A stretch of DNA of 64,000 nucleotides from Clostridia bacterium (GTDB lineage Bacteria > Bacillota > Clostridia > Peptostreptococcales > Acidaminobacteraceae): the NCBI GenBank assembly GCA_016937975.1, contig JAFGVN010000073.1:1-64000 (forward strand), given 5' to 3'. The position numbers and the translations under genes were made by a program. Under the pieces are notes generated by a model that ran no database searches, was not told the DNA's origin, and was given only the letters and a program-made list of their open reading frames with translations. Shown here in pieces: positions 1-64,000 of this stretch. The first letter of the stretch is position 1. Every line of letters begins with the position of its first letter.

Positions 1-81
1 ACGGTGACATCAGATATCTCTACGAAACAAGAGAATTCAGGTATCTACGTATTGCGTAAGCAAGAAGTAGTAAATGGCTAG
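1..81 (+). CDS. C-terminal fragment of a protein cut by the window edge
   Basis: Open frame 1 ending ...YVLRKQEVVNG* at 79-81; no start in window. Confidence 0.45.
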   Translation, partial: TVTSDISTKQENSGIYVLRKQEVVNG

Positions 82-216
82 GACCAGTCCACACCGAGTG
101 TGTTGCTTATAAATTCTGAAAACATTCACTTCCTTTGAGGTATGTTTCAGTTGAAATAAGAAACCCCCACTTCAAGTCGAATTGATAGGCTAAGCGGGGG
201 AGGTTCATTTGCATCA

Positions 217-351
217 ATTGGATTTTATATTGCAAGTTTTTTCGAAATCGTGAATAAAGAAAATATTTTTGCCTTGTCGTTCTTTGCAATGGGATATGTA
301 TTTTTAGTTTTATATTTAAAAAAAGATGAAAAATCAAAAAAGGATGAATGA
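217..351 (+). CDS. Possible small membrane protein or gene remnant (IGFYIASFFEIVNKENIFALSFFAMGYVFLVLYLKKDEKSKKDE)
   Basis: Hydrophobic open frame with charged Lys/Asp/Glu tail, stop at 349-351, RBS-like GGGGGAGG at 196-203, but only a non-canonical ATT as possible start. Confidence 0.3.
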   Translation: MGFYIASFFEIVNKENIFALSFFAMGYVFLVLYLKKDEKSKKDE

Positions 352-447
352 TTCGATTGCTTTCAATCTTTACTTTTTCTTTGACAACTGTTAAACAATC
401 CTTTCTAAGTATAGTTACTTCAAGTATAATATTTGAAAGGGGGATTT

Positions 448-954
448 ATGAAGAAAATCATTTTATTAATAATGGTCTTACTTTTGGTAGGATGTGAAAA
501 ACCAATCGAGGGGATGGTCTATTTGAAAGATGATCATACAGTTTCTTACACCGACAACATTCAGAATATTCTTTCAGATTTACCGGGGAATTTACACGTT
601 GATACAATTAAAGAAGAAGCCAATCGCTATAGCATCAATTATACAGTGCCATTGTCTAGAGAGATGGAAGAAATGAGTGCTTACTGGGAAAATGATGATG
701 CTTTTAAATCTATTTTTCTATACAACAGTCAAGTGCTCTTTCAATCTAATCCTGAGCTGGAAAATGTCATGTTCTTTCTTGAGACAAAGCATAATACTTA
801 TTATGTGACAATGATTAGAAAAGATGTAGAAGAAGCTTTGAACTATGAAAGCAACTTAAAGGATTTGACAAAGGTATGCTTAAAAAGTGATAATGTTGAC
901 CAATATTACAGTAAGCATTCAGTTCTAATCTTTGAAAGAGAGGAAGGTTGCTGA
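448..954 (+). CDS. Lipoprotein of unknown function
   Basis: MKKIILLIMVLLLVGCEKP lipobox; RBS AAAGGGGG; ATG at 448 preferred over upstream TTG. Confidence 0.7.
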   Translation: MKKIILLIMVLLLVGCEKPIEGMVYLKDDHTVSYTDNIQNILSDLPGNLHVDTIKEEANRYSINYTVPLSREMEEMSAYWENDDAFKSIFLYNSQVLFQSNPELENVMFFLETKHNTYYVTMIRKDVEEALNYESNLKDLTKVCLKSDNVDQYYSKHSVLIFEREEGC

Positions 955-983
955 GATTTATAAAAAACTGCAGGTTGCAGATG

Positions 984-1009
984 AACGTAGGAGATTCCTA
1001 CGTTTTTTT
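984..1009 (+). terminator. Rho-independent terminator
   Basis: AACGTAGGA-GAT-TCCTACGTT followed by T tract. Confidence 0.8.
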
Positions 1010-1098
1010 GAAAATACAAAACAGAAAAGTCTTTTCAGAGTATATTCAAATAAGTGGGGGTATATAAGGGATATAGAGTTTTCCAAAGGAGTTTTTTT

Positions 1099-1869
1099 AT
1101 GAAAAAATTACTTTTGATATTCATGATATTCCTGGTAGGCTGTACCAAGGAAATAACAGACACGCGAGTAATCGTTGATACTGAAACCTTTGAAGGTCAA
1201 AAAGTCAACGAAAGAATAATGGTGCCAATAGAAGCTGTTGAAGCCTTAGATGTTGATATTTTACGCAATGGCAATACCGTTTATTTGACCAATGAAAATA
1301 TTCAGACAGAGGTTTCCAACAATCGACCTTATGTATGGTATATCGATCAAGGGGACACAGGAAAATACGCAGGTGACAATTGTGGTCCATCGTCAACTGT
1401 AATGGCTGCACTTTGGCAGAATCATAATTTTGATGAGACACCAGTGGATGCAAGGAGCGAGTTTCGTTCAGCAGGTGGTTGGTGGTACACAGAAGATATA
1501 GAAGATTACTTTGACCGTTATAAAATACGCTATGACATAGATGATTTTGATGATGCCTATGAGTGGATAGCAGAGTTAAGTTCTGGTAATATCCTCTTAC
1601 TATGCTTAGATACAACCTATTTATCCTTTCAAGATAATCCAGATGATTATGTGGGTAGATTTTACAGTTATACTGGGGGACATTTTCTAATTCTAAAAGG
1701 CTATAAATATATTATGAATGAACTGTATTTTGAAGTCTATGATTCCAACAATTGGGGAAGTGTTTACTCAGATGGTTCACCGAAAGGGAAAGACAGATTA
1801 TATCCAGCAGATGAACTGATGAATGCTGTGGATAGCTGGTGGTCAAATTATTTTATAATCTATGAATAA
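1099..1869 (+). CDS. Lipoprotein with C39-like (papain-fold) peptidase domain
   Basis: Lipobox FLVGC; NCGPSS Cys motif, GGHFLILKGY His motif, YDSNNWG; RBS then ATG at 1099. Confidence 0.7.
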   Translation: MKKLLLIFMIFLVGCTKEITDTRVIVDTETFEGQKVNERIMVPIEAVEALDVDILRNGNTVYLTNENIQTEVSNNRPYVWYIDQGDTGKYAGDNCGPSSTVMAALWQNHNFDETPVDARSEFRSAGGWWYTEDIEDYFDRYKIRYDIDDFDDAYEWIAELSSGNILLLCLDTTYLSFQDNPDDYVGRFYSYTGGHFLILKGYKYIMNELYFEVYDSNNWGSVYSDGSPKGKDRLYPADELMNAVDSWWSNYFIIYE

Positions 1870-1952
1870 ATTAAATAAATTTGTTGTAAGATAGAAGAAA
1901 CGGAGACGTTTCTTTTTCTGTGTAAAGGGGTACACACTATATACCGATTAGT

Positions 1953-1967
1953 TTACACACTGTGTAA
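1953..1967. promoter_or_regulatory. Candidate upstream activator site for the LevR-type regulator
   Basis: TTACACACTGTGTAA palindrome about 90 bp upstream of a sigma-54 promoter; near-identical site at 6313-6327. Confidence 0.6.
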
Positions 1968-2057
1968 CAGGATGTAATAATGTTCACAATGTTAAATAAA
2001 TGAGATATTTCAAGGCTTCTCGATTTACTTATGTGTCCTTGGACGACAATAAAAAAG

Positions 2058-2074
2058 TTGGCACGGCTTTTGCT
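2058..2074 (+). promoter_or_regulatory. Sigma-54 (-24/-12) promoter
   Basis: TTGGCACGGCTTTTGCT, close match to TGGCACG-N4-TTGCW, upstream of EIIC. Confidence 0.85.
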
Positions 2075-2140
2075 CATATAATAATTGCTCAGTAAAATGA
2101 GCTCAACTGCTATGCAATTATCGTATTAGGGAGGTTTAAA

Positions 2141-3481
2141 ATGAAAGGTTTATTAAATTGGTTTGAAGAGCACTTCATTCCTGTAGCTGCCAAAATAGGT
2201 TCACAAAGACATTTGGTTGCTATCCGTGATGGTTTTATCGCAATTATGCCGTTAATTATTGCAGGTTCAGTGGCTGTTATGATTAACAACTTAAGTTTAC
2301 CAGGCTATGATCACAACGCATTGATGTCAAAAATATTTGGTGATGGCTGGAGAGCATTAGGCGGAAACGTTTGGTGGGGAACTCTAGCCATGATGGCATT
2401 GCTTGTATCTTTCACAATTGCTTACAACTTGGCAAAATCTTATGATGTTAATCCATTAACTGCAGGTGTATTATCTGTTTCGAGTTTCATGGTATTAATT
2501 CCTCAAATGTTTGTATCAGCATCCGTTCCAGAGGCATTAGATGGCATTGCTGTACCAGCAGAATTAGTTGGTAAGACCATAGGGACTTGGGGTAACATTA
2601 ACTGGTCCTTCTTATCTTACTCGAGTTTATTCGGTGCAATTGCTGTTGCTTTAATCGTTACTGAGATTTATGTAAAGTTAGTTAAATCAAAGAAATTTGA
2701 AATTAAGTTACCAGAAAACGTTCCACCAGCAGTATCAAAAACTTTTGCAACATTAGTCCCTGTAATGATTACTATTTTCATCGTAGGATTCGCACAAGTT
2801 TGGATTGATAAAACTGGTACATCAGTATCGAAATTCTTACTAGACGTTGTGCAAAAGCCAGTTTCAGAAGTTGGTAACACATTAGGTGGCGCAATTGCTG
2901 TTGCATTCTCTAACCATATTTTCTGGTTCTTTGGTTTACATGGTTCTAACATTTTAGATCCTGTAATGCAATCTGTATTTATGCCTTTGGCTACTGCTAA
3001 CGCTGACTTACTAGCTCAAGGTAAAGAAATGACTTACATCGTAACGAAATCATTCTTTGATGGTTTTGTTTACATGGGTGGTTCAGGTACAACTGTTGGT
3101 TTATTAGCTGCGATCTTCGTATTTGGTAAAGACAAAGCACAACGTTCTATTGCTAAAATTGCTGCACCAACTTCATTGTTTAACATTAACGAACCTGTAG
3201 TATTTGGTTTACCAATTGTTTTAAATCCATTGTTCTTCTTACCTTTCGTATTTGGTCCAGTGATCTTAACAATTATTTCTTATACTGCAACAGCTGTTGG
3301 TTTAGTACCAATGACATCTGTAATCGTTCCTTGGACAACACCACCAGTAATTGGTGCATTCTTAGCAACTAATGGTAGTGTTGCAGCAGCAGCTCTTGCA
3401 CTTTTCAACTTGGCATTAACTGTTGTTATGTATTTACCATTCGTAATTTTATCAAACAGAAAATTAGAGAAGTCTTTATAA
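2141..3481 (+). CDS. PTS EIIC, lactose/cellobiose (CelB-like) family
   Basis: Polytopic protein; FGLHGSNILDPVMQSVF, NINEPVVFGLPIVLNP typical of the family. Confidence 0.88.
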   Translation: MKGLLNWFEEHFIPVAAKIGSQRHLVAIRDGFIAIMPLIIAGSVAVMINNLSLPGYDHNALMSKIFGDGWRALGGNVWWGTLAMMALLVSFTIAYNLAKSYDVNPLTAGVLSVSSFMVLIPQMFVSASVPEALDGIAVPAELVGKTIGTWGNINWSFLSYSSLFGAIAVALIVTEIYVKLVKSKKFEIKLPENVPPAVSKTFATLVPVMITIFIVGFAQVWIDKTGTSVSKFLLDVVQKPVSEVGNTLGGAIAVAFSNHIFWFFGLHGSNILDPVMQSVFMPLATANADLLAQGKEMTYIVTKSFFDGFVYMGGSGTTVGLLAAIFVFGKDKAQRSIAKIAAPTSLFNINEPVVFGLPIVLNPLFFLPFVFGPVILTIISYTATAVGLVPMTSVIVPWTTPPVIGAFLATNGSVAAAALALFNLALTVVMYLPFVILSNRKLEKSL

Positions 3482-3525
3482 TCCTTGCAGATTTAATCTG
3501 TAAGAGGGTGAATAATCAAATAAAA

Positions 3526-3548
3526 AAGGATGCATTTTATGCATCCTT
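3526..3548 (+). terminator. Hairpin after EIIC gene
   Basis: AAGGATGCAT-TTT-ATGCATCCTT inverted repeat; weak T tract. Confidence 0.5.
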
Positions 3549-3600
3549 AACCACTTTATATACCTATAAGATATAATAAAAGTATAAGAAGGAGGTAACG

Positions 3601-6309
3601 ATGAAAAAAATTGATCAAATTTATCAGGCATTGGAAAACTTACAGAAATCTAATCAAGAAGGTGTATCTGCCCAGGACATTAGTCTTGAAGTGGATACAG
3701 ATCGTTCCAATGTGAGCCGTTACCTCAATATTTTAGTCGATGAAGGTCGAGTGGAAAAGTTTGATGGCCGCCCTGTAAAATTTAAAGCAAGATACGAGAA
3801 AAAAATTGATGTTAGAGGTGTAGATGTCACCTTCGCCAATAGTTTTGAAAGGATTATCGGTGCAAATTTATCCTTGCAGATTCCCATACAGCAAGCCAAG
3901 GCAGCTATTTTCTATCCGCCGAGAGGATTACACACTTTACTTTTAGGTGAAACAGGTGTTGGAAAATCCATGTTTGCTGAGCACATGTACTTCTTTGCAA
4001 AGGAAGTTAAAATGATTAAAAAAGATGCTCCATTTATTCATTTTAATTGCGCTGATTATGCCTCAAATCCTCAACTTTTGGTGGCCCAAATTTTTGGTGT
4101 AAAAAAAGGTGCCTTTACTGGCGCTGAGAAAGATCGCGATGGCTTGTTGTTAAAGGCTCATGAAGGTATTTTATTTTTAGATGAAGTACATCGTTTATCG
4201 CCGGAAGGTCAGGAGATGCTGTTTACCTTTATAGACAAAGGTGTTTTTAGACCTTTAGGTGAAACGGAAAAAGTGATCCATGCAGACGTTCAGATTATTG
4301 CAGCAACCACTGAAGATCCCAACTCTTATTTGTTAAAAACATTTACACGACGAATTCCTATGAGTATCTTGTTACCAGCATTGAGTGAGCGGTTATTGGA
4401 TGAACGTTATCAACTCATTCAAGTTTTTATAAACGAAGAATCAAAAAGGGTGAACAAAAGCATTTATATCAATAAGAATTCTCTGATCTCATTTTTATTA
4501 TTTGAATGCATCAACAATATCGGTCAATTGAAAAGTGATATTCAGTTGGCATGTGCCAAAGCCTTCTTGAATTACAAATCTCAAGAAGAAAGTTATATTT
4601 TAATTACTCAAATGGATTTGCCTCATCATGTCAAAAGAGGCATGTTAAAAATAAAAGAAAATAGAGATGAAATAGATAAGCTTCTTAAACACAAAGGTGA
4701 TATTTTAAGATTTTATTATGATGAACATCAACAAATAGCTGTAGATGATGAGATGTTCCATGAAGAAGGCACTTACTTCTACAATATGATAGAAGAAAAA
4801 GTAAAATCACTAAAAGATACCGGTATGGATGATGAAGAAATCAATCAACTTTTAAATGTAGACATTGATACTTACTTCAAACAGTATCTAGGGAATTTAC
4901 CTAGAAAGTTTAAGGCTGATGATTTAAAAGGTATTGTGGATGAGAAGGTGATGGATACCGCCTTAAAAATGATGGACTATGCATCAAAGCAACTGAATAG
5001 AACCTATGATGAAAAAATATTTTTTGGGTTGGCTCTTCATCTGCATTCAAGTATTGAAAGAATAAAAGATGGAAAAAGAATTTATCATCCTAAATTAAAT
5101 TTTATCAGAGTACAATATGAAAAAGAATTTATCGTGGCAATGGAAGTTGCTAAATTAGTAGATAAAACCTTTGAATTACAAGTCCCATTAGATGAAATTG
5201 GCTATTTGACTATGTTCTTTGCAACAGAAGGCATACAGCTGGATCCTATGGAAGAAAATGGCGTTTTTGTCATTGTTGTCGCCCATGGCAATGCGACTGC
5301 AACCAGTATGGTGCAGGTTGCCAAATCCTTAGTGGATGCAGAGCGTGTTATTGGTTTGGATATGTCTTTGAGTATGAAGGCAGAAGCCATGTATGAAATC
5401 GTCAAGTCAGAAATTCTGAAATTAAAATCCTATGATGGTATTTTATTGCTTGTGGACATGGGTTCACTAGGGAATTTCGGTGACATGATTTACGAAGAAA
5501 CAGGTATCGTGATTAAAACCATTGACATGGTCAGTACACCAATTGTACTAGAAGCTTGTAGAAAAGCAGAACTTGGTAGAGATATTACTGAGATTTATAA
5601 TGCATGTCGCGAGATGCAATTAAGAAACAGAAATAAAAGAAAACACAAACATATTAGAGATAATTTAATTCTCACGGCATGTTTCACTGGAGAAGGCGCT
5701 TCAGAAAAATTAAAAGCGATTATAGAAGAACGTATAGATAACTTGGATCATATTCGCATTGAATCCATTAATATCTTAAACAGAAAAGAATATTTGAAGA
5801 AAATTGAGGATTTTAGAAAAGATTATCACCTGTTGGCCATTGTTGGTACCATAGATATTGATATTACAGGTATACCATTTATTTCAGCGGTGGATCTCTT
5901 TTCAGGTAACGGCATAAAAAAACTCGAGAGCATTATAGAGGAAGAAGACAACTATCTTAAAATTATTCAGTCCTTGAAAGAACATATTACCGTAACGAAT
6001 GTTGAAAAATTAATGGGTAATTTGCGAACTTTCATTGGAGAAGTTGAACTGGAGCTTTCTTTAAGTGTGCCTTCAGAAGTGAAGACCGGTATAATTCTTC
6101 ATATGTCTTTTCTTGTTGAGAAATTGATTAAGGAATTGCCGGAAACCGAGTTTAAGGAATTGGATGCTTTCAAAAGTAAATACAGTCGAGAATTTTTCCA
6201 AATTAAAAGCTGTTTAAATACCATAGAAGACTATTATCAATTACACATAGGTGACGATGAAGTAGCTTATTTGTGTAAGATGTTTGTTGAAAATCGAGAT
6301 AGTGTGTAG
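3601..6309 (+). CDS. Sigma-54-dependent LevR-type PRD transcriptional activator
   Basis: N-terminal wHTH, AAA+ Walker A GETGVGKS, GAFTGA, EIIA-Man-like AHGNATATSM, PRD-like C-terminal segments. Confidence 0.9.
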   Translation: MKKIDQIYQALENLQKSNQEGVSAQDISLEVDTDRSNVSRYLNILVDEGRVEKFDGRPVKFKARYEKKIDVRGVDVTFANSFERIIGANLSLQIPIQQAKAAIFYPPRGLHTLLLGETGVGKSMFAEHMYFFAKEVKMIKKDAPFIHFNCADYASNPQLLVAQIFGVKKGAFTGAEKDRDGLLLKAHEGILFLDEVHRLSPEGQEMLFTFIDKGVFRPLGETEKVIHADVQIIAATTEDPNSYLLKTFTRRIPMSILLPALSERLLDERYQLIQVFINEESKRVNKSIYINKNSLISFLLFECINNIGQLKSDIQLACAKAFLNYKSQEESYILITQMDLPHHVKRGMLKIKENRDEIDKLLKHKGDILRFYYDEHQQIAVDDEMFHEEGTYFYNMIEEKVKSLKDTGMDDEEINQLLNVDIDTYFKQYLGNLPRKFKADDLKGIVDEKVMDTALKMMDYASKQLNRTYDEKIFFGLALHLHSSIERIKDGKRIYHPKLNFIRVQYEKEFIVAMEVAKLVDKTFELQVPLDEIGYLTMFFATEGIQLDPMEENGVFVIVVAHGNATATSMVQVAKSLVDAERVIGLDMSLSMKAEAMYEIVKSEILKLKSYDGILLLVDMGSLGNFGDMIYEETGIVIKTIDMVSTPIVLEACRKAELGRDITEIYNACREMQLRNRNKRKHKHIRDNLILTACFTGEGASEKLKAIIEERIDNLDHIRIESINILNRKEYLKKIEDFRKDYHLLAIVGTIDIDITGIPFISAVDLFSGNGIKKLESIIEEEDNYLKIIQSLKEHITVTNVEKLMGNLRTFIGEVELELSLSVPSEVKTGIILHMSFLVEKLIKELPETEFKELDAFKSKYSREFFQIKSCLNTIEDYYQLHIGDDEVAYLCKMFVENRDSV

Positions 6310-6312
6310 AAA

Positions 6313-6327
6313 TCACACAGTGTGTAA
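6313..6327. promoter_or_regulatory. Second candidate upstream activator site
   Basis: TCACACAGTGTGTAA, reverse complement matches 1953-1967 with one difference; about 75 bp upstream of a second sigma-54 promoter. Confidence 0.6.
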
Positions 6328-6395
6328 AGTGTGAAATCTTTAATGTGCAAAAGCTGTATGTGTTGCAATAACTGAACTTGAACTGTGTAAAAAAG

Positions 6396-6412
6396 TTGGC
6401 ACGATTCATGCT
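6396..6412 (+). promoter_or_regulatory. Sigma-54 (-24/-12) promoter
   Basis: TTGGCACGATTCATGCT upstream of the HPr gene. Confidence 0.8.
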
Positions 6413-6439
6413 TTATATATTTGCGAGGAGGACGTTAAC

Positions 6440-6706
6440 ATGAAAAAGGCAATTGTAACTATAGAAAATCAATCGGGTCTTCACGCAAGACCAGCAAGCT
6501 CTTTTGTGGCTGTAGCACAAAAATTTGAATCAGAAATTCAATTGGCAAAGGATGGCAATGCCATTAATGCCAAGAGTATTATTGGCATATTGGGACTGGG
6601 TGTTTCTCTAGGTGATCAAGTTGAAATCATTGCTGAAGGTAATGATGAAGTTGAAGCCGTAGAAGCGTTGGTTCATTTAGTAAATGAAGAATTGAAACAT
6701 CAATAG
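6440..6706 (+). CDS. HPr family phosphocarrier protein
   Basis: GLHARPASSF (His15) and KSIIGILGLG (Ser46 region). Confidence 0.93.
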   Translation: MKKAIVTIENQSGLHARPASSFVAVAQKFESEIQLAKDGNAINAKSIIGILGLGVSLGDQVEIIAEGNDEVEAVEALVHLVNEELKHQ

Positions 6707-6715
6707 GAGGATGTT

Positions 6716-7021
6716 ATGAAGGATATTATGTTAGTTTGTTCGGCAGGTATGTCAACGAGTTTACTTGTGGTTAAAATGCAAGAAGCTGCTGCTGCTAGAA
6801 ATTTAAGTGTCAATATTTTTGCTGTTTCTGAAGGCGAAGCTATTAACCATTATGATAAAATTTCAGTTTTACTTTTAGGTCCTCAAGTGAGATACCTTAA
6901 AAAGAAAATTGAAAAGCAATTAGAACCAAAAGGTGTACCAGTAGAAGTTATCAACAGTTTGCATTATGGTACTTTAAATGGCGCAGCTGTTTTAGACGCT
7001 GCTTTGGAATTAGCAAAGTAA
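6716..7021 (+). CDS. PTS EIIB, lactose/cellobiose family
   Basis: MLVCSAGMSTSLLV phospho-Cys motif. Confidence 0.9.
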   Translation: MKDIMLVCSAGMSTSLLVVKMQEAAAARNLSVNIFAVSEGEAINHYDKISVLLLGPQVRYLKKKIEKQLEPKGVPVEVINSLHYGTLNGAAVLDAALELAK

Positions 7022-7032
7022 GGGGATACACA

Positions 7033-7335
7033 ATGAGTGAAATGATCATATTTGGTTTAATAACATCAAGTGGTAATGCAAAAAGTTTCGCAATGGAGGC
7101 CATCCAACATGCTAAAGATGGAGATTTCCAAGCTGCTAGAGATGCAATATCATCAGCTGAGCAATCGTTAAATGAAGCTCATAAAACTCAAACTTCATTA
7201 ATTCAACAAGAAGCTAGAGGTGAGGGTGTGGAGGTTTCAATTCTTTTGATCCATGCACAAGATCATTTAATGAATGCAATTCTATTAAAAGATTTAGCTA
7301 CTGAATTTGTAGATCTATATGAGAAAATAGGTTAG
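7033..7335 (+). CDS. PTS EIIA, lactose/cellobiose family
   Basis: SGNAKSFAMEAIQHAKDGDF and LLIHAQDHLMNAILLKDLA. Confidence 0.9.
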   Translation: MSEMIIFGLITSSGNAKSFAMEAIQHAKDGDFQAARDAISSAEQSLNEAHKTQTSLIQQEARGEGVEVSILLIHAQDHLMNAILLKDLATEFVDLYEKIG

Positions 7336-7337
7336 TC

Positions 7338-8432
7338 ATGAGAAGATTAGGAATTTCAATTTATCCTGATCGTGCACCCCTTCAAGAACATCTCAATTAT
7401 ATTCATTTAGCAGGTGCATACGGTTTTAAAAGAATTTTTACTTGTTTGATTTCAATGGGTGAAAATCAAGAAGCCTTTATGATGGATTTTAAAAAAATAG
7501 TTGAAACAGCTAATGCTTATGAGATGGAAGTCATCGCAGATGTGGATCCAGAAGTCTTTAAAGCATTAGGTGTACATTATAGTGATTTAAGTTATTTTAA
7601 AGAACTTGGACTTTCAGGAATCAGATTAGACTTAGGATTCTCAGGCAATGAAGAAAGTGTTATGACTTGTAATCCATACAATTTGAAAATAGAAATTAAT
7701 ATGTCAAATGGAACGAGATATCTTGAAACCATTTTGTCTTATCAACCAATTTCTTCGAATTTATATGGTTGTCATAATTTCTATCCTCATCGTTATACGG
7801 GCTTGTCTCAAAGTCATTTTATGGCCTGTTCCAAGCAATTTAAGGAGCATAATATCAAGACTGCTGCTTTTATTTCTTCAAAAACAGCTGAATTTGGACC
7901 TTGGCCAGTAAGTGATGGACTTTGTACTTTAGAGCATCATCGTGATATGAGCCTTGTCACACAAGCTAAGGAATTGTTTAATACAGGTCTAATTGATGAC
8001 GTCATTATAGCCAATTGCTTTGCCAGTGAAGAGGAATTAAAAGCTTTGAGTGAAATGGATAAAGAGGTTTTAACTTTAGACGTTGAACTTCTTGAGAATT
8101 TACCTCAAGTAGAAAAAGATATTGTTTTAAAAGAATTTCATTTTAATCGTGGAGATGTGAGTGCGTATATGATTCGTTCTACACAATCGAGGGTGAAATA
8201 CAAAGGACATCAATTTGACCCGATAAATACACAACCGATTAAAAAAGGTGATATTTTAATAGATTCATCTCTATATACAAGGTATGCAGGAGAGTTGCAG
8301 ATTGCCTTACAAGATATGGAGAATACAGGCAAAACCAGTGTCGTTGGTAGAGTTCTTGATGATGAGCTGCCATTATTGGATTCTATTTTGCCATGGCAGA
8401 AATTTAAGTTCAGTGAAAGAAAAAGAGGTTAG
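7338..8432 (+). CDS. MupG-like (DUF871) TIM-barrel protein, candidate 6-phospho-muramidase
   Basis: MRRLGISIYPDRAPLQEHLNYIHLAGAYGFKRIFTCLIS matches DUF871 N-terminus; within PTS operon. Confidence 0.78.
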   Translation: MRRLGISIYPDRAPLQEHLNYIHLAGAYGFKRIFTCLISMGENQEAFMMDFKKIVETANAYEMEVIADVDPEVFKALGVHYSDLSYFKELGLSGIRLDLGFSGNEESVMTCNPYNLKIEINMSNGTRYLETILSYQPISSNLYGCHNFYPHRYTGLSQSHFMACSKQFKEHNIKTAAFISSKTAEFGPWPVSDGLCTLEHHRDMSLVTQAKELFNTGLIDDVIIANCFASEEELKALSEMDKEVLTLDVELLENLPQVEKDIVLKEFHFNRGDVSAYMIRSTQSRVKYKGHQFDPINTQPIKKGDILIDSSLYTRYAGELQIALQDMENTGKTSVVGRVLDDELPLLDSILPWQKFKFSERKRG

Positions 8433-8433
8433 T

Positions 8434-10122
8434 ATGAAAGGAATCGGTGCTTCACCTGGATATGGCTTAGGTCCAATATTGATAAAAGAGGATTTTGTTG
8501 AGCCTATAAAATCAACTGTAGAAGATGTTGAGAAAGCCTTGTCATTATTTGATGCAGCTGTTTTGCAAGCAGAAAAAGAAATCGAAGTGATTAAACATCA
8601 CACCATTGAAAAAATGGGTGAATCTGAGGGTGAAATATTTGTAGCCCACTTGATGATGTTAAAAGATCCTGAGATGCAAAATCAAATTAAAGACAAAATA
8701 AAAAAAGAACAGTATACACCAGAATATGCAACCTTAGAAGTTAGAGATGCCTTTATAGCCATTTTTGAAAGTATGAACAACGCCTATATGCGTGAACGTA
8801 TGGCAGATGTAAAAGATGTTTGTAATCGATTAATGCGTATTTTAATGGACGTAAGAACTTTGGATATGTCTTTAATTGATGAACCTGTCATATTAATAGC
8901 CCACGATTTGACACCATCAGATACTGCCATGATTACAAAAGACAAAGTGGTAGGGTTTATCACTGAAATTGGTGGAAAAACCTCACATTCAGCTATTATG
9001 GCACGGACAATGGAAATTCCAGCCATTGTTGGTGTAGGTGCCTTTATGGATGCACTTAAAGGAGATGAATTTATTGGGTTTGATGGAGAAACTGGTGAAA
9101 TATTTATTAATCCATCGGAATCCATTATTCGTGAGTATGAGTATTTGAAATTGGAAGCTGACAAAAAACGTCAAGCTTTAAAGGAAATGATTAACCAGCC
9201 TTCAGTGACAAAAGATGGACATGAGGTTGAAATCGGCTGTAATATTGGTCAACCCAATGATGTGGATTTTGTTCTCGCCAATGATGGAGAAGGTATCGGA
9301 CTTTTTAGAAGTGAGTTTTTATATATGGATAGAAATTCAAGTCCTACAGAAGAAGAGCAATATGAAGCTTACAAATCTGTTTTGTTGGCTATGGGTGAGA
9401 AACCTGTTGTCATAAGAACTCTTGACGTCGGTGGCGATAAGCAAATTCCATATTTGGACTTTCCAAAAGAAGAAAATCCTTTCTTGGGTTATCGTGCTAT
9501 TCGCTATTGTTTAGACCATGAAGAACTATTCAAAACCCAACTTCGTGCACTGATAAGAGCAAGTGTTCACGGCAATTTAAAAATTATGTTTCCAATGATT
9601 TCTAATATAAGAGAAATCAGAAGCACTAAAGAATGGATTAACGAAGTAAAAGTCGAATTATCTGAAAAAAATATACCTTATAAAGATTTTGAAATTGGTA
9701 TTATGATCGAAATTCCAGCTGCAGCCTTAATATCAGATCAATTGGCTAAAGAAGTAGATTTCTTCTCCATTGGAACAAATGATTTGATTCAATACACAAC
9801 CGCTGTGGATCGAATGAATCAGCAAATCGCAGATTTATATTCTCCCTATCATCCTGCACTCATTCGTCTTATAAAAATGGTAATAGACAATGGCCATGAA
9901 GCAGGGATCTGGGTTGGCATGTGTGGAGAAGTTGCAGGCAATGAAAAGCTAATTCCTTTGCTGTTGGCAATGGGATTGGATGAGTTTAGTATGAGTCCTT
10001 CATCTGTTTTGAAAGCGAGAAAGATTATACGTTCCTTAAATAGACGTGAAGTGATTTCCTTAGTCGAACCAGTTTTAAATGCTGAAGATGCTCATGAAGT
10101 CCTTGAAATATTAACACTTTAA
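8434..10122 (+). CDS. ptsI: Phosphoenolpyruvate-protein phosphotransferase (PTS Enzyme I)
   Basis: GGKTSHSAIMARTMEIPAIVG active-site His, GIGLFRSEFLYM, DVGGDKQIPYL, FSIGTNDLIQYTTAVDR; ATG at 8434. Confidence 0.93.
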   Translation: MKGIGASPGYGLGPILIKEDFVEPIKSTVEDVEKALSLFDAAVLQAEKEIEVIKHHTIEKMGESEGEIFVAHLMMLKDPEMQNQIKDKIKKEQYTPEYATLEVRDAFIAIFESMNNAYMRERMADVKDVCNRLMRILMDVRTLDMSLIDEPVILIAHDLTPSDTAMITKDKVVGFITEIGGKTSHSAIMARTMEIPAIVGVGAFMDALKGDEFIGFDGETGEIFINPSESIIREYEYLKLEADKKRQALKEMINQPSVTKDGHEVEIGCNIGQPNDVDFVLANDGEGIGLFRSEFLYMDRNSSPTEEEQYEAYKSVLLAMGEKPVVIRTLDVGGDKQIPYLDFPKEENPFLGYRAIRYCLDHEELFKTQLRALIRASVHGNLKIMFPMISNIREIRSTKEWINEVKVELSEKNIPYKDFEIGIMIEIPAAALISDQLAKEVDFFSIGTNDLIQYTTAVDRMNQQIADLYSPYHPALIRLIKMVIDNGHEAGIWVGMCGEVAGNEKLIPLLLAMGLDEFSMSPSSVLKARKIIRSLNRREVISLVEPVLNAEDAHEVLEILTL

Positions 10123-10186
10123 TTATAACAGTACCCCCTGTTATATGAATAGACCATTTACTACCCCCCATTTGTAAAAGCGTCTA

Positions 10187-10217
10187 AAAAAGCCCGGTTA
10201 TTCATAATCGGGTTTTC
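10187..10217. terminator. Bidirectional terminator between Enzyme I and UDG genes
   Basis: CCCGGTTAT/ATAATCGGG with A tract upstream and T tract downstream. Confidence 0.75.
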
Positions 10218-10219
10218 TA

Positions 10220-10939
10220 TTAGCCTAACCAATGAATCAAATGCCATGTTTTCCCAAAACATGTGGCTTTTAAGAAATCATCCTCATATTTATTGCTACA
10301 CATCATCGGATGTCTAGAAAGGTGATAATGTCCAGTTGTTATATGATTGAGATGACTTTGGGCTTCATTTCCCCAAAGGAACCAATGAATATCCGGATGA
10401 GACTTAGAAATATATTGGAGTAATACTTCTGAAAAATGTGCCCATATTTTTTTGTGGCTATTCGGTTTGTTGGCTTCACATGTAAAAGTTGTATTAAGAA
10501 ACAAAACCCCTTGTGCTTCTAATTGATCAAACCACATCCCATAGGATGCGATGGGAAACTCGCCATTTTCAATGGCTTTTTTTATTTGTGCGTAACTATA
10601 AATATTTTCATATGCAGTAATGTTCATATAGGTCTTATGAATTAAACGAACAATATTCTTCAAAGAAACTTGCTGGAATGGTTCTGTCCAACTTTGAATC
10701 TTATTGGTTTCAAAAGCTCTTCCTGTAGCAGCCCCTGGTGCAGGATAAACATCTTGTCCCAACCAAATGACTTTAACTTGATTTAAGTCAACTTCTAAAA
10801 ATCTTAAGGTCACGTCATGGTGAATAGGATTAAAGGGTTCCACTAATTTTGATTCAATAATTTCTAGTTCTCTTTGTATTTCGTCAGTTAAAAAATTTTC
10901 CCAACTGTGGTGGATTTTTTGAGGTAATAACATAGGCAC
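10220..10939 (-). CDS. ung: Divergent family 1 uracil-DNA glycosylase
   Basis: VIWLGQDVYPAPGAATGRAF, VLFLNTTFTCEANKPNSH, WFLWGNEAQ, SRHPMMCSN align with family 1 UDG motifs. Confidence 0.78.
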   Translation of the reverse strand: MPMLLPQKIHHSWENFLTDEIQRELEIIESKLVEPFNPIHHDVTLRFLEVDLNQVKVIWLGQDVYPAPGAATGRAFETNKIQSWTEPFQQVSLKNIVRLIHKTYMNITAYENIYSYAQIKKAIENGEFPIASYGMWFDQLEAQGVLFLNTTFTCEANKPNSHKKIWAHFSEVLLQYISKSHPDIHWFLWGNEAQSHLNHITTGHYHLSRHPMMCSNKYEDDFLKATCFGKTWHLIHWLG

Positions 10940-11027
10940 TCCTTTTTTTATATTGTATCATTCATTCCAAGAAGGCTAAAGCAATCTAAAACATTTCGTG
11001 ATAAAATGATGAATGAGGAGTGATGGT

Positions 11028-11366
11028 ATGAAAGAATTCACAAGAAAAGCAATATGGATTATGCAACAGATTCCTGAAGGGAAAGTCATGACTTATGGAT
11101 CTGTTGCCAGATACGCAGGAAGTCCAAGAGGTGCCAGACAAATAAGCTGGATTTTAAGTAGTATGACAGAAAAGTATCATATTCCTTGGCAAAGGATTAT
11201 TAACAGCAAAGGTGAAATTGCCATCCAAGATGAACAAGGAAAATGGATGCAAAAGACCATGCTTGAAGAGGAAGGCGTCGTTGTCATTGGCTTTAGAATT
11301 GATTTGGATGTATTTCTTTGGGATACTACTCAAGTGGCATATGACATAAACAATAATGTTCAATAA
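11028..11366 (+). CDS. Alkyltransferase-like protein (ATL), MGMT-fold without catalytic Cys
   Basis: IPEGKVMTYGSVARYAG...RGARQIS, IPWQRIIN in place of PCHRVI. Confidence 0.85.
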   Translation: MKEFTRKAIWIMQQIPEGKVMTYGSVARYAGSPRGARQISWILSSMTEKYHIPWQRIINSKGEIAIQDEQGKWMQKTMLEEEGVVVIGFRIDLDVFLWDTTQVAYDINNNVQ

Positions 11367-11509
11367 TCAAAAGTTTACAAAAAAAACAGTATGATTGTGA
11401 CTTTTTTTGTAGTTTTTTTAAATGAATTTTAATCACAAATTAATTTTATTTTACAAAAAAATGATATAATATAGGAATGTGGGTAAGCTACAGCATTATG
11501 GAGGACATT

Positions 11510-14500
11510 ATGAAAGAACCATTGAGTATAGGCATAGATGTAGGTTCGACGACTGTAAAATTTGTTGTATTGGATGACGACCATACCATAATCCATAAAG
11601 AGTATAATCGCCATTTTTCCGATATTAAAAACACTGTTGCAAAAATGTTTCACAATGCAAAAGGGTTAATACAAAATCGCATTGGAACCATTAATGTTAC
11701 CGGGTCAGCCGGTATGAACATTGCAACGAAATTAAATGCCACCTTTACACAGGAAGTTGTTGCGTGTACAAAAACAATTGAAACGACTGTACCAGAAGTG
11801 GATGTTGCCATAGAATTAGGTGGAGAAGACGCCAAAATTACATATTTGGGTGATGTATTAGAGCAAAGAATGAATGGTACCTGTGCTGGTGGTACAGGTG
11901 CTTTTGTAGACCAGATGGCTTCATTGCTTCAAACAGACGCATCGGGGTTAAATGAATTAGCAAAATCTTATAAGACGATTTATCCGATTGCATCTAGATG
12001 TGGTGTTTTTGCCAAAACAGATGTACAGCCCTTGTTAAATGAAGGGGCTAGAAAAGAAGATATTGCTGTGTCGGTTTTGCAAGCTGTTGTGAATCAAACC
12101 ATTGGTGGATTGGCACAAGGCAGACCTATTAAAGGTAAGATTGCCTTTTTAGGTGGCCCTTTATATTTTCTTTCAGAATTGAGACAAAGGTTTATTGAAA
12201 CCTTAGAATTAAAAGAAGAGGATATTATATTTCCAGACGATTCGCAATTTTTCGTCGCTATTGGAGCAGCTTTACTGTCTTCAAAGGAAACCCCTGCACC
12301 TCTTAGCTACTTGTTTGATCGATTAAATAAAATATATGCCATTGACGATCACAAGCAAGGTCTCTTACCGCCTTTATTTAAAGATGATTTTGAATATGAA
12401 AGCTTTAAACAAAGACATGAGAAAAATAAAGTTGGCAGAAAAGCCATGGATGAAGTTGCAGGTCCTGTTTATTTAGGTATTGATGCAGGTTCAACTACTA
12501 CGAAAGTAGTTTTAATTGATCATGAAAAAAATATACTTTTCTCTCACTACGGTTCCAATCAAGGAAAGCCATTAATTTCTACATTGGAAGCGTTGAAAGT
12601 CATGAAAAGTCAAATGCATGAAGGTTTATACATCGCTGGTTCATGTGTAACCGGTTATGGTGAGCATTTAATCAAGGAAGCCTTAAGAATTGACCACGGT
12701 GAAATTGAGACCGTTGCACACTATACTGCAGCAGAGCATTTTTTAAACGGCGTTGATTTTGTTTTAGACATTGGCGGCCAAGATATGAAAAGCTTAAAAA
12801 TCAATAATGGTGTTATTGAATCCATAATGCTAAATGAAGCATGTTCTTCTGGATGTGGCTCTTTTATTGAAACTTTTGCAAATTCATTGGATATGGGTGT
12901 TAAAGATTTCGCTATTCTAGGTTTGCAGGCAGAACATCCAGTAGATCTAGGCACACGATGTACTGTATTTATGAATTCAAAGGTAAAACAAGCACAAAAA
13001 GAAGGTGCAAGTGTAGCCGATATATCAGCAGGGATTTCATTATCTGTTATTAAAAATGCCCTTTACAAGGTTATTCGTATGAAAACACCTGAAGAACTTG
13101 GCGAAAAAATTGTTGTTCAAGGAGGTACATTTTATAACGAAGCCGTCTTAAGAGGTGTAGAAATTATTTTAGGGCGAGAAGTTGTAAGACCTGATATTTC
13201 AGGACTTATGGGTGCTTTTGGTTCAGCTTTAATCGCTAGAAATCTTGAGTTGGAAAAAACTGGTATGATGTGTTTGGATGAAATCGATGATTTCTCTGTG
13301 AAACATTCATTGAAAAGATGTGATTTGTGTGGCAACCATTGTTTGATGACCATTTCAAGCTTTTCCAATGGTAAAGAATTTTACTCTGGCAATCGTTGTG
13401 AACGTGGTGCAGGTATAGTTAAAAAGAAAAATCAGGCCCCTAATTTATATGAATATAAATACAATCGTTTATTTTCCTATAAACCCGTAAAGAATGCCCC
13501 TAAAGGTGTTATTGGTTTACCTCGTGTTTTAAATATGTATGAGGACTATCCTTTCTGGTTTACCTTCTTTACAGAACTTGGTTATGAAGTAAGATTGTCG
13601 GCTAGATCCTCTAAGAAAATTTTTGAAAAGGGATTGGAATCGATTCCTTCTGAGTCTGTTTGCTATCCTGGGAAACTGGTTCATGGTCATTTAGAAGATT
13701 TGTTGGATAAAGGGATAAAGAAAATTTTCTATCCTTCTATTCCATATAATATTAAGGAAGATCAGGGTGCCAACAATCATTACAATTGTCCAATTGTAAT
13801 TTCTTATCCTGAAACAATTTGGGCAAATTTAGAGCGTTTACATGCTGAGGATGTGATTTTCTATCATCCGTTTTTACCAATTGATGATGAGAAGAGAATG
13901 TACAAACGTCTTGTAGAAGAACTTGCAAATGAAAATCTGCTTAAAAAAGATATAAAAAGAGCCTTGAATATGGCTTATGAAGAGCTGCATCAATTTAAAA
14001 CAGATATCAAAGCAGAAACAGAAAAAACATTGAAGTACATTGAAGATCACCAAATAAAAGGTATTGTACTTGCTGGACGACCATATCATTTAGATAAAGA
14101 AATTAACCATGGTATTGATGAATTGATTCATAGTTATGGTTTTGCTATTCTTGTCGAGGATGGTTTTAGAGATATGCCAATAGAAAGACCTATTCGTGTT
14201 GTAGATCAATGGGTATATCATTCAAGGCTTTATAAAGCTGCTCGATTTGTTTCTACCCGTGATGATCTGGAATTGATTCAGTTAAATTCTTTTGGATGCG
14301 GTTTAGATGCCGTAACAACTGATCAGGTACAAGAAATTCTCCATCAGTACAATAAATTATATACAACCATAAAAATAGATGAAATCAATAATTTAGGTGC
14401 AGCAAGAATTCGTATAAGATCCTTAATTGCAGCGATTCATGATCGTGATAAATCAGGAATTCAAGCAAAAAAAGTGTTGCCTGACTATCGTCGCGTTGAA

Positions 14501-15754
14501 TTTACTAAGGAAATGAAATCAGAACATACTATTTTAATTCCACAAATGGCGCCAATCCATTTTCAGTTTCTTGAAGTAGCATTGAAGGAAGCCGGTTATA
14601 AGGCAGTTTTATTACCATCCGTTGATACCGGTGCTATAGATTCTGGCTTGAAAGTGGTTCACAATGATGCTTGTTATCCGACCATCATCACTGTTGGACA
14701 AGTGGTTGAAGCATTACAGTCAGGTAAATATGATTTGAATAACGTTTCCATTATGATGAGTCAAACTGGTGGCGGTTGTCGTGCTACAAACTATATTGCT
14801 TTTATAAGAAAAGCTCTAAGAGATTTAAATATGTCTCATATACCAGTTATTTCATTTGGTGTAGCAGGTGTGGAAAGTAATCCAGGATTCAAGTTATCAA
14901 TTCCTCTTTTAAAAATATTGGCTGACAGTGTTCTAATGGGTGATTTGCTTATGAGAATGCTCTTCAAGGTCAGACCCTATGAAATAGAAAAAGGTTCTGC
15001 CAATGCGTTATATGAGCAATGGGTGAGTAAGTTCCAAAATGCCATAAGAAATAAACAAAAGCTTAATGATATGATTGATGAAGTTGTTGAGGCTTTTGAT
15101 ACACTACCAATTGATGAAACCTTGGTGAAACCGAAAGTTGGTATTGTTGGTGAAATTCTAGTGAAGTTTCATCCAACGGCAAACAATGAAATTGTAGAGT
15201 TTTTGGAAGCGGAAGGTGCTGAAGCTGTGATGCCAGACCTGTTTGATTTCTTATTGTACACACAGTACAATAACATTTACAAATATGAAGAACTGTCTGG
15301 TTCCTTTAAGAGTATGGCAATTTCTAAAACAGCCATAATGGTTATGGAAGGTTTTAGAAAAGAAATGGTAAGAGCCTTAAAGGCATCAAAGCGTTTTACA
15401 CCACCATTACCAATTGATCGTTTGGCAGATAAGGCAAGACCTCATTTATCTATTGGAAATCAAACGGGTGAAGGATGGTTCTTAACAGCAGAAATGATCG
15501 AACTCATTGAATCTGGAGTAGACAATATTGCTTGTTTACAGCCTTTTGGTTGTCTACCGAACCACATAACTGGAAAAGGCATGATTAAGGTACTGAGACA
15601 AGCCTATCCAAAATCCAATATTGTTCCTGTAGATTATGATCCAGGAGCTTCTGAAGTGAATCAGCTTAATCGTATTAAATTAATGCTGTCAACTGCTTAT
15701 AAAAAATTGGAAGTTGCAGAAAAAGAAGAAAAAGTTGGTGAAAATGTAAATTAG
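11510..15754 (+). CDS. Giant 2-hydroxyacyl-CoA dehydratase activase/BcrAD-BadFG-type protein fused to dehydratase/DUF2229-like regions
   Basis: Two ASKHA repeats ([34 protein letters not shown]), [63 protein letters not shown]. Confidence 0.9.
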
Positions 15755-15778
15755 CTCAGGAATATCCTGAGCTTTTTT
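15753..15778 (+). terminator. Rho-independent terminator
   Basis: AGCTCAGGA-ATA-TCCTGAGCT plus T tract. Confidence 0.9.
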
Positions 15779-15860
15779 GTTTGCATTCCAATGCCAATAA
15801 TATTTGGAAGATTATTGTATTTCCTTCTGAAAAGGAGTACATTAAATGTGGAAGAAAGGA

Positions 15861-16121
15861 TCATCCCAGATAACGTCTGAAATGAAGTGCACGTTCATCC
15901 CAATCATCAGTTTGAGTGCCAGGAAGCGGTGAACCATTTGGCATCATATTCTTCGGAACAACGTCTTTTCCAAAAGTATTAGAGAGTTTTTTTCGTACAC
16001 AATCATTCATACGATTACCCTTACAATACATGGAAACAAAACCTTTTGCAGCTGTACTTCTTTCATATGCATCGCAACATGAAACAAAAGAACAATTGGC
16101 GAGTTTTTCGCATTCAGTCAT
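15861..16121 (-). CDS. Small cysteine-rich protein
   Basis: MTECEKLANCSFVSCCDAYERS...YCKGNRMNDCVRKK; RBS GAAAGGAG before ATG at 16121. Confidence 0.7.
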   Translation of the reverse strand: MTECEKLANCSFVSCCDAYERSTAAKGFVSMYCKGNRMNDCVRKKLSNTFGKDVVPKNMMPNGSPLPGTQTDDWDERALHFRRYLG

Positions 16122-16218
16122 ATTAGACTCCTTTCTCTTTATCACAACCTAATTTTTTCATACCCAAGATTTTTTTTTACAAACCAATAAAGTTAAATAA
16201 ATAACAAAAGGAGGTTCC

Positions 16219-17370
16219 ATGAATCAAGAAAGAGTATATTTAGATAATGGTGCAACATCTTATCCTAAAGCACCAGGTGTTTCGCAAATTATGGCGGACT
16301 ATATTTTACATAATGGCAGTAGTGTTTCTAGAGGAGCTTATCAATCTTCCTTAGATGCAAGTCGTGTTGTTTATGAGACTAGACAGTGGCTTTCTGAACT
16401 ATTTAATTTTGATTATACAGATCATGTTATTTTTACAAAGAATATTACTGAAAGTTTGAATGTAATTTTAAAAGGTTACCTAATGGCTTCAGACCATGTG
16501 ATTATCTCATCATTGGAACATAATGCCGTCATTCGTCCTTTAAATCGCATTGGTTGTGAAATTTCAATGGTGCCTTGTGATGCCTATGGTTATGCAATGA
16601 TCGAGGCAATAGAGCCTTTAATAAAAGACAATACAAAGATGATTATGATGATGCATGGTTCAAACGTATGTGGTAGTGTAAATGACTTGCTTTCAGTGGG
16701 AGAAATTGCACATAAGCATCACTTAAAATTCGTTGTAGATGCAGCGCAAACCGCAGGTGTTATACCTATAGATATGAAAGCGTATCATATTGATGCTTTA
16801 GCTTTTACTGGACATAAAAGTTTGTTAGGTCCAACTGGCGTAGGTGGCTTCTTAATATGTCCTGATTTTGCTAAATCAGTGATGCCATTAATAGAAGGTG
16901 GAACAGGTAGTGCTTCTGAATCAGAAACTCAACCGCATTTTATGCCGGATAAATTTGAATCCGGTACACCGAATGTTGTTGGAATTTTTGGTCTACATAA
17001 AGCATTGGAGTTTATCAAGGCTACAACACTTGAAAAGATTCACGCACATGAAATGGGATTGGTGGATTATTTCTTAAAGCATTTTAAGTCAGATGATGTA
17101 AGCATAATTGGTGCAAAAGATACTCGAAATAGAACAGCAGTTATTTCGTTGGATTTCAAAACCCTTGATAATGCTGTTGTCGCTTTTGAACTGGAAAAGT
17201 ATTATCATATAGCGACTCGCGTGGGAATTCATTGTGCACCACTTGCTCATAAAGCTTTGAATACCTTTCCAAATGGAACCGTTAGAGTCAGTTTTTCATA
17301 TTTTACAACCCTTGAGGAAGTGGATTATTTAATAACAGGTTTGAATGCCATCCTTAACAAGGAACGATAA
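16219..17370 (+). CDS. Cysteine desulfurase family PLP enzyme
   Basis: [55 protein letters not shown]. Confidence 0.9.
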
Positions 17371-17450
17371 GATTGGTTCATTGGATGGATCTTTACATTT
17401 AATGTGATAAATTGTTTTAGTTGGGTAAATATGTATTGCTGGGGGGGGTT

Positions 17451-19373
17451 ATGTTCAATTACAAACGCAAAATCAGTAATCATTTGATGACGAACATTAT
17501 CATTTTGCTTATCATTATGACTTTAATGGTAGGCTTTGTTGTGTTCAATTATACCCAAAAGGTGTTATCTGACGAGTTAGCTTCAAGGTTGGATACTGAA
17601 AATCAATTTGCAAAGCATCAAATTGAGAGTTTGTTTGAGGACACTTCATCTTATGTGAAGCAAATGACCTTTAATCCTAAAATCAAATCCTTTTTAACTC
17701 AAGTGGATACATTAGAAGAAGCCCAGGAACATCCAAATTTTCGAGATGTTGTTAATGCATTGAATGCCATTGAAAAAAGTAATGATCAAATTTTCTTGGT
17801 ATGGGTGGCAAATGAAACTGCAAACTTTTATGTTGATGACACAGGATATGTTTCAGGTCCAGAGTACGATGTTTTTATAAGACCATGGCATAAAGATGCC
17901 TTAAAGAATAATGTCATCAATTACACCGATCCTTATTTGGAATGGGAAACTAAACAGTATGTGATTTCATCTATTGCAACCTTAACAGAACCTGATGGCA
18001 GTCATTTTTTCTGTGTCGTGGATTTCGATTTAAGAACCATCCCTGATGTTGTTAATCAAATAAATGTTGGCAGTAAAGGGGAAGTGATGATTGTGGCTGA
18101 TGATGGTACTTTCATTTATCACCATAATCCGGAATATGTATTGAATCAACAAATTCAAAATATCTATCCAGACATATATGATTGGACCTTAGAACCACAT
18201 GATGGTATGGAAGTGATTAACCATGAAGATCAAGATTATTTTATTTTAAGTCAAGCCATTAATTATTCCAATTGGCATCTCATTACTATTGTGAATAAAA
18301 AGGAAGTGGAATCTGGCTTGAATAGATTCATGATGTACCTCATTGGTCTTATTGTTCTAATTGGTGCTATTGTGACCATTACCATTGTATTTATTATTAA
18401 AAATCGTTTGAAGCCAATTGATGCATTATCTGTTTATGGAGAACAAATCGCTAATGGAAAATTTGAGAGTTCACCGCCATATGAGTATGCTCAGTTAAAT
18501 GATGAAATGGGTAAAATGGCCAGATCTTTTGTGACCATCACAGAAGTTTTTGAACAAAAAAATAAAACCCTAGAGGAAATTGTAAGTTCACAATATGAAG
18601 AAATCAAACAACAATATCAATATATTATTGATAAAGAAAAAATTGCCTCATTGGGTGTTCTTGTAGCAGGTGTTGCTCATGAAATAAACACGCCATTGGG
18701 CAATGGCGTCACCAGCTCATCTTATATTCAAAATGAAGTAAAAAGGATGAAAGATCTTTTTGAGTCCAATAAATTATCTAAGAGTGAATTTGATAAAATA
18801 TTAAATTCTCTTACAGATGCATCAAGTTTATTGATGAACAATTTAGACCGTGCCAGTGAACTCGTGAAGCAATTTAAGTCCATTGCCATCAATCAGAATA
18901 TAGAATCCTTAAAATCCATAGAGTTAAAAGAAGAAATTGATAAAATTCTTACTTCTTTGAAACCAACAACAAGAAAGAATAATTTAGAGATCCTCAATGA
19001 AGTGGATTCAACAATTTTTATGGTGACCTATCCTGGTGCCATCTCTCAAGTCATAACAAATTTCATTATGAATTCCATGCATCATGGCTATGGTGACCAA
19101 GAAAAAGGAACCATCATTATACGTGCTGTACAGGATGGTCAATTGGTGAGGTTAACTTATCTAGATGATGGGAAAGGTATTCCACCAGAAATACTGGCTC
19201 ATGTCTTTGAACCTTTTTATACAACAAGAAGAAACAAAGATAATAGTGGTCTTGGCATGTATATCATCCATAATCTTGTCAATCAAACCTTAAGTGGCAC
19301 GATTGCTTGTGAAAGTAAAGTTGGGGAAGGCGTACGTTTTGATTTGACTTTGCCATTAGAGTTAAAAAAATAA
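17451..19373 (+). CDS. Membrane sensor histidine kinase with extracellular (Cache-like) sensor and HAMP
   Basis: N-terminal TM, HAMP after second TM, GVAHEINTPLGN H-box, NSMHHGYG, DDGKGIP, GLGMYIIHNLV. Confidence 0.85.
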   Translation: MFNYKRKISNHLMTNIIILLIIMTLMVGFVVFNYTQKVLSDELASRLDTENQFAKHQIESLFEDTSSYVKQMTFNPKIKSFLTQVDTLEEAQEHPNFRDVVNALNAIEKSNDQIFLVWVANETANFYVDDTGYVSGPEYDVFIRPWHKDALKNNVINYTDPYLEWETKQYVISSIATLTEPDGSHFFCVVDFDLRTIPDVVNQINVGSKGEVMIVADDGTFIYHHNPEYVLNQQIQNIYPDIYDWTLEPHDGMEVINHEDQDYFILSQAINYSNWHLITIVNKKEVESGLNRFMMYLIGLIVLIGAIVTITIVFIIKNRLKPIDALSVYGEQIANGKFESSPPYEYAQLNDEMGKMARSFVTITEVFEQKNKTLEEIVSSQYEEIKQQYQYIIDKEKIASLGVLVAGVAHEINTPLGNGVTSSSYIQNEVKRMKDLFESNKLSKSEFDKILNSLTDASSLLMNNLDRASELVKQFKSIAINQNIESLKSIELKEEIDKILTSLKPTTRKNNLEILNEVDSTIFMVTYPGAISQVITNFIMNSMHHGYGDQEKGTIIIRAVQDGQLVRLTYLDDGKGIPPEILAHVFEPFYTTRRNKDNSGLGMYIIHNLVNQTLSGTIACESKVGEGVRFDLTLPLELKK

Positions 19374-19397
19374 ATTGAAAATATTAAAGATAATGAT

Positions 19398-19428
19398 AAA
19401 AACACCAATTTTAAGTTGGTGTTTTTAT
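19398..19428. terminator. Bidirectional terminator between kinase and DUF2953 genes
   Basis: AAAAACACCAA-TTTTAAG-TTGGTGTTTTT. Confidence 0.8.
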
Positions 19429-20129
19429 TCTATAACCACATGCTTTTCTTTTTTTGAGAATAATTTTTTGATTGGATGAAAATCAAGATAATCTCTGACA
19501 TCTTTTCTCAGAATAAATCTTAAGACTGGAATAATCAATTGTAGCACAGAGAAATTCACATAGAAGTCCCCTTCGTATTCTAATGCCACATCATTGTAAA
19601 CCGGTTCGTAAATAAATTCATATCTTTTTACACGGTTTAAAGGATAGAAAAGGGTGTTGTAAATCAAACCTGTTAATCCTGTAAAATAAGGATCATCTAT
19701 CCCAAATTTCAATTTCAAATAGGCATATTTAGGGGCAATGATTCTTATGATTTTTTTGACGAGATTTAAACCGAGAGATATAAGGTGTAAACTTGGTTTT
19801 TTAAATGATTTTTCTTGCTTTTCCTTCTTCTTTTTCTCTTCTTTTTCATCTTCCTCTGTAGTAGTTTCTTCTTCAGTGAGTTCATCAAGATTTTTTTTCT
19901 CTTTATCTTTTGGTTGGTAGACTTTGAAATTAAGAAACTTAATGAATAGTATCTTTTCACTGTAGTATATTTTTAAAAGACCAAATAGAAAACTGCCTTT
20001 AAAATGCAACTGCTGATTGTTGAAAATTAGACGACCTTTTAAACGAGGGACAATGGCTAAGAAGATAATGCTTAAAATCAATATCAAAAGGGACAAGAAT
20101 ATCCATAGTATGATTTTTAGTAGAATCAT
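19425..20129 (-). CDS. DUF2953 (YtfI-like) membrane protein
   Basis: N-terminal TM; GRLIFNNQQLHFKGSFLFGLLKIYYS, acidic/lysine-rich middle, FGIDDPYFTGLTGLIYN. Confidence 0.75.
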   Translation of the reverse strand: MILLKIILWIFLSLLILILSIIFLAIVPRLKGRLIFNNQQLHFKGSFLFGLLKIYYSEKILFIKFLNFKVYQPKDKEKKNLDELTEEETTTEEDEKEEKKKKEKQEKSFKKPSLHLISLGLNLVKKIIRIIAPKYAYLKLKFGIDDPYFTGLTGLIYNTLFYPLNRVKRYEFIYEPVYNDVALEYEGDFYVNFSVLQLIIPVLRFILRKDVRDYLDFHPIKKLFSKKEKHVVIE

Positions 20130-20566
20130 AATAGGCCTCCTAATTTTCCTTTAAGTCTAGTTTTCTTTTTCTCTTTCTTTGGCATGTTTGTGACAATTTT
20201 CTTAGTGCCATCATAAAAGAATTTAGAGGTCTTCACCATTTTTTCTTTAGTAGGTACAAGATGATTCACAACTGGTGTTTCTAATAAAACAGTTTTAGTC
20301 TCCTGTAGTTGAGTAAGTAAGGATTTAGACTCTTTTGATTTGCCTAATTCCACTTTAACAGCTTCTAGTCTTATTAAGCTTAATTCTTCAGGAATTTCAA
20401 TAGCCTCCATATGTTCAAGCTCGTAAAACATTAATTTAATTTCAGAGAGTTTTTTACGACAATGTGGGCATGCACTTAAGTGATTGGAAACCACAAGTTT
20501 CTCTGCAGGTTCTAAAACATCATCTAAAAATTCATATAATAGCATTTCATCGAAATTACAACTCAT
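20126..20566 (-). CDS. Anti-sigma factor with zinc-finger (ZAS-type) domain
   Basis: MSCNFDEMLLYEFLDDVLEPAEKLVVSNHLSACPHCRKKL; downstream of an ECF sigma gene with overlap. Confidence 0.8.
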   Translation of the reverse strand: MSCNFDEMLLYEFLDDVLEPAEKLVVSNHLSACPHCRKKLSEIKLMFYELEHMEAIEIPEELSLIRLEAVKVELGKSKESKSLLTQLQETKTVLLETPVVNHLVPTKEKMVKTSKFFYDGTKKIVTNMPKKEKKKTRLKGKLGGLL

Positions 20567-21141
20567 TGTGTCACCCCCCATATACCTTTCTGGGTTAATT
20601 GTTCTTTTAAAATCTTTCTACCACGGTATAAATTTGTTTTTACTGTATTCAGTGGCAAGTTAAGGTAAGCAGACATTTCTTCATAAGACATTTCATGTTT
20701 GTGTCTCAAGATTAATGGCATGCGATATTTTTCCTCAATGCCATGAATGGTTTCATTGATGGTTTTATTCGTATCCTGGAATAAAATAAAATCTTCAAGA
20801 TTAAATTGAGAGGCGATGGCATCTTTTAACGTTCGACCATCATCTGTCATAATCTCATCTAATGATACTGTTTGTCGTTTCTTTTGCTTAAAATTGATAC
20901 ATGTATTGATTGTAATTTTTTTAATCCATGGTAATAAAGGCCTAGATTCATCAAAATGCTGGATGCCTCTTAGGACTTTTATGCAGATATCCTGAACTAA
21001 ATCCAACGCATCTTCTCTTGAATTGGTGTAGTTATAACAAATGGTATAGATATATTTTTCATATGTACTGAGTAATGTATGGAATGCTTTTTCGTTATTT
21101 TTCTTACATTGCAGCACCAATTTAGAATTGATGGAATCCAC
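20563..21141 (-). CDS. ECF-family RNA polymerase sigma factor
   Basis: DALDLVQDICIKVLRGIQHFDESRPLLPWIKKITINTCINF; MSYEEMSAYLNLPLNTVKTNLYRGRKILKE. Confidence 0.92.
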   Translation of the reverse strand: MDSINSKLVLQCKKNNEKAFHTLLSTYEKYIYTICYNYTNSREDALDLVQDICIKVLRGIQHFDESRPLLPWIKKITINTCINFKQKKRQTVSLDEIMTDDGRTLKDAIASQFNLEDFILFQDTNKTINETIHGIEEKYRMPLILRHKHEMSYEEMSAYLNLPLNTVKTNLYRGRKILKEQLTQKGIWGVTQ

Positions 21142-21170
21142 GCCTTCACCACCTTTATAAAAGATTAAAT

Positions 21171-21196
21171 AGCTTAACGGTTAAAACCGTTAAGCT
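21171..21196. repeat. 26-bp palindrome with perfect 12-bp arms between GerW and ECF sigma genes
   Basis: AGCTTAACGGTT-AA-AACCGTTAAGCT. Confidence 0.85.
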
Positions 21197-21202
21197 TAAT
21201 CA

Positions 21203-21565
21203 TTATGCTTCTTCTTTTGTTTCTTCTTTTTCATCATCTTTCATGTTCTTTAATTTCTCAATGAGAGCAGGAACACTTTCCAATAAACCTTCAAAGCTGC
21301 TACCTTTTCTAATTGGTACTAGATTCACATCATCACCATTGATGACAAGTAAAGCTGTTGGTGTTGCTTTTGCAAACATACCAGAGCCACCGCCGTCATT
21401 GCCGTTGTTGTCTCCGCCACCGCCAACACCTAGACCAAATGAAATGCTTGCCATTGGAATAATTGTGACATTACCGATTTTAATTTCTTGACCAACGATT
21501 GTTTTGTTTTGAATAAATGATTCAAAGCGTTCAAATAATACATTTAAATTTTCTAATACGTTCAT
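21203..21565 (-). CDS. gerW: GerW (YtfJ)-family sporulation-associated protein
   Basis: VGQEIKIGNVTIIPMASISFGLGVGGGG...KATPTALLVINGDDVNLVPI. Confidence 0.88.
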   Translation of the reverse strand: MNVLENLNVLFERFESFIQNKTIVGQEIKIGNVTIIPMASISFGLGVGGGGDNNGNDGGGSGMFAKATPTALLVINGDDVNLVPIRKGSSFEGLLESVPALIEKLKNMKDDEKEETKEEA

Positions 21566-21834
21566 AGTACCTCCTCGATTTTACAACCGAACAATTCAGT
21601 TGATTTTTCATTAAGTTCATTTATATGGATTGTCTTATCTATGGAAAGATAAGTGACATGATCTTCATCTTTCATGAGAACACCTTTAGGTTCAAGTTGT
21701 GCTGAAACCAAAGTATGGATAGCTGTACCGGCTACTTCATATACCATGATGAATTGCTTTGTTTCAACTTCTTTAATTGAACTCAAGACCAATGCTTTTT
21801 TTTCAGCGTGCATAGGCTGCTTTTTAAAGATCAT
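21562..21834 (-). CDS. Hypothetical 90-aa protein co-transcribed with gerW
   Basis: ORF with RBS, overlaps gerW start by 4 bp. Confidence 0.6.
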   Translation of the reverse strand: MIFKKQPMHAEKKALVLSSIKEVETKQFIMVYEVAGTAIHTLVSAQLEPKGVLMKDEDHVTYLSIDKTIHINELNEKSTELFGCKIEEVL

Positions 21835-21977
21835 ATTTCCTCCTAGTTTTGGGCCCTTCTATATTAATGATACCAATAAGAAAAAGAAAAGTTTCAAAAA
21901 ATAAAAAATTTTTTTCAAAATCGTTTTAAAAGATTCTTCGAGGGTACGTATCAAGGTGGAATACTAGGAGTGTGGGC

Positions 21978-23531
21978 ATGGAATATAATGGGATTGTAAC
22001 AAAGGAAACAAGTTGCCTTTCAGAAGGTAATATAATGAAAATGCTTAAAATTGGCAAAGATATGTTATTGCAGAAAAATGTAAATGACCTTTTACATGTT
22101 TTTTGTGATTTTGTTGCCGAACATTTCCTAATGCAATCGATGGTCATTCACTTTTATAATGAAAAGGAGCAACAAAAAAATTATCATGTACAGTTTAAGT
22201 GTGGGACTTATGAGCTCAGACAGTTTGTATCATCTGAAACTGCTTCCAACACTCATTACAGTGAAGAAATTCCAATGGTGGTTAAGGATAAAAGAATCGG
22301 CACTTTGAGTTATGAGACCTTGAAAGAATATTGGCGTGATGGTTCTTTGGAGCAGATGATTGATTTCTTAAGCATAGGCATTGATTATATCAATCAAGAT
22401 ATGATTTTAAAATCCAATATACATAAAACAGATTCCAAACATATTCAACTTTTAAACAAAAATAAGAAACCTACTAAAGATCATCAACTTCTAAAGTTGT
22501 CCTATGTGGATACATTAACACAAATTTATAACAGAAGGTTTTATGAAGAACATTTAAAATACCTAAATGACAAGGACTTTTATCCGATTGGTATTATTAT
22601 AGCTGATATTAACAGTTTAAAGATTTTCAATGATGCCTTTTCCCATGTCATTGGTGATGAACTGATTAAAACTTGTGCACATACCATTAGGGATTATTTC
22701 TCTGAAATGGGTACTGTTTCAAGGATTGGTGGTGATGAGTTTGCCGTCTTAATTCCGAACTGTGATTATGAGCAATTAAAAGAGGACATCATCACATTAG
22801 AAAAGCGTTTAAAAGAAATTGATGCATTACCGATTAGACCAAGTATATCATTTGGTTATGCTTTATTTAGTGGGAAGGGTAAAATTTATGATACCATTGA
22901 AAAAGCAGAAAACATGATGTATGAAAGAAAGTTAATGACTAGCTTTTATGTAAAAAATGAAATTATAGATGCCTTAAAATCTTATTTGTCACAAAAAGAT
23001 AGGCATAATGAGATTTATCCAGTTGTTCATGAATTTGCAGAAGCATTGAATTTCTCAAGAGATGCCAAAGAAAAATTAGTGCTGTTGTCAGAAATTCATG
23101 ATATTGGTGAAATTGGTTTAAATCGAATGATTTTCAAAAAAACAGGACCGTTGACTGTAAGAGAAAAAGAGATTATTCACTCTCATGTGAAAAGAGGCTA
23201 CCGCATCGTTTCAGCGTCTTCTTCACTCAATAAAATTGGTGAAGAGATGCTCAGTCATCATGAGCGATGGGATGGTAAAGGATATCCTAGAATGTTGAAA
23301 GCAAATGAAATCCCAGAAGTTTCAAGAGCCTTTGCAATTATTGATGCTTATCATGCCATGAAATGTAAAAGACCTTATAGGAACGTGAGAACGGAAGATG
23401 AAATCTTAAATGAACTCCTACAGAGCTCAGGCAAACAGTTTGATCCTATTATGGTCCATATATTTGTTGAAAACATTTTGGGTGGAAAAATAAGTAAGAA
23501 TAATATCACGGAAGAAACTTTTCATGTATAA
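21978..23531 (+). CDS. GGDEF plus HD-GYP protein (c-di-GMP turnover)
   Basis: RIGGDEFAVLIP; SEIHDIGEIGLN, SHHERWDGKGYP. Confidence 0.88.
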   Translation: MEYNGIVTKETSCLSEGNIMKMLKIGKDMLLQKNVNDLLHVFCDFVAEHFLMQSMVIHFYNEKEQQKNYHVQFKCGTYELRQFVSSETASNTHYSEEIPMVVKDKRIGTLSYETLKEYWRDGSLEQMIDFLSIGIDYINQDMILKSNIHKTDSKHIQLLNKNKKPTKDHQLLKLSYVDTLTQIYNRRFYEEHLKYLNDKDFYPIGIIIADINSLKIFNDAFSHVIGDELIKTCAHTIRDYFSEMGTVSRIGGDEFAVLIPNCDYEQLKEDIITLEKRLKEIDALPIRPSISFGYALFSGKGKIYDTIEKAENMMYERKLMTSFYVKNEIIDALKSYLSQKDRHNEIYPVVHEFAEALNFSRDAKEKLVLLSEIHDIGEIGLNRMIFKKTGPLTVREKEIIHSHVKRGYRIVSASSSLNKIGEEMLSHHERWDGKGYPRMLKANEIPEVSRAFAIIDAYHAMKCKRPYRNVRTEDEILNELLQSSGKQFDPIMVHIFVENILGGKISKNNITEETFHV

Positions 23532-23562
23532 TAGAAGTATAATATGAATTGAAAGGTGAAAT

Positions 23563-24777
23563 ATGAAAACGATTAAACTTAATGAAGTTGAAATAGGTAT
23601 GATCCTTGCGGCTTCCATCTTTTTAGGTGGAGGCGATGTGGAATTACTCAGTAAAGGTGTAGAAATTACAGAACGTCATATCAAGCTTATTAGTCGCTTA
23701 GGTATTTCTGAAATACAAATAGAAGATGGTCGTGATGAGGAAGTTCCTGCAACAAGTAATGAAGACCAAGTCCGTATTATAACTGAAGCTGCAAAGAGTG
23801 CGGGTGAAGATTTTGATGCGGCGTTATATCTGAAAGAGTTAAATGAAAGCGAGTTAAATCCTGAAGAACTTGAGCCTGTTTTAACCAATATTGCAAATGC
23901 AAATATGGTGATTCATGTGCTTACAGGTGAGGGCAATATTCCAATTGACCAAAAGCATAAGGATTTAGTAGAGCATACCCAAAAGGCTTTTGAACAACTC
24001 AAGACAAGTAATGAGTTGGATTTGGATTCTATTAAAGCTGACATTGACCATGCCCTACCAGATATGATTCGAAATGATGATGTTCTAATGCGTTTGTCGC
24101 AACTAAAAGCTGGAGATGATTATACATTTGATCATTCACTTAGAGTATCCATTTTAGCGACCATGATTGGTAAATGGATGGGTTATAACAAGGAACAGTT
24201 AAGTGAATTGGCTCAAGCTGCTTTATTATTTGATATTGGTAAATTAAAAATACCTGATTTTGTTTTGAATAAACCGAATAAAACAAGAGAAGAAGAATTT
24301 GAAATTGTGAAGAAGCATGCTCAATTTGGCTATTCGATTTTATTAAAAACTCAAGGCGTAACCAATAATATTAAATACAGTGCTTTACAACATCATGAGC
24401 GTATTGATGGCTCTGGCTATCCTTTAAGATTAAAAGCTGGACAAATCCATGAATTTGCAAAAATCATTATGGTTTGCGATATTTTTGATGCCATGACCAA
24501 TGTAAGACCATACAAGGAAAAAGTATCACCATTTGTTGCTGCAGAATATATTTCTTGGAATGCTGGAAAGACATTGGACTCGAAAATATGCTATATTTTC
24601 TTGAGAAATCTGGCTGTATTCTATACAGGTAAGGAAGTGCTTTTAAGTACCAATGAAAGAGGCAGAATCATCTATGTAGACGTTAATTTTCCAACACGTC
24701 CAGTGGTTCAAGTGGATGAGAAGTTTATCGATTTAGTAAAAGAAAAATCAATTACTATTTTAGAATTATATTCATAA
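23563..24777 (+). CDS. HD-GYP domain protein with altered HD dyad
   Basis: ALLFDIGKLKIP (HD replaced by FD), LQHHERIDGSGYP. Confidence 0.85.
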   Translation: MKTIKLNEVEIGMILAASIFLGGGDVELLSKGVEITERHIKLISRLGISEIQIEDGRDEEVPATSNEDQVRIITEAAKSAGEDFDAALYLKELNESELNPEELEPVLTNIANANMVIHVLTGEGNIPIDQKHKDLVEHTQKAFEQLKTSNELDLDSIKADIDHALPDMIRNDDVLMRLSQLKAGDDYTFDHSLRVSILATMIGKWMGYNKEQLSELAQAALLFDIGKLKIPDFVLNKPNKTREEEFEIVKKHAQFGYSILLKTQGVTNNIKYSALQHHERIDGSGYPLRLKAGQIHEFAKIIMVCDIFDAMTNVRPYKEKVSPFVAAEYISWNAGKTLDSKICYIFLRNLAVFYTGKEVLLSTNERGRIIYVDVNFPTRPVVQVDEKFIDLVKEKSITILELYS

Positions 24778-24829
24778 ACTTGACAGACCAGGAATAATAC
24801 TATAAGATGTTTATTAATTAAAAATATTG

Positions 24830-25036
24830 ACTATGATGAACAGTAGTAGTTTGTTTGTAATGGATGTAGAGAGAAGCTGGATGGTGAAAAGCTTTCATGT
24901 AAACAGATGAAATTATGGGTTCTGAGTCTTGGTAGGAAACTACTACGGCCTATGCACGATACGCATATTGAGGGATTTTATCCGAATTAAGGTGGTACCA
25001 CGAGTTTTTCGTCCTTTGACGAAGAACTCTTTTTTT
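24830..25036 (+). ncRNA. T-box leader of tyrS
   Basis: AAGGTGGTACCACG T-box sequence at about 24989-25002 followed by terminator GAGTTTTTCGTC-CTTT-GACGAAGAACTC-T8; AGAGA motif upstream; precedes a tyrosyl-tRNA synthetase gene. 5' boundary approximate. Confidence 0.88.
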
Positions 25037-25077
25037 TGTTTTTGTTAACGATTGTTTAAAGATATAGGAGGAAAAAG

Positions 25078-26295
25078 ATGAGTGTATTTGATATTTTGCA
25101 GGAACGTGGATTTATTGAACAAGTAACCCATGAACAAGAAGTCCGAGAATTATTGGAAAAGGAAAAAGTTAAATTCTATATTGGTTTCGACCCTACAGCG
25201 GATTCATTGCATGTTGGCCATTTCATTCAAATCATCGTCATGATGCATATGCAACAAGCAGGTCATATTCCCATTGCATTGATTGGTGGTGGTACGGCTA
25301 AAATTGGTGATCCATCAGGCAAAACGGATATGAGAAAAATGCTCACATCAGAAGTGATTGAAGAAAATGGCCAAAAAATGCTTGCTCAAATGGAGAAATA
25401 CCTGGTACTAGATGGAGAAAAAGGTATTGCAGAAAACAATGCCAATTGGTTGGATCATCTAAACTATGTTTCTTTCTTAAGAGAAATAGGTAGCAAGTTT
25501 AATGTCAATAAAATGCTTGCAGCAGAATGTTTTAAAAATAGAATGGAAAATGGACTTTCATTTTTAGAGTTTAACTATATGGTTATGCAAGGCTATGATT
25601 TCTTAGAGCTTAACAGAAGACATCAATGTAAAATGGAACTTGGTGGTAATGACCAATGGTCGAATATCATAGCTGGCGTTAACTTATGTCGTAAAGCAGA
25701 TCAACAAGATGTATATGGTTTAACCTTTAAGTTGTTAACCACTTCTGCAGGCATTAAAATGGGCAAGACTGAGAAAGGTGCTGTTTGGATTGATCCAGAA
25801 AAAACGTCACCATATGAAATGTTCCAATACTTTAGAAATGTTGCGGATGAAGATGTTGAAAATTGTTTATCTTTATTAACTTTCATTCCTATGGACGAAG
25901 TAAGAAGATTAGGTGCTTTAGAAGGTGCAGAAATCAACAAGGCAAAAGAAATCTTAGCCTTTGAATTTGTGAAGATTGTTCATGGTGAAGAGGAAGCTCA
26001 GAAAGCCTTGGAAGCTACAAAAGCTTTATTCCTTGGTGGTCAATTAAGTGAAAATGTGCCTTCATATGATTTAGATAGAAATCGTTTAGAGCTTGAGTTG
26101 TTAGATTTAATGGTTGAAATGGACATGTTAAAATCTAAAGGTGAAGGTAAGCGTTTGATTCAGCAAAATGGTATTTCGTTAAATGATGAAAAAGTGACAG
26201 ATCCTTTCTACAAATTGACGTTATCTGATTTTGAAGAGGATAAGGCGATGATTAAAAAAGGCAAGAAAATTTTCCAACAAATTGTATTGAAATAA
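25078..26295 (+). CDS. tyrS: Tyrosyl-tRNA synthetase
   Basis: [49 protein letters not shown]. Confidence 0.96.
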
Positions 26296-26305
26296 TGACG
26301 CTAGA

Positions 26306-26340
26306 AGCTACTTGCAATGAAGATGCAAGTAGCTTTTTCT
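26306..26340 (+). terminator. Rho-independent terminator
   Basis: AGCTACTTGCA-N7-TGCAAGTAGCT-TTTT. Confidence 0.85.
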
Positions 26341-26466
26341 GTAAAGAGAGGAATATCACTTTATGGGATTGTATAGCGAATTCAATAAATTATGCAATCT
26401 ATAATTGACATAAAGCAATATATATATTACACTTGCAATATAAAGATTGCAGAAGGGAGTGATCTG

Positions 26467-26670
26467 ATGGCAATCAACAAATTGAAGTTGAGGCGCATGG
26501 AACTTGACATGACTCAAGGTGATCTTGCGAAGGCTGTTGGTGTTACAAGGCAAACCATAGGATTAATTGAAACCGGTAAATATAATCCAACACTTAGTTT
26601 GTGTATGAGTATTTGCAAAGTGTTACATAAAACTTTGGATGAGCTTTTTTGGGAGGAAGAGAATGCATAA
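26467..26670 (+). CDS. XRE-family HTH regulator
   Basis: KLRRMELDMTQGDLAKAVGVTRQTIGLIETGKYNPTLSL. Confidence 0.92.
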   Translation: MAINKLKLRRMELDMTQGDLAKAVGVTRQTIGLIETGKYNPTLSLCMSICKVLHKTLDELFWEEENA

Positions 26671-27076
26671 GAAATATAAATATTACAAAAATCTGGGCAT
26701 TGGATTTTACTTGTTTAGTATGACGGTTTTACTATTAAACAGGTTTTCCGTTGGTATATTTGAACATGATTTTTTTAGTGGTCTTGCAACAGGCATCTTA
26801 GTAGTTGCTTTAGGTTTAACGATTTATTTTGCCGTTAAAAGTAGAGATCCTCATTTCAGGGATGATTTAGAGGCTTCTGCAACGGATGAAAGAGTCATTG
26901 CAGAAAGTAATAAAATTAAGGCACAGGCAGGCACTTTCCTAATGTTTTTTATTGTCATTGCACTAACGATTTCAGTTTTTTATGAGTTTGATTTTAGTAT
27001 TGGTGCAACGATTATTTTATGGAGTTACTTGATTGTTTTGGGAGTTTTGAGATTGATTAAAATGTTAAGGAGGTAG
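26663..27076 (+). CDS. Membrane protein of unknown function
   Basis: Several hydrophobic segments; overlaps XRE gene. Confidence 0.65.
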   Translation: MHKKYKYYKNLGIGFYLFSMTVLLLNRFSVGIFEHDFFSGLATGILVVALGLTIYFAVKSRDPHFRDDLEASATDERVIAESNKIKAQAGTFLMFFIVIALTISVFYEFDFSIGATIILWSYLIVLGVLRLIKMLRR

Positions 27077-27078
27077 AG

Positions 27079-27855
27079 ATGGTATCCGTAAAAAATATTA
27101 CTAAAGTATTTAAGCTGAGTAAGAAACAAATGAAAAAAGATAATACAAGAACATCTACGAAAGTAGCGGTGAAGAACTTATCTTTTCAAGCACATCCAGG
27201 TGAAATCTTTGGTTTGCTAGGTCCCAATGGTGCTGGTAAGACAACAACATTAAGATGTATTTCCACATTGATTAAACCTACAGAAGGTCACGTTGAAGTC
27301 ATGGGATTTGATAATCAACAGGCTTCTAGTGAAGTGAGAAGTAGAATTGCTTTTTTAACCAATGAACTTAAATTAGATGAGCATTTCACTGCGAGTGATA
27401 CGATTCAATACTTTGGTGAACTTCATAACATGTCACAAGAAGAGATTCATCAAAGAAGAGATGAATTATTTGATTACTTTAAGATTTCAGAGTTTAAAAA
27501 CAGAAAGATTGCAGAATTCTCAACAGGGATGAAGCAAAAGCTATCCATTGCTGTCAGCTTGATTCATGATCCTGAAGTGGTTATTTTTGACGAACCAACC
27601 AATGGTTTGGATATTATTACGGCACGTGCTGTAACAGATTATTTAAAGGAATTGAGAACACAAGGTAAAGTGGTCATTGTATCAACCCATATCATGAATG
27701 TGGCATCAAAATTATGTGATAAAATTGGCATTATCCTAGATGGTGAAATGGTTTTGACAGGTACATTAAGTGAGATTCTTGAAGAAACTAAAACAGATGA
27801 ATTAGAAGATGCCTTTTTCAAATTGTATGCTGGTAAGGAGGGTTATCATGGATAA
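27079..27855 (+). CDS. ABC transporter ATP-binding protein (NatA-like)
   Basis: LLGPNGAGKTTTLRC, FSTGMKQKLSIAVSLIHDPEVVIFDEPTNGLD. Confidence 0.93.
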   Translation: MVSVKNITKVFKLSKKQMKKDNTRTSTKVAVKNLSFQAHPGEIFGLLGPNGAGKTTTLRCISTLIKPTEGHVEVMGFDNQQASSEVRSRIAFLTNELKLDEHFTASDTIQYFGELHNMSQEEIHQRRDELFDYFKISEFKNRKIAEFSTGMKQKLSIAVSLIHDPEVVIFDEPTNGLDIITARAVTDYLKELRTQGKVVIVSTHIMNVASKLCDKIGIILDGEMVLTGTLSEILEETKTDELEDAFFKLYAGKEGYHG

Positions 27856-29059
27856 AAGATTATTGACGGTAATCAAAAAAGAACTGAAAAGAATTTTTAC
27901 AGATAGAAGATTAATTTTCACGACAATGATTCTTCCAGCAGTCAGTATTTTTGTGATGTACTCATTGATGGGTAACATGATCGATACAAGAACCAGTGAC
28001 GTGGAAGCGTATGTTGGTAATATGATCGTCGTGAATGCACCTGAAAGTTTTCTAAATTATGCAGAGGAAGCAGCTTTTACAAATGTAATTCATATCAAAA
28101 CTGGTTCAGCGAGTGAAATCAACGGATATAAAGATGAAATCATCAATGGTGATTTAGAACTGCTTATGATTTTTGATGAGAATTTTGATAGCAAAGTTGA
28201 AAATTATGAACAACCCAATATTCAAAGATATTACAATGATGTAGAAGACTATTCATATGAAGCGAGATATAAAATTGATAATTTTCTAACCACATATGAA
28301 GAAAATCTTCTAGGTGAGAGAATCGGAAGTCTTTCTGCTGTAAATGTATTTGATTTAAATCGCGGTGTTGAAATGGATGCCTTAAAGGACAATCAAAAGG
28401 CTGCAGGTAAAGGTCTGTCTATTTTGTTTCCAATGTTAATTGCAATTTTTTTGTTCAGTGGCGCAATGAGTGTAGGACCTGATATGATCGCTGGCGAAAA
28501 AGAACGTGGTACCATGGCAACACTTTTAGTGACACCTGTTAAAAGAGAAACCTTGGCAATGGGTAAAGTTATTGCCCTTGCAGTAGTTGCTGTTGTCTCA
28601 TCTCTTTCATCATTTATTGGTATCATTGCATCCATGCCTAGTGCAGGCAGTATGTTTGCAGAAGATGGTGTGAATATGGCAGCCTTGCAATTTGGTGTAA
28701 AAGAGTATGCATACTTGGCTTTGATTATGGTGACCTTAGTAAGTTTGTATGTATCTGTTGTATGTATGGTTTCAATCATGTCTAAATCCATAAAAGAAGC
28801 AAATACTTATATGGCACCCATTTATATGCTCGTAATGGTTTCTGGTTTCACAACGATGTTTGCAGATGGCTCAGTACCCATTTATCGCATGTTGATTCCG
28901 GTTTACGGTTCAGTGATTGCACTAAAAAATTTGTTTGCTTTTGAGTTAACCACAAAAATGGTATTATATACTTGTGGATCATCCATATTCTTTGCTGCCT
29001 TAATGGTTTATGGCATCAAAATATTGTTTAATAATGAAAAGGTCATGTTTAGTAAGTAG
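27848..29059 (+). CDS. ABC transporter permease (NatB-like)
   Basis: MDKRLLTVIKKELKRIFTDRRLIFTTMILPAVSIFVMY; GEKERGTMATLLVTPVKRETL. Confidence 0.87.
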   Translation: MDKRLLTVIKKELKRIFTDRRLIFTTMILPAVSIFVMYSLMGNMIDTRTSDVEAYVGNMIVVNAPESFLNYAEEAAFTNVIHIKTGSASEINGYKDEIINGDLELLMIFDENFDSKVENYEQPNIQRYYNDVEDYSYEARYKIDNFLTTYEENLLGERIGSLSAVNVFDLNRGVEMDALKDNQKAAGKGLSILFPMLIAIFLFSGAMSVGPDMIAGEKERGTMATLLVTPVKRETLAMGKVIALAVVAVVSSLSSFIGIIASMPSAGSMFAEDGVNMAALQFGVKEYAYLALIMVTLVSLYVSVVCMVSIMSKSIKEANTYMAPIYMLVMVSGFTTMFADGSVPIYRMLIPVYGSVIALKNLFAFELTTKMVLYTCGSSIFFAALMVYGIKILFNNEKVMFSK

Positions 29060-29065
29060 GTAATT

Positions 29066-29662
29066 ATGCAGTGGTTTCAAGTGGCAACAAGTGTTTTTGA
29101 ACGAGAAGATTTAAATATTTATGAGAAGTTGTGCTATATTTATCTGGCAAAGCATCTACAAACTTCAGAAGGCGAATTAACCATGTCAGGTTTGGCAAAG
29201 GAAATGGGTGTAGAAGAAATTGTTGCCCGTGGTGCTTTTCATGCTTTGGCAGCCAAGGAAATCATTCACTCAGAAAACCAAGTGAAACCTGGGACCATCA
29301 TTAAGGCTGGAAGTGTTGAAAGCGAATCTGTCAAAGGACTTTCTTATGATGATAAGGTAAACCAGGTCTTTCAAATTGTAGATGAAAAAATAAGTGAGAA
29401 AGAAGCAAAGATTATTTTAAATTTTGCAGGCAATGATCTGGAAAAAATCAGAGAAAAGTATAAAATTGCAAAAGCTTCTCAATTCCAAGATAAAATAGAA
29501 GTTTTGATTCATGAATTGCAGAAGAAGACAACTTCAAAAATTATAAAAAAAGAGCAAGTTGAAGAGAAAATTGAAACCTTTGAACTGACAGATCACCAAG
29601 AACATGAGACACAGGTAAATACATATAAAATCAATTTAATGAAAAAATATAAGAAAATTTAA
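29066..29662 (+). CDS. Hypothetical protein with N-terminal winged-helix-like region (DnaD-like)
   Basis: YEKLCYIYLAKHLQTSEGELTMSGLAKEMGV resembles wHTH; remainder unassigned. Confidence 0.5.
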   Translation: MQWFQVATSVFEREDLNIYEKLCYIYLAKHLQTSEGELTMSGLAKEMGVEEIVARGAFHALAAKEIIHSENQVKPGTIIKAGSVESESVKGLSYDDKVNQVFQIVDEKISEKEAKIILNFAGNDLEKIREKYKIAKASQFQDKIEVLIHELQKKTTSKIIKKEQVEEKIETFELTDHQEHETQVNTYKINLMKKYKKI

Positions 29663-29720
29663 TTTGATAGTTGACTTTTGTCTCAGAACTATTTATACTA
29701 AATTCAATAATTTAATAGAA

Positions 29721-29866
29721 CTTATCACGAGTGATGGAGGGACTGGCCCTATGAAATCCGGCAACCAGCATGTTAATGCATGGTGCTAAATCCAGCGGTT
29801 TTACCGAAAGATGAGTGGGAATCAATGCAAAATACATGTACTCTCCTTTCGGAGAGTATTTTTTTT
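29721..29866 (+). ncRNA. SAM-I (S-box) riboswitch with terminator
   Basis: CTTATCACGAGTGATGGAGGGACTGGCCCTATGAAATCCGGCAACC...GGTGCTAAATCC...AAAGATGAG, then TACTCTCC-TTTC-GGAGAGTA-T8. Confidence 0.95.
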
Positions 29867-29971
29867 AGATTGGATATTTCCAAAGAGGTAAAAACATAAC
29901 TGGATGAATTTTGATGGCGTGTAATAATTATTCATCAAGGGATTTGGAGAAGAGAAAATGATGGAGGAAAG

Positions 29972-31123
29972 ATGAAAACTTATTCTGAGATTAATGAAAA
30001 AATTAAGGCAGGCAAAGCTGTCGTTGTAACTGCTGAAGAAGTGGTTGAGATTGTAAAGAAAATAGGTAAGAAAAAGGCAGCAGAGCAAATTGATGTGGTG
30101 ACAACAGCGACTTTTGGTCCAATGTGTTCATCAGGTGCATTTTTGAATTTTGGACATGCAAGTCCAGCCATAAGAATGGAGTCTATTACCTTAAACGGTG
30201 TTCCAGCGTCTGGTGGCTTGGCTGCAGTGGATACTTATATCGGTGCAACAGAAGAATCTAAAGAAGAAGGCTATGAATATGGTGGTGCTCATGTCATCTG
30301 TGATTTAATTGCTGGTAAAACCATTAAATTAAAAGCTACAGGTAAAGGTACGGATTGCTATCCAAGAAAAGAAGTTGAACGTGAATTAACATTGGAAGAT
30401 CTGAATGAAGCCTATATATACAATCCTAGAAACTGTTATCAAAATTATGCAGCAGCCTGTAATATGTCAAATAGAACGCTATACACATACATGGGACCAC
30501 TTTTACCTAATTTATCGACAGTGACATACTCCACCTCAGGCACCCTAAGTCCACTTTTAAATGATCCATATTACAAAACGATTGGTGTAGGCACAAAAAT
30601 CTTTTTAGCTGGTGCAGAAGGTTTCGTTGCTTGGAGAGGAACGCAATTCAACTCAGGTGCACAAAGAGATGAAAATGGCATTCCTTTAGGCACAGGCGGG
30701 ACTTTGGCACTAATAGGCGATATGAAACAGATGGATCCAAATTTTATTGCTCCAGCCGTTTATGAAAAATATGGGACATCCTTGTTTGTAGGTGTAGGGA
30801 TTCCAATTCCAATATTAAATGAAGAAATGATTGATCATGTTTCCGTTGGTAATGATCAAATTTATACCAATATTTTGGATTATAGTGTAAGTGATGGTCC
30901 TAAACCTGTTGTAAAACGTGTCAGTTATGCAGAATTGCAATCAGGCTCAGTGGAAATTAATAATAAAGTTGTACGCACAGCACCACTGGCAAGCTTGAAA
31001 AAAGCAAGAGAAATTGCCAATATTTTAAAAGATAAAATTGAAAAAGGTGAATTTACAATCACTGAACCCGTACAATTTTTTGATACAACGAGTATTACAA
31101 AACCGATGAAGAAAGAGGACTAA
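29972..31123 (+). CDS. DUF39 homocysteine biosynthesis protein (L-aspartate semialdehyde sulfurtransferase type)
   Basis: VVTTATFGPMCSSGAFLNFGHASPAIRM, FLAGAEGFVAWRGTQF, GTGGTLALIGDMKQMDP. Confidence 0.88.
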   Translation: MKTYSEINEKIKAGKAVVVTAEEVVEIVKKIGKKKAAEQIDVVTTATFGPMCSSGAFLNFGHASPAIRMESITLNGVPASGGLAAVDTYIGATEESKEEGYEYGGAHVICDLIAGKTIKLKATGKGTDCYPRKEVERELTLEDLNEAYIYNPRNCYQNYAAACNMSNRTLYTYMGPLLPNLSTVTYSTSGTLSPLLNDPYYKTIGVGTKIFLAGAEGFVAWRGTQFNSGAQRDENGIPLGTGGTLALIGDMKQMDPNFIAPAVYEKYGTSLFVGVGIPIPILNEEMIDHVSVGNDQIYTNILDYSVSDGPKPVVKRVSYAELQSGSVEINNKVVRTAPLASLKKAREIANILKDKIEKGEFTITEPVQFFDTTSITKPMKKED

Positions 31124-31125
31124 TC

Positions 31126-31533
31126 ATGCGAACTAAAATGATTTTAAAATTCCCTAAGGCCGTTACCAATGAACCCATTACCTATGAATTAATCAAAAAA
31201 TATGATTTAAGAATAAATATTTTAAAAGCGGATATTAACTTTAAACTGGAAGGGCATCTTATTTTTGATGTAGATGGCAACTCTAAGGATATAGCAGGTG
31301 CGCTGGAGTATTTGGAGAATCTTGGGGTAGAAGCGGATTTGATTACAAGTACCATTAACATAGATTCAAACAAATGTGTTTCCTGTGGTTTATGCACAAG
31401 TGCCTGTGCTGTAAAAGCATTACACCTCAATCGTGAAGACTGGTCATTAAATTATACGGAATTAAAGTGTGTGGGATGTAATTTGTGTATTTCTACTTGT
31501 CCGACAAGAGCAATTACAAATACAGTGTGGTGA
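31126..31533 (+). CDS. NIL domain plus 2x[4Fe-4S] ferredoxin, partner of the DUF39 protein
   Basis: NIL-like N-terminus; CVSCGLCTSACAVKAL and CVGCNLCISTCPTRAI. Confidence 0.9.
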   Translation: MRTKMILKFPKAVTNEPITYELIKKYDLRINILKADINFKLEGHLIFDVDGNSKDIAGALEYLENLGVEADLITSTINIDSNKCVSCGLCTSACAVKALHLNREDWSLNYTELKCVGCNLCISTCPTRAITNTVW

Positions 31534-31537
31534 TGAT

Positions 31538-32257
31538 ATGTATCAAGAAAGAATATACAGGGAACGCATTCGTTCAGAAAAATTATACAGAGAAACTATA
31601 GTGGTGGATGAAACCGATTTATTGGTGGTCACCTCTCATCCTTTTGTGGAAAAGGATTTGGTTGAAAAATATAGACGAATTATCTCAGACTACATTGTAA
31701 GGAGACCTGAATTTACAGGACTCGTACCCATCCAGCAAGATGAGTTTGCACCTGGTATTATTCAGCATATGATTGAAGCTTCTTCAAAGGCGGGGGTTGG
31801 ACCAATGGCAACTGTCGCTGGCGCCATTAGTCATTATGTTGGTCAATCTATTGATTACAATCAAGAAATTATGATTGAAAACGGTGGAGACATCTATTTG
31901 AAATCCTATGAGGATAAAGTCATTGGCATTTATGCAGGAGATTCTCTTTTCTCCAATCGGGTTGGTGTGAAAGTTAAAAGTGAAGACACCCCTATTGGTA
32001 TTTGCACTTCAGCTGGTAAAGTGGGACACTCTTTGAGTTTTGGCAATACCGATGCTGTTATGGTCATATCTGAGGATACTTTACTTGCCGATGCCATGGC
32101 AACCAGTATAGGGAACCTTGTTAAAACAAAAGGAGATATCAAAGCCGGTTTAGAATTTGGTAAAAGTGTTTTGGGGGTTGTTGGCATTGTCATTATCATT
32201 GATGATGAACTAGGGGCTTATGGAGATTTGGAATTGGTACAAGTCGATGAAGGATGA
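31538..32257 (+). CDS. UPF0280 family protein
   Basis: GVGPMATVAGAISHYVG, ENGGDIYL, ICTSAGKVGHSLSFGNTDAV. Confidence 0.82.
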   Translation: MYQERIYRERIRSEKLYRETIVVDETDLLVVTSHPFVEKDLVEKYRRIISDYIVRRPEFTGLVPIQQDEFAPGIIQHMIEASSKAGVGPMATVAGAISHYVGQSIDYNQEIMIENGGDIYLKSYEDKVIGIYAGDSLFSNRVGVKVKSEDTPIGICTSAGKVGHSLSFGNTDAVMVISEDTLLADAMATSIGNLVKTKGDIKAGLEFGKSVLGVVGIVIIIDDELGAYGDLELVQVDEG

Positions 32258-32867
32258 TGTTTATAGATATCTGAAAATGCAACCTGGAGTTGATGAAGAT
32301 ATTGATAAAAAAATTGAGATTTTATTGACTAAAACTGATCCTGGAAGGACCACCTACAAGGTTTTTGATTTGATTCAGGATCCCTTAGGCATAAAAGACT
32401 TTGAACCCTTTGAAAGTGAATCCTTAAAGCCTATTTTGAAATATGCGGATCGCATTATTTTGTTTGCAGCGACTTTAGGTGTTGAGTTTGACAGAAAAGT
32501 AAAGCAATTGCAATATCATAATCAACTGGAGATGATGCTTTTGGATGCTGTAGGTAGTGCTAAGGTTGAAGCCTTAGTCGATGAAATGTGCGAAAAAATA
32601 AAAACAACTTTAGGGGGTTACCAGACACCAAGATTCAGTCCTGGTTATGGAGATTTTGATTTGGCTTTTCAAGAAAAGCTTTTGAGATTAATAGATGGTC
32701 ATAAAATCGGACTGACAGTAACCAACAGTTTTTTGTTGTCACCTTCTAAATCCATAACAGGGGTAATTGGTTTTAGTTTAAAGCCCATGGATGTAAAATA
32801 CAATATTTGTGATGATTGTCTAAGACGTACCACCTGTGACAAAACCATTTGTAGGAGAGTAAAATGA
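32247..32867 (+). CDS. MetH activation-domain-like protein as a separate ORF
   Basis: RFSPGYGDFDLAFQEKLLRLID...TNSFLLSPSKSITGVIGFS; between UPF0280 and MetH genes. Confidence 0.8.
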   Translation: MKDDVYRYLKMQPGVDEDIDKKIEILLTKTDPGRTTYKVFDLIQDPLGIKDFEPFESESLKPILKYADRIILFAATLGVEFDRKVKQLQYHNQLEMMLLDAVGSAKVEALVDEMCEKIKTTLGGYQTPRFSPGYGDFDLAFQEKLLRLIDGHKIGLTVTNSFLLSPSKSITGVIGFSLKPMDVKYNICDDCLRRTTCDKTICRRVK

Positions 32868-35197
32868 ATTTTCGAACATATTTAAAAAACCATGTTGTTT
32901 TATTGGATGGTGCAATGGGCACTCAAATTCAAAAGCAAGGCTTACCTTTAGGTGCAATACCTGAATCCATTCAATTGTTACAACCGGATCGATTAATCCA
33001 GATTCATAAGGATTATGTTGCTTCAGGTTCTAAAGTGGTTTCAACCAATACTTTTGGTGCAAGTCCATATAAACTAAAAAATAAGCAGGATGTGAAAGAG
33101 ACGATTGAAAAGGCCATTGCATGTGCAAGAGAAACCGGTGCTTATGTGGCATTAGATTTAGGTCCGACAGGTCAGATGATGGAACCTATTGGTCCTTTGA
33201 CATTTGACGAAGCTTATGAAAGCTATAAAACTCAAGTATTATGTGGATTAGATGCAGATCTGGTTTTAATTGAAACCATGTCCGATTTGAATGAAGTAAG
33301 AGCTGCCGTATTGGCGGTTAAAGAAAATTCAGATTTACCGGTGATTGTTTCGATGACTTTCCAAGAAGATGGAAGAACCTTAACTGGTGTTACGGCAGAG
33401 AGCTATGTCTTGACCATGGAAGGTTTAGGCGTTGATGGACTCGGTGTCAATTGTTCTTTGGGACCAGACGCCCTCATGCCAATTGTAAAAGAAATAACGG
33501 ACTTGGCTAGTGTACCAGTGATTGTTCAAGCGAATGCAGGTTTACCTGAAGTCATTAATGGAGAAACAGTTTTTCAAGTATCACCGACACTCTATAGCCA
33601 ATATGCAAAAGCCTTTGTAGATATGGGTGTGCGTATCATTGGAGGCTGTTGTGGTACCGGACCTGAGCACATTAAGGCGATTTGTGAAGTCATCAATGAG
33701 TCCTATCAGGAGTTCACCTTAAAAGAACCAACCTTAAAAGTATGTTCACAACGAAAAACTGTTGATTTCAACGATTTTGTAATCATTGGTGAACGTATTA
33801 ATCCTACAGGTAATAAGAAGTTAAAGGCAAGTTTGAGAGCGGGTGATTTAAATGCTTGCATCAAAGAAGGCATTATCCAGGGTGATCATGGCATTCATGT
33901 TTTGGATGTGAATGTAGGGTTGCCGGATATTGACGAATTGGATGTTATGATTCATCTTGTTGATACCTTAAGCCATGTTGTTGATGTTCCTTTGCAAATT
34001 GACTCCTCAAAGTCAAAAGTACTAGAAGCAGGCTTGAGAAGATTTCCTGGCATTGGGATTATAAATTCTGTTAATGGCAAAGAGAAATCAATGGAGAAAA
34101 TTTTTCCAATTGCAAAAAAATATGGTGCCTTTGTGATTTGTTTGACCATGGATGAAGAAGGTATTCCTCATACCTATGAAAAACGTGTGGAAATCGCCGA
34201 GAAAATTATTAGCTCTGCTGAATCCTATGGGATTTCAAGAGAAAAGTTAATTATCGATACTTTGGTATTAACGGTCTCTGCACAACAGAAAGAGGTCATG
34301 GATACCATTAAAGCCATAGAAAGAATCCATGAACTCGGTTTAAAAACAACCTTGGGTATCTCCAATGTCTCTTATGGCATGCCTAACCGAAAATTGCTGA
34401 CACGTACGTTTATGACATTAGCCCGTGCAGCAGGTTTATCTTCTGCTATTATGGATCCATTGGATGAGGATTTAAAAAATACCATTTTAGCGACAGATGT
34501 TTTATTAAATCTAGATCCACAAGGTGAAAGGTATATTCATTTTGTTACTGAACAGGAAACTCAAATAGAAAAAACGGAAGTCTCTTTATATGATATGGTT
34601 CTTAAAGGGTTTAAGGATCAAGTAAAAGCATGGACAATTGAACAGTTAAATCATTTGGAACCCTTAAAATTAGTCGATGAATTTTTGATTCCCACTTTAG
34701 ACGAAATTGGATTGAAGTTTGAGCAAAAAATATTGTTTTTACCTCAACTGATTCGAGCAGCAGAAACCATAGGTGTTGCATTTGATGTGATTAAGTCCCA
34801 GTTGGAAAGTGATACGGTTTCTAATAGAGGATCGATTATTATGGCAACGGTTAAAGGCGATGTCCATGATATTGGTAAAAATCTCGTTAAAATTCTTCTT
34901 GAAAACTACGGCTTTAATGTCATTGATTTGGGCAAGGATGTGGAACCGGAAAAAATTGTCGAAAGTGCCATTAAGCATCATGTAAAGCTTGTTGGCTTAA
35001 GCGCCTTGATGACCACAACTGTTGTGAGTATGGAAGAAACGATTCAACTGCTTAAAGAAAAGGACCCTTCAATTCAAGTTTTTGTTGGTGGTGCAGTTTT
35101 AACAGAGTCATATTCAAAAAAAATAAAAGCAGATTATTATTGTAAAGATGCCAAAGCGTCTGTAGAGGTTGCGAAACGTATATTTGACCAAAAATAA
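32864..35197 (+). CDS. metH: Cobalamin-dependent methionine synthase (Hcy-MT, pterin-binding and B12-binding parts; no activation domain)
   Basis: LDGAMGTQIQKQG, GGCCGTGPEHI, GERINPTGNKKLK, VKGDVHDIGKNLV. Confidence 0.93.
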   Translation: MNFRTYLKNHVVLLDGAMGTQIQKQGLPLGAIPESIQLLQPDRLIQIHKDYVASGSKVVSTNTFGASPYKLKNKQDVKETIEKAIACARETGAYVALDLGPTGQMMEPIGPLTFDEAYESYKTQVLCGLDADLVLIETMSDLNEVRAAVLAVKENSDLPVIVSMTFQEDGRTLTGVTAESYVLTMEGLGVDGLGVNCSLGPDALMPIVKEITDLASVPVIVQANAGLPEVINGETVFQVSPTLYSQYAKAFVDMGVRIIGGCCGTGPEHIKAICEVINESYQEFTLKEPTLKVCSQRKTVDFNDFVIIGERINPTGNKKLKASLRAGDLNACIKEGIIQGDHGIHVLDVNVGLPDIDELDVMIHLVDTLSHVVDVPLQIDSSKSKVLEAGLRRFPGIGIINSVNGKEKSMEKIFPIAKKYGAFVICLTMDEEGIPHTYEKRVEIAEKIISSAESYGISREKLIIDTLVLTVSAQQKEVMDTIKAIERIHELGLKTTLGISNVSYGMPNRKLLTRTFMTLARAAGLSSAIMDPLDEDLKNTILATDVLLNLDPQGERYIHFVTEQETQIEKTEVSLYDMVLKGFKDQVKAWTIEQLNHLEPLKLVDEFLIPTLDEIGLKFEQKILFLPQLIRAAETIGVAFDVIKSQLESDTVSNRGSIIMATVKGDVHDIGKNLVKILLENYGFNVIDLGKDVEPEKIVESAIKHHVKLVGLSALMTTTVVSMEETIQLLKEKDPSIQVFVGGAVLTESYSKKIKADYYCKDAKASVEVAKRIFDQK

Positions 35198-35284
35198 GGG
35201 GAAATACTCTCTTATATGGCTAAATACATCCTTCTCTTTTAAATATAAATTTTTCATTGTATAATGAAATAAAGAGGCGATGAT

Positions 35285-35926
35285 ATGTTTAAATGGTTTA
35301 GTGTAAAACAAAGGATAGAGTTGCATATTGATACAGATAAAGGTATCTTAAATTTGTCAACTCATATTGAACACATTACGAGTGAGGGTGAAATCATAGT
35401 AGCAGCACCTTTTTACAAAGGACAGTTGTACCCGTTCTTAGCAAGAGAACATGTAGAATTGTTCACTATAGTAGAAAGTGTTGGTATTATTAGTTGCGAT
35501 GTTATTGTTGCAAAAAGACTTAAAAATGGTAATATTGCTTTGTTGTTACTGGAAAGAATTTCTGATATCAGAAAAACTCAACGTAGACGTCATTATCGCT
35601 TGCCAACTTTATTAGATGCGGAATTGGAAACAACAGATCGAACTGATTTTCAAATGTTTCATGCTGTAACAAGAGACATTAGTGCAGGTGGTGTAAGATG
35701 TATTACACCAGAGAAATTATTTGAAAAAGAACATGTGAAGTTAAAAGTTGATTTAAATGGTGAAGTCTTGAATTTACATTCAAGCGTACTTGAGAGTGTA
35801 TCTTTGAAAGCCGATCAGATGCGTTTTGAAACGCGCTTCATGTTTGATGATTTAGGCATGGAGGATGAGAGAGTTATTGTAGCATATATTTTTGATGAAC
35901 AACGGAAAAGAAGACGTAGAATTTAA
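35285..35926 (+). CDS. PilZ domain c-di-GMP-binding protein (YcgR/YpfB-like)
   Basis: RKTQRRRHYRLP and RDISAGGVRC motifs. Confidence 0.87.
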   Translation: MFKWFSVKQRIELHIDTDKGILNLSTHIEHITSEGEIIVAAPFYKGQLYPFLAREHVELFTIVESVGIISCDVIVAKRLKNGNIALLLLERISDIRKTQRRRHYRLPTLLDAELETTDRTDFQMFHAVTRDISAGGVRCITPEKLFEKEHVKLKVDLNGEVLNLHSSVLESVSLKADQMRFETRFMFDDLGMEDERVIVAYIFDEQRKRRRRI

Positions 35927-36063
35927 CATCCAGTTTACTGGATGTTTTTTTTTGGATATTTATCGATGTTAATGACAAGGATATCCTTAAGGAAGTTGAA
36001 TGGAAAGAACGTTTTTTTTTTGCATAATATAAGGTACAATAAAATAAAGAAAGTAGGCAGATT

Positions 36064-36519
36064 ATGAGAAAATGGTTATTACTCTTTGCCATCTTGATAT
36101 GGAGTTGTGAAGCAGAACCAACAATTTCTAAACCCATTGTAAAGGAAGAAATCGTAGAAGAAATTGTTGTTGAACCTGTGGTCATAGAAGAAGAGAAAAT
36201 AGAAGCTTTGGTGAAACTCACCAATAATGAGATGAGAATCATTGCAATAGAAGACTTACATGCCCTCATGTCAAAGACTTTGATTGAAAGGGTGGACTTC
36301 AATGAAGCCATTGAGGCACAACAAGATTTAATTGAAAATATTATATATGAAGTCGTAATGAACTATAGAAGGGATATGGTGGATAAAATCATTCTCAAGG
36401 AAAATGTTGATCTCACTTCAGAAGAAAAAGCTTTATTAATAGAAAGAACAACGTATCAGGAAATGTATCAATTGATGTTAACCTATGAAATGGTATTTCT
36501 TAAACATTATGAACAGTAG
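36064..36519 (+). CDS. Putative lipoprotein
   Basis: MRKWLLLFAILIWSCEAEP; followed by acidic region. Confidence 0.6.
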   Translation: MRKWLLLFAILIWSCEAEPTISKPIVKEEIVEEIVVEPVVIEEEKIEALVKLTNNEMRIIAIEDLHALMSKTLIERVDFNEAIEAQQDLIENIIYEVVMNYRRDMVDKIILKENVDLTSEEKALLIERTTYQEMYQLMLTYEMVFLKHYEQ

Positions 36520-36531
36520 GAGGACAGGATT

Positions 36532-37212
36532 TTGGCTAATAGAGTATTAGTGGTTGAAGATGAATTTAGAATGAGAGAACTCATAGTTGCCTACTATAAG
36601 AAGGAAGGTTATGAAGTTCTTGAAGCCGATAATGGGAATGATGCCATTGATATTTTCGATCGCGAAAAAGTAGATATTGTCATTTTAGATGTCATGATTC
36701 CTGGTGTTTATGGATGGGAAGTCTGTAAATACATAAGAAATAGTTCAGATGTTCCTATTATTATGCTTACTGCAAAATCAGAGGAAGACGACAAACTTTT
36801 AGGATTTGATTTGGGAGTCGATGAATATGTAACAAAACCCTTTAGTCCAAAAGTTCTTATGGCACGCACGAGAAATCTTCTAAAACGCGCCAAAGGGGAA
36901 GTCGCTTCAGGTGAAGGGATTTTAAATTATGGTCAGTTAAGTATTAATACATTGTCTTATGAAGTAAAAGTCGAAAATCAGATTATTAGTACATCCCCTA
37001 AGGAATATGAGCTTTTAATGTACCTCATTGAAAACAAAAACAGAGTATGCACAAGAGAGCAAATTCTCGATCGTGTGTGGGGCTATGATTATATGGGAGA
37101 TTACCGTGTAGTGGATACCCATATTAAAAAGTTGAGATCAAAGCTGAATAATTGTGCAAAGTATATTAAAACCATTATAAGAGTGGGTTATATGTTTGAG
37201 GTGAAAATATGA
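36532..37212 (+). CDS. OmpR-family response regulator (TTG start)
   Basis: VLVVEDEFRMRELI, VILDVMIPGVYGWEVC, C-terminal winged helix VDTHIKKLRSKL. Confidence 0.93.
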   Translation: MANRVLVVEDEFRMRELIVAYYKKEGYEVLEADNGNDAIDIFDREKVDIVILDVMIPGVYGWEVCKYIRNSSDVPIIMLTAKSEEDDKLLGFDLGVDEYVTKPFSPKVLMARTRNLLKRAKGEVASGEGILNYGQLSINTLSYEVKVENQIISTSPKEYELLMYLIENKNRVCTREQILDRVWGYDYMGDYRVVDTHIKKLRSKLNNCAKYIKTIIRVGYMFEVKI

Positions 37213-38954
37213 GAAGAACAGGACTAGTGGTTAAAATGACCATTATGACTTTTGTTTTCTTTATGTTGTTTCTTGTTTTCGCTTTGGTTCTTCAAGGTAC
37301 CTTCTTTGAAAGTTTTTACCTTGAGCAAAAGGTAACTGATATCAGTGATAAAGTAAAGGATTTTGCGAGTCAGTATAGTGCCATCAATTGGAATGCTCAG
37401 GAACTGAGTGACAACTTAACCTTGTTTAACAGTGTAAATGGTGTTGAGCTTACCGTGTTGGATAAGTATGGCAATATTAAGAATGATGCAGTGTACCAGA
37501 TTATAATAGAAGATAAAAATAAAGTGATTCACAAAATGCATTTGAATCATGCTTTAAACGAAAACAGTTACAATATATTTTCCTTAAAAGTAGGTGATGA
37601 AATTGAAGCCTATGGATACAATTGGGCAAACAGTACCATTATTTTTAAGCCACTTCGCTTAACGAGAGATGCAGTTGTATTTGATTTAGTAGATTCTATA
37701 GAGGGCTTGGATTATGTAAGTGGAAAAATCATCGGGATGGAATTGCCTAGCTATGCAGAAATCAAAAGTGCTTTTTATAAACAACCTATTCGTGAGATTA
37801 TTTTAGAATTAATTATTAACCAAGGCAGAGAATATCCATGGCTCAATGAACCTGGTGTTTATGAAAAGGAGCAACTCTCTCAGCCTTATAATCAATTGAT
37901 TTATTATTATCCCATTGGTAATGTTTTTACAAGAGAAATGGTTCTTGCCATTGGTTCTGAAAGACATATTGTCGAAGCAAAAAATATTTTATCAGATTAT
38001 CATATTTATATTCTGATGTTGTCCTTTGTATTGATCATCTTCTTGTCGTATTTTTACTCTATGACGATTTTGAAACCCATTTTAAGATTAAATAGAGCTG
38101 CAGAGAAAATGGCTAATTTAGATTTTTCTGAGAAAATAAAAGTAGAACGAAATGATGAAATTGGCTCTTTATCAGAAAGTTTAAATACCCTGTCGACGAA
38201 CCTTTCAAACTCTATGGAGGAGTTGAAAGAAACGAATATTCAATTGAAAATAGAAATTGAAAAGGAGAGAGAATTAGAGTCTTTAAGAAAGGATTTTGTC
38301 AGTGGTGTCTCCCATGAACTCAAGACCCCTCTTGGTATTATACGTGGCTATGCTGAAGGTGTAAGAGATGATATCTTTGAAGACAAGACCTATTACATGG
38401 ATGTTATTATTGAAGAAACTGAAAAAATGGACAATCTCGTTGTAGACATGCTGGAACTTTCTAAATTGGAATCAACAAATTTTAAAATCCAACCTAAAAA
38501 CTTTGATATGTATCAGTTGATAGAGTTTGTTATCAATAAATTTGAGTATCAACTTTCAGAAAAGAATATTTATGTAGAAGTGAATCGAAATACAGAAGAT
38601 TCCATTGTTTATGCAGATGCTTTCAGAATGGAGCAGGTTATTGTAAACTTTATGAGTAATGCCATTCGTTATTCTAAAAAGAATATGCCTATTATTATTG
38701 AAGTAACAAAGCTTGAAAATCAATTGCTTTTCCAAATTGAAAATCATGGTGAACACATACCTGAAGATAAACTTTCAAAAGTATGGAATAGATTTTATTG
38801 TGTGGATCCATCAAGAAATAAATCTGAAGGTGGCACAGGTTTGGGTTTAGCAATTGTTAGGAATATAATTGAATTGCATCAAGGGCAATTCGGCGTAAGA
38901 AATACTGAAATAGGTGTTCAATTTTATTTTATGTTAAACTATAAAGAAGGATAA
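37209..38954 (+). CDS. Membrane sensor histidine kinase
   Basis: SGVSHELKTPLGIIRGYAEG, FMSNAIRYS, GGTGLGLAIVRNII; two TM segments, HAMP. Confidence 0.93.
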   Translation: MRRTGLVVKMTIMTFVFFMLFLVFALVLQGTFFESFYLEQKVTDISDKVKDFASQYSAINWNAQELSDNLTLFNSVNGVELTVLDKYGNIKNDAVYQIIIEDKNKVIHKMHLNHALNENSYNIFSLKVGDEIEAYGYNWANSTIIFKPLRLTRDAVVFDLVDSIEGLDYVSGKIIGMELPSYAEIKSAFYKQPIREIILELIINQGREYPWLNEPGVYEKEQLSQPYNQLIYYYPIGNVFTREMVLAIGSERHIVEAKNILSDYHIYILMLSFVLIIFLSYFYSMTILKPILRLNRAAEKMANLDFSEKIKVERNDEIGSLSESLNTLSTNLSNSMEELKETNIQLKIEIEKERELESLRKDFVSGVSHELKTPLGIIRGYAEGVRDDIFEDKTYYMDVIIEETEKMDNLVVDMLELSKLESTNFKIQPKNFDMYQLIEFVINKFEYQLSEKNIYVEVNRNTEDSIVYADAFRMEQVIVNFMSNAIRYSKKNMPIIIEVTKLENQLLFQIENHGEHIPEDKLSKVWNRFYCVDPSRNKSEGGTGLGLAIVRNIIELHQGQFGVRNTEIGVQFYFMLNYKEG

Positions 38955-38970
38955 ATACCTTCTTTTTTTG
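38942..38970 (+). terminator. Rho-independent terminator
   Basis: AAAGAAGG-ATAAATA-CCTTCTTTTTTTG. Confidence 0.75.
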
Positions 38971-39084
38971 TATTTCAAACCCATATAATGAGCCCAAATT
39001 GGTGTCATTTTTCTGTAACAATGCTTAAAAATATAAAAATTTTTTTCTGAGTTTTTTTAAAATTCTCAAGTAAAATGCAATCGG

Positions 39085-39120
39085 TTTCAAGAATTGTAAA
39101 CCAGATTACAATCCTTGAAA
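39085..39120 (+). repeat. Long inverted repeat in lytic transglycosylase leader/intergenic region
   Basis: TTTCAAGAATTGTAA-ACCAGA-TTACAATCCTTGAAA: 15-nt arms with a single G-U-compatible difference. Confidence 0.8.
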
Positions 39121-39331
39121 TTAAAGGGGGAAGAAATTGTTAGATTTGTTCCTTCAATTATGACAATTTTGTATTTGTCTGAAAATTCATCATTTTTCAC
39201 AAAATTAATTTTCTTGAAAAAAACTTGTATTTCCCTTCTCCTGTGCTATAATAGCAAACGTGTTATATTTTCTATAGCACTTTTTTATTAAAAAAAATGG
39301 CTGTATAGCCAAAAGATATTAGGAGAGTACA

Positions 39332-40105
39332 ATGAAGAAGACGAGAATGATCCTTGTTGTTGCTTTCATGCTGAGTATCAGTTTATTGACTTTTGTTTCT
39401 CAAGGAGAAGAATTAGTCATGACAACAGAGCAAGATACAGTTCAGGTATATGGACTAAGTTATGAAATCAATCATGCAAAGGAAGACATGGCATCTAACC
39501 CATTGGCACAAATTCAAAAAAAGTATATTGAGCCAGATTTGGCAATTAATAATCAAGAGATGGGTGTAATCCTATACGAGCCAAATAAAAAAACCACAAT
39601 TTACGATACCCAAAGACAAGAACATTATGCTTCTGATTTGGATGAGAGAGTGGGCATAATTTTAGAGTTAACGCCGTTAGATGAAGAAACTGCAAAAATC
39701 GTATTAACCTATGCCGATGAATACGATATTAGACCATCACTGATTTTAGGCATCATGGACTTGGAAAGTAACTTCAACCAATACCTTGTAGGTACATCTC
39801 AGGATAGAGGTTACATGCAAATTATTCCAGGTACTGAAAAATGGTTGGCAAAGGCTTATGGTGAAGAACTGGGATTGACATATAATCCTGAAAACATCTT
39901 TGACCCAGAATATAATATTGCATTGGCAGTTAAATACCTGTCTGTTTTAGACGAGCAATATAAAGGCAATGTGACGAAAATGTTGACATCTTATAACCGT
40001 GGTGATGCAGGATTAAAGTCCTGGTATGAAGAACATGGGACCTATGAGACAGCATATTCCCGTGTCGTATTAAAAAGAGAAAAGAAATATTTAGAAGTTG
40101 AGTAG
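39332..40105 (+). CDS. Secreted lytic transglycosylase (SLT fold)
   Basis: Signal peptide; LILGIMDLESNFNQYLVGTSQDRGYMQIIPGT...YNPENIFDPEYNIALAVKYL...LTSYNRGDAGL. Confidence 0.9.
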   Translation: MKKTRMILVVAFMLSISLLTFVSQGEELVMTTEQDTVQVYGLSYEINHAKEDMASNPLAQIQKKYIEPDLAINNQEMGVILYEPNKKTTIYDTQRQEHYASDLDERVGIILELTPLDEETAKIVLTYADEYDIRPSLILGIMDLESNFNQYLVGTSQDRGYMQIIPGTEKWLAKAYGEELGLTYNPENIFDPEYNIALAVKYLSVLDEQYKGNVTKMLTSYNRGDAGLKSWYEEHGTYETAYSRVVLKREKKYLEVE

Positions 40106-40107
40106 CA

Positions 40108-40133
40108 GACTAACCGAAAGGTTAGTTTTTTTT
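40108..40133 (+). terminator. Rho-independent terminator
   Basis: ACTAACC-GAAA-GGTTAGT-T8. Confidence 0.85.
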
Positions 40134-40227
40134 GCGTTTCATTTCATATTTACATGGTTCTAAAGATTTGTAATTTTATGCGGAATAAATTATAATAGGA
40201 GTGCGAACTCATGTTCGAGGGGGATTT

Positions 40228-42582
40228 ATGCATAAAACTGTAATTGATATCTCTGTTAGAGAACTGATTCATCTCGTTTTTAGAGGTGGGGATTTGGATG
40301 CCAGATTTGTTGGGAAGCAACGAGCTCTTGAAGGCACCAAGGCACATCAGGTTGTTCAGAAGAGAATGGGTGATCATTATTCACCAGAAGTTACCATTAA
40401 ACATATCTTTGAAGAAGATAACTTACAGATCAATATTTCTGGTCGTATTGATGGTGTTATTCATGAAAAAACTAAGATTATCGATGAAATTAAAAGTACC
40501 TTGAGACCACTGGAGACCATAGAGGAAGATGATTATCCAATGCATTGGTTGCAAGGTGAGCTGTATGCTTATTTTTATGCAAAGGCATATGACCTAAATG
40601 AAATCACTTTGCAATTGACTTATGTGACCATTGATGATTATGCGACAAAGCATTTTCAAAGAACATATAATCTGGAAACTTTAGAGGGGATATTTCTTCA
40701 TGTCATGTCTCTATATTTGGAGTTCGCCCATAGAATAGATGATTGGAATCAAATTAGAAATGAATCGCTTCAAGATTTAGCTTTTCCCTTTAGTACCTAT
40801 CGGAATGGGCAAAGAGAGTTGGCTGTTTGTGCATATAAAACCATTAAGGAAGGGAAAAAGGCATTCATTCAAGCGCCGACGGGCATTGGAAAAACTATTT
40901 CAACGATTTTTCCAACACTAAAAGCAATGGCAGAAGATCATTGTTCAAAGATGTTTTATTTGACTGCAAAAACCATTACAAGATCAGTCGCTGAAGAAGC
41001 TTTTGAAATTATGAGAGCGAAAGGACTGAAATTAAAAACCGTTACTTTAACGGCAAAGGATAAGATTTGCTTTGAGAAAGGTGCTGCCTGTATACCTGAA
41101 GAATGTTCTTTTGCTAAGGGACATTATAATCGGGTAAATGATGCAATTAAAGATATATTGGATCATGAAGACAATTTGAATAGAATACATATAGAGCATT
41201 ATGCCCAGAAGTATCATGTGTGTCCTTTTGAGTTTGCATTGGATTTATCTTTATCAGCAGACTGTATTATATGCGATTATAATTATGTCTTTGATCCAAG
41301 GGTTAACTTGAAACGCTTTTTCCAGGATGTTAAAGGCAAATATGCTTTTCTTATAGACGAATCACATAACTTGGTGGATCGTGCCAGAGGCATGTATTCA
41401 GCTGAAATTACAAAAAAACCCTTACTTGAAATGAAGCGTCATTTAAAGGGAAAACAGGATGATGTTTTAGATAATTTTGTGAAAGTTATTACAAAATACA
41501 ATAAAGCGCTTATCGATTATAGAAAACAGTGTGAAGCAACTGAAACTTATGTTTTTGACGAAGCACCCAAAGAACTTTATCAAATCATGAGAAGATTTGT
41601 AGAAAAAGCAGATGTTATTTTAAATGACTATAAGCATCTGGTTTGCTATGATGATATTTTAGATTATTATTTTGCCACCTTGAATTTCTTAAATATCTTC
41701 GAGCTTTTTGATGAACATTATAAAACATATGTTACCAATGAGCAAGGAGACTTACACATTCATTTATTTTGTGTAGATCCAGCACATCTTATTGAAGAAA
41801 CTTTAAAATTGGGAGCAGGCACCTTGTTTTTTTCTGCAACCCTTTCACCGATGTCCTATTTTCATAGAATGTATGCCCATAAGGATGAAGATTATACACT
41901 GTTGTTGCCTTCACCCTTTGATGAACACCACAGAAGATATATGGTCGCAAGAGATGTTATGACCACTTACAAGAAACGAGCCTTTAGTTATGAGAATGTT
42001 GCCAGATACCTTCTATCTTTTGCACAGAGCAAAATGGGTAATTATATTGTGTTTTTCTCATCCTATGCTTATAAAAAAGCAGTTCTGGAGATTTTTGAAT
42101 CCTTTGAGTCTGATGTTGAGATTTTAGATCAAAAGAGAGATTTATCAGAAGAGGAAAAGGAAGCTTTTTTAAACGCTTTTCAAAAGCGAGAATCAAATTC
42201 GATGATTGGATTCTGTGTTCTTGGAGGAAGCTTTTCTGAAGGGGTAGATTTAAGAGGTGATAGGCTAATAGGAACAGCAATCGTTGGGGTTGGACTTCCA
42301 ATGGTCTGTTTGGAAAGAGAGATTATCAAATCTTATCATGAAGCCCATGATGAAGATGCCTTTAGTTATGCTTATGTTTATCCAGGGCTGAATAAAGTCA
42401 TGCAAGCTGCTGGAAGAGTGATTCGCACAGAAGAAGATAAAGGTGTTATTTTGCTTATGGATGAAAGATATGGCTACTATACTTATCAAGAAGTGATGCC
42501 ATCGGATTGGCAGCCTTATTATACGACATATTCAGATTTCAAAAGTGCCATAGAGGAGACTTGGAAAATGATACACGATTAG
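40228..42582 (+). CDS. DinG/XPD-like Fe-S helicase fused to N-terminal PD-(D/E)XK nuclease-like domain
   Basis: GRIDGVIHEKTKIIDEIKST; QAPTGIGKTISTIFP Walker A; clustered Cys (CFEKGAACIPEEC...CPFEF); LIDESHN; AAGRVIRTEED. Confidence 0.88.
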   Translation: MHKTVIDISVRELIHLVFRGGDLDARFVGKQRALEGTKAHQVVQKRMGDHYSPEVTIKHIFEEDNLQINISGRIDGVIHEKTKIIDEIKSTLRPLETIEEDDYPMHWLQGELYAYFYAKAYDLNEITLQLTYVTIDDYATKHFQRTYNLETLEGIFLHVMSLYLEFAHRIDDWNQIRNESLQDLAFPFSTYRNGQRELAVCAYKTIKEGKKAFIQAPTGIGKTISTIFPTLKAMAEDHCSKMFYLTAKTITRSVAEEAFEIMRAKGLKLKTVTLTAKDKICFEKGAACIPEECSFAKGHYNRVNDAIKDILDHEDNLNRIHIEHYAQKYHVCPFEFALDLSLSADCIICDYNYVFDPRVNLKRFFQDVKGKYAFLIDESHNLVDRARGMYSAEITKKPLLEMKRHLKGKQDDVLDNFVKVITKYNKALIDYRKQCEATETYVFDEAPKELYQIMRRFVEKADVILNDYKHLVCYDDILDYYFATLNFLNIFELFDEHYKTYVTNEQGDLHIHLFCVDPAHLIEETLKLGAGTLFFSATLSPMSYFHRMYAHKDEDYTLLLPSPFDEHHRRYMVARDVMTTYKKRAFSYENVARYLLSFAQSKMGNYIVFFSSYAYKKAVLEIFESFESDVEILDQKRDLSEEEKEAFLNAFQKRESNSMIGFCVLGGSFSEGVDLRGDRLIGTAIVGVGLPMVCLEREIIKSYHEAHDEDAFSYAYVYPGLNKVMQAAGRVIRTEEDKGVILLMDERYGYYTYQEVMPSDWQPYYTTYSDFKSAIEETWKMIHD

Positions 42583-42591
42583 GATATAGAG

Positions 42592-42621
42592 AAAAGCCGA
42601 AGACAATCTTCGGCTTTTTTT
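42592..42621. terminator. Terminator between helicase and flagellin-like genes
   Basis: AAAAGCCGAAGA-CAA-TCTTCGGCTTTTTTT. Confidence 0.9.
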
Positions 42622-42634
42622 GACAGTATTCCAA

Positions 42635-43378
42635 TCAGACCAGTAAACCTAGTTTTTCTGATTCTAAATTTTTTTGTTTCTGCAAAGCAGAGAATTGATA
42701 CTGCTCTAAAATTCTTTGTTTATTTAACTCCATCATTGATTTTGCAAGATCTGTATCGGCAATTGTAGCTCGCGAGGCAGTTTGCTGTATTGTACTCGCT
42801 TGAGTATTGTTTAAATTGGCTTGTAAGCCATTATCCTGTGCACCGATTTGACTTCTTGCTGCATTAACCTTATTGATGGCTTCATCAATTTTTCCGATGT
42901 CAAAATTACCTTCCACAGAGAATCCCTTAATGCCTAAAGATTCCAAACTGGTGTTTTCCAATTGCATCACAGTACCTTGACCATTTGCGCCTGCACCTAA
43001 AGTCTTATCTGTGAAAGAACCATCAAGAAGTTTCATGCCATTAAATTCGGTATTTTGAGCACTGCTTTGAATGGTATCAAATAAGGAATTAATTTCCTTT
43101 TGAATGATGCTTTTATCATCATTGGTTAAAATACCATTACTTGCTTGAACAGCCAACTCTTTTACTCTCAATAAAGAATCTGAAATATTGTTTAAAGATC
43201 CTTCTGCTGTACGCAGTAAATCCTGACTCGATTCTATGTTCTTTTGAGCCTGCTCATTGCCTTTAATCTGACTATTCAGTTTTTCTGATATCGCTAAGCC
43301 TGCTGGGTCTTTGGAGGCCGAGGTTAGCCTATTGCCACTGGCAATTTGTGAATACACGTCATATGCTTGAATTTTCAA
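42635..43378 (-). CDS. Short flagellin-like protein (probable TTG start)
   Basis: YSQIASGNRLTSASKDPAGLAISEKLNSQ and C-terminal SRATIADTDLAKSMMELNKQRILEQYQFSALQKQ; RBS GAGGTGAT before TTG. Confidence 0.83.
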   Translation of the reverse strand: MKIQAYDVYSQIASGNRLTSASKDPAGLAISEKLNSQIKGNEQAQKNIESSQDLLRTAEGSLNNISDSLLRVKELAVQASNGILTNDDKSIIQKEINSLFDTIQSSAQNTEFNGMKLLDGSFTDKTLGAGANGQGTVMQLENTSLESLGIKGFSVEGNFDIGKIDEAINKVNAARSQIGAQDNGLQANLNNTQASTIQQTASRATIADTDLAKSMMELNKQRILEQYQFSALQKQKNLESEKLGLLV

Positions 43379-43504
43379 GGTTATCACCTCACTGTCATTC
43401 ATATATACCCTTTTTTATGGATTTTTAAACAATTGAAAAAAGAAAGGTATTGTTAATTTTACATTATGTTGGGTATAAGCCTTAAAAAGAGAAAGGAAAA
43501 CATC

Positions 43505-44710
43505 GTGAAAATAGGATTTGGGTTAATCACCAAGGATTTTTTAACAGCAGAGCCCATAGATCAATTTATTAGAAATGCCAAGAAATTTGGACACGCAATT
43601 GATAGTGTCATTATTGGATATGGTGATCAAATTAATCGTGAGGTCATAGCCGCTTTGGAGAAAGAAGTAAAAGTACATTCAATTCATATTCGAAAATCTG
43701 TAGAATTAGACGACTATCTTACTCGGCAAGGTATGACACAGTGGGAAAGAACAGCTTTAATAGGCAATATACATAAGGATTCTGATGGTAGAGTTCCCTA
43801 TGGCAATAGCAGAAATCATATTATTATGAAGGCGATAAAAGAACATTTGGATGTTCTGATTTTCATCGACACAGATGTATATCCCGAAGTTGTCATACAT
43901 GAAAAGGATCTTTTGAAAGATGAAAAGCTGTTTTTAAGAAAAACCAGTATGGAGCATGTTTTTATACAAGAAGTTGATTTTGTTAAGGAACATTTAAAAG
44001 CCTTGTCCGATAAACACGTTGTCGTTTCTACCAGTGATTATACAGGTTATTACATTATTCCCCCAATGGCTTTTGAAGGTATGGATGATTTATTTTATGG
44101 CTTAAAAAAAGAAAGTGCTTATAACTATATCAAGGATAGCTATCAACATAATTGCTTGTCTTTAGATCATGGTATCAGACGACAACCTTTCAGAACAGAA
44201 AAAGTATTAGGAGGCAATGTTGCAATAAAACTAGAGTTGTTTAAAAGTATCGTACCATTCTTCTCCAGTGCCTATTATATGAAGGATACAAAGTACCTTA
44301 CAAGAGGAGAAGATACAGTTTTGGCTTTGCAAATGAAGGAAGTGACTTCAAAAAAATTCGTTGATATCGATATGAAGATTTTTCACAATACTTACGGTCA
44401 TTTTCCTACTGTTCCTGATATTTTAAAGGATCAATGCATCAAAGATCGATTTTTTAATGCCAGTATGGGATGGCTCGGTAGAAATCCATTTTTAAATTAC
44501 TTGTCTGGTATCAGAAAAGAATATGCCTATGAGCAAGAACACAAAAGATTAATAGCAGGCTCTCAAGCAATTTATAAATATTTGAAAGATGAAAGATTTT
44601 TATTGCTGCCAGAAGCCCATGATCTTGCCTATGCGCATTTAGATACAATGATAAAAGAATATGAAGCATTTAAAACAAGTTGGTTTAACTGGATAAGGAG
44701 GTTACAATGA
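43505..44710 (+). CDS. Glycosyltransferase-like protein (GT-A type, DxD-like IDTDVYP)
   Basis: LIFIDTDVYPEV; operonic with two further glycosyltransferases and galU; GTG start with RBS. Confidence 0.6.
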   Translation: MKIGFGLITKDFLTAEPIDQFIRNAKKFGHAIDSVIIGYGDQINREVIAALEKEVKVHSIHIRKSVELDDYLTRQGMTQWERTALIGNIHKDSDGRVPYGNSRNHIIMKAIKEHLDVLIFIDTDVYPEVVIHEKDLLKDEKLFLRKTSMEHVFIQEVDFVKEHLKALSDKHVVVSTSDYTGYYIIPPMAFEGMDDLFYGLKKESAYNYIKDSYQHNCLSLDHGIRRQPFRTEKVLGGNVAIKLELFKSIVPFFSSAYYMKDTKYLTRGEDTVLALQMKEVTSKKFVDIDMKIFHNTYGHFPTVPDILKDQCIKDRFFNASMGWLGRNPFLNYLSGIRKEYAYEQEHKRLIAGSQAIYKYLKDERFLLLPEAHDLAYAHLDTMIKEYEAFKTSWFNWIRRLQ

Positions 44711-45900
44711 GGATTTTAATTTTAAATCACTTTCCCCTTGAAGGATCAGGGAGTGGGATTTATACAAAGAACTTAGCACGAGAATTAAGTGAAATGGGTC
44801 ATGATGTGAAAGTCGTTTTTCCTGAAATTGAGTCGGTATCCTTTGATGCATTTGAAACAAGAGTGATTATGTTCAAGGGACCAGAAACTCAAGCCCCAGA
44901 AATTGATTATAATTTTCCTTGCTTTACATCACATCCAAGAAGTATCAATACATATTATGACTTATCACAAGAACAACTTGAGGCCTATGTAGATAAATTT
45001 GTTGAAGTGACTAAGGAAGAAGTAGAAACGTTTAAGCCAGATGTGATACATGCTCAGCATCTATGGATTACACCTTATGCCGCTTCTTTAACAGGCGTTC
45101 CATATATCGTTACTGCCCATGGCACGGATTTAAAAGGTTTTGTTAAAGACAAGCGATATCATAAATATGCCTTGGAAGGGGCTAAGAAAGCAAAGAAAAT
45201 TATCACCATCTCAGAACAAGTGGATGAAGAAGTGACAGCTTTGTATGGTGTGGAAAAAGAACGTAAGGTCCTTGTCTTAAATGGTTATGACGAGAACCTC
45301 TTTAAAGTTAAACCTTTAAAGAGAAGTGAGATCTTAAGTGATTTCAACATCTTCGAAGAACCTGATTATATCGTTTCATTTGCAGGTAAGCTCACACATT
45401 TTAAAGGTGTTGATGTGCTTTTGAAAGCTGCAAAGATTTATGAAAGAGCTATTGATGGGAATGTGTTAACTTTAATTGCAGGTAATGGAGAATTATATGA
45501 GGAACTTCATACCTTAAAAGAGCAATTGCACCTCCAACATGTGAGATTTTTAGGACATGTCAATCAAAATCAACTGGTTGATTTATATAATATTGCTGAT
45601 GTGAGTACAGTACCATCCAGAACAGAACCTTTTGGGTTGGTTGCCATTGAAGCCCTTGCTTGTGGGACGCCTGTAGTAGGAACCAATCAAGGTGGATTAC
45701 CTGATTTTCTCATTCCAGAAGTGGGTACATTAGTGCCAGTAGATGATGATATTGCCCTTGCAGATGCAATTGTAAAAGAAATAAAAACAGCGGACAAGGA
45801 AAAGAGAGCGAATGAAGCGGCAGCCTATGCGCTTAAGAATTTCTCTTGGAAGAAATCTATTGGCGTAGTCGCTGAATTATATGAAAGTGTCATGAAATAG
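44707..45900 (+). CDS. GT4-family glycosyltransferase
   Basis: HFPLEGSGSGIYTKNLARELSEMGHDV; VPSRTEPFGLVAIEALACGTPVVGTNQGGLPD. Confidence 0.93.
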   Translation: MRILILNHFPLEGSGSGIYTKNLARELSEMGHDVKVVFPEIESVSFDAFETRVIMFKGPETQAPEIDYNFPCFTSHPRSINTYYDLSQEQLEAYVDKFVEVTKEEVETFKPDVIHAQHLWITPYAASLTGVPYIVTAHGTDLKGFVKDKRYHKYALEGAKKAKKIITISEQVDEEVTALYGVEKERKVLVLNGYDENLFKVKPLKRSEILSDFNIFEEPDYIVSFAGKLTHFKGVDVLLKAAKIYERAIDGNVLTLIAGNGELYEELHTLKEQLHLQHVRFLGHVNQNQLVDLYNIADVSTVPSRTEPFGLVAIEALACGTPVVGTNQGGLPDFLIPEVGTLVPVDDDIALADAIVKEIKTADKEKRANEAAAYALKNFSWKKSIGVVAELYESVMK

Positions 45901-45912
45901 AAAGGAGTATAT

Positions 45913-47655
45913 ATGCGTACTACAGTTGTAATTCCAAGCTATTGGAGTAGAGTAGATAACGCTTGGCAGCCGGGTGATGCGGTTTATGATCATCCAACAC
46001 CAATCAATGGTGAAGGCACTTTGGGTAGAACTTTGGAAAGTATGAAAATACTGAACAACAAGAAATTCAAATTGGTTATTCCTATTTGTCCTACCTGTAA
46101 AGAAGTTGAAGAAGCAGCAGAGAAGAGAGTGCGTGAAATTGTTGAGAAGGCAGATTTGAATATTGAAACTTATATTTTTACAGCTGAAAATCTGAGAACA
46201 ATTCGAGGGATCTTAATTGAGAAAGGTATGAAAGATGATCAAGTAAACCTTTTGAATATTCACGGCTATTCCAATGTTAGAAATATCTGTTTGTTTGTAT
46301 CACATATTTTATCTTCTGAGGTGACTATTCTTATAGATGACGATGAGAATTTTGAAAATCCAGACTTTATTAATATGGCAAAAGAATACATAGGGAAAAG
46401 GGTCTATGGTAAGGGCGTCTATGGTGTAGCTGGTTATTATCTCAACAAGTATGATGAGTTTTATGATGATGTGGAAATGGTGCCATGGATGACTTATTGG
46501 GATCGGTTTGGTTCTAAAACAAAAGCCTTTGATAAGATTATTTCATGCGATCCAAGATTGAAAGTAACACCGTTTGCTTTTGGTGGTTTGATGGTCATTC
46601 ATAAGAACTTATTTAAAACAGTAGCCTTTGACCCTGATGTGACTCGTGGTGAAGATATTGATTATTTAGTCAATGCCAAAATGTTTGGTTTTGATTTCTT
46701 CTTGGATAATAAACTAAACATCAAGCATTTACCACCAAAGAAAAATCATCCAATCTGGAAGCGTTTTAGAGAAGATATCTATCGTTTCTTGTATGAACAA
46801 GCAAAAATAAGATCTCAAGTAGAAGTGAACAATATGACGATGGTTAAAGCGAAAAACTTTGATCCATATCCAGGCGACTTTTTAAAAGACGATTTAGAGG
46901 ACAAAATTTACAAAACCAATGTTCTCTTGGCTTTGGAATATTTAGCAGATGGAGACATAGAAGGATGTAAGGAATCTATCAAGAATATTTATTTAAGTAA
47001 ATATGAGGCCATTCCAAAAGATGATCCATTTACCAAATATAGACGTGTTCAAAAAATCTGGACACAGATTATGGAAATGACCAGTAAAGAAAGAACGGTC
47101 ATCAGAAGAGTCATGGAGGAAAACAATCTTTCACATTCTTTAAGATCTTTACAGGATATTGAAATATCTTCATTATCCAAAGAGGAGATTATATTAAGAA
47201 TCAAGCACTTTGAAGACTTTAAGGATTTAGATGAAGCTGAATTAAAATTACTTGCAGATATCACGAGTGTGAGAGGTTATAAACAAGATGAAATTGTCTT
47301 CCAGATTGGTGATACAAATTTGGAATTTATGATGATCATCAAAGGCTGTGTAAGAATTTCCAAATTTAATGATTCCAATGAAGAAATTACCTTGGCAAAT
47401 ATCTGCAGTAATGGTGTAATCGGTGAAACTTCATTGATTAAAGAAAAATACAATGTTGTAGGTATTGCAGATGAGTTTACTGAAATGCTTGTTATGAAAA
47501 AAGAAGATTTGGAAGGGCTGATTGCTTCAGATCCTAAACTAGGCGTCAAAATGCTTTACATTATTTTGGAAAGACTGTATTATAAACTCAATAAAACGAA
47601 TCTCTTGTATCGAGATAAAATTATGCAAGAAGAAGGTCTACCAGAAATGAATTAG
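45913..47655 (+). CDS. Glycosyltransferase with C-terminal cyclic-nucleotide-binding-like domain
   Basis: N-term VVIPSYWSR, ILIDDDENF, FGGLMVIHKNLF, RGEDIDYL; C-term QDEIVFQIGDTNLEFMMIIKGCVRISKF...GVIGETSLI. Confidence 0.85.
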   Translation: MRTTVVIPSYWSRVDNAWQPGDAVYDHPTPINGEGTLGRTLESMKILNNKKFKLVIPICPTCKEVEEAAEKRVREIVEKADLNIETYIFTAENLRTIRGILIEKGMKDDQVNLLNIHGYSNVRNICLFVSHILSSEVTILIDDDENFENPDFINMAKEYIGKRVYGKGVYGVAGYYLNKYDEFYDDVEMVPWMTYWDRFGSKTKAFDKIISCDPRLKVTPFAFGGLMVIHKNLFKTVAFDPDVTRGEDIDYLVNAKMFGFDFFLDNKLNIKHLPPKKNHPIWKRFREDIYRFLYEQAKIRSQVEVNNMTMVKAKNFDPYPGDFLKDDLEDKIYKTNVLLALEYLADGDIEGCKESIKNIYLSKYEAIPKDDPFTKYRRVQKIWTQIMEMTSKERTVIRRVMEENNLSHSLRSLQDIEISSLSKEEIILRIKHFEDFKDLDEAELKLLADITSVRGYKQDEIVFQIGDTNLEFMMIIKGCVRISKFNDSNEEITLANICSNGVIGETSLIKEKYNVVGIADEFTEMLVMKKEDLEGLIASDPKLGVKMLYIILERLYYKLNKTNLLYRDKIMQEEGLPEMN

Positions 47656-47664
47656 GGGGACACA

Positions 47665-48534
47665 TTGAGTGTAAAAAAAGCAGTCATCCCTGCGGCTGGT
47701 TTTGGTACTAGGTTTTTACCTATGACTAAGGCTACGCCAAAGGAAATGTTGAATATAATTGATAAACCTGCCATTCAGTATATTGTAGAAGAAGCAGTTC
47801 AATCGGGTATTGAAGAAATTCTCATCATCACCATGCGCAACAAATCATCTATTGAGAATCACTTTGATGCATCACCTGAATTGGAATCCATACTCTTAAA
47901 ACAAAATAAAGAAGCCTTGTACAAAAAAACCCAGGCAGTTTCTCAATTAGCTGATATCTTTTACAAAAGACAAAAAAACATCAGTGGTTTGGGACAAGCA
48001 ATTCTAGAAGCAAAAGCTTTTGTAGGTAATGAACCTTTTGCTGTCTTGTTAGCCGATGATCTCATTGTCAGTGAAGTTCCTTGCTTAAAGCAACTCATCA
48101 GCATCTTTGAGGATAAGAAGGCTTCAACTATTGGTGTTCAAAAAGTTGAAAGTTGGGAAGTGGAGAAGTATGGGATTGTGGAAGGCACAGGAGCAGACCA
48201 TAAACTTCTTAAAGTAAAACATCTTGTTGAAAAACCTTTAGAAGAGGATGCGCCAAGTGAAATGGCCATTTTAGGACGCTATGTCTTAACCCCAGGTATT
48301 TTTGAAATCCTCGAAAACACAGAACCTGGGTATAACGGTGAATTACAACTTACAGATGCACTGAATACTTTGTCTAAAAAAGAAGAGGTTTATGCTTTTC
48401 AATTTGATGGAACAAGATTTGATTTAGGAGATAAGTTAGGTTATCTAAAAGCAACTGTAACCTTAGCCTTACAGCATGAAGAACTACAAGATGATTTCAG
48501 AGTTTTTATAAAGAACCTCAGTAAAAATCTTTAA
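47665..48534 (+). CDS. galU: UTP-glucose-1-phosphate uridylyltransferase (TTG start)
   Basis: KAVIPAAGFGTRFLPMTKATPKEMLNIIDKPAIQYIVEEAV. Confidence 0.95.
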   Translation: MSVKKAVIPAAGFGTRFLPMTKATPKEMLNIIDKPAIQYIVEEAVQSGIEEILIITMRNKSSIENHFDASPELESILLKQNKEALYKKTQAVSQLADIFYKRQKNISGLGQAILEAKAFVGNEPFAVLLADDLIVSEVPCLKQLISIFEDKKASTIGVQKVESWEVEKYGIVEGTGADHKLLKVKHLVEKPLEEDAPSEMAILGRYVLTPGIFEILENTEPGYNGELQLTDALNTLSKKEEVYAFQFDGTRFDLGDKLGYLKATVTLALQHEELQDDFRVFIKNLSKNL

Positions 48535-48560
48535 TCCCAAGCAAGGCTTGGGATTTTTTT
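48534..48560 (+). terminator. Rho-independent terminator
   Basis: ATCCCAAGC-AAG-GCTTGGGAT-T7. Confidence 0.88.
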
Positions 48561-48575
48561 GTTAAGATTTTGCTC

Positions 48576-49247
48576 CTATTTTTTTATGCGATGTCCAGCC
48601 TTCTTAATACATGCGCGTGCGAGAATAGCAGTTGGATCAATAAAACGAGGACCCTTGAAAATCAAAGGAAGCTCCGTACAACCCAAGATGACCGCATCGA
48701 CATTTAAAGCGGAAAGTTGGATCTGGATTTCTTCGACCTCATGGGAATTGACTTTACCGTACTTTTTATAATCATAAATCAGTTTATGTATTTTTCCCTT
48801 TAGGATCTCATTGGGTTCTAGTAATTCAGAATTCTTAAAGCAGTTTTGATATAAATTTGAAGCATAAGTCCCTTGAGTTGCCAATAGAAGCACTTTCTTT
48901 AAATTGTTTTTAAGAATATAGTGATAAGTTTCCTTGATCATATGGATAAGAGGTGTAGAAATTTTCTCTTTGATTGCTTCATAAAAAAAATGAGCTGTAT
49001 TACAAGGTATTGCAATGTAATCCACTTTTAATGATTCCAGACGTTTTGCTGCCTCTAGGATATATTCAGAGGGATTATGCTCGCCAGTAAGAATATAGTG
49101 ACTTCGATCTGGAATCCTTGCATGGTTGTCAATAATGATATGGACATGATCTTGATCCTTAGTCACATGTGTTTGCTTTATGATTTTATGAAACAAATCA
49201 AGAGTTGCTTCTGAACCCATCCCTCCTATAATACCGATTGTTTTCAT
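48576..49247 (-). CDS. Aspartate/glutamate racemase family protein
   Basis: MKTIGIIGGMGSEATLDLFHKII; IPCNTAHFFYE; VILGCTELPLIF. Confidence 0.92.
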   Translation of the reverse strand: MKTIGIIGGMGSEATLDLFHKIIKQTHVTKDQDHVHIIIDNHARIPDRSHYILTGEHNPSEYILEAAKRLESLKVDYIAIPCNTAHFFYEAIKEKISTPLIHMIKETYHYILKNNLKKVLLLATQGTYASNLYQNCFKNSELLEPNEILKGKIHKLIYDYKKYGKVNSHEVEEIQIQLSALNVDAVILGCTELPLIFKGPRFIDPTAILARACIKKAGHRIKK

Positions 49248-49338
49248 AAATACCTCCTTCATAGGAACAGTTTATCCTGTTATAATTAATATGAGAAATA
49301 CTTTGTTTGCCTATTATTAATACAAAAAGGATATAAAT

Positions 49339-50193
49339 ATGGATTTTAAAAAACTGATTTATTTTGTAAGTGTTGCAGAAAACTTAAGTTATTCAAAGGC
49401 AGCTGAGAAATTGCATATGTCACAACCTCCCTTAACTTATCAAATAAAACTGTTGGAGGACGCTTTGGGTGTGTCTTTATTTAAACGAACGACTCGTCGT
49501 GTGGAGCTGACAAAGGCAGGAGAAATTCTTCTTGAAAGAGCACGACAAATATTAGAGCTCATTGAACTCACAACGGAAGAAATCAAGCAACATCAATTAG
49601 AAAAGAAAATCTTAAAAATTGGTTTTGTTGCTTCTTCAGCGGCACTCTTATCGCCAAAGAAACTAAAAGCATATCATGAAATTCATGGTGATGTTCATTT
49701 TCATCTGAAAGAGGGGAGTACTTATGAGGTTTTAGATGATCTCAATCATGGCTTAGTAGATGTGGGTTTAGTAAGAACACCCTTTAACGGTGAAAATTAT
49801 GAAATTACATACTTATCAGATGAACCGATGATTGCTGTCAGTTTAAATCAGATGAAAACATCTTTAAAGTTGGAGGATTTGAAAGATGTGCCTTTGGTTT
49901 TAGATAAACGCTTTAAAACCCTCATTATGAATTCTTGCATCAAAGAAGGTTTTATGCCATCTATCATATGTGAGGGAGAGGATTCAAGGTCCTTATTGTC
50001 ATGGGTAGAATCTGGTCTGGGTGTTGCCATCTTGCCTTACAGTGGTAGAAAATTCATGTCAGAAATGTTGACCTATGGCTTAATCAGTTCGAAAGCTTTG
50101 GTGACTAAAAGTGCTATTGTAAGAAGAAAAGAAAATGTTTATGAAGATTATTTAGAGGATTTCATTGGCATTTTAAAACACCCAGCAGAGTAA
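49339..50193 (+). CDS. LysR-family transcriptional regulator
   Basis: LIYFVSVAENLSYSKAAEKLHMSQPPLTYQIKLLEDALGVSLFKRT. Confidence 0.93.
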   Translation: MDFKKLIYFVSVAENLSYSKAAEKLHMSQPPLTYQIKLLEDALGVSLFKRTTRRVELTKAGEILLERARQILELIELTTEEIKQHQLEKKILKIGFVASSAALLSPKKLKAYHEIHGDVHFHLKEGSTYEVLDDLNHGLVDVGLVRTPFNGENYEITYLSDEPMIAVSLNQMKTSLKLEDLKDVPLVLDKRFKTLIMNSCIKEGFMPSIICEGEDSRSLLSWVESGLGVAILPYSGRKFMSEMLTYGLISSKALVTKSAIVRRKENVYEDYLEDFIGILKHPAE

Positions 50194-50203
50194 CTGGGTG
50201 TTT
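50176..50203. terminator. Bidirectional terminator between LysR and pepV genes
   Basis: AAACACCCAG-N8-CTGGGTGTTT. Confidence 0.7.
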
Positions 50204-50209
50204 GTAAAC

Positions 50210-51598
50210 TTATTTTGCAAGTTCATAAATAGCTGAAGCATAAATTTGAGCAGTCTTTACAAAATTATCAATTGAGATAAATTCATTCTTTTGATGGGCC
50301 AACTCTGGATCCCCAGGGAATACACCACCAAAGGCTACTGCATTTTTCATGGCTCTTGCATAAGTGCCGCCACCTGTTGTTGTTGGTTCACTCATGTCTC
50401 CTGTATGTTCACGATAAACCTTCATTAAGGTTACAATTAATGGATGATCCTTAGGAAAGTATATTGGTTCCATATGATCGAGAAGCTTATATTCCAGGTC
50501 AATGGGCTTGAAGCTTTCTTTAATGCCATTTTCTACATCTTCAAATGGTGTTGTAATTGGATAACGTGTATTGATGATCATCTTTACACCTTCAGGCGTT
50601 AAATCAATTTTACCCACATTGTATGTCAATTTACCTGAATCTTCATCTTCAAAAGCACAACCAGCTCTTTCACCATTGTACTCACGACCAATGATCATTT
50701 CATAGTATCGAATAAAACCTGAAAGGTCACCAATTTCAATGTCTAAAACATTGATAAAATCCAAAAGTACTGCGATAGCATTTAATCCTTTTTCAGGTGT
50801 TGATCCATGAGCAGAAATGCCTTTAGAATGGATGGTGGTAATACCATCTTTTCTCTCAAGGGTTAATTCACCACCACGGTCTTCCATGTAAGCACTTACA
50901 AATGAATCAATGTTGTAGGTTTCTCTAATCTTTGCTTCTGCCCAGTCGGGAACCATGTTGGCTGCATTGCCGCCTTTAATACTTAATACTTCAATGCCTC
51001 CATCAATTAATCTTTCTTTAAAAGCTTTAGAAGCTTCGAAAACCATGATCCCTTTTTCGCCATGACATGCTGGGAAATCAGAGTCCGGTGTGAAAGCCAA
51101 ATGAGGTGTTGCTTCGTGGTCCAAGTAGTACTTTATACCTTTCCAACCGGTTTCTTCATTTAATCCAAAAATTAATCGAACCCGCTTATTGAGTTTTACC
51201 CCAGAATCTACTATGGCTTTCATAGCATAAAGTGATGCAATGGCAGGACCTTTGTCATCTAAAGTGCCTCTTCCAAAGACTTTTCCATCAACGATTTCAC
51301 CACCATATGGATTGTAATCCCAACCTTCTCCTGCAGGCACAACATCTAAATGAACAAGAATCCCCACGATTTCATCGCCTTCTCCTATTTCAGCATGACC
51401 TGCATAATTATCAACATTTTTTGTTTTAAAGCCTAATGATTCTGCTAAGTTTAAAGTATACATTAAGCAGTCATGTACATCCTTGCCAAAAGGCATGTCA
51501 CCATCAGGCTGTCCTTCTACAGAAGGAAATTTCAAAATATCTTGTAATGAAGTCACCATTTGACTTTGCATATCTAATATTTTAGTGTTAAAAATCAT
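50210..51598 (-). CDS. pepV: Dipeptidase PepV (M20 family)
   Basis: EIVGILVHLDVVPAGEGWDYNPYGGEI, GRGTLDDKGP, FGLNEETGWKGI, TTTGGGTYARAMKNAVAFG. Confidence 0.92.
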   Translation of the reverse strand: MIFNTKILDMQSQMVTSLQDILKFPSVEGQPDGDMPFGKDVHDCLMYTLNLAESLGFKTKNVDNYAGHAEIGEGDEIVGILVHLDVVPAGEGWDYNPYGGEIVDGKVFGRGTLDDKGPAIASLYAMKAIVDSGVKLNKRVRLIFGLNEETGWKGIKYYLDHEATPHLAFTPDSDFPACHGEKGIMVFEASKAFKERLIDGGIEVLSIKGGNAANMVPDWAEAKIRETYNIDSFVSAYMEDRGGELTLERKDGITTIHSKGISAHGSTPEKGLNAIAVLLDFINVLDIEIGDLSGFIRYYEMIIGREYNGERAGCAFEDEDSGKLTYNVGKIDLTPEGVKMIINTRYPITTPFEDVENGIKESFKPIDLEYKLLDHMEPIYFPKDHPLIVTLMKVYREHTGDMSEPTTTGGGTYARAMKNAVAFGGVFPGDPELAHQKNEFISIDNFVKTAQIYASAIYELAK

Positions 51599-51720
51599 GA
51601 TATCCCCCTTTTCTTTCGCTCTGATAATATTGTAGCTTTTATAAGTTGTTTTTTCTAGTATCTATCACAAGTTTGGTTGAGTTAAAGAAAAAAAGGTATA
51701 AATGAAACGAGGAGATTAAT

Positions 51721-52983
51721 ATGAATATTTTACATATAGATAATAGCAGAATGATTCATGCTGCTTCTAAGGAATTGGTTGAAAGTTTAAATCATTTGTA
51801 TTTTGGTGCACAAAATGTAAGTGAAGCCTATGAAATATTAAGTGAGCATAAAATTAATATCATTATCACAGGGCTAGAAATGTCAGATTGTGATGGTGAA
51901 GAGTTTATTCGAAATCTAAACAACTCTCCCTATAAGAACATTCCTGTAGCTGTTTTAACTTCAACAGACAGTTTTGAGTTGCGTCAAAAATTATTTGAAC
52001 TGGGTGTTGTTGATTATCAATTGAAGCAAAACTTCACATTAAAAAGATTGAAATCTTATGTAGAAGCTTTGGCGATTAGTGATGAACTCATTATGACACT
52101 CAGAAGATTTAAAGTAGCAGTGATTGACGATTCGGTATTAACCATTAATGTCATCAAGAACATTTTTAATTTAAATCAGGTTTTTAATGTCGATTATTTT
52201 TTTGATGTCAAAACCCTTGTTGAAAGTGAGATGAATTACGATTTATATATTGTGGACTTAGTTCTGCCTGAAACCAGTGGAGAAGAATTGGTTTTGAAGT
52301 TAAAAGAAGAAAATCAAGAAAGTATCATCATTATGATTTCTTCTACGTCAAATTACAAAACCATTTCCCATGTTTTGAATCTTGGAGCCAATGATTTTAT
52401 CGTTAAACCCTTTGATGCCAATACCTTCATCATTCGTATCAAGTCCCATATTCGTAATCATTTGCTCATGAAAGCTTTAGAAGAGAAAAATAGAGAGTTG
52501 TTAGAGCTTTCTGTAACAGATGGTTTAACGAAGGTCTATAATCACAGACACATTGTTCAAGTCTTGAAAGATGAAGTGAATCGCTCAGAAAGATATAATC
52601 ATTCTCTTTCCATTATATTATTAGATTTAGACAATTTTAAAAGCGTAAACGATACTTATGGTCATCAAGTCGGTGATCAAGTTTTGATAGAGGTTGGAAA
52701 AACAATCAAAAATAACATTAGAGAAGGCGATGTTATTGGGCGCTATGGTGGAGAAGAGTTTCTAGTCATTTTGCCAGAGACCACTTTAGAAGGTGCTATT
52801 GCTGTAGGGGAAAAACTCAGAAAAGCCATAGCATCCATAGTCTATGAAGAGAAAAAGTTAAATACCACAGTTAGTGGTGGAATTGCCATTTTTAATCACT
52901 TTGACTTCAGCAGAATGATTCGTATTGCAGATATCAATTTATATCAGGCAAAAAAAGACGGAAAAAACCGAATTGTATGTTGA
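51721..52983 (+). CDS. Diguanylate cyclase with two receiver domains (first degenerate)
   Basis: REC1 IIITGLEMSDCDGEE lacks acceptor Asp; REC2 YIVDLVLPETSGEE intact; RYGGEEFLVILP. Confidence 0.9.
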   Translation: MNILHIDNSRMIHAASKELVESLNHLYFGAQNVSEAYEILSEHKINIIITGLEMSDCDGEEFIRNLNNSPYKNIPVAVLTSTDSFELRQKLFELGVVDYQLKQNFTLKRLKSYVEALAISDELIMTLRRFKVAVIDDSVLTINVIKNIFNLNQVFNVDYFFDVKTLVESEMNYDLYIVDLVLPETSGEELVLKLKEENQESIIIMISSTSNYKTISHVLNLGANDFIVKPFDANTFIIRIKSHIRNHLLMKALEEKNRELLELSVTDGLTKVYNHRHIVQVLKDEVNRSERYNHSLSIILLDLDNFKSVNDTYGHQVGDQVLIEVGKTIKNNIREGDVIGRYGGEEFLVILPETTLEGAIAVGEKLRKAIASIVYEEKKLNTTVSGGIAIFNHFDFSRMIRIADINLYQAKKDGKNRIVC

Positions 52984-53034
52984 TGCTTCTGAAGTATGTT
53001 ATAATAATTGAGGAATTAAAATAGAGAGGTAAAT

Positions 53035-54204
53035 ATGGAGCAAATTTTAAAATTATTAGAGACAACAATAAAAGAAGAAAAGTTAATCTATGCTGTGTTC
53101 AGTAATATCAGAAAAGGTGTTGATAAGGAATTTAAAAAATTAAAAATCAAGCCTGTTTTAATAAAAAACGAAAGAAAGTGGCATTTCGAGTATGAATATG
53201 ACACCAAGGTAACACATGAGAATCTAAGTGATGTGGAAGCCATTGATATCGCTTATGGTTTATGTGCTACATATTTCAAGCAGGCCATGATTTATGCCTT
53301 AGATGCAGACTATCAGATTCTTTTGAGTAAAAAGGGGATTCCTAAGATTCTGAAAAAAGCACCTTCAAGAAACACATTTGATTTATCTCATAATCGAAAA
53401 AAGAACTATATTATAGAAGAAAATGTGCCAAACCCATTTTTACATGCACTAGGTGTTATGAATGAGAAGGGACAAGTGAATAAAAAACGCTATGATAAGT
53501 TTAGGCAGCTTAACAGGTATTTGGAAATTATTTCAGATTGCGTTCCCCATTTAGACACAACAAAAAAGATTCAAGTGGTTGATTTTGGTTGTGGGAAAGC
53601 CTATTTGACTTTTGCAATGTACTATTATCTCGTTGAAATGCTTCATTTAGATGCAGATATTATTGGACTAGATTTGAAAACAGATGTAATTGAATATTGT
53701 AATGATCTCGCCAACAAATTAAAATATAAAAATTTGCATTTTGTTCAAGGGGATATAAAAAGTTTTGCTGGCTTAAATCATGTGGATATGGTTGTATCCT
53801 TACATGCTTGTGATACCGCAACAGATGAATCCTTGGCAAAGGCCATTGAGTGGGATGCCGATGTGATCTTGGCAGTGCCTTGTTGCCAACATGAGTTGTT
53901 TAAAAAAATGCACAACCCGATAATGGCAAGTATGGAGAAACATGGCTTGATTAAAGAAAGACTGTCATCCTTAATTACAGACAGTATTCGGGCAAATGTT
54001 TTAGAAATTATGGGTTATAATACTCAAGTGTTAGAGTTTATTGATATGGAACATACGCCAAAGAACATTTTGATTCGGGGCTATAAAACTGGACAAATCA
54101 ATGAAAGTGCAATAAAAGAGTATAAAGAGTTTAAACATTTCTGGCATGTGCAGCCCTATATTGAACAGGCTGTTGGGAAAACATTACAAGAAAGGATTAA
54201 GTGA
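53035..54204 (+). CDS. SAM-dependent methyltransferase (Methyltransf_32-like)
   Basis: VVDFGCGKAYLTFAMYYYL, VSLHACDTATDESLA, AVPCCQHEL. Confidence 0.82.
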   Translation: MEQILKLLETTIKEEKLIYAVFSNIRKGVDKEFKKLKIKPVLIKNERKWHFEYEYDTKVTHENLSDVEAIDIAYGLCATYFKQAMIYALDADYQILLSKKGIPKILKKAPSRNTFDLSHNRKKNYIIEENVPNPFLHALGVMNEKGQVNKKRYDKFRQLNRYLEIISDCVPHLDTTKKIQVVDFGCGKAYLTFAMYYYLVEMLHLDADIIGLDLKTDVIEYCNDLANKLKYKNLHFVQGDIKSFAGLNHVDMVVSLHACDTATDESLAKAIEWDADVILAVPCCQHELFKKMHNPIMASMEKHGLIKERLSSLITDSIRANVLEIMGYNTQVLEFIDMEHTPKNILIRGYKTGQINESAIKEYKEFKHFWHVQPYIEQAVGKTLQERIK

Positions 54205-54635
54205 TGAAATTTCGAGTTTTGGAAACGAATACAATTAATGAAACCATTCGGTTGTTGGCAAGATGGCATAATGAAACACCGGAGCAATGGATACAAAATT
54301 ATACTTTTTCAGAACAGGATGTGATCTCAACAGTTAATCGAATGGTAAGGGATACAAGTGTTATTATTCTTGCAGAGGAAGATCGACCAATCGGATTTGT
54401 TTGGGGTGAAAAACAGCAAAACGATTTGATGATTCTCTCTTTATATGTAGATGAAAATTTCAGAAAACATCAAGTGGCAACGGACCTAAAACTACAGTTG
54501 GAAGACTGGTGTAGAAGTAATGGCATCCACAAAATCATGACAACTGTTCACAGTAAAAATAAAAATATGTTAGCTTTAAATGAAAAATTAGGCTATGAAC
54601 AAAAAATGATACATATGGAAAAAAAATTGAGATAA
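54204..54635 (+). CDS. GNAT acetyltransferase
   Basis: LSLYVDENFRKHQVATDLKLQLEDWCRSNGIHKI. Confidence 0.87.
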   Translation: MKFRVLETNTINETIRLLARWHNETPEQWIQNYTFSEQDVISTVNRMVRDTSVIILAEEDRPIGFVWGEKQQNDLMILSLYVDENFRKHQVATDLKLQLEDWCRSNGIHKIMTTVHSKNKNMLALNEKLGYEQKMIHMEKKLR

Positions 54636-54672
54636 ACCACTTCGTGGTTTATTTTACTTTTTTGGTATAGTA

Positions 54673-54721
54673 TTGACAAAGAAAAATATCTTGGATATAA
54701 TTATCTTGAAGTTAAGATAAT
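54673..54721 (+). promoter_or_regulatory. Promoter (TTGACA-17-TATAAT) overlapped by MarR-type operator
   Basis: TTGACA 54673-54678, TATAAT 54696-54701, palindrome ATTATCTT-GAAGTT-AAGATAAT 54700-54721. Confidence 0.82.
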
Positions 54722-54735
54722 TTAAAGGAGCTCAT

Positions 54736-55161
54736 ATGGACTATAGAAATAACCCTCATATAAAATTCATGATTGTTATGAATAAAATGTTAGACAGTAT
54801 CAATAAAAAATCAAAGCCTCAATGGAAGACTTTAAAAATAAATGAAACTGAATTCTTTGTCCTTTTCGCACTCGATGCAAATGGTCCTTTAACCATTCAA
54901 GAAATTGGCTCTAGAATAAATATGACTTCAGGGACGATGACTTATGTTATCGATAAATTGGAAAAAAAGGGTTATATCAAGAGAGTGCGTTGTGAAGAAG
55001 ACAGAAGACGTATTTATATTGAAATAACCCAATCGGGAAAAGTATTTTGGGATGAGATCATTGAACAACATATGGTTTATATGTCAGAGGTGTTTAGTCA
55101 TGTAGAGACTTCTGAAGTGAATCAAATGATTGAGTTAATGAAAAAAATTGGGAAAGGTTAG
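54736..55161 (+). CDS. MarR-family regulator (MhqR-like)
   Basis: PLTIQEIGSRINMTSGTMTYVIDKLEKKGYIKRVRCEEDRRRIYIEIT. Confidence 0.88.
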   Translation: MDYRNNPHIKFMIVMNKMLDSINKKSKPQWKTLKINETEFFVLFALDANGPLTIQEIGSRINMTSGTMTYVIDKLEKKGYIKRVRCEEDRRRIYIEITQSGKVFWDEIIEQHMVYMSEVFSHVETSEVNQMIELMKKIGKG

Positions 55162-55173
55162 TTGAAGGTATAG

Positions 55174-55189
55174 ATCTTGTAATCAAGAT
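55174..55189. promoter_or_regulatory. Second MarR-type operator before azoreductase gene
   Basis: ATCTTGTAATCAAGAT, same outer half-sites as ATCTTGAAGTTAAGAT at 54703-54718. Confidence 0.65.
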
Positions 55190-55207
55190 CAAAGAAAGGA
55201 AGAACTT

Positions 55208-55819
55208 ATGAAAGTACTCGTTATAGATTCTAATCCAAAACAAGAAGAAATCTCTCATTCAAAATGGGCAGCAGAACAATATATAAAAGCGCTAAAGGAA
55301 GCTGGTCATTATGTGGAAATATGGCCAATTTATCAAATGAATATACCTGTTATTGATGAAACCACAATGAATGCTATGAGCAAAACATCTCAGGGCATTG
55401 ACTTGTCAGAAGAAGAATATGAAAAATTGGAATTAAGGGAGATGATTCTCAGCAGATTCATTAATTTTGACCACTATGTCATCGTGTCACCGTTATGGAA
55501 TTTTGGAATTCCGCCTCAATTAAAAGCATTAATTGATAACATTGCCGTTGCAGGAAAGACTTTCAAGTATACAGAAAAAGGACCAGTGGGTTTAATGGAA
55601 GGTACATTTGTTCATATTCAAGCATCAGGCGGCATTTACTCAGATATGCCTGAGATGGAGTTTGGACATCGTTACATTAAACATATCTTTAGATTTTTAG
55701 GATTGGAAGAAAAATTAAGCTTATTAATAGAAGGTACAAATTTAGGTGATTTTGAAAGATCAATTTATCAAGAGACTTTAGACGATTGGGTAAGACAGTC
55801 TGTTAAGGAAGTGATGTAA
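55208..55819 (+). CDS. Flavodoxin-fold NAD(P)H quinone reductase / FMN-dependent azoreductase
   Basis: MKVLVIDSNPKQEEISHSKWAAEQYIKAL; VIVSPLWNFGIPPQLKALIDNIAVAGKTFKYTEKGPVGL. Confidence 0.92.
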   Translation: MKVLVIDSNPKQEEISHSKWAAEQYIKALKEAGHYVEIWPIYQMNIPVIDETTMNAMSKTSQGIDLSEEEYEKLELREMILSRFINFDHYVIVSPLWNFGIPPQLKALIDNIAVAGKTFKYTEKGPVGLMEGTFVHIQASGGIYSDMPEMEFGHRYIKHIFRFLGLEEKLSLLIEGTNLGDFERSIYQETLDDWVRQSVKEVM

Positions 55820-56493
55820 TGTTATTTACAAAAGAATCCTATGGCTATTTTGATCATGGTTGGCTCAAAACCTATTATCATTTCTCCTTTAGTGATTATT
55901 ATAATCCTCAAAAAATGAATATTGGTGTTTTGAGAGTCCTTAATGATGATCTTATAAAAGGCAATACAGGTTTTCCAAAGCACCCTCATAAAAACATGGA
56001 AATTTTGACTTATGTTATCCATGGTGAATTATCTCATGCAGATTCCATGGGTCATGAAAAAACAGTATCTCGCGGCAATATTCAATATATGTCTGCAGGT
56101 AAAGGCGTTTATCACAGTGAATACAATCATAACAAAGAGGATGTACGACTTCTTCAAATATGGATTTACCCAGATGCAGAAGATTACCCACCTAATTATG
56201 GAGATGCAAGCTTCTCTTGGGAAGAACGTGTCAATAAGTGGTTGCATTTAATTGGTACACATGGAAAAATTCAGATGCATCAAGATGTGAACATTTATGT
56301 AACCTATTTGGAAGAAGGCGAAATAGAGTTCGAACTTAAACCAGGTCGACAAGCTTATATTGTTCAGATAGAAGGTGAAAGTGTCATTAACAATCAAAAG
56401 GTAAAAGAACAAGAAGCCTATTTACATTCTGACACTCCAATGACGATTAAAGGTCATCAATCTCATTTAATGGTCATAGAAATGGAAAAATAA
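55819..56493 (+). CDS. Pirin family protein
   Basis: GFPKHPHKNMEILTYVIHGELSHADSMGHEKTVSRGNIQYMSAGKGVYHSEYN. Confidence 0.92.
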   Translation: MLFTKESYGYFDHGWLKTYYHFSFSDYYNPQKMNIGVLRVLNDDLIKGNTGFPKHPHKNMEILTYVIHGELSHADSMGHEKTVSRGNIQYMSAGKGVYHSEYNHNKEDVRLLQIWIYPDAEDYPPNYGDASFSWEERVNKWLHLIGTHGKIQMHQDVNIYVTYLEEGEIEFELKPGRQAYIVQIEGESVINNQKVKEQEAYLHSDTPMTIKGHQSHLMVIEMEK

Positions 56494-56689
56494 ATGAAAA
56501 TAAACAAGAAAATCGTCACACCAGTGACGTTTTTTTCATTTTTGTATATCCTGTTTATATTCAGAATAATCGGTTAAATACCATAGGTGGAGGTGTGCTT
56601 TTTTATGGGTGTTTATGTTTCAAAAAAACAACAAAAAAACAAGTTTAGAGCCCTCAAACAATTTAAAATACTAAGTTTTTAAGATACTG

Positions 56690-56718
56690 TTGACACTGTG
56701 TATATTGTATACTATACT
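56690..56718 (+). promoter_or_regulatory. Promoter of PFOR gene
   Basis: TTGACA-17 bp-TATACT. Confidence 0.75.
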
Positions 56719-56751
56719 GAAGTTACACTGTAGAAGTACACTGAAATAAGT

Positions 56752-56851
56752 CTGAGAATTTTATTTCTCAGCTCTATTTACATAAGAAGTAATTCTTATA
56801 AATCACCATTTGGTGATCTAAACAATAATATTTAGAGAATGGCTCTAAATA
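56752..56851 (+). other. PFOR mRNA leader with four consecutive hairpins
   Basis: CTGAGAA-6-TTCTCAG (56752-56771); ATAAGAA-4-TTCTTAT (56782-56799); ATCACC-4-GGTGAT (56802-56817); TATTTAGAG-5-CTCTAAATA (56829-56851). Confidence 0.75.
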
Positions 56852-56872
56852 AGTTACAGGAGGGATAGTCCA

Positions 56873-59800
56873 ATGGGTAAAGTTTTTAAGACTATGGATG
56901 GTAACTCGGCTGCTGCATACGTATCATATGCATTTACAGATGTAGCTGCTATCTATCCTATCACGCCATCTTCTGACATGGCTCAACATGTTGATGAAAT
57001 GGCTGCATATGGCAAGAAAAATATCTTCGGCCAAGAAGTATTGGTATCTGAGTTACAATCTGAAGGTGGTGCTTCAGGTGCTGTTCACGGTTCACTTCAA
57101 GGTGGTGCGTTAACAACTACTTACACTGCTTCTCAAGGTTTACTATTAATGATTCCAAACATGTACAAGATTGCTGGTGAATTGTTACCATGTGTATTCC
57201 ACGTATCAGCAAGAGCACTTGCAACGCACGCATTATCGATCTTCGGCGATCATTCTGACGTTATGGCTGCAAGACAAACAGGTTTTGCTATGTTAGCTTC
57301 TGGTTCAGTTCAAGAAGTTATGGATTTAGCAGGTGTTGCTCACTTGGCTACAATCAAGTCAAGAGTACCATTTGTTCATTTCTTTGATGGTTTCAGAACC
57401 TCACATGAAATTTCTAAAGTAGAGTTAATCGATTACTCTGAATTCGAAAAATTAATCGATATGGACGCTGTTCAAGCATTCAGAAACAATTCATTAAACC
57501 CTGAGAGACCTGTTACTAGAGGTACAGCTCAAAATCCAGATATCTTCTTCCAAGCAAAAGAAGCTTCAAACAAGTTCTACGAAGCAGTTCCTGCAATCGT
57601 TCAAAACTATATGGAAGAAATCTCAAAAGTTACAGGTAGATCATATAACTTATTTGATTACTATGGTGCAGCTGATGCAGACAGAGTTATCATTGCTATG
57701 GGTTCTGTAACTGAAACAATTGAAGAAACAATTGACTATTTAACAGCTAAAGGTGAAAAAGTTGGTATGATTAAAGTAAGACTTTACAGACCATTTGCAC
57801 CTGAATATATGTTAAAAGTATTACCTGAAACAGTTACTAAAATTGCTGTTTTAGATAGAACAAAAGAGCCAGGTGCTATTGGTGAACCATTATACTTAGA
57901 TATCAGATCTATGTTCTATGGTACTGATAGAACACCATTAATCGTTGGTGGTCGTTATGGTTTAGGTTCTAACGAAACTAACCCATCACAAATCAAAGCA
58001 GTTTATGATATGTTAGCTGCAGAACCAAAGAACAACTTCACAATTGGTATTGTTGATGACGTAACTAACCTTTCTTTAGATATTAAAGAAGAAATCGTTA
58101 CTGAACCAGCAGGTACAACTAGATGTATGTTCTGGGGTCTTGGTTCAGACGGTACTGTTGGTGCTAACAAGTCTGCAATCAAAATCATTGGTGACAACAC
58201 TGACTTATATGCACAAGGTTACTTCTCATATGACTCTAAGAAGTCTTATGGTATCACAGTTTCTCACTTAAGATTTGGTAAATCTAAGATTAGATCGACT
58301 TACTTAATTACAGAATCTGACTATGTAGCTTGTCATAACCAATCATATGTTGTTCAATACGACATGATGAAAGGTTTAAGAAAAGGTGGTACATTTGTAT
58401 TAAATACAAAGTGGACTGCTGAAGAGTTAGATGCTAACTTACCTGCTGCAATGAAGCAATACATTGCTAAAAACGAAATTAAATTCTACACAATCAACGC
58501 TGTTGACATTGCTGAAGAAATTGGCTTAGGTAACAGAATTAACATGGTAATGCAATCTGCATTCTTCAAGTTAGCTGAAGTTATCGATGTTGATGATGCA
58601 ATGAAATACTTAAAAGACGCGATTGTTAAAGCATATGGTAAAAAAGGTCAAAACATTGTAGACATGAACTACAAAGCAGTTGATGCAGGTGTTGATGCAC
58701 TTGTTAAAATTGATGTTCCTGCTGCATGGGCGACTACTACTGAAGGTCCTAAAATGGTATCTGACGGTAAAGAGGGTGACACTAAGTTTATCACTCAAAT
58801 CTTAAGACCAGTTGCTGCACAAAAAGGTAATGATCTTCCTGTATCTACATTTGTAGGTGTTGAAGATGGTACATTCGAAAACGGTTCAACTGACTTCGAA
58901 AAACGTGCAATTGCAACAAATGTTCCTGAGTGGCAAGTTGATAACTGTATCCAATGTAACCAATGTTCTTTGGTTTGTCCACATGCAGTTATTAGACCAT
59001 ACTTATTAGATGAAGCTGAAATGGCTAAAAAACCAGAATCATTTACGACTAAGAAAGCAATTGGTAAAGGTTTAGAAGGCTTAGAGTACAGAATCCAAGT
59101 TTCTACTCATGACTGTACAGGTTGTGGTGTTTGTGCTCAAGTTTGTCCATCTAAAGAAAAATCTCTTGTAATGAAACCATTAGATTCTCAAGATGTTCAG
59201 TTAGACAATTATGCATTCGCTAGAACAGTTGTGGTTAAAAACGATAGAATGGCTAAAACAACAGTTAAAGGCTCTCAATTCGCTCAACCATTATTTGAGT
59301 TCTCAGGTGCTTGTGCTGGTTGTGGTGAAACTGCTTACATGAAAGCTGTTACACAATTATATGGTGATAGAATGATCCAAGCAAATGCAACAGGTTGTTC
59401 TTCAATCTGGGGTGGTTCTGCTCCTGCTACACCTTACACTAAAAATGCAAAAGGTCATGGTCCTGCATGGGCGAACTCTTTATTCGAAGACAACGCTGAG
59501 TATGGTTATGGTATTGCATTAGGTGTTAAGACTGTAAGAAATCAATTAAAAGCTCAAGCTGAAAAAGTTGTTGCTGCTGCTCCAGAGTTAGCTGAAACTT
59601 TCCAAGCTTGGATTGACAATATGTTAGATGCTGAAGGTTCAAGAGCTGCTTCTGAAGCAGTAAGAGCTGTTATTGCGAATGGTCATGCTCATGCTGACGT
59701 ACAAGCTGCATTTGACTTCATCAAGAAAAACGATGAATACTTGGTTAAAAAATCAGTATGGATCGTTGGTGGTGACGGATGGGCTTATGACATCGGTTAT

Positions 59801-60403
59801 GGTGGTTTAGATCATGTATTAGCTTCTGGTGAAGATGTAAACGTATTAGTATTCGATACTGAAGTTTACTCAAATACTGGTGGTCAAGCTTCTAAATCTA
59901 CACCTACAGCTGCTGTTGCTAAGTTTGCTGCATCTGGTATGAAAGTTAAGAAGAAAGATCTTGGTATGATCGCTACAACTTATGGCTATGTATATGTTGC
60001 TCAAGTTGGTATGGGTGCAAACCAAAATCAATTTATGAAAGCTTTAGTTGAAGCTGAATCATACAATGGTCCATCATTGATCATCTGTTACTCTCCATGT
60101 ATCGCTCATGGTTTAAAAACAGGTATGTCATCAGCTCAAGATAGAATCAAACAAGCTGTGGATGCTGGTTACTGGCATTTATGGAGATTCGACCCAAGAT
60201 TAAAAGCTGAAGGTAAGAATCCATTTATCTTAGACTCTAAAGAGCCTACTGCAAGCTACCAAGACTTTATCAAAGGTGAAGCTAGATATACAATCCTTAT
60301 GAACCAATTCCCACAAGAAGCAGAAAGATTATTTGCTAAAGCTGAAGCTGACGCTAAAGATCGTTATGATTCTTATGTAAGAATGGCGAATATGCAATAC
60401 TAA
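56873..60403 (+). CDS. nifJ: Pyruvate:ferredoxin (flavodoxin) oxidoreductase
   Basis: MDGNSAAAYVSYAFTDVAAIYPITPSSDMAQHVDE; ferredoxin motifs CIQCNQCSLVCPHAVI and CTGCGVCAQVCPSKEKSL; TPP part GACAGCGETAYMK. Confidence 0.97.
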   Translation: MGKVFKTMDGNSAAAYVSYAFTDVAAIYPITPSSDMAQHVDEMAAYGKKNIFGQEVLVSELQSEGGASGAVHGSLQGGALTTTYTASQGLLLMIPNMYKIAGELLPCVFHVSARALATHALSIFGDHSDVMAARQTGFAMLASGSVQEVMDLAGVAHLATIKSRVPFVHFFDGFRTSHEISKVELIDYSEFEKLIDMDAVQAFRNNSLNPERPVTRGTAQNPDIFFQAKEASNKFYEAVPAIVQNYMEEISKVTGRSYNLFDYYGAADADRVIIAMGSVTETIEETIDYLTAKGEKVGMIKVRLYRPFAPEYMLKVLPETVTKIAVLDRTKEPGAIGEPLYLDIRSMFYGTDRTPLIVGGRYGLGSNETNPSQIKAVYDMLAAEPKNNFTIGIVDDVTNLSLDIKEEIVTEPAGTTRCMFWGLGSDGTVGANKSAIKIIGDNTDLYAQGYFSYDSKKSYGITVSHLRFGKSKIRSTYLITESDYVACHNQSYVVQYDMMKGLRKGGTFVLNTKWTAEELDANLPAAMKQYIAKNEIKFYTINAVDIAEEIGLGNRINMVMQSAFFKLAEVIDVDDAMKYLKDAIVKAYGKKGQNIVDMNYKAVDAGVDALVKIDVPAAWATTTEGPKMVSDGKEGDTKFITQILRPVAAQKGNDLPVSTFVGVEDGTFENGSTDFEKRAIATNVPEWQVDNCIQCNQCSLVCPHAVIRPYLLDEAEMAKKPESFTTKKAIGKGLEGLEYRIQVSTHDCTGCGVCAQVCPSKEKSLVMKPLDSQDVQLDNYAFARTVVVKNDRMAKTTVKGSQFAQPLFEFSGACAGCGETAYMKAVTQLYGDRMIQANATGCSSIWGGSAPATPYTKNAKGHGPAWANSLFEDNAEYGYGIALGVKTVRNQLKAQAEKVVAAAPELAETFQAWIDNMLDAEGSRAASEAVRAVIANGHAHADVQAAFDFIKKNDEYLVKKSVWIVGGDGWAYDIGYGGLDHVLASGEDVNVLVFDTEVYSNTGGQASKSTPTAAVAKFAASGMKVKKKDLGMIATTYGYVYVAQVGMGANQNQFMKALVEAESYNGPSLIICYSPCIAHGLKTGMSSAQDRIKQAVDAGYWHLWRFDPRLKAEGKNPFILDSKEPTASYQDFIKGEARYTILMNQFPQEAERLFAKAEADAKDRYDSYVRMANMQY

Positions 60404-60410
60404 TGAAATG

Positions 60411-60438
60411 AAGACATCTCTTAGGAGATGTCTTTTTT
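60411..60438 (+). terminator. Rho-independent terminator
   Basis: AAGACATCTC-TTA-GGAGATGTCTT plus T tract. Confidence 0.9.
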
Positions 60439-60440
60439 TC

Positions 60441-60470
60441 ACTTAACTGTTGCGTGCGCAACAATTAAGT
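60441..60470. promoter_or_regulatory. MarR-type operator
   Basis: ACTTAAcTGTTGCG-TG-CGCAACAaTTAAGT, 30-bp near-perfect palindrome. Confidence 0.75.
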
Positions 60471-60494
60471 GTTATACTATGTCTGGAGGGTGTT

Positions 60495-60947
60495 ATGAAT
60501 CTTTATAAAATTGAGTGGGCTTTATCCTTGCTTTCGAAATACAGTCATATTGTTTTGGAAGAGGGCAATGATATAACAAAAACCAATATGTTGTTTATTA
60601 TTCATTTATACCATAGGCCGAATATTCATCAGGATCAGTTGGCAGAAATGTTTAAAATGAACCGTTCAAGTGTCACGAGAAGTATTCAAACTCTTAAAGA
60701 GATGCATTGGGGTGAAAGTGTTCTAGATCATGAAAATAAACGTGCAAATTTAGTGAAATTAACAACACTGGGCGAAGAAAAGTATAAAAGTATAATGAAC
60801 CAACTCTTGGAATGGATTGGTGTTTTGACAAAAGATATGACGCCAGAAGAAGTACAAACAGGGATGAATTTTTTAGAAAAAATGACAGCAAATGCTTGTA
60901 AAACTTTAGGTGATCATCATATTATTCAACTGATGGAGAGGATGTAG
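60495..60947 (+). CDS. MarR-family regulator
   Basis: HRPNIHQDQLAEMFKMNRSSVTRSIQTLKEM...DHENKRANLVKLTTLGEEKY; RBS GGAGGG. Confidence 0.88.
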   Translation: MNLYKIEWALSLLSKYSHIVLEEGNDITKTNMLFIIHLYHRPNIHQDQLAEMFKMNRSSVTRSIQTLKEMHWGESVLDHENKRANLVKLTTLGEEKYKSIMNQLLEWIGVLTKDMTPEEVQTGMNFLEKMTANACKTLGDHHIIQLMERM

Positions 60948-60948
60948 T

Positions 60949-61311
60949 ATGTTAATTTATGCAATTGTAGCCATGATCCTTGCAGTGACTTTTTATACAA
61001 CTGCAGTATTTATGGAGAAGAAATCAGGTATTTTAAATAAAAGAGCGTTATTGATTTTTTCTGGAGGACTTGTATTTGATACAATTGGGACAACATTAAT
61101 GAGTGAAATGAGTTCAGGATTTAAATTTGATATTCATGGTATTACAGGTGCGGTAGCACTTTCGTTAATGTTGATTCACGTTATTTGGGCATGGTGGGTA
61201 TTCGTAAAGGGTTCTCAAAAGCAAAAAGAGAATTTTCACAAGTTTTCATTTTATGTTTGGTTGATTTGGCTATTCTCATTTTTTACAGGTATGATCCTGA
61301 ATATTTTTTAA
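60949..61311 (+). CDS. HsmA-like small membrane protein
   Basis: Four predicted TM segments; GGLVFDTIGTTLMSEMSSGFKFDIHGITGAVAL. Confidence 0.65.
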   Translation: MLIYAIVAMILAVTFYTTAVFMEKKSGILNKRALLIFSGGLVFDTIGTTLMSEMSSGFKFDIHGITGAVALSLMLIHVIWAWWVFVKGSQKQKENFHKFSFYVWLIWLFSFFTGMILNIF

Positions 61312-61346
61312 AAGAAAAGCATATCCTTTATCATGAAGGATATGCT
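61312..61346. terminator. Convergent terminator
   Basis: AAGCATATCCTT-N6-AAGGATATGCTT. Confidence 0.8.
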
Positions 61347-61630
61347 TACATTTTTTCTAATATTTTTTCAAGTAAATCACCTATTCGTGTTAAGGATTCG
61401 TTCAGTGCTGACAGAGAATTGTGATCTTTCATATGGATATCTTCAGGATCAAGTTCTAGGATTTCCAGGACTTTTTTCAGTTGAGCAGCAGGCAATGGCT
61501 TATTACCTTTCTCATAATATGAATAAGCTGGCTGAGAAATGTTCAGCTTATTGGCCATTTCTCTTTGTGTATAACCTTTTTCTTTTCTTGTATTTTGAAT
61601 AACTTCCTTGATACCACGAATATTCGTCAT
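61346..61630 (-). CDS. XRE-family HTH regulator
   Basis: NTRKEKGYTQREMANKLNISQPAYSYYEKGNKPLPAAQLKKVLEIL. Confidence 0.9.
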   Translation of the reverse strand: MTNIRGIKEVIQNTRKEKGYTQREMANKLNISQPAYSYYEKGNKPLPAAQLKKVLEILELDPEDIHMKDHNSLSALNESLTRIGDLLEKILEKM

Positions 61631-61653
61631 AAAACCTCCAGTAATCGTAAATC

Positions 61654-62988
61654 TTATTGCAATTGCTCCCCTTTATTAAATTTTACAAAACTATACAATA
61701 TCATGAAAATTGGAGATATATAACACAATAGGGCATATGGACCATATTGAAGAGCTGATATGCCTGTTAAACCTGTAATGATTAATGCGTTTACATTCCA
61801 AAATTCAATAGGAGCAATAATGGTCCCTGAATCCGAAATGACCCGTGCTAAAATTTCTGCACTGAGTTGCTTTTGTTGAAATGGCTCTTTTAAAGTTTGT
61901 GCTGGGATGATGATACCAACGGTTTGATCACAGGTAATAGAAGTGAGAAACATGCTTAAAAGACTAGTTTTAAGGATTAACTCAGATTGCTTTCTCGTTT
62001 TGTGAAGTACCAAATGAATTAATGGATCTAATAATTTACCGGCCATAAGGAGTCCTGTGAGAAAAACTGCCATGGAGACAATAATGAGTACTTCTACCAT
62101 AGGCAGGATACCACCACCTTTAAAAATATCCATTAGAAAAGCATCTTCTACTTGAATATGATAACCAAAAATCACATATTTAAGCCAGTCCAAAGTTGAG
62201 ACTTGTTGTATGATGATGGCGCTTAAACTACCGAGGATAAACATAATCATCATATTTAATGTTGTTGGCAAATTGATTACAGCAAAGATCAACATTAATG
62301 CAGGAATGACGAGTAAACCCAGACTAATATCGTAAATCTCATAAATATTGCTTTGGAGACTGCTGATTTCCATGGGTATGTTGCTTTGATATCTACCATT
62401 TAGAAATCCATAAAGAACAGCCGTTATTAAAATGACTGGCAGCAAAGTTTTAAGAGCTGTCCTTAGATAACTTTTATAGTCAATATGTGTCACTTGAAGT
62501 GTAAGATTCACTAATGCTGAAACCGGGGAGATCTTATCAGAGATAAAAGCACCTGAAACGATACAACCGATGATAACGGCCTTTGGGTATCCCAAGGGCA
62601 TAGCCAAAGCTAAAAAAACAATACCAATTGTTGAAAATGTACCTAAACCAGTGCCCATAACTAGAGAGATGATCATGGTACCTAAGAACGTAATTAACAA
62701 TAGATTCATATGTTCTGCAAAATTCAAGCCATAGAATATAATCGTTGGCAATAATCCAGAAGACATCCATACCGTGATGTTGGCACCAAGTAAAATAATA
62801 ATGGCGAATACAGATTTACATTGATACACTTGATGCAGTGCACTTTTAATATGGTTTTTCTTATCCCTTGTACTCAGAAGCACAACAGCAATAGGCAAAA
62901 TGAAGCCAAATGCCAAAGATATCTTAAGGTATACAGCGGTACTGATTGAAAGTACCAATATACCTAGAATCCAGATGGTCCTTTTCAT
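61654..62988 (-). CDS. NhaC-type Na+/H+ antiporter family membrane protein
   Basis: Polytopic; GTGLGTFSTIGIVFLALAMPLGYP, GAFISDKISPVSALVNL. Confidence 0.82.
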   Translation of the reverse strand: MKRTIWILGILVLSISTAVYLKISLAFGFILPIAVVLLSTRDKKNHIKSALHQVYQCKSVFAIIILLGANITVWMSSGLLPTIIFYGLNFAEHMNLLLITFLGTMIISLVMGTGLGTFSTIGIVFLALAMPLGYPKAVIIGCIVSGAFISDKISPVSALVNLTLQVTHIDYKSYLRTALKTLLPVILITAVLYGFLNGRYQSNIPMEISSLQSNIYEIYDISLGLLVIPALMLIFAVINLPTTLNMMIMFILGSLSAIIIQQVSTLDWLKYVIFGYHIQVEDAFLMDIFKGGGILPMVEVLIIVSMAVFLTGLLMAGKLLDPLIHLVLHKTRKQSELILKTSLLSMFLTSITCDQTVGIIIPAQTLKEPFQQKQLSAEILARVISDSGTIIAPIEFWNVNALIITGLTGISALQYGPYALLCYISPIFMILYSFVKFNKGEQLQ

Positions 62989-62989
62989 G

Positions 62990-63445
62990 TTACTCCTTTA
63001 AAGTTGCGATTAATTTGATTGGATTCACAATAAGTGAAATTGCTTCTTCTATGGATTTTACTACTAAATCAGAATTTAAAATCGCTTGGGTCGAACAGCC
63101 CTCGTGTCCAATGACAGCAATGCTGATGGCAGCCTTCTTTAACATATGTCTGTCGATGGTCCCATTGCCTATAGCAATACAGGTTTTAGGATTTAAGGTT
63201 TCAATAAATTCACCTTTTTCTAGTCCGGTTTTGGTTTCCACGAGTGTAACATTTGTCATTTGAAACTGTTCTCTTACATTGCCATAGGTATCTCCAGTTA
63301 AAACATATACTTTAAAATCCTTTGATAATGCGTTGAGAAGGGGTTGTATATTTAGCAAATGGCCATCATTTGCAATGGTTCCATTATAATCAAATAAGAT
63401 GTGATGAATCATCATAGATTCGTATCCAGGAATTTCTAATTTCAT
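62990..63445 (-). CDS. HAD-superfamily hydrolase
   Basis: ILFDYNGTIANDG, VYVLTGDTYG, CIAIGNGTIDRHMLKKA. Confidence 0.82.
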   Translation of the reverse strand: MKLEIPGYESMMIHHILFDYNGTIANDGHLLNIQPLLNALSKDFKVYVLTGDTYGNVREQFQMTNVTLVETKTGLEKGEFIETLNPKTCIAIGNGTIDRHMLKKAAISIAVIGHEGCSTQAILNSDLVVKSIEEAISLIVNPIKLIATLKE

Positions 63446-63597
63446 AATACCTCCAATATGAATAGAATATAGCGAAATCTTTGAAAATACAACAGACTTC
63501 ATTGAAAAAAACTGGATATTAACATATAATGAAAACAGTTTAAGGGAAGATAATTTTGGTAATTATATGAAGGGAGGCTAAAATGGAAGGAGATTCT

Positions 63598-63765
63598 ATG
63601 AATCATTGGAAATGTACAAAATGCAGTTATGTCTATAAGCCGGAAAGAGGCGACTGGATTCATGACATTGAAAAGGGTACACCTTTTGAAGAGCTGCCGG
63701 AATATTGGAAATGTCCAACCTGTGGACAACCAAAGTTTTTATTTGAGGAGGTTATAGATGAATAA
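63598..63765 (+). CDS. Rubredoxin
   Basis: WKCTKCSYVYKPERGD...FEELPEYWKCPTCGQPK. Confidence 0.92.
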   Translation: MNHWKCTKCSYVYKPERGDWIHDIEKGTPFEELPEYWKCPTCGQPKFLFEEVIDE

Positions 63766-64000
63766 TGTAGTAGCAAAAGCTTTGAGTGAACAAGTGAACA
63801 AAGAATTTTTCTCGGCTTACTTATATTTGGCAATGAATCAACATTTTGAAGATGAAAATATGCCTGGTATGGCAAATTGGATGTATCAACAATTTTTAGA
63901 AGAACAATTTCATGCTAAAAAAATGTTGAAATATTTAAACTCAAGAGGCGTAAAAGTAGATCTTGAGCAAATTGATAAGCCACAAGTTAAGTGGGATTCA
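63758..64000 (+). CDS. Non-heme ferritin, 3' truncated by window edge
   Basis: MNNVVAKALSEQVNKEFFSAYLYLAMNQHFEDENMPGMANWMYQQFLEEQFHAKKMLKYL. Confidence 0.93.
   Translation, partial: MNNVVAKALSEQVNKEFFSAYLYLAMNQHFEDENMPGMANWMYQQFLEEQFHAKKMLKYLNSRGVKVDLEQIDKPQVKWDS

Follow-up and report, generated by a model that had tools for sequence, protein, structure and literature searches.

A conserved three-glycosyltransferase gene block of Bacillota whose third predicted enzyme carries a C-terminal domain of the cyclic-nucleotide-binding fold

The Pat acetyltransferase is regulated by cAMP, and cellulose synthase BcsA is a glycosyltransferase (GT) regulated through a PilZ domain. To our knowledge, most examples of direct, second-messenger-type control of GTs involve c-di-GMP and PilZ domains. 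CNB/cNMP-type domains (hereafter CNB) also occur in the family 2B encapsulins, where the domain is variable, has divergent pocket residues, and reportedly does not bind cyclic nucleotides (PMC12407261, PMC8346489). For GT-A enzymes, the core motifs DxD, G-loop, xED, and C-terminal His have been defined (PMC7185993). Enzymes fused to CNB-fold domains are known, as are GT-A enzymes; in Pfam, NCBIfam, PADLOC, and open-access papers, we found no record of the two combined and accompanied by fixed partner genes. Likewise, a search of the open-access literature for CNB/cNMP domains together with glycosyltransferases yielded no account of the fusion.

Here, we analysed such a fusion encoded in a 64,000-nucleotide stretch of DNA from a Clostridia bacterium (the window). 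The ORF at 45913-47655 (+) is a single intact frame of 580 aa that starts with ATG and is immediately preceded by an AAAGGAG-like ribosome-binding site. The encoded protein comprises a GT-A-type GT (aa 1-~400), a variable linker, a CNB fold, and one long terminal helix. The AlphaFold2 model (mean pLDDT 80.9) showed a GT-like N-terminal half, a helical stretch, the linker, a barrel, and the terminal helix. The linker (47113-47202, +; aa ~401-430) had a mean pairwise identity of 19%, and its residues 408-417 were modelled at pLDDT <50. The original prediction, made from the sequence alone, had described a GT joined to a CNB-like domain, with a frameshift between two separate genes as one concern. 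The fusion was confirmed by Pfam, the AlphaFold2 model, Foldseek, and a homologue survey; since full-length homologues free of internal stops were found in many genomes, a frameshift or assembly fusion was excluded.

The GT-A-type domain (45913-47112, +; aa 1-400) was recognized by motifs, model, and Foldseek. Its sequence contains the DxD region IDDDE (D142-E145), the G-loop FGG (G224-G225), the xED motif GED (246-248) in RGEDIDY (E247 and D248), and the C-terminal His in KHLPP (H272), and the domain is closed by a helical extension at aa ~313-400. These four core motifs, assigned to residues by eye on the alignment, were invariant in 22 members, standalone copies included. Foldseek analysis of the N-terminal half yielded RmlT and, in a viral library, GT2/GtrB-type proteins, indicating a GT-A fold. 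No Pfam family exceeded its cut-off for the N-terminal ~400 aa, either alone or when 22 homologues were scanned (Glycos_transf_2-type matches were weak), and no NCBIfam GT match was obtained for this part. Placement in a named CAZy or Pfam family (GT2, GT27, or GT81) was rejected because a family-level match was absent. The core motifs, the model, and the structural matches support the earlier assignment of this part to the GT-A glycosyltransferases, and we infer that it is a GT-A enzyme with the catalytic equipment and with enzymatic activity.

The CNB-fold domain (47203-47628, +) consists of a barrel at aa ~431-540 and a C-terminal helix at aa 541-572, as delimited by PF00027, a PDB profile search, Foldseek, and alignment of the cassette. 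PF00027 matched aa 454-540 with 46.5 bits (E=3.7e-12), above the gathering score of 27.5, and also matched 21 of 23 aligned homologues, the exceptions being one copy truncated by its contig and one standalone copy. The PDB profile search returned CNB proteins only, matched over aa ~420-560, and Foldseek returned CNB structures at a probability of 1.00. In the AlphaFold2 model, the beta barrel spans aa ~451-528, and two helices (530-539 and 541-572) lie between it and the chain end. Thus, a CRP-like barrel was present as predicted, but the barrel proper spans aa ~450-540 rather than the last ~140 aa. The predicted lack of a DNA-binding part also held: the chain stops after helix 541-572 and a tail of ~8 residues, and the HTH that would define a CRP/FNR protein is absent behind the C-helix.

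The phosphate-binding cassette (aa 503-520) reads GETSLIKEKYNVVGIADEF, with Asn in the Arg column; its loop at aa 506-512 was modelled at pLDDT <50. Thus, of the receptor signature formed by the ribose-contacting GE pair and a phosphate-contacting Arg, the window protein has the former but not the latter. Among the 27 fused sequences, the cassette Gly was invariant and the GE pair was kept in 24, its Glu being replaced by Leu or Met (GL or GM) in G945, G826, and G992. The Arg was present in G256, L005, and L007 only; in the other 24 sequences, the column was occupied by Asn, Ser, Tyr, Phe, Asp, Leu, or Met. Loss of this Arg, which the original prediction had noted, is therefore true of the window protein and most of its homologues but not of the whole family. 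The best conserved positions of the CNB part were the fold residues F436, G478, G504, and A519, together with E505 and E521, and a set in the C-helix (K558, L559, N563, and Y566).

The homologue survey identified 27 CNB-bearing proteins, mostly full length, across Peptostreptococcales and a number of other families of Bacillota. In genome samples that overlap in part, the gene was detected in 13 of 41 genomes of the window's family (including G003, a contig-edge fragment), 22 of 297 at the order level (including G122, with a standalone-type fragment only), 3 of 391 at the class level, and 5 of 399 at the phylum level. A sixth phylum-level genome, G895, had the standalone GT only. The fusion is missing from most genomes yet recurs in distant Bacillota families, and therefore loss or transfer must be common. 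In the GT-domain tree, fused proteins were separated from standalone ones with support of 84/98, a value softened by long branches; this separation suits a single old fusion. Both domains are under strong purifying selection, as the dN/dS between G029 and G030 was ~0.06 for the GT and 0.045 for the CNB part; the ratio is usable between such close congeners, other pairs being partly saturated at synonymous sites. The mean pairwise identity was 32% for the CNB barrel versus 63% for the GT core, and such faster evolution, expected for a loosely constrained module, counts against a regulatory or oligomerisation role.

Several standalone GT-A paralogues, all on the minus strand (L091:8295-9461, L089:7634-8851, L088:6855-8054, and L066:6799-7992), lie in sugar-uptake or glycosyl-glycerate-type operons with ABC transporters among the neighbours and have no family match. 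They are candidates for new enzymes of a glycosyl-glycerate-type pathway. A viral origin of the fusion was rejected, as relatives were absent from viral contigs in a pattern-based scan. Regarding plasmid carriage, the sole match was a 2.6-Mb Acetoanaerobium record labelled plasmid, which is probably a chromosome: the record (L046, NZ_CP154629.1; Acetoanaerobium noterae) is 2.63 Mb, and its size suggests a chromosome.

The fusion is the last gene of a three-GT block, in which an unclassified GT-A (43466-44710, +) and a GT4 (44707-45900, +; PF00534, E=2.2e-37) precede it. In the window, it is followed by galU (47665-48534, +), encoding UTP-glucose-1-phosphate uridylyltransferase (TIGR01099, 371.5 bits; cut-off 326.8), and by an intrinsic-terminator-like hairpin (48533-48555, +; consensus scan only), which is the likely end of the operon. 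Block genes overlap or are separated by a few to tens of bases, suggesting co-transcription. The three genes occurred together in 24 of 24 loci whose contigs extend far enough, and a GT4 orthologue was found at every locus with room for one. In G992, the first GT gene is divergent, and in G256 an insert of two genes separates the first GT gene from the second. The G256 insert (L061:3788-6455) consists of a DUF2201-like gene and a gene with a weak match to sigma-54-activator-type ATPases; the fusion at this locus is one that keeps the Arg. galU follows the block in eight genomes, namely that of the window and seven relatives. This conserved three-gene context is a stronger clue than the ORF alone.

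The first GT was widely conserved alongside the fusion. Comparison with homologues places its true start probably ~13 codons downstream. No Pfam or NCBIfam match was obtained for it, and its PDB sequence matches were unconvincing. Its model (pLDDT 92) showed a GT-A fold with weak nearest structures in GalNAc-T2, hyaluronan synthase, GpgS (GT81), MPGS (GT55), and MGS (GT78), and the protein shares distant homology with the fused GT domain (hhalign E=1e-6). Seven genomes that do not belong to the window's family encode, directly upstream of the block, a 132-aa protein without a family assignment (L046:9051-9449, cluster c6). A role in anti-phage defence was rejected, as PADLOC gave no match for the four genes and the neighbouring flagellin.

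What the CNB domain senses, if anything, bears on three readings. A scan for class III cyclases (PF00211), with class IV outside its scope, gave no match in the window's genome, which is 98.7% complete. Since the Arg is also missing, the window protein is unlikely to work as a classical cAMP/cGMP switch, and the earlier suggestion that the ligand might not be a normal cNMP gains support. We consider it improbable that cAMP or cGMP switches the transferase by binding to the domain, where some other residue would take the place of the Arg. Such canonical allostery would agree with the widely kept GE pair, with the three sequences that keep the Arg, and with class III cyclase-domain matches in 9 of 25 cluster-bearing genomes scanned and in the L007 genome. 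However, the Arg is gone in 24 of 27 sequences, and PF00211 matches were absent from most cluster-bearing genomes, including G256, and from the L005 genome, these two being among the three Arg keepers; moreover, CNB domains with divergent pockets in family 2B encapsulins reportedly do not bind cyclic nucleotides (PMC12407261). Two further readings, regulation by another ligand and a structural role, have similar probabilities. The structural one, in which a ligand-free domain serves purely for dimerisation or docking, for example by linking the fused GT to its two partners, is a tentative alternative. It is favoured by the conserved residues, which map to fold positions and to the C-terminal helix (the dimer helix in CRP), by the degenerate pocket signature in several lineages, and by the strict co-occurrence with two other GTs, but the GE pair, A519, and E521 in the pocket region are still widely conserved. 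Judging from retention of these residues, a nucleotide-like ligand could still be bound. Accompanying this is a comparably tentative proposal that the GT family is under direct control of a CNB-fold sensor that has exchanged cyclic nucleotides for a different ligand, such as a nucleotide sugar, the glycan product, or some other metabolite. Such a sensor would govern the final step of an as yet undescribed three-GT pathway of Bacillota. The built-in small-molecule allostery put forward in the original prediction is a putative property of the transferase.

The nature of the acceptor was considered in the same way. A 255-aa flagellin-like protein (42635-43402, -; PF00669/PF00700) lies beside the block in the window and is oriented divergently from it; it lacks the canonical N-terminus, and its membership of the system is uncertain. 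It belongs to a clade of short flagellin-like proteins (~237-266 aa; tree support 100/99) without the usual flagellin N-terminal start, which also includes L047:12475-13218, L048:13110-13856, L092:3773-4510, L093:3597-4310, L095:4067-4843, and L109:482-1282. That the block glycosylates flagellin, or in the window's family this short type, is unlikely overall. Within that family, all 11 flagellin-bearing genomes with the cluster had a short-clade flagellin, versus 1 of 17 cluster-negative genomes, in which membership was mostly judged by match positions and not by a full tree (Fisher p=5.6e-7 by genome and 8.7e-4 by genus, both ignoring shared ancestry). The short type also occurs in cluster-positive G198 of another family and adjoins the block in the window's genus. 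On the other hand, this adjacency is limited to one genus, the short type is missing from most cluster-positive genomes outside the family, and G256 and G992 carry the cluster with no flagellin match. Flagellin was therefore rejected as the general acceptor; it is a possible acceptor within the window's family. It is similarly doubtful that the product is a small glycosylated solute of the glucosylglycerate or mannosylglucosylglycerate kind instead of a glycoconjugate. Standalone GT paralogues adjoin genes for glycerate kinase, a sucrose-phosphorylase-like GH13, mannose-6-phosphate isomerase, and phosphoglucomutase/phosphomannomutase and, in G945, a gene whose product is related to mannosylglucosylglycerate synthase (451 bits, under the cut-off of 640). 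In addition, GpgS, MPGS, and MGS are among the nearest folds of the first GT, and a mannose-6-phosphate-isomerase-like gene is found near the block in three genomes. However, the standalone paralogues show ~30-33% identity and branch at a great distance in the tree, the fold matches of the first GT are weak (TM ~0.4-0.5) and common to all GT-A enzymes, and the block has no conserved gene for a phosphatase or phosphorylase.

Here, we propose that the fused protein is the third enzyme of a three-GT assembly line and carries a CNB-fold regulatory or oligomerisation module, a reading to which we assign a probability of roughly 0.6. The conserved cytosolic cassette of GT-A, GT4, and GT-A-CNB would build a short glycan on an acceptor, and GalU would provide UDP-glucose for it in the window's species. 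The C-terminal barrel of the CRP/PKA type, lacking the DNA-binding part, would stem from one old fusion, with the canonical cAMP/cGMP site presumably lost in most members. The module would most likely be regulatory or oligomeric, either sensing a non-standard ligand or linking subunits through the barrel and the long C-terminal helix. If so, an old and conserved CNB-GT fusion with degenerate pockets would bring a different sensor to glycan synthesis. The natural series, in which the Arg is kept in some members and lost in most and the GE pair is lost in a few, may show by what route the ligand of a CNB domain is exchanged or lost. The three-GT block, with two enzymes outside any Pfam GT family, would mark an undescribed glycan pathway in anaerobic Bacillota.

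Compared with the described systems, the GT domain shares the GT-A fold and the DxD, G-loop, xED, and C-terminal His motifs with GT2, GT27 (GalNAc-T2), GT81 (GpgS), GT55, GT78, and RmlT, but the structural matches were at ~7-15% identity and all Pfam models were below their cut-offs. The beta barrel, the phosphate-binding cassette, and the C-terminal helix are common to CRP/FNR, the regulatory domains of PKA/PKG, and 3gyd; unlike in these proteins, the CNB part sits behind a GT, with no HTH, channel, or kinase, and the cassette Arg is missing from most members. Family 2B encapsulins (NF041163) and Pat (NF058543), to which the direct NCBIfam matches were weak, likewise carry a CNB domain on a non-transcriptional protein, but the partner domain differs. 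PilZ-regulated GTs such as BcsA also combine a GT with a C-terminal module related to second-messenger receptors, whereas the module of the window protein has a CNB fold and not PilZ, and the protein has no evident membrane part.
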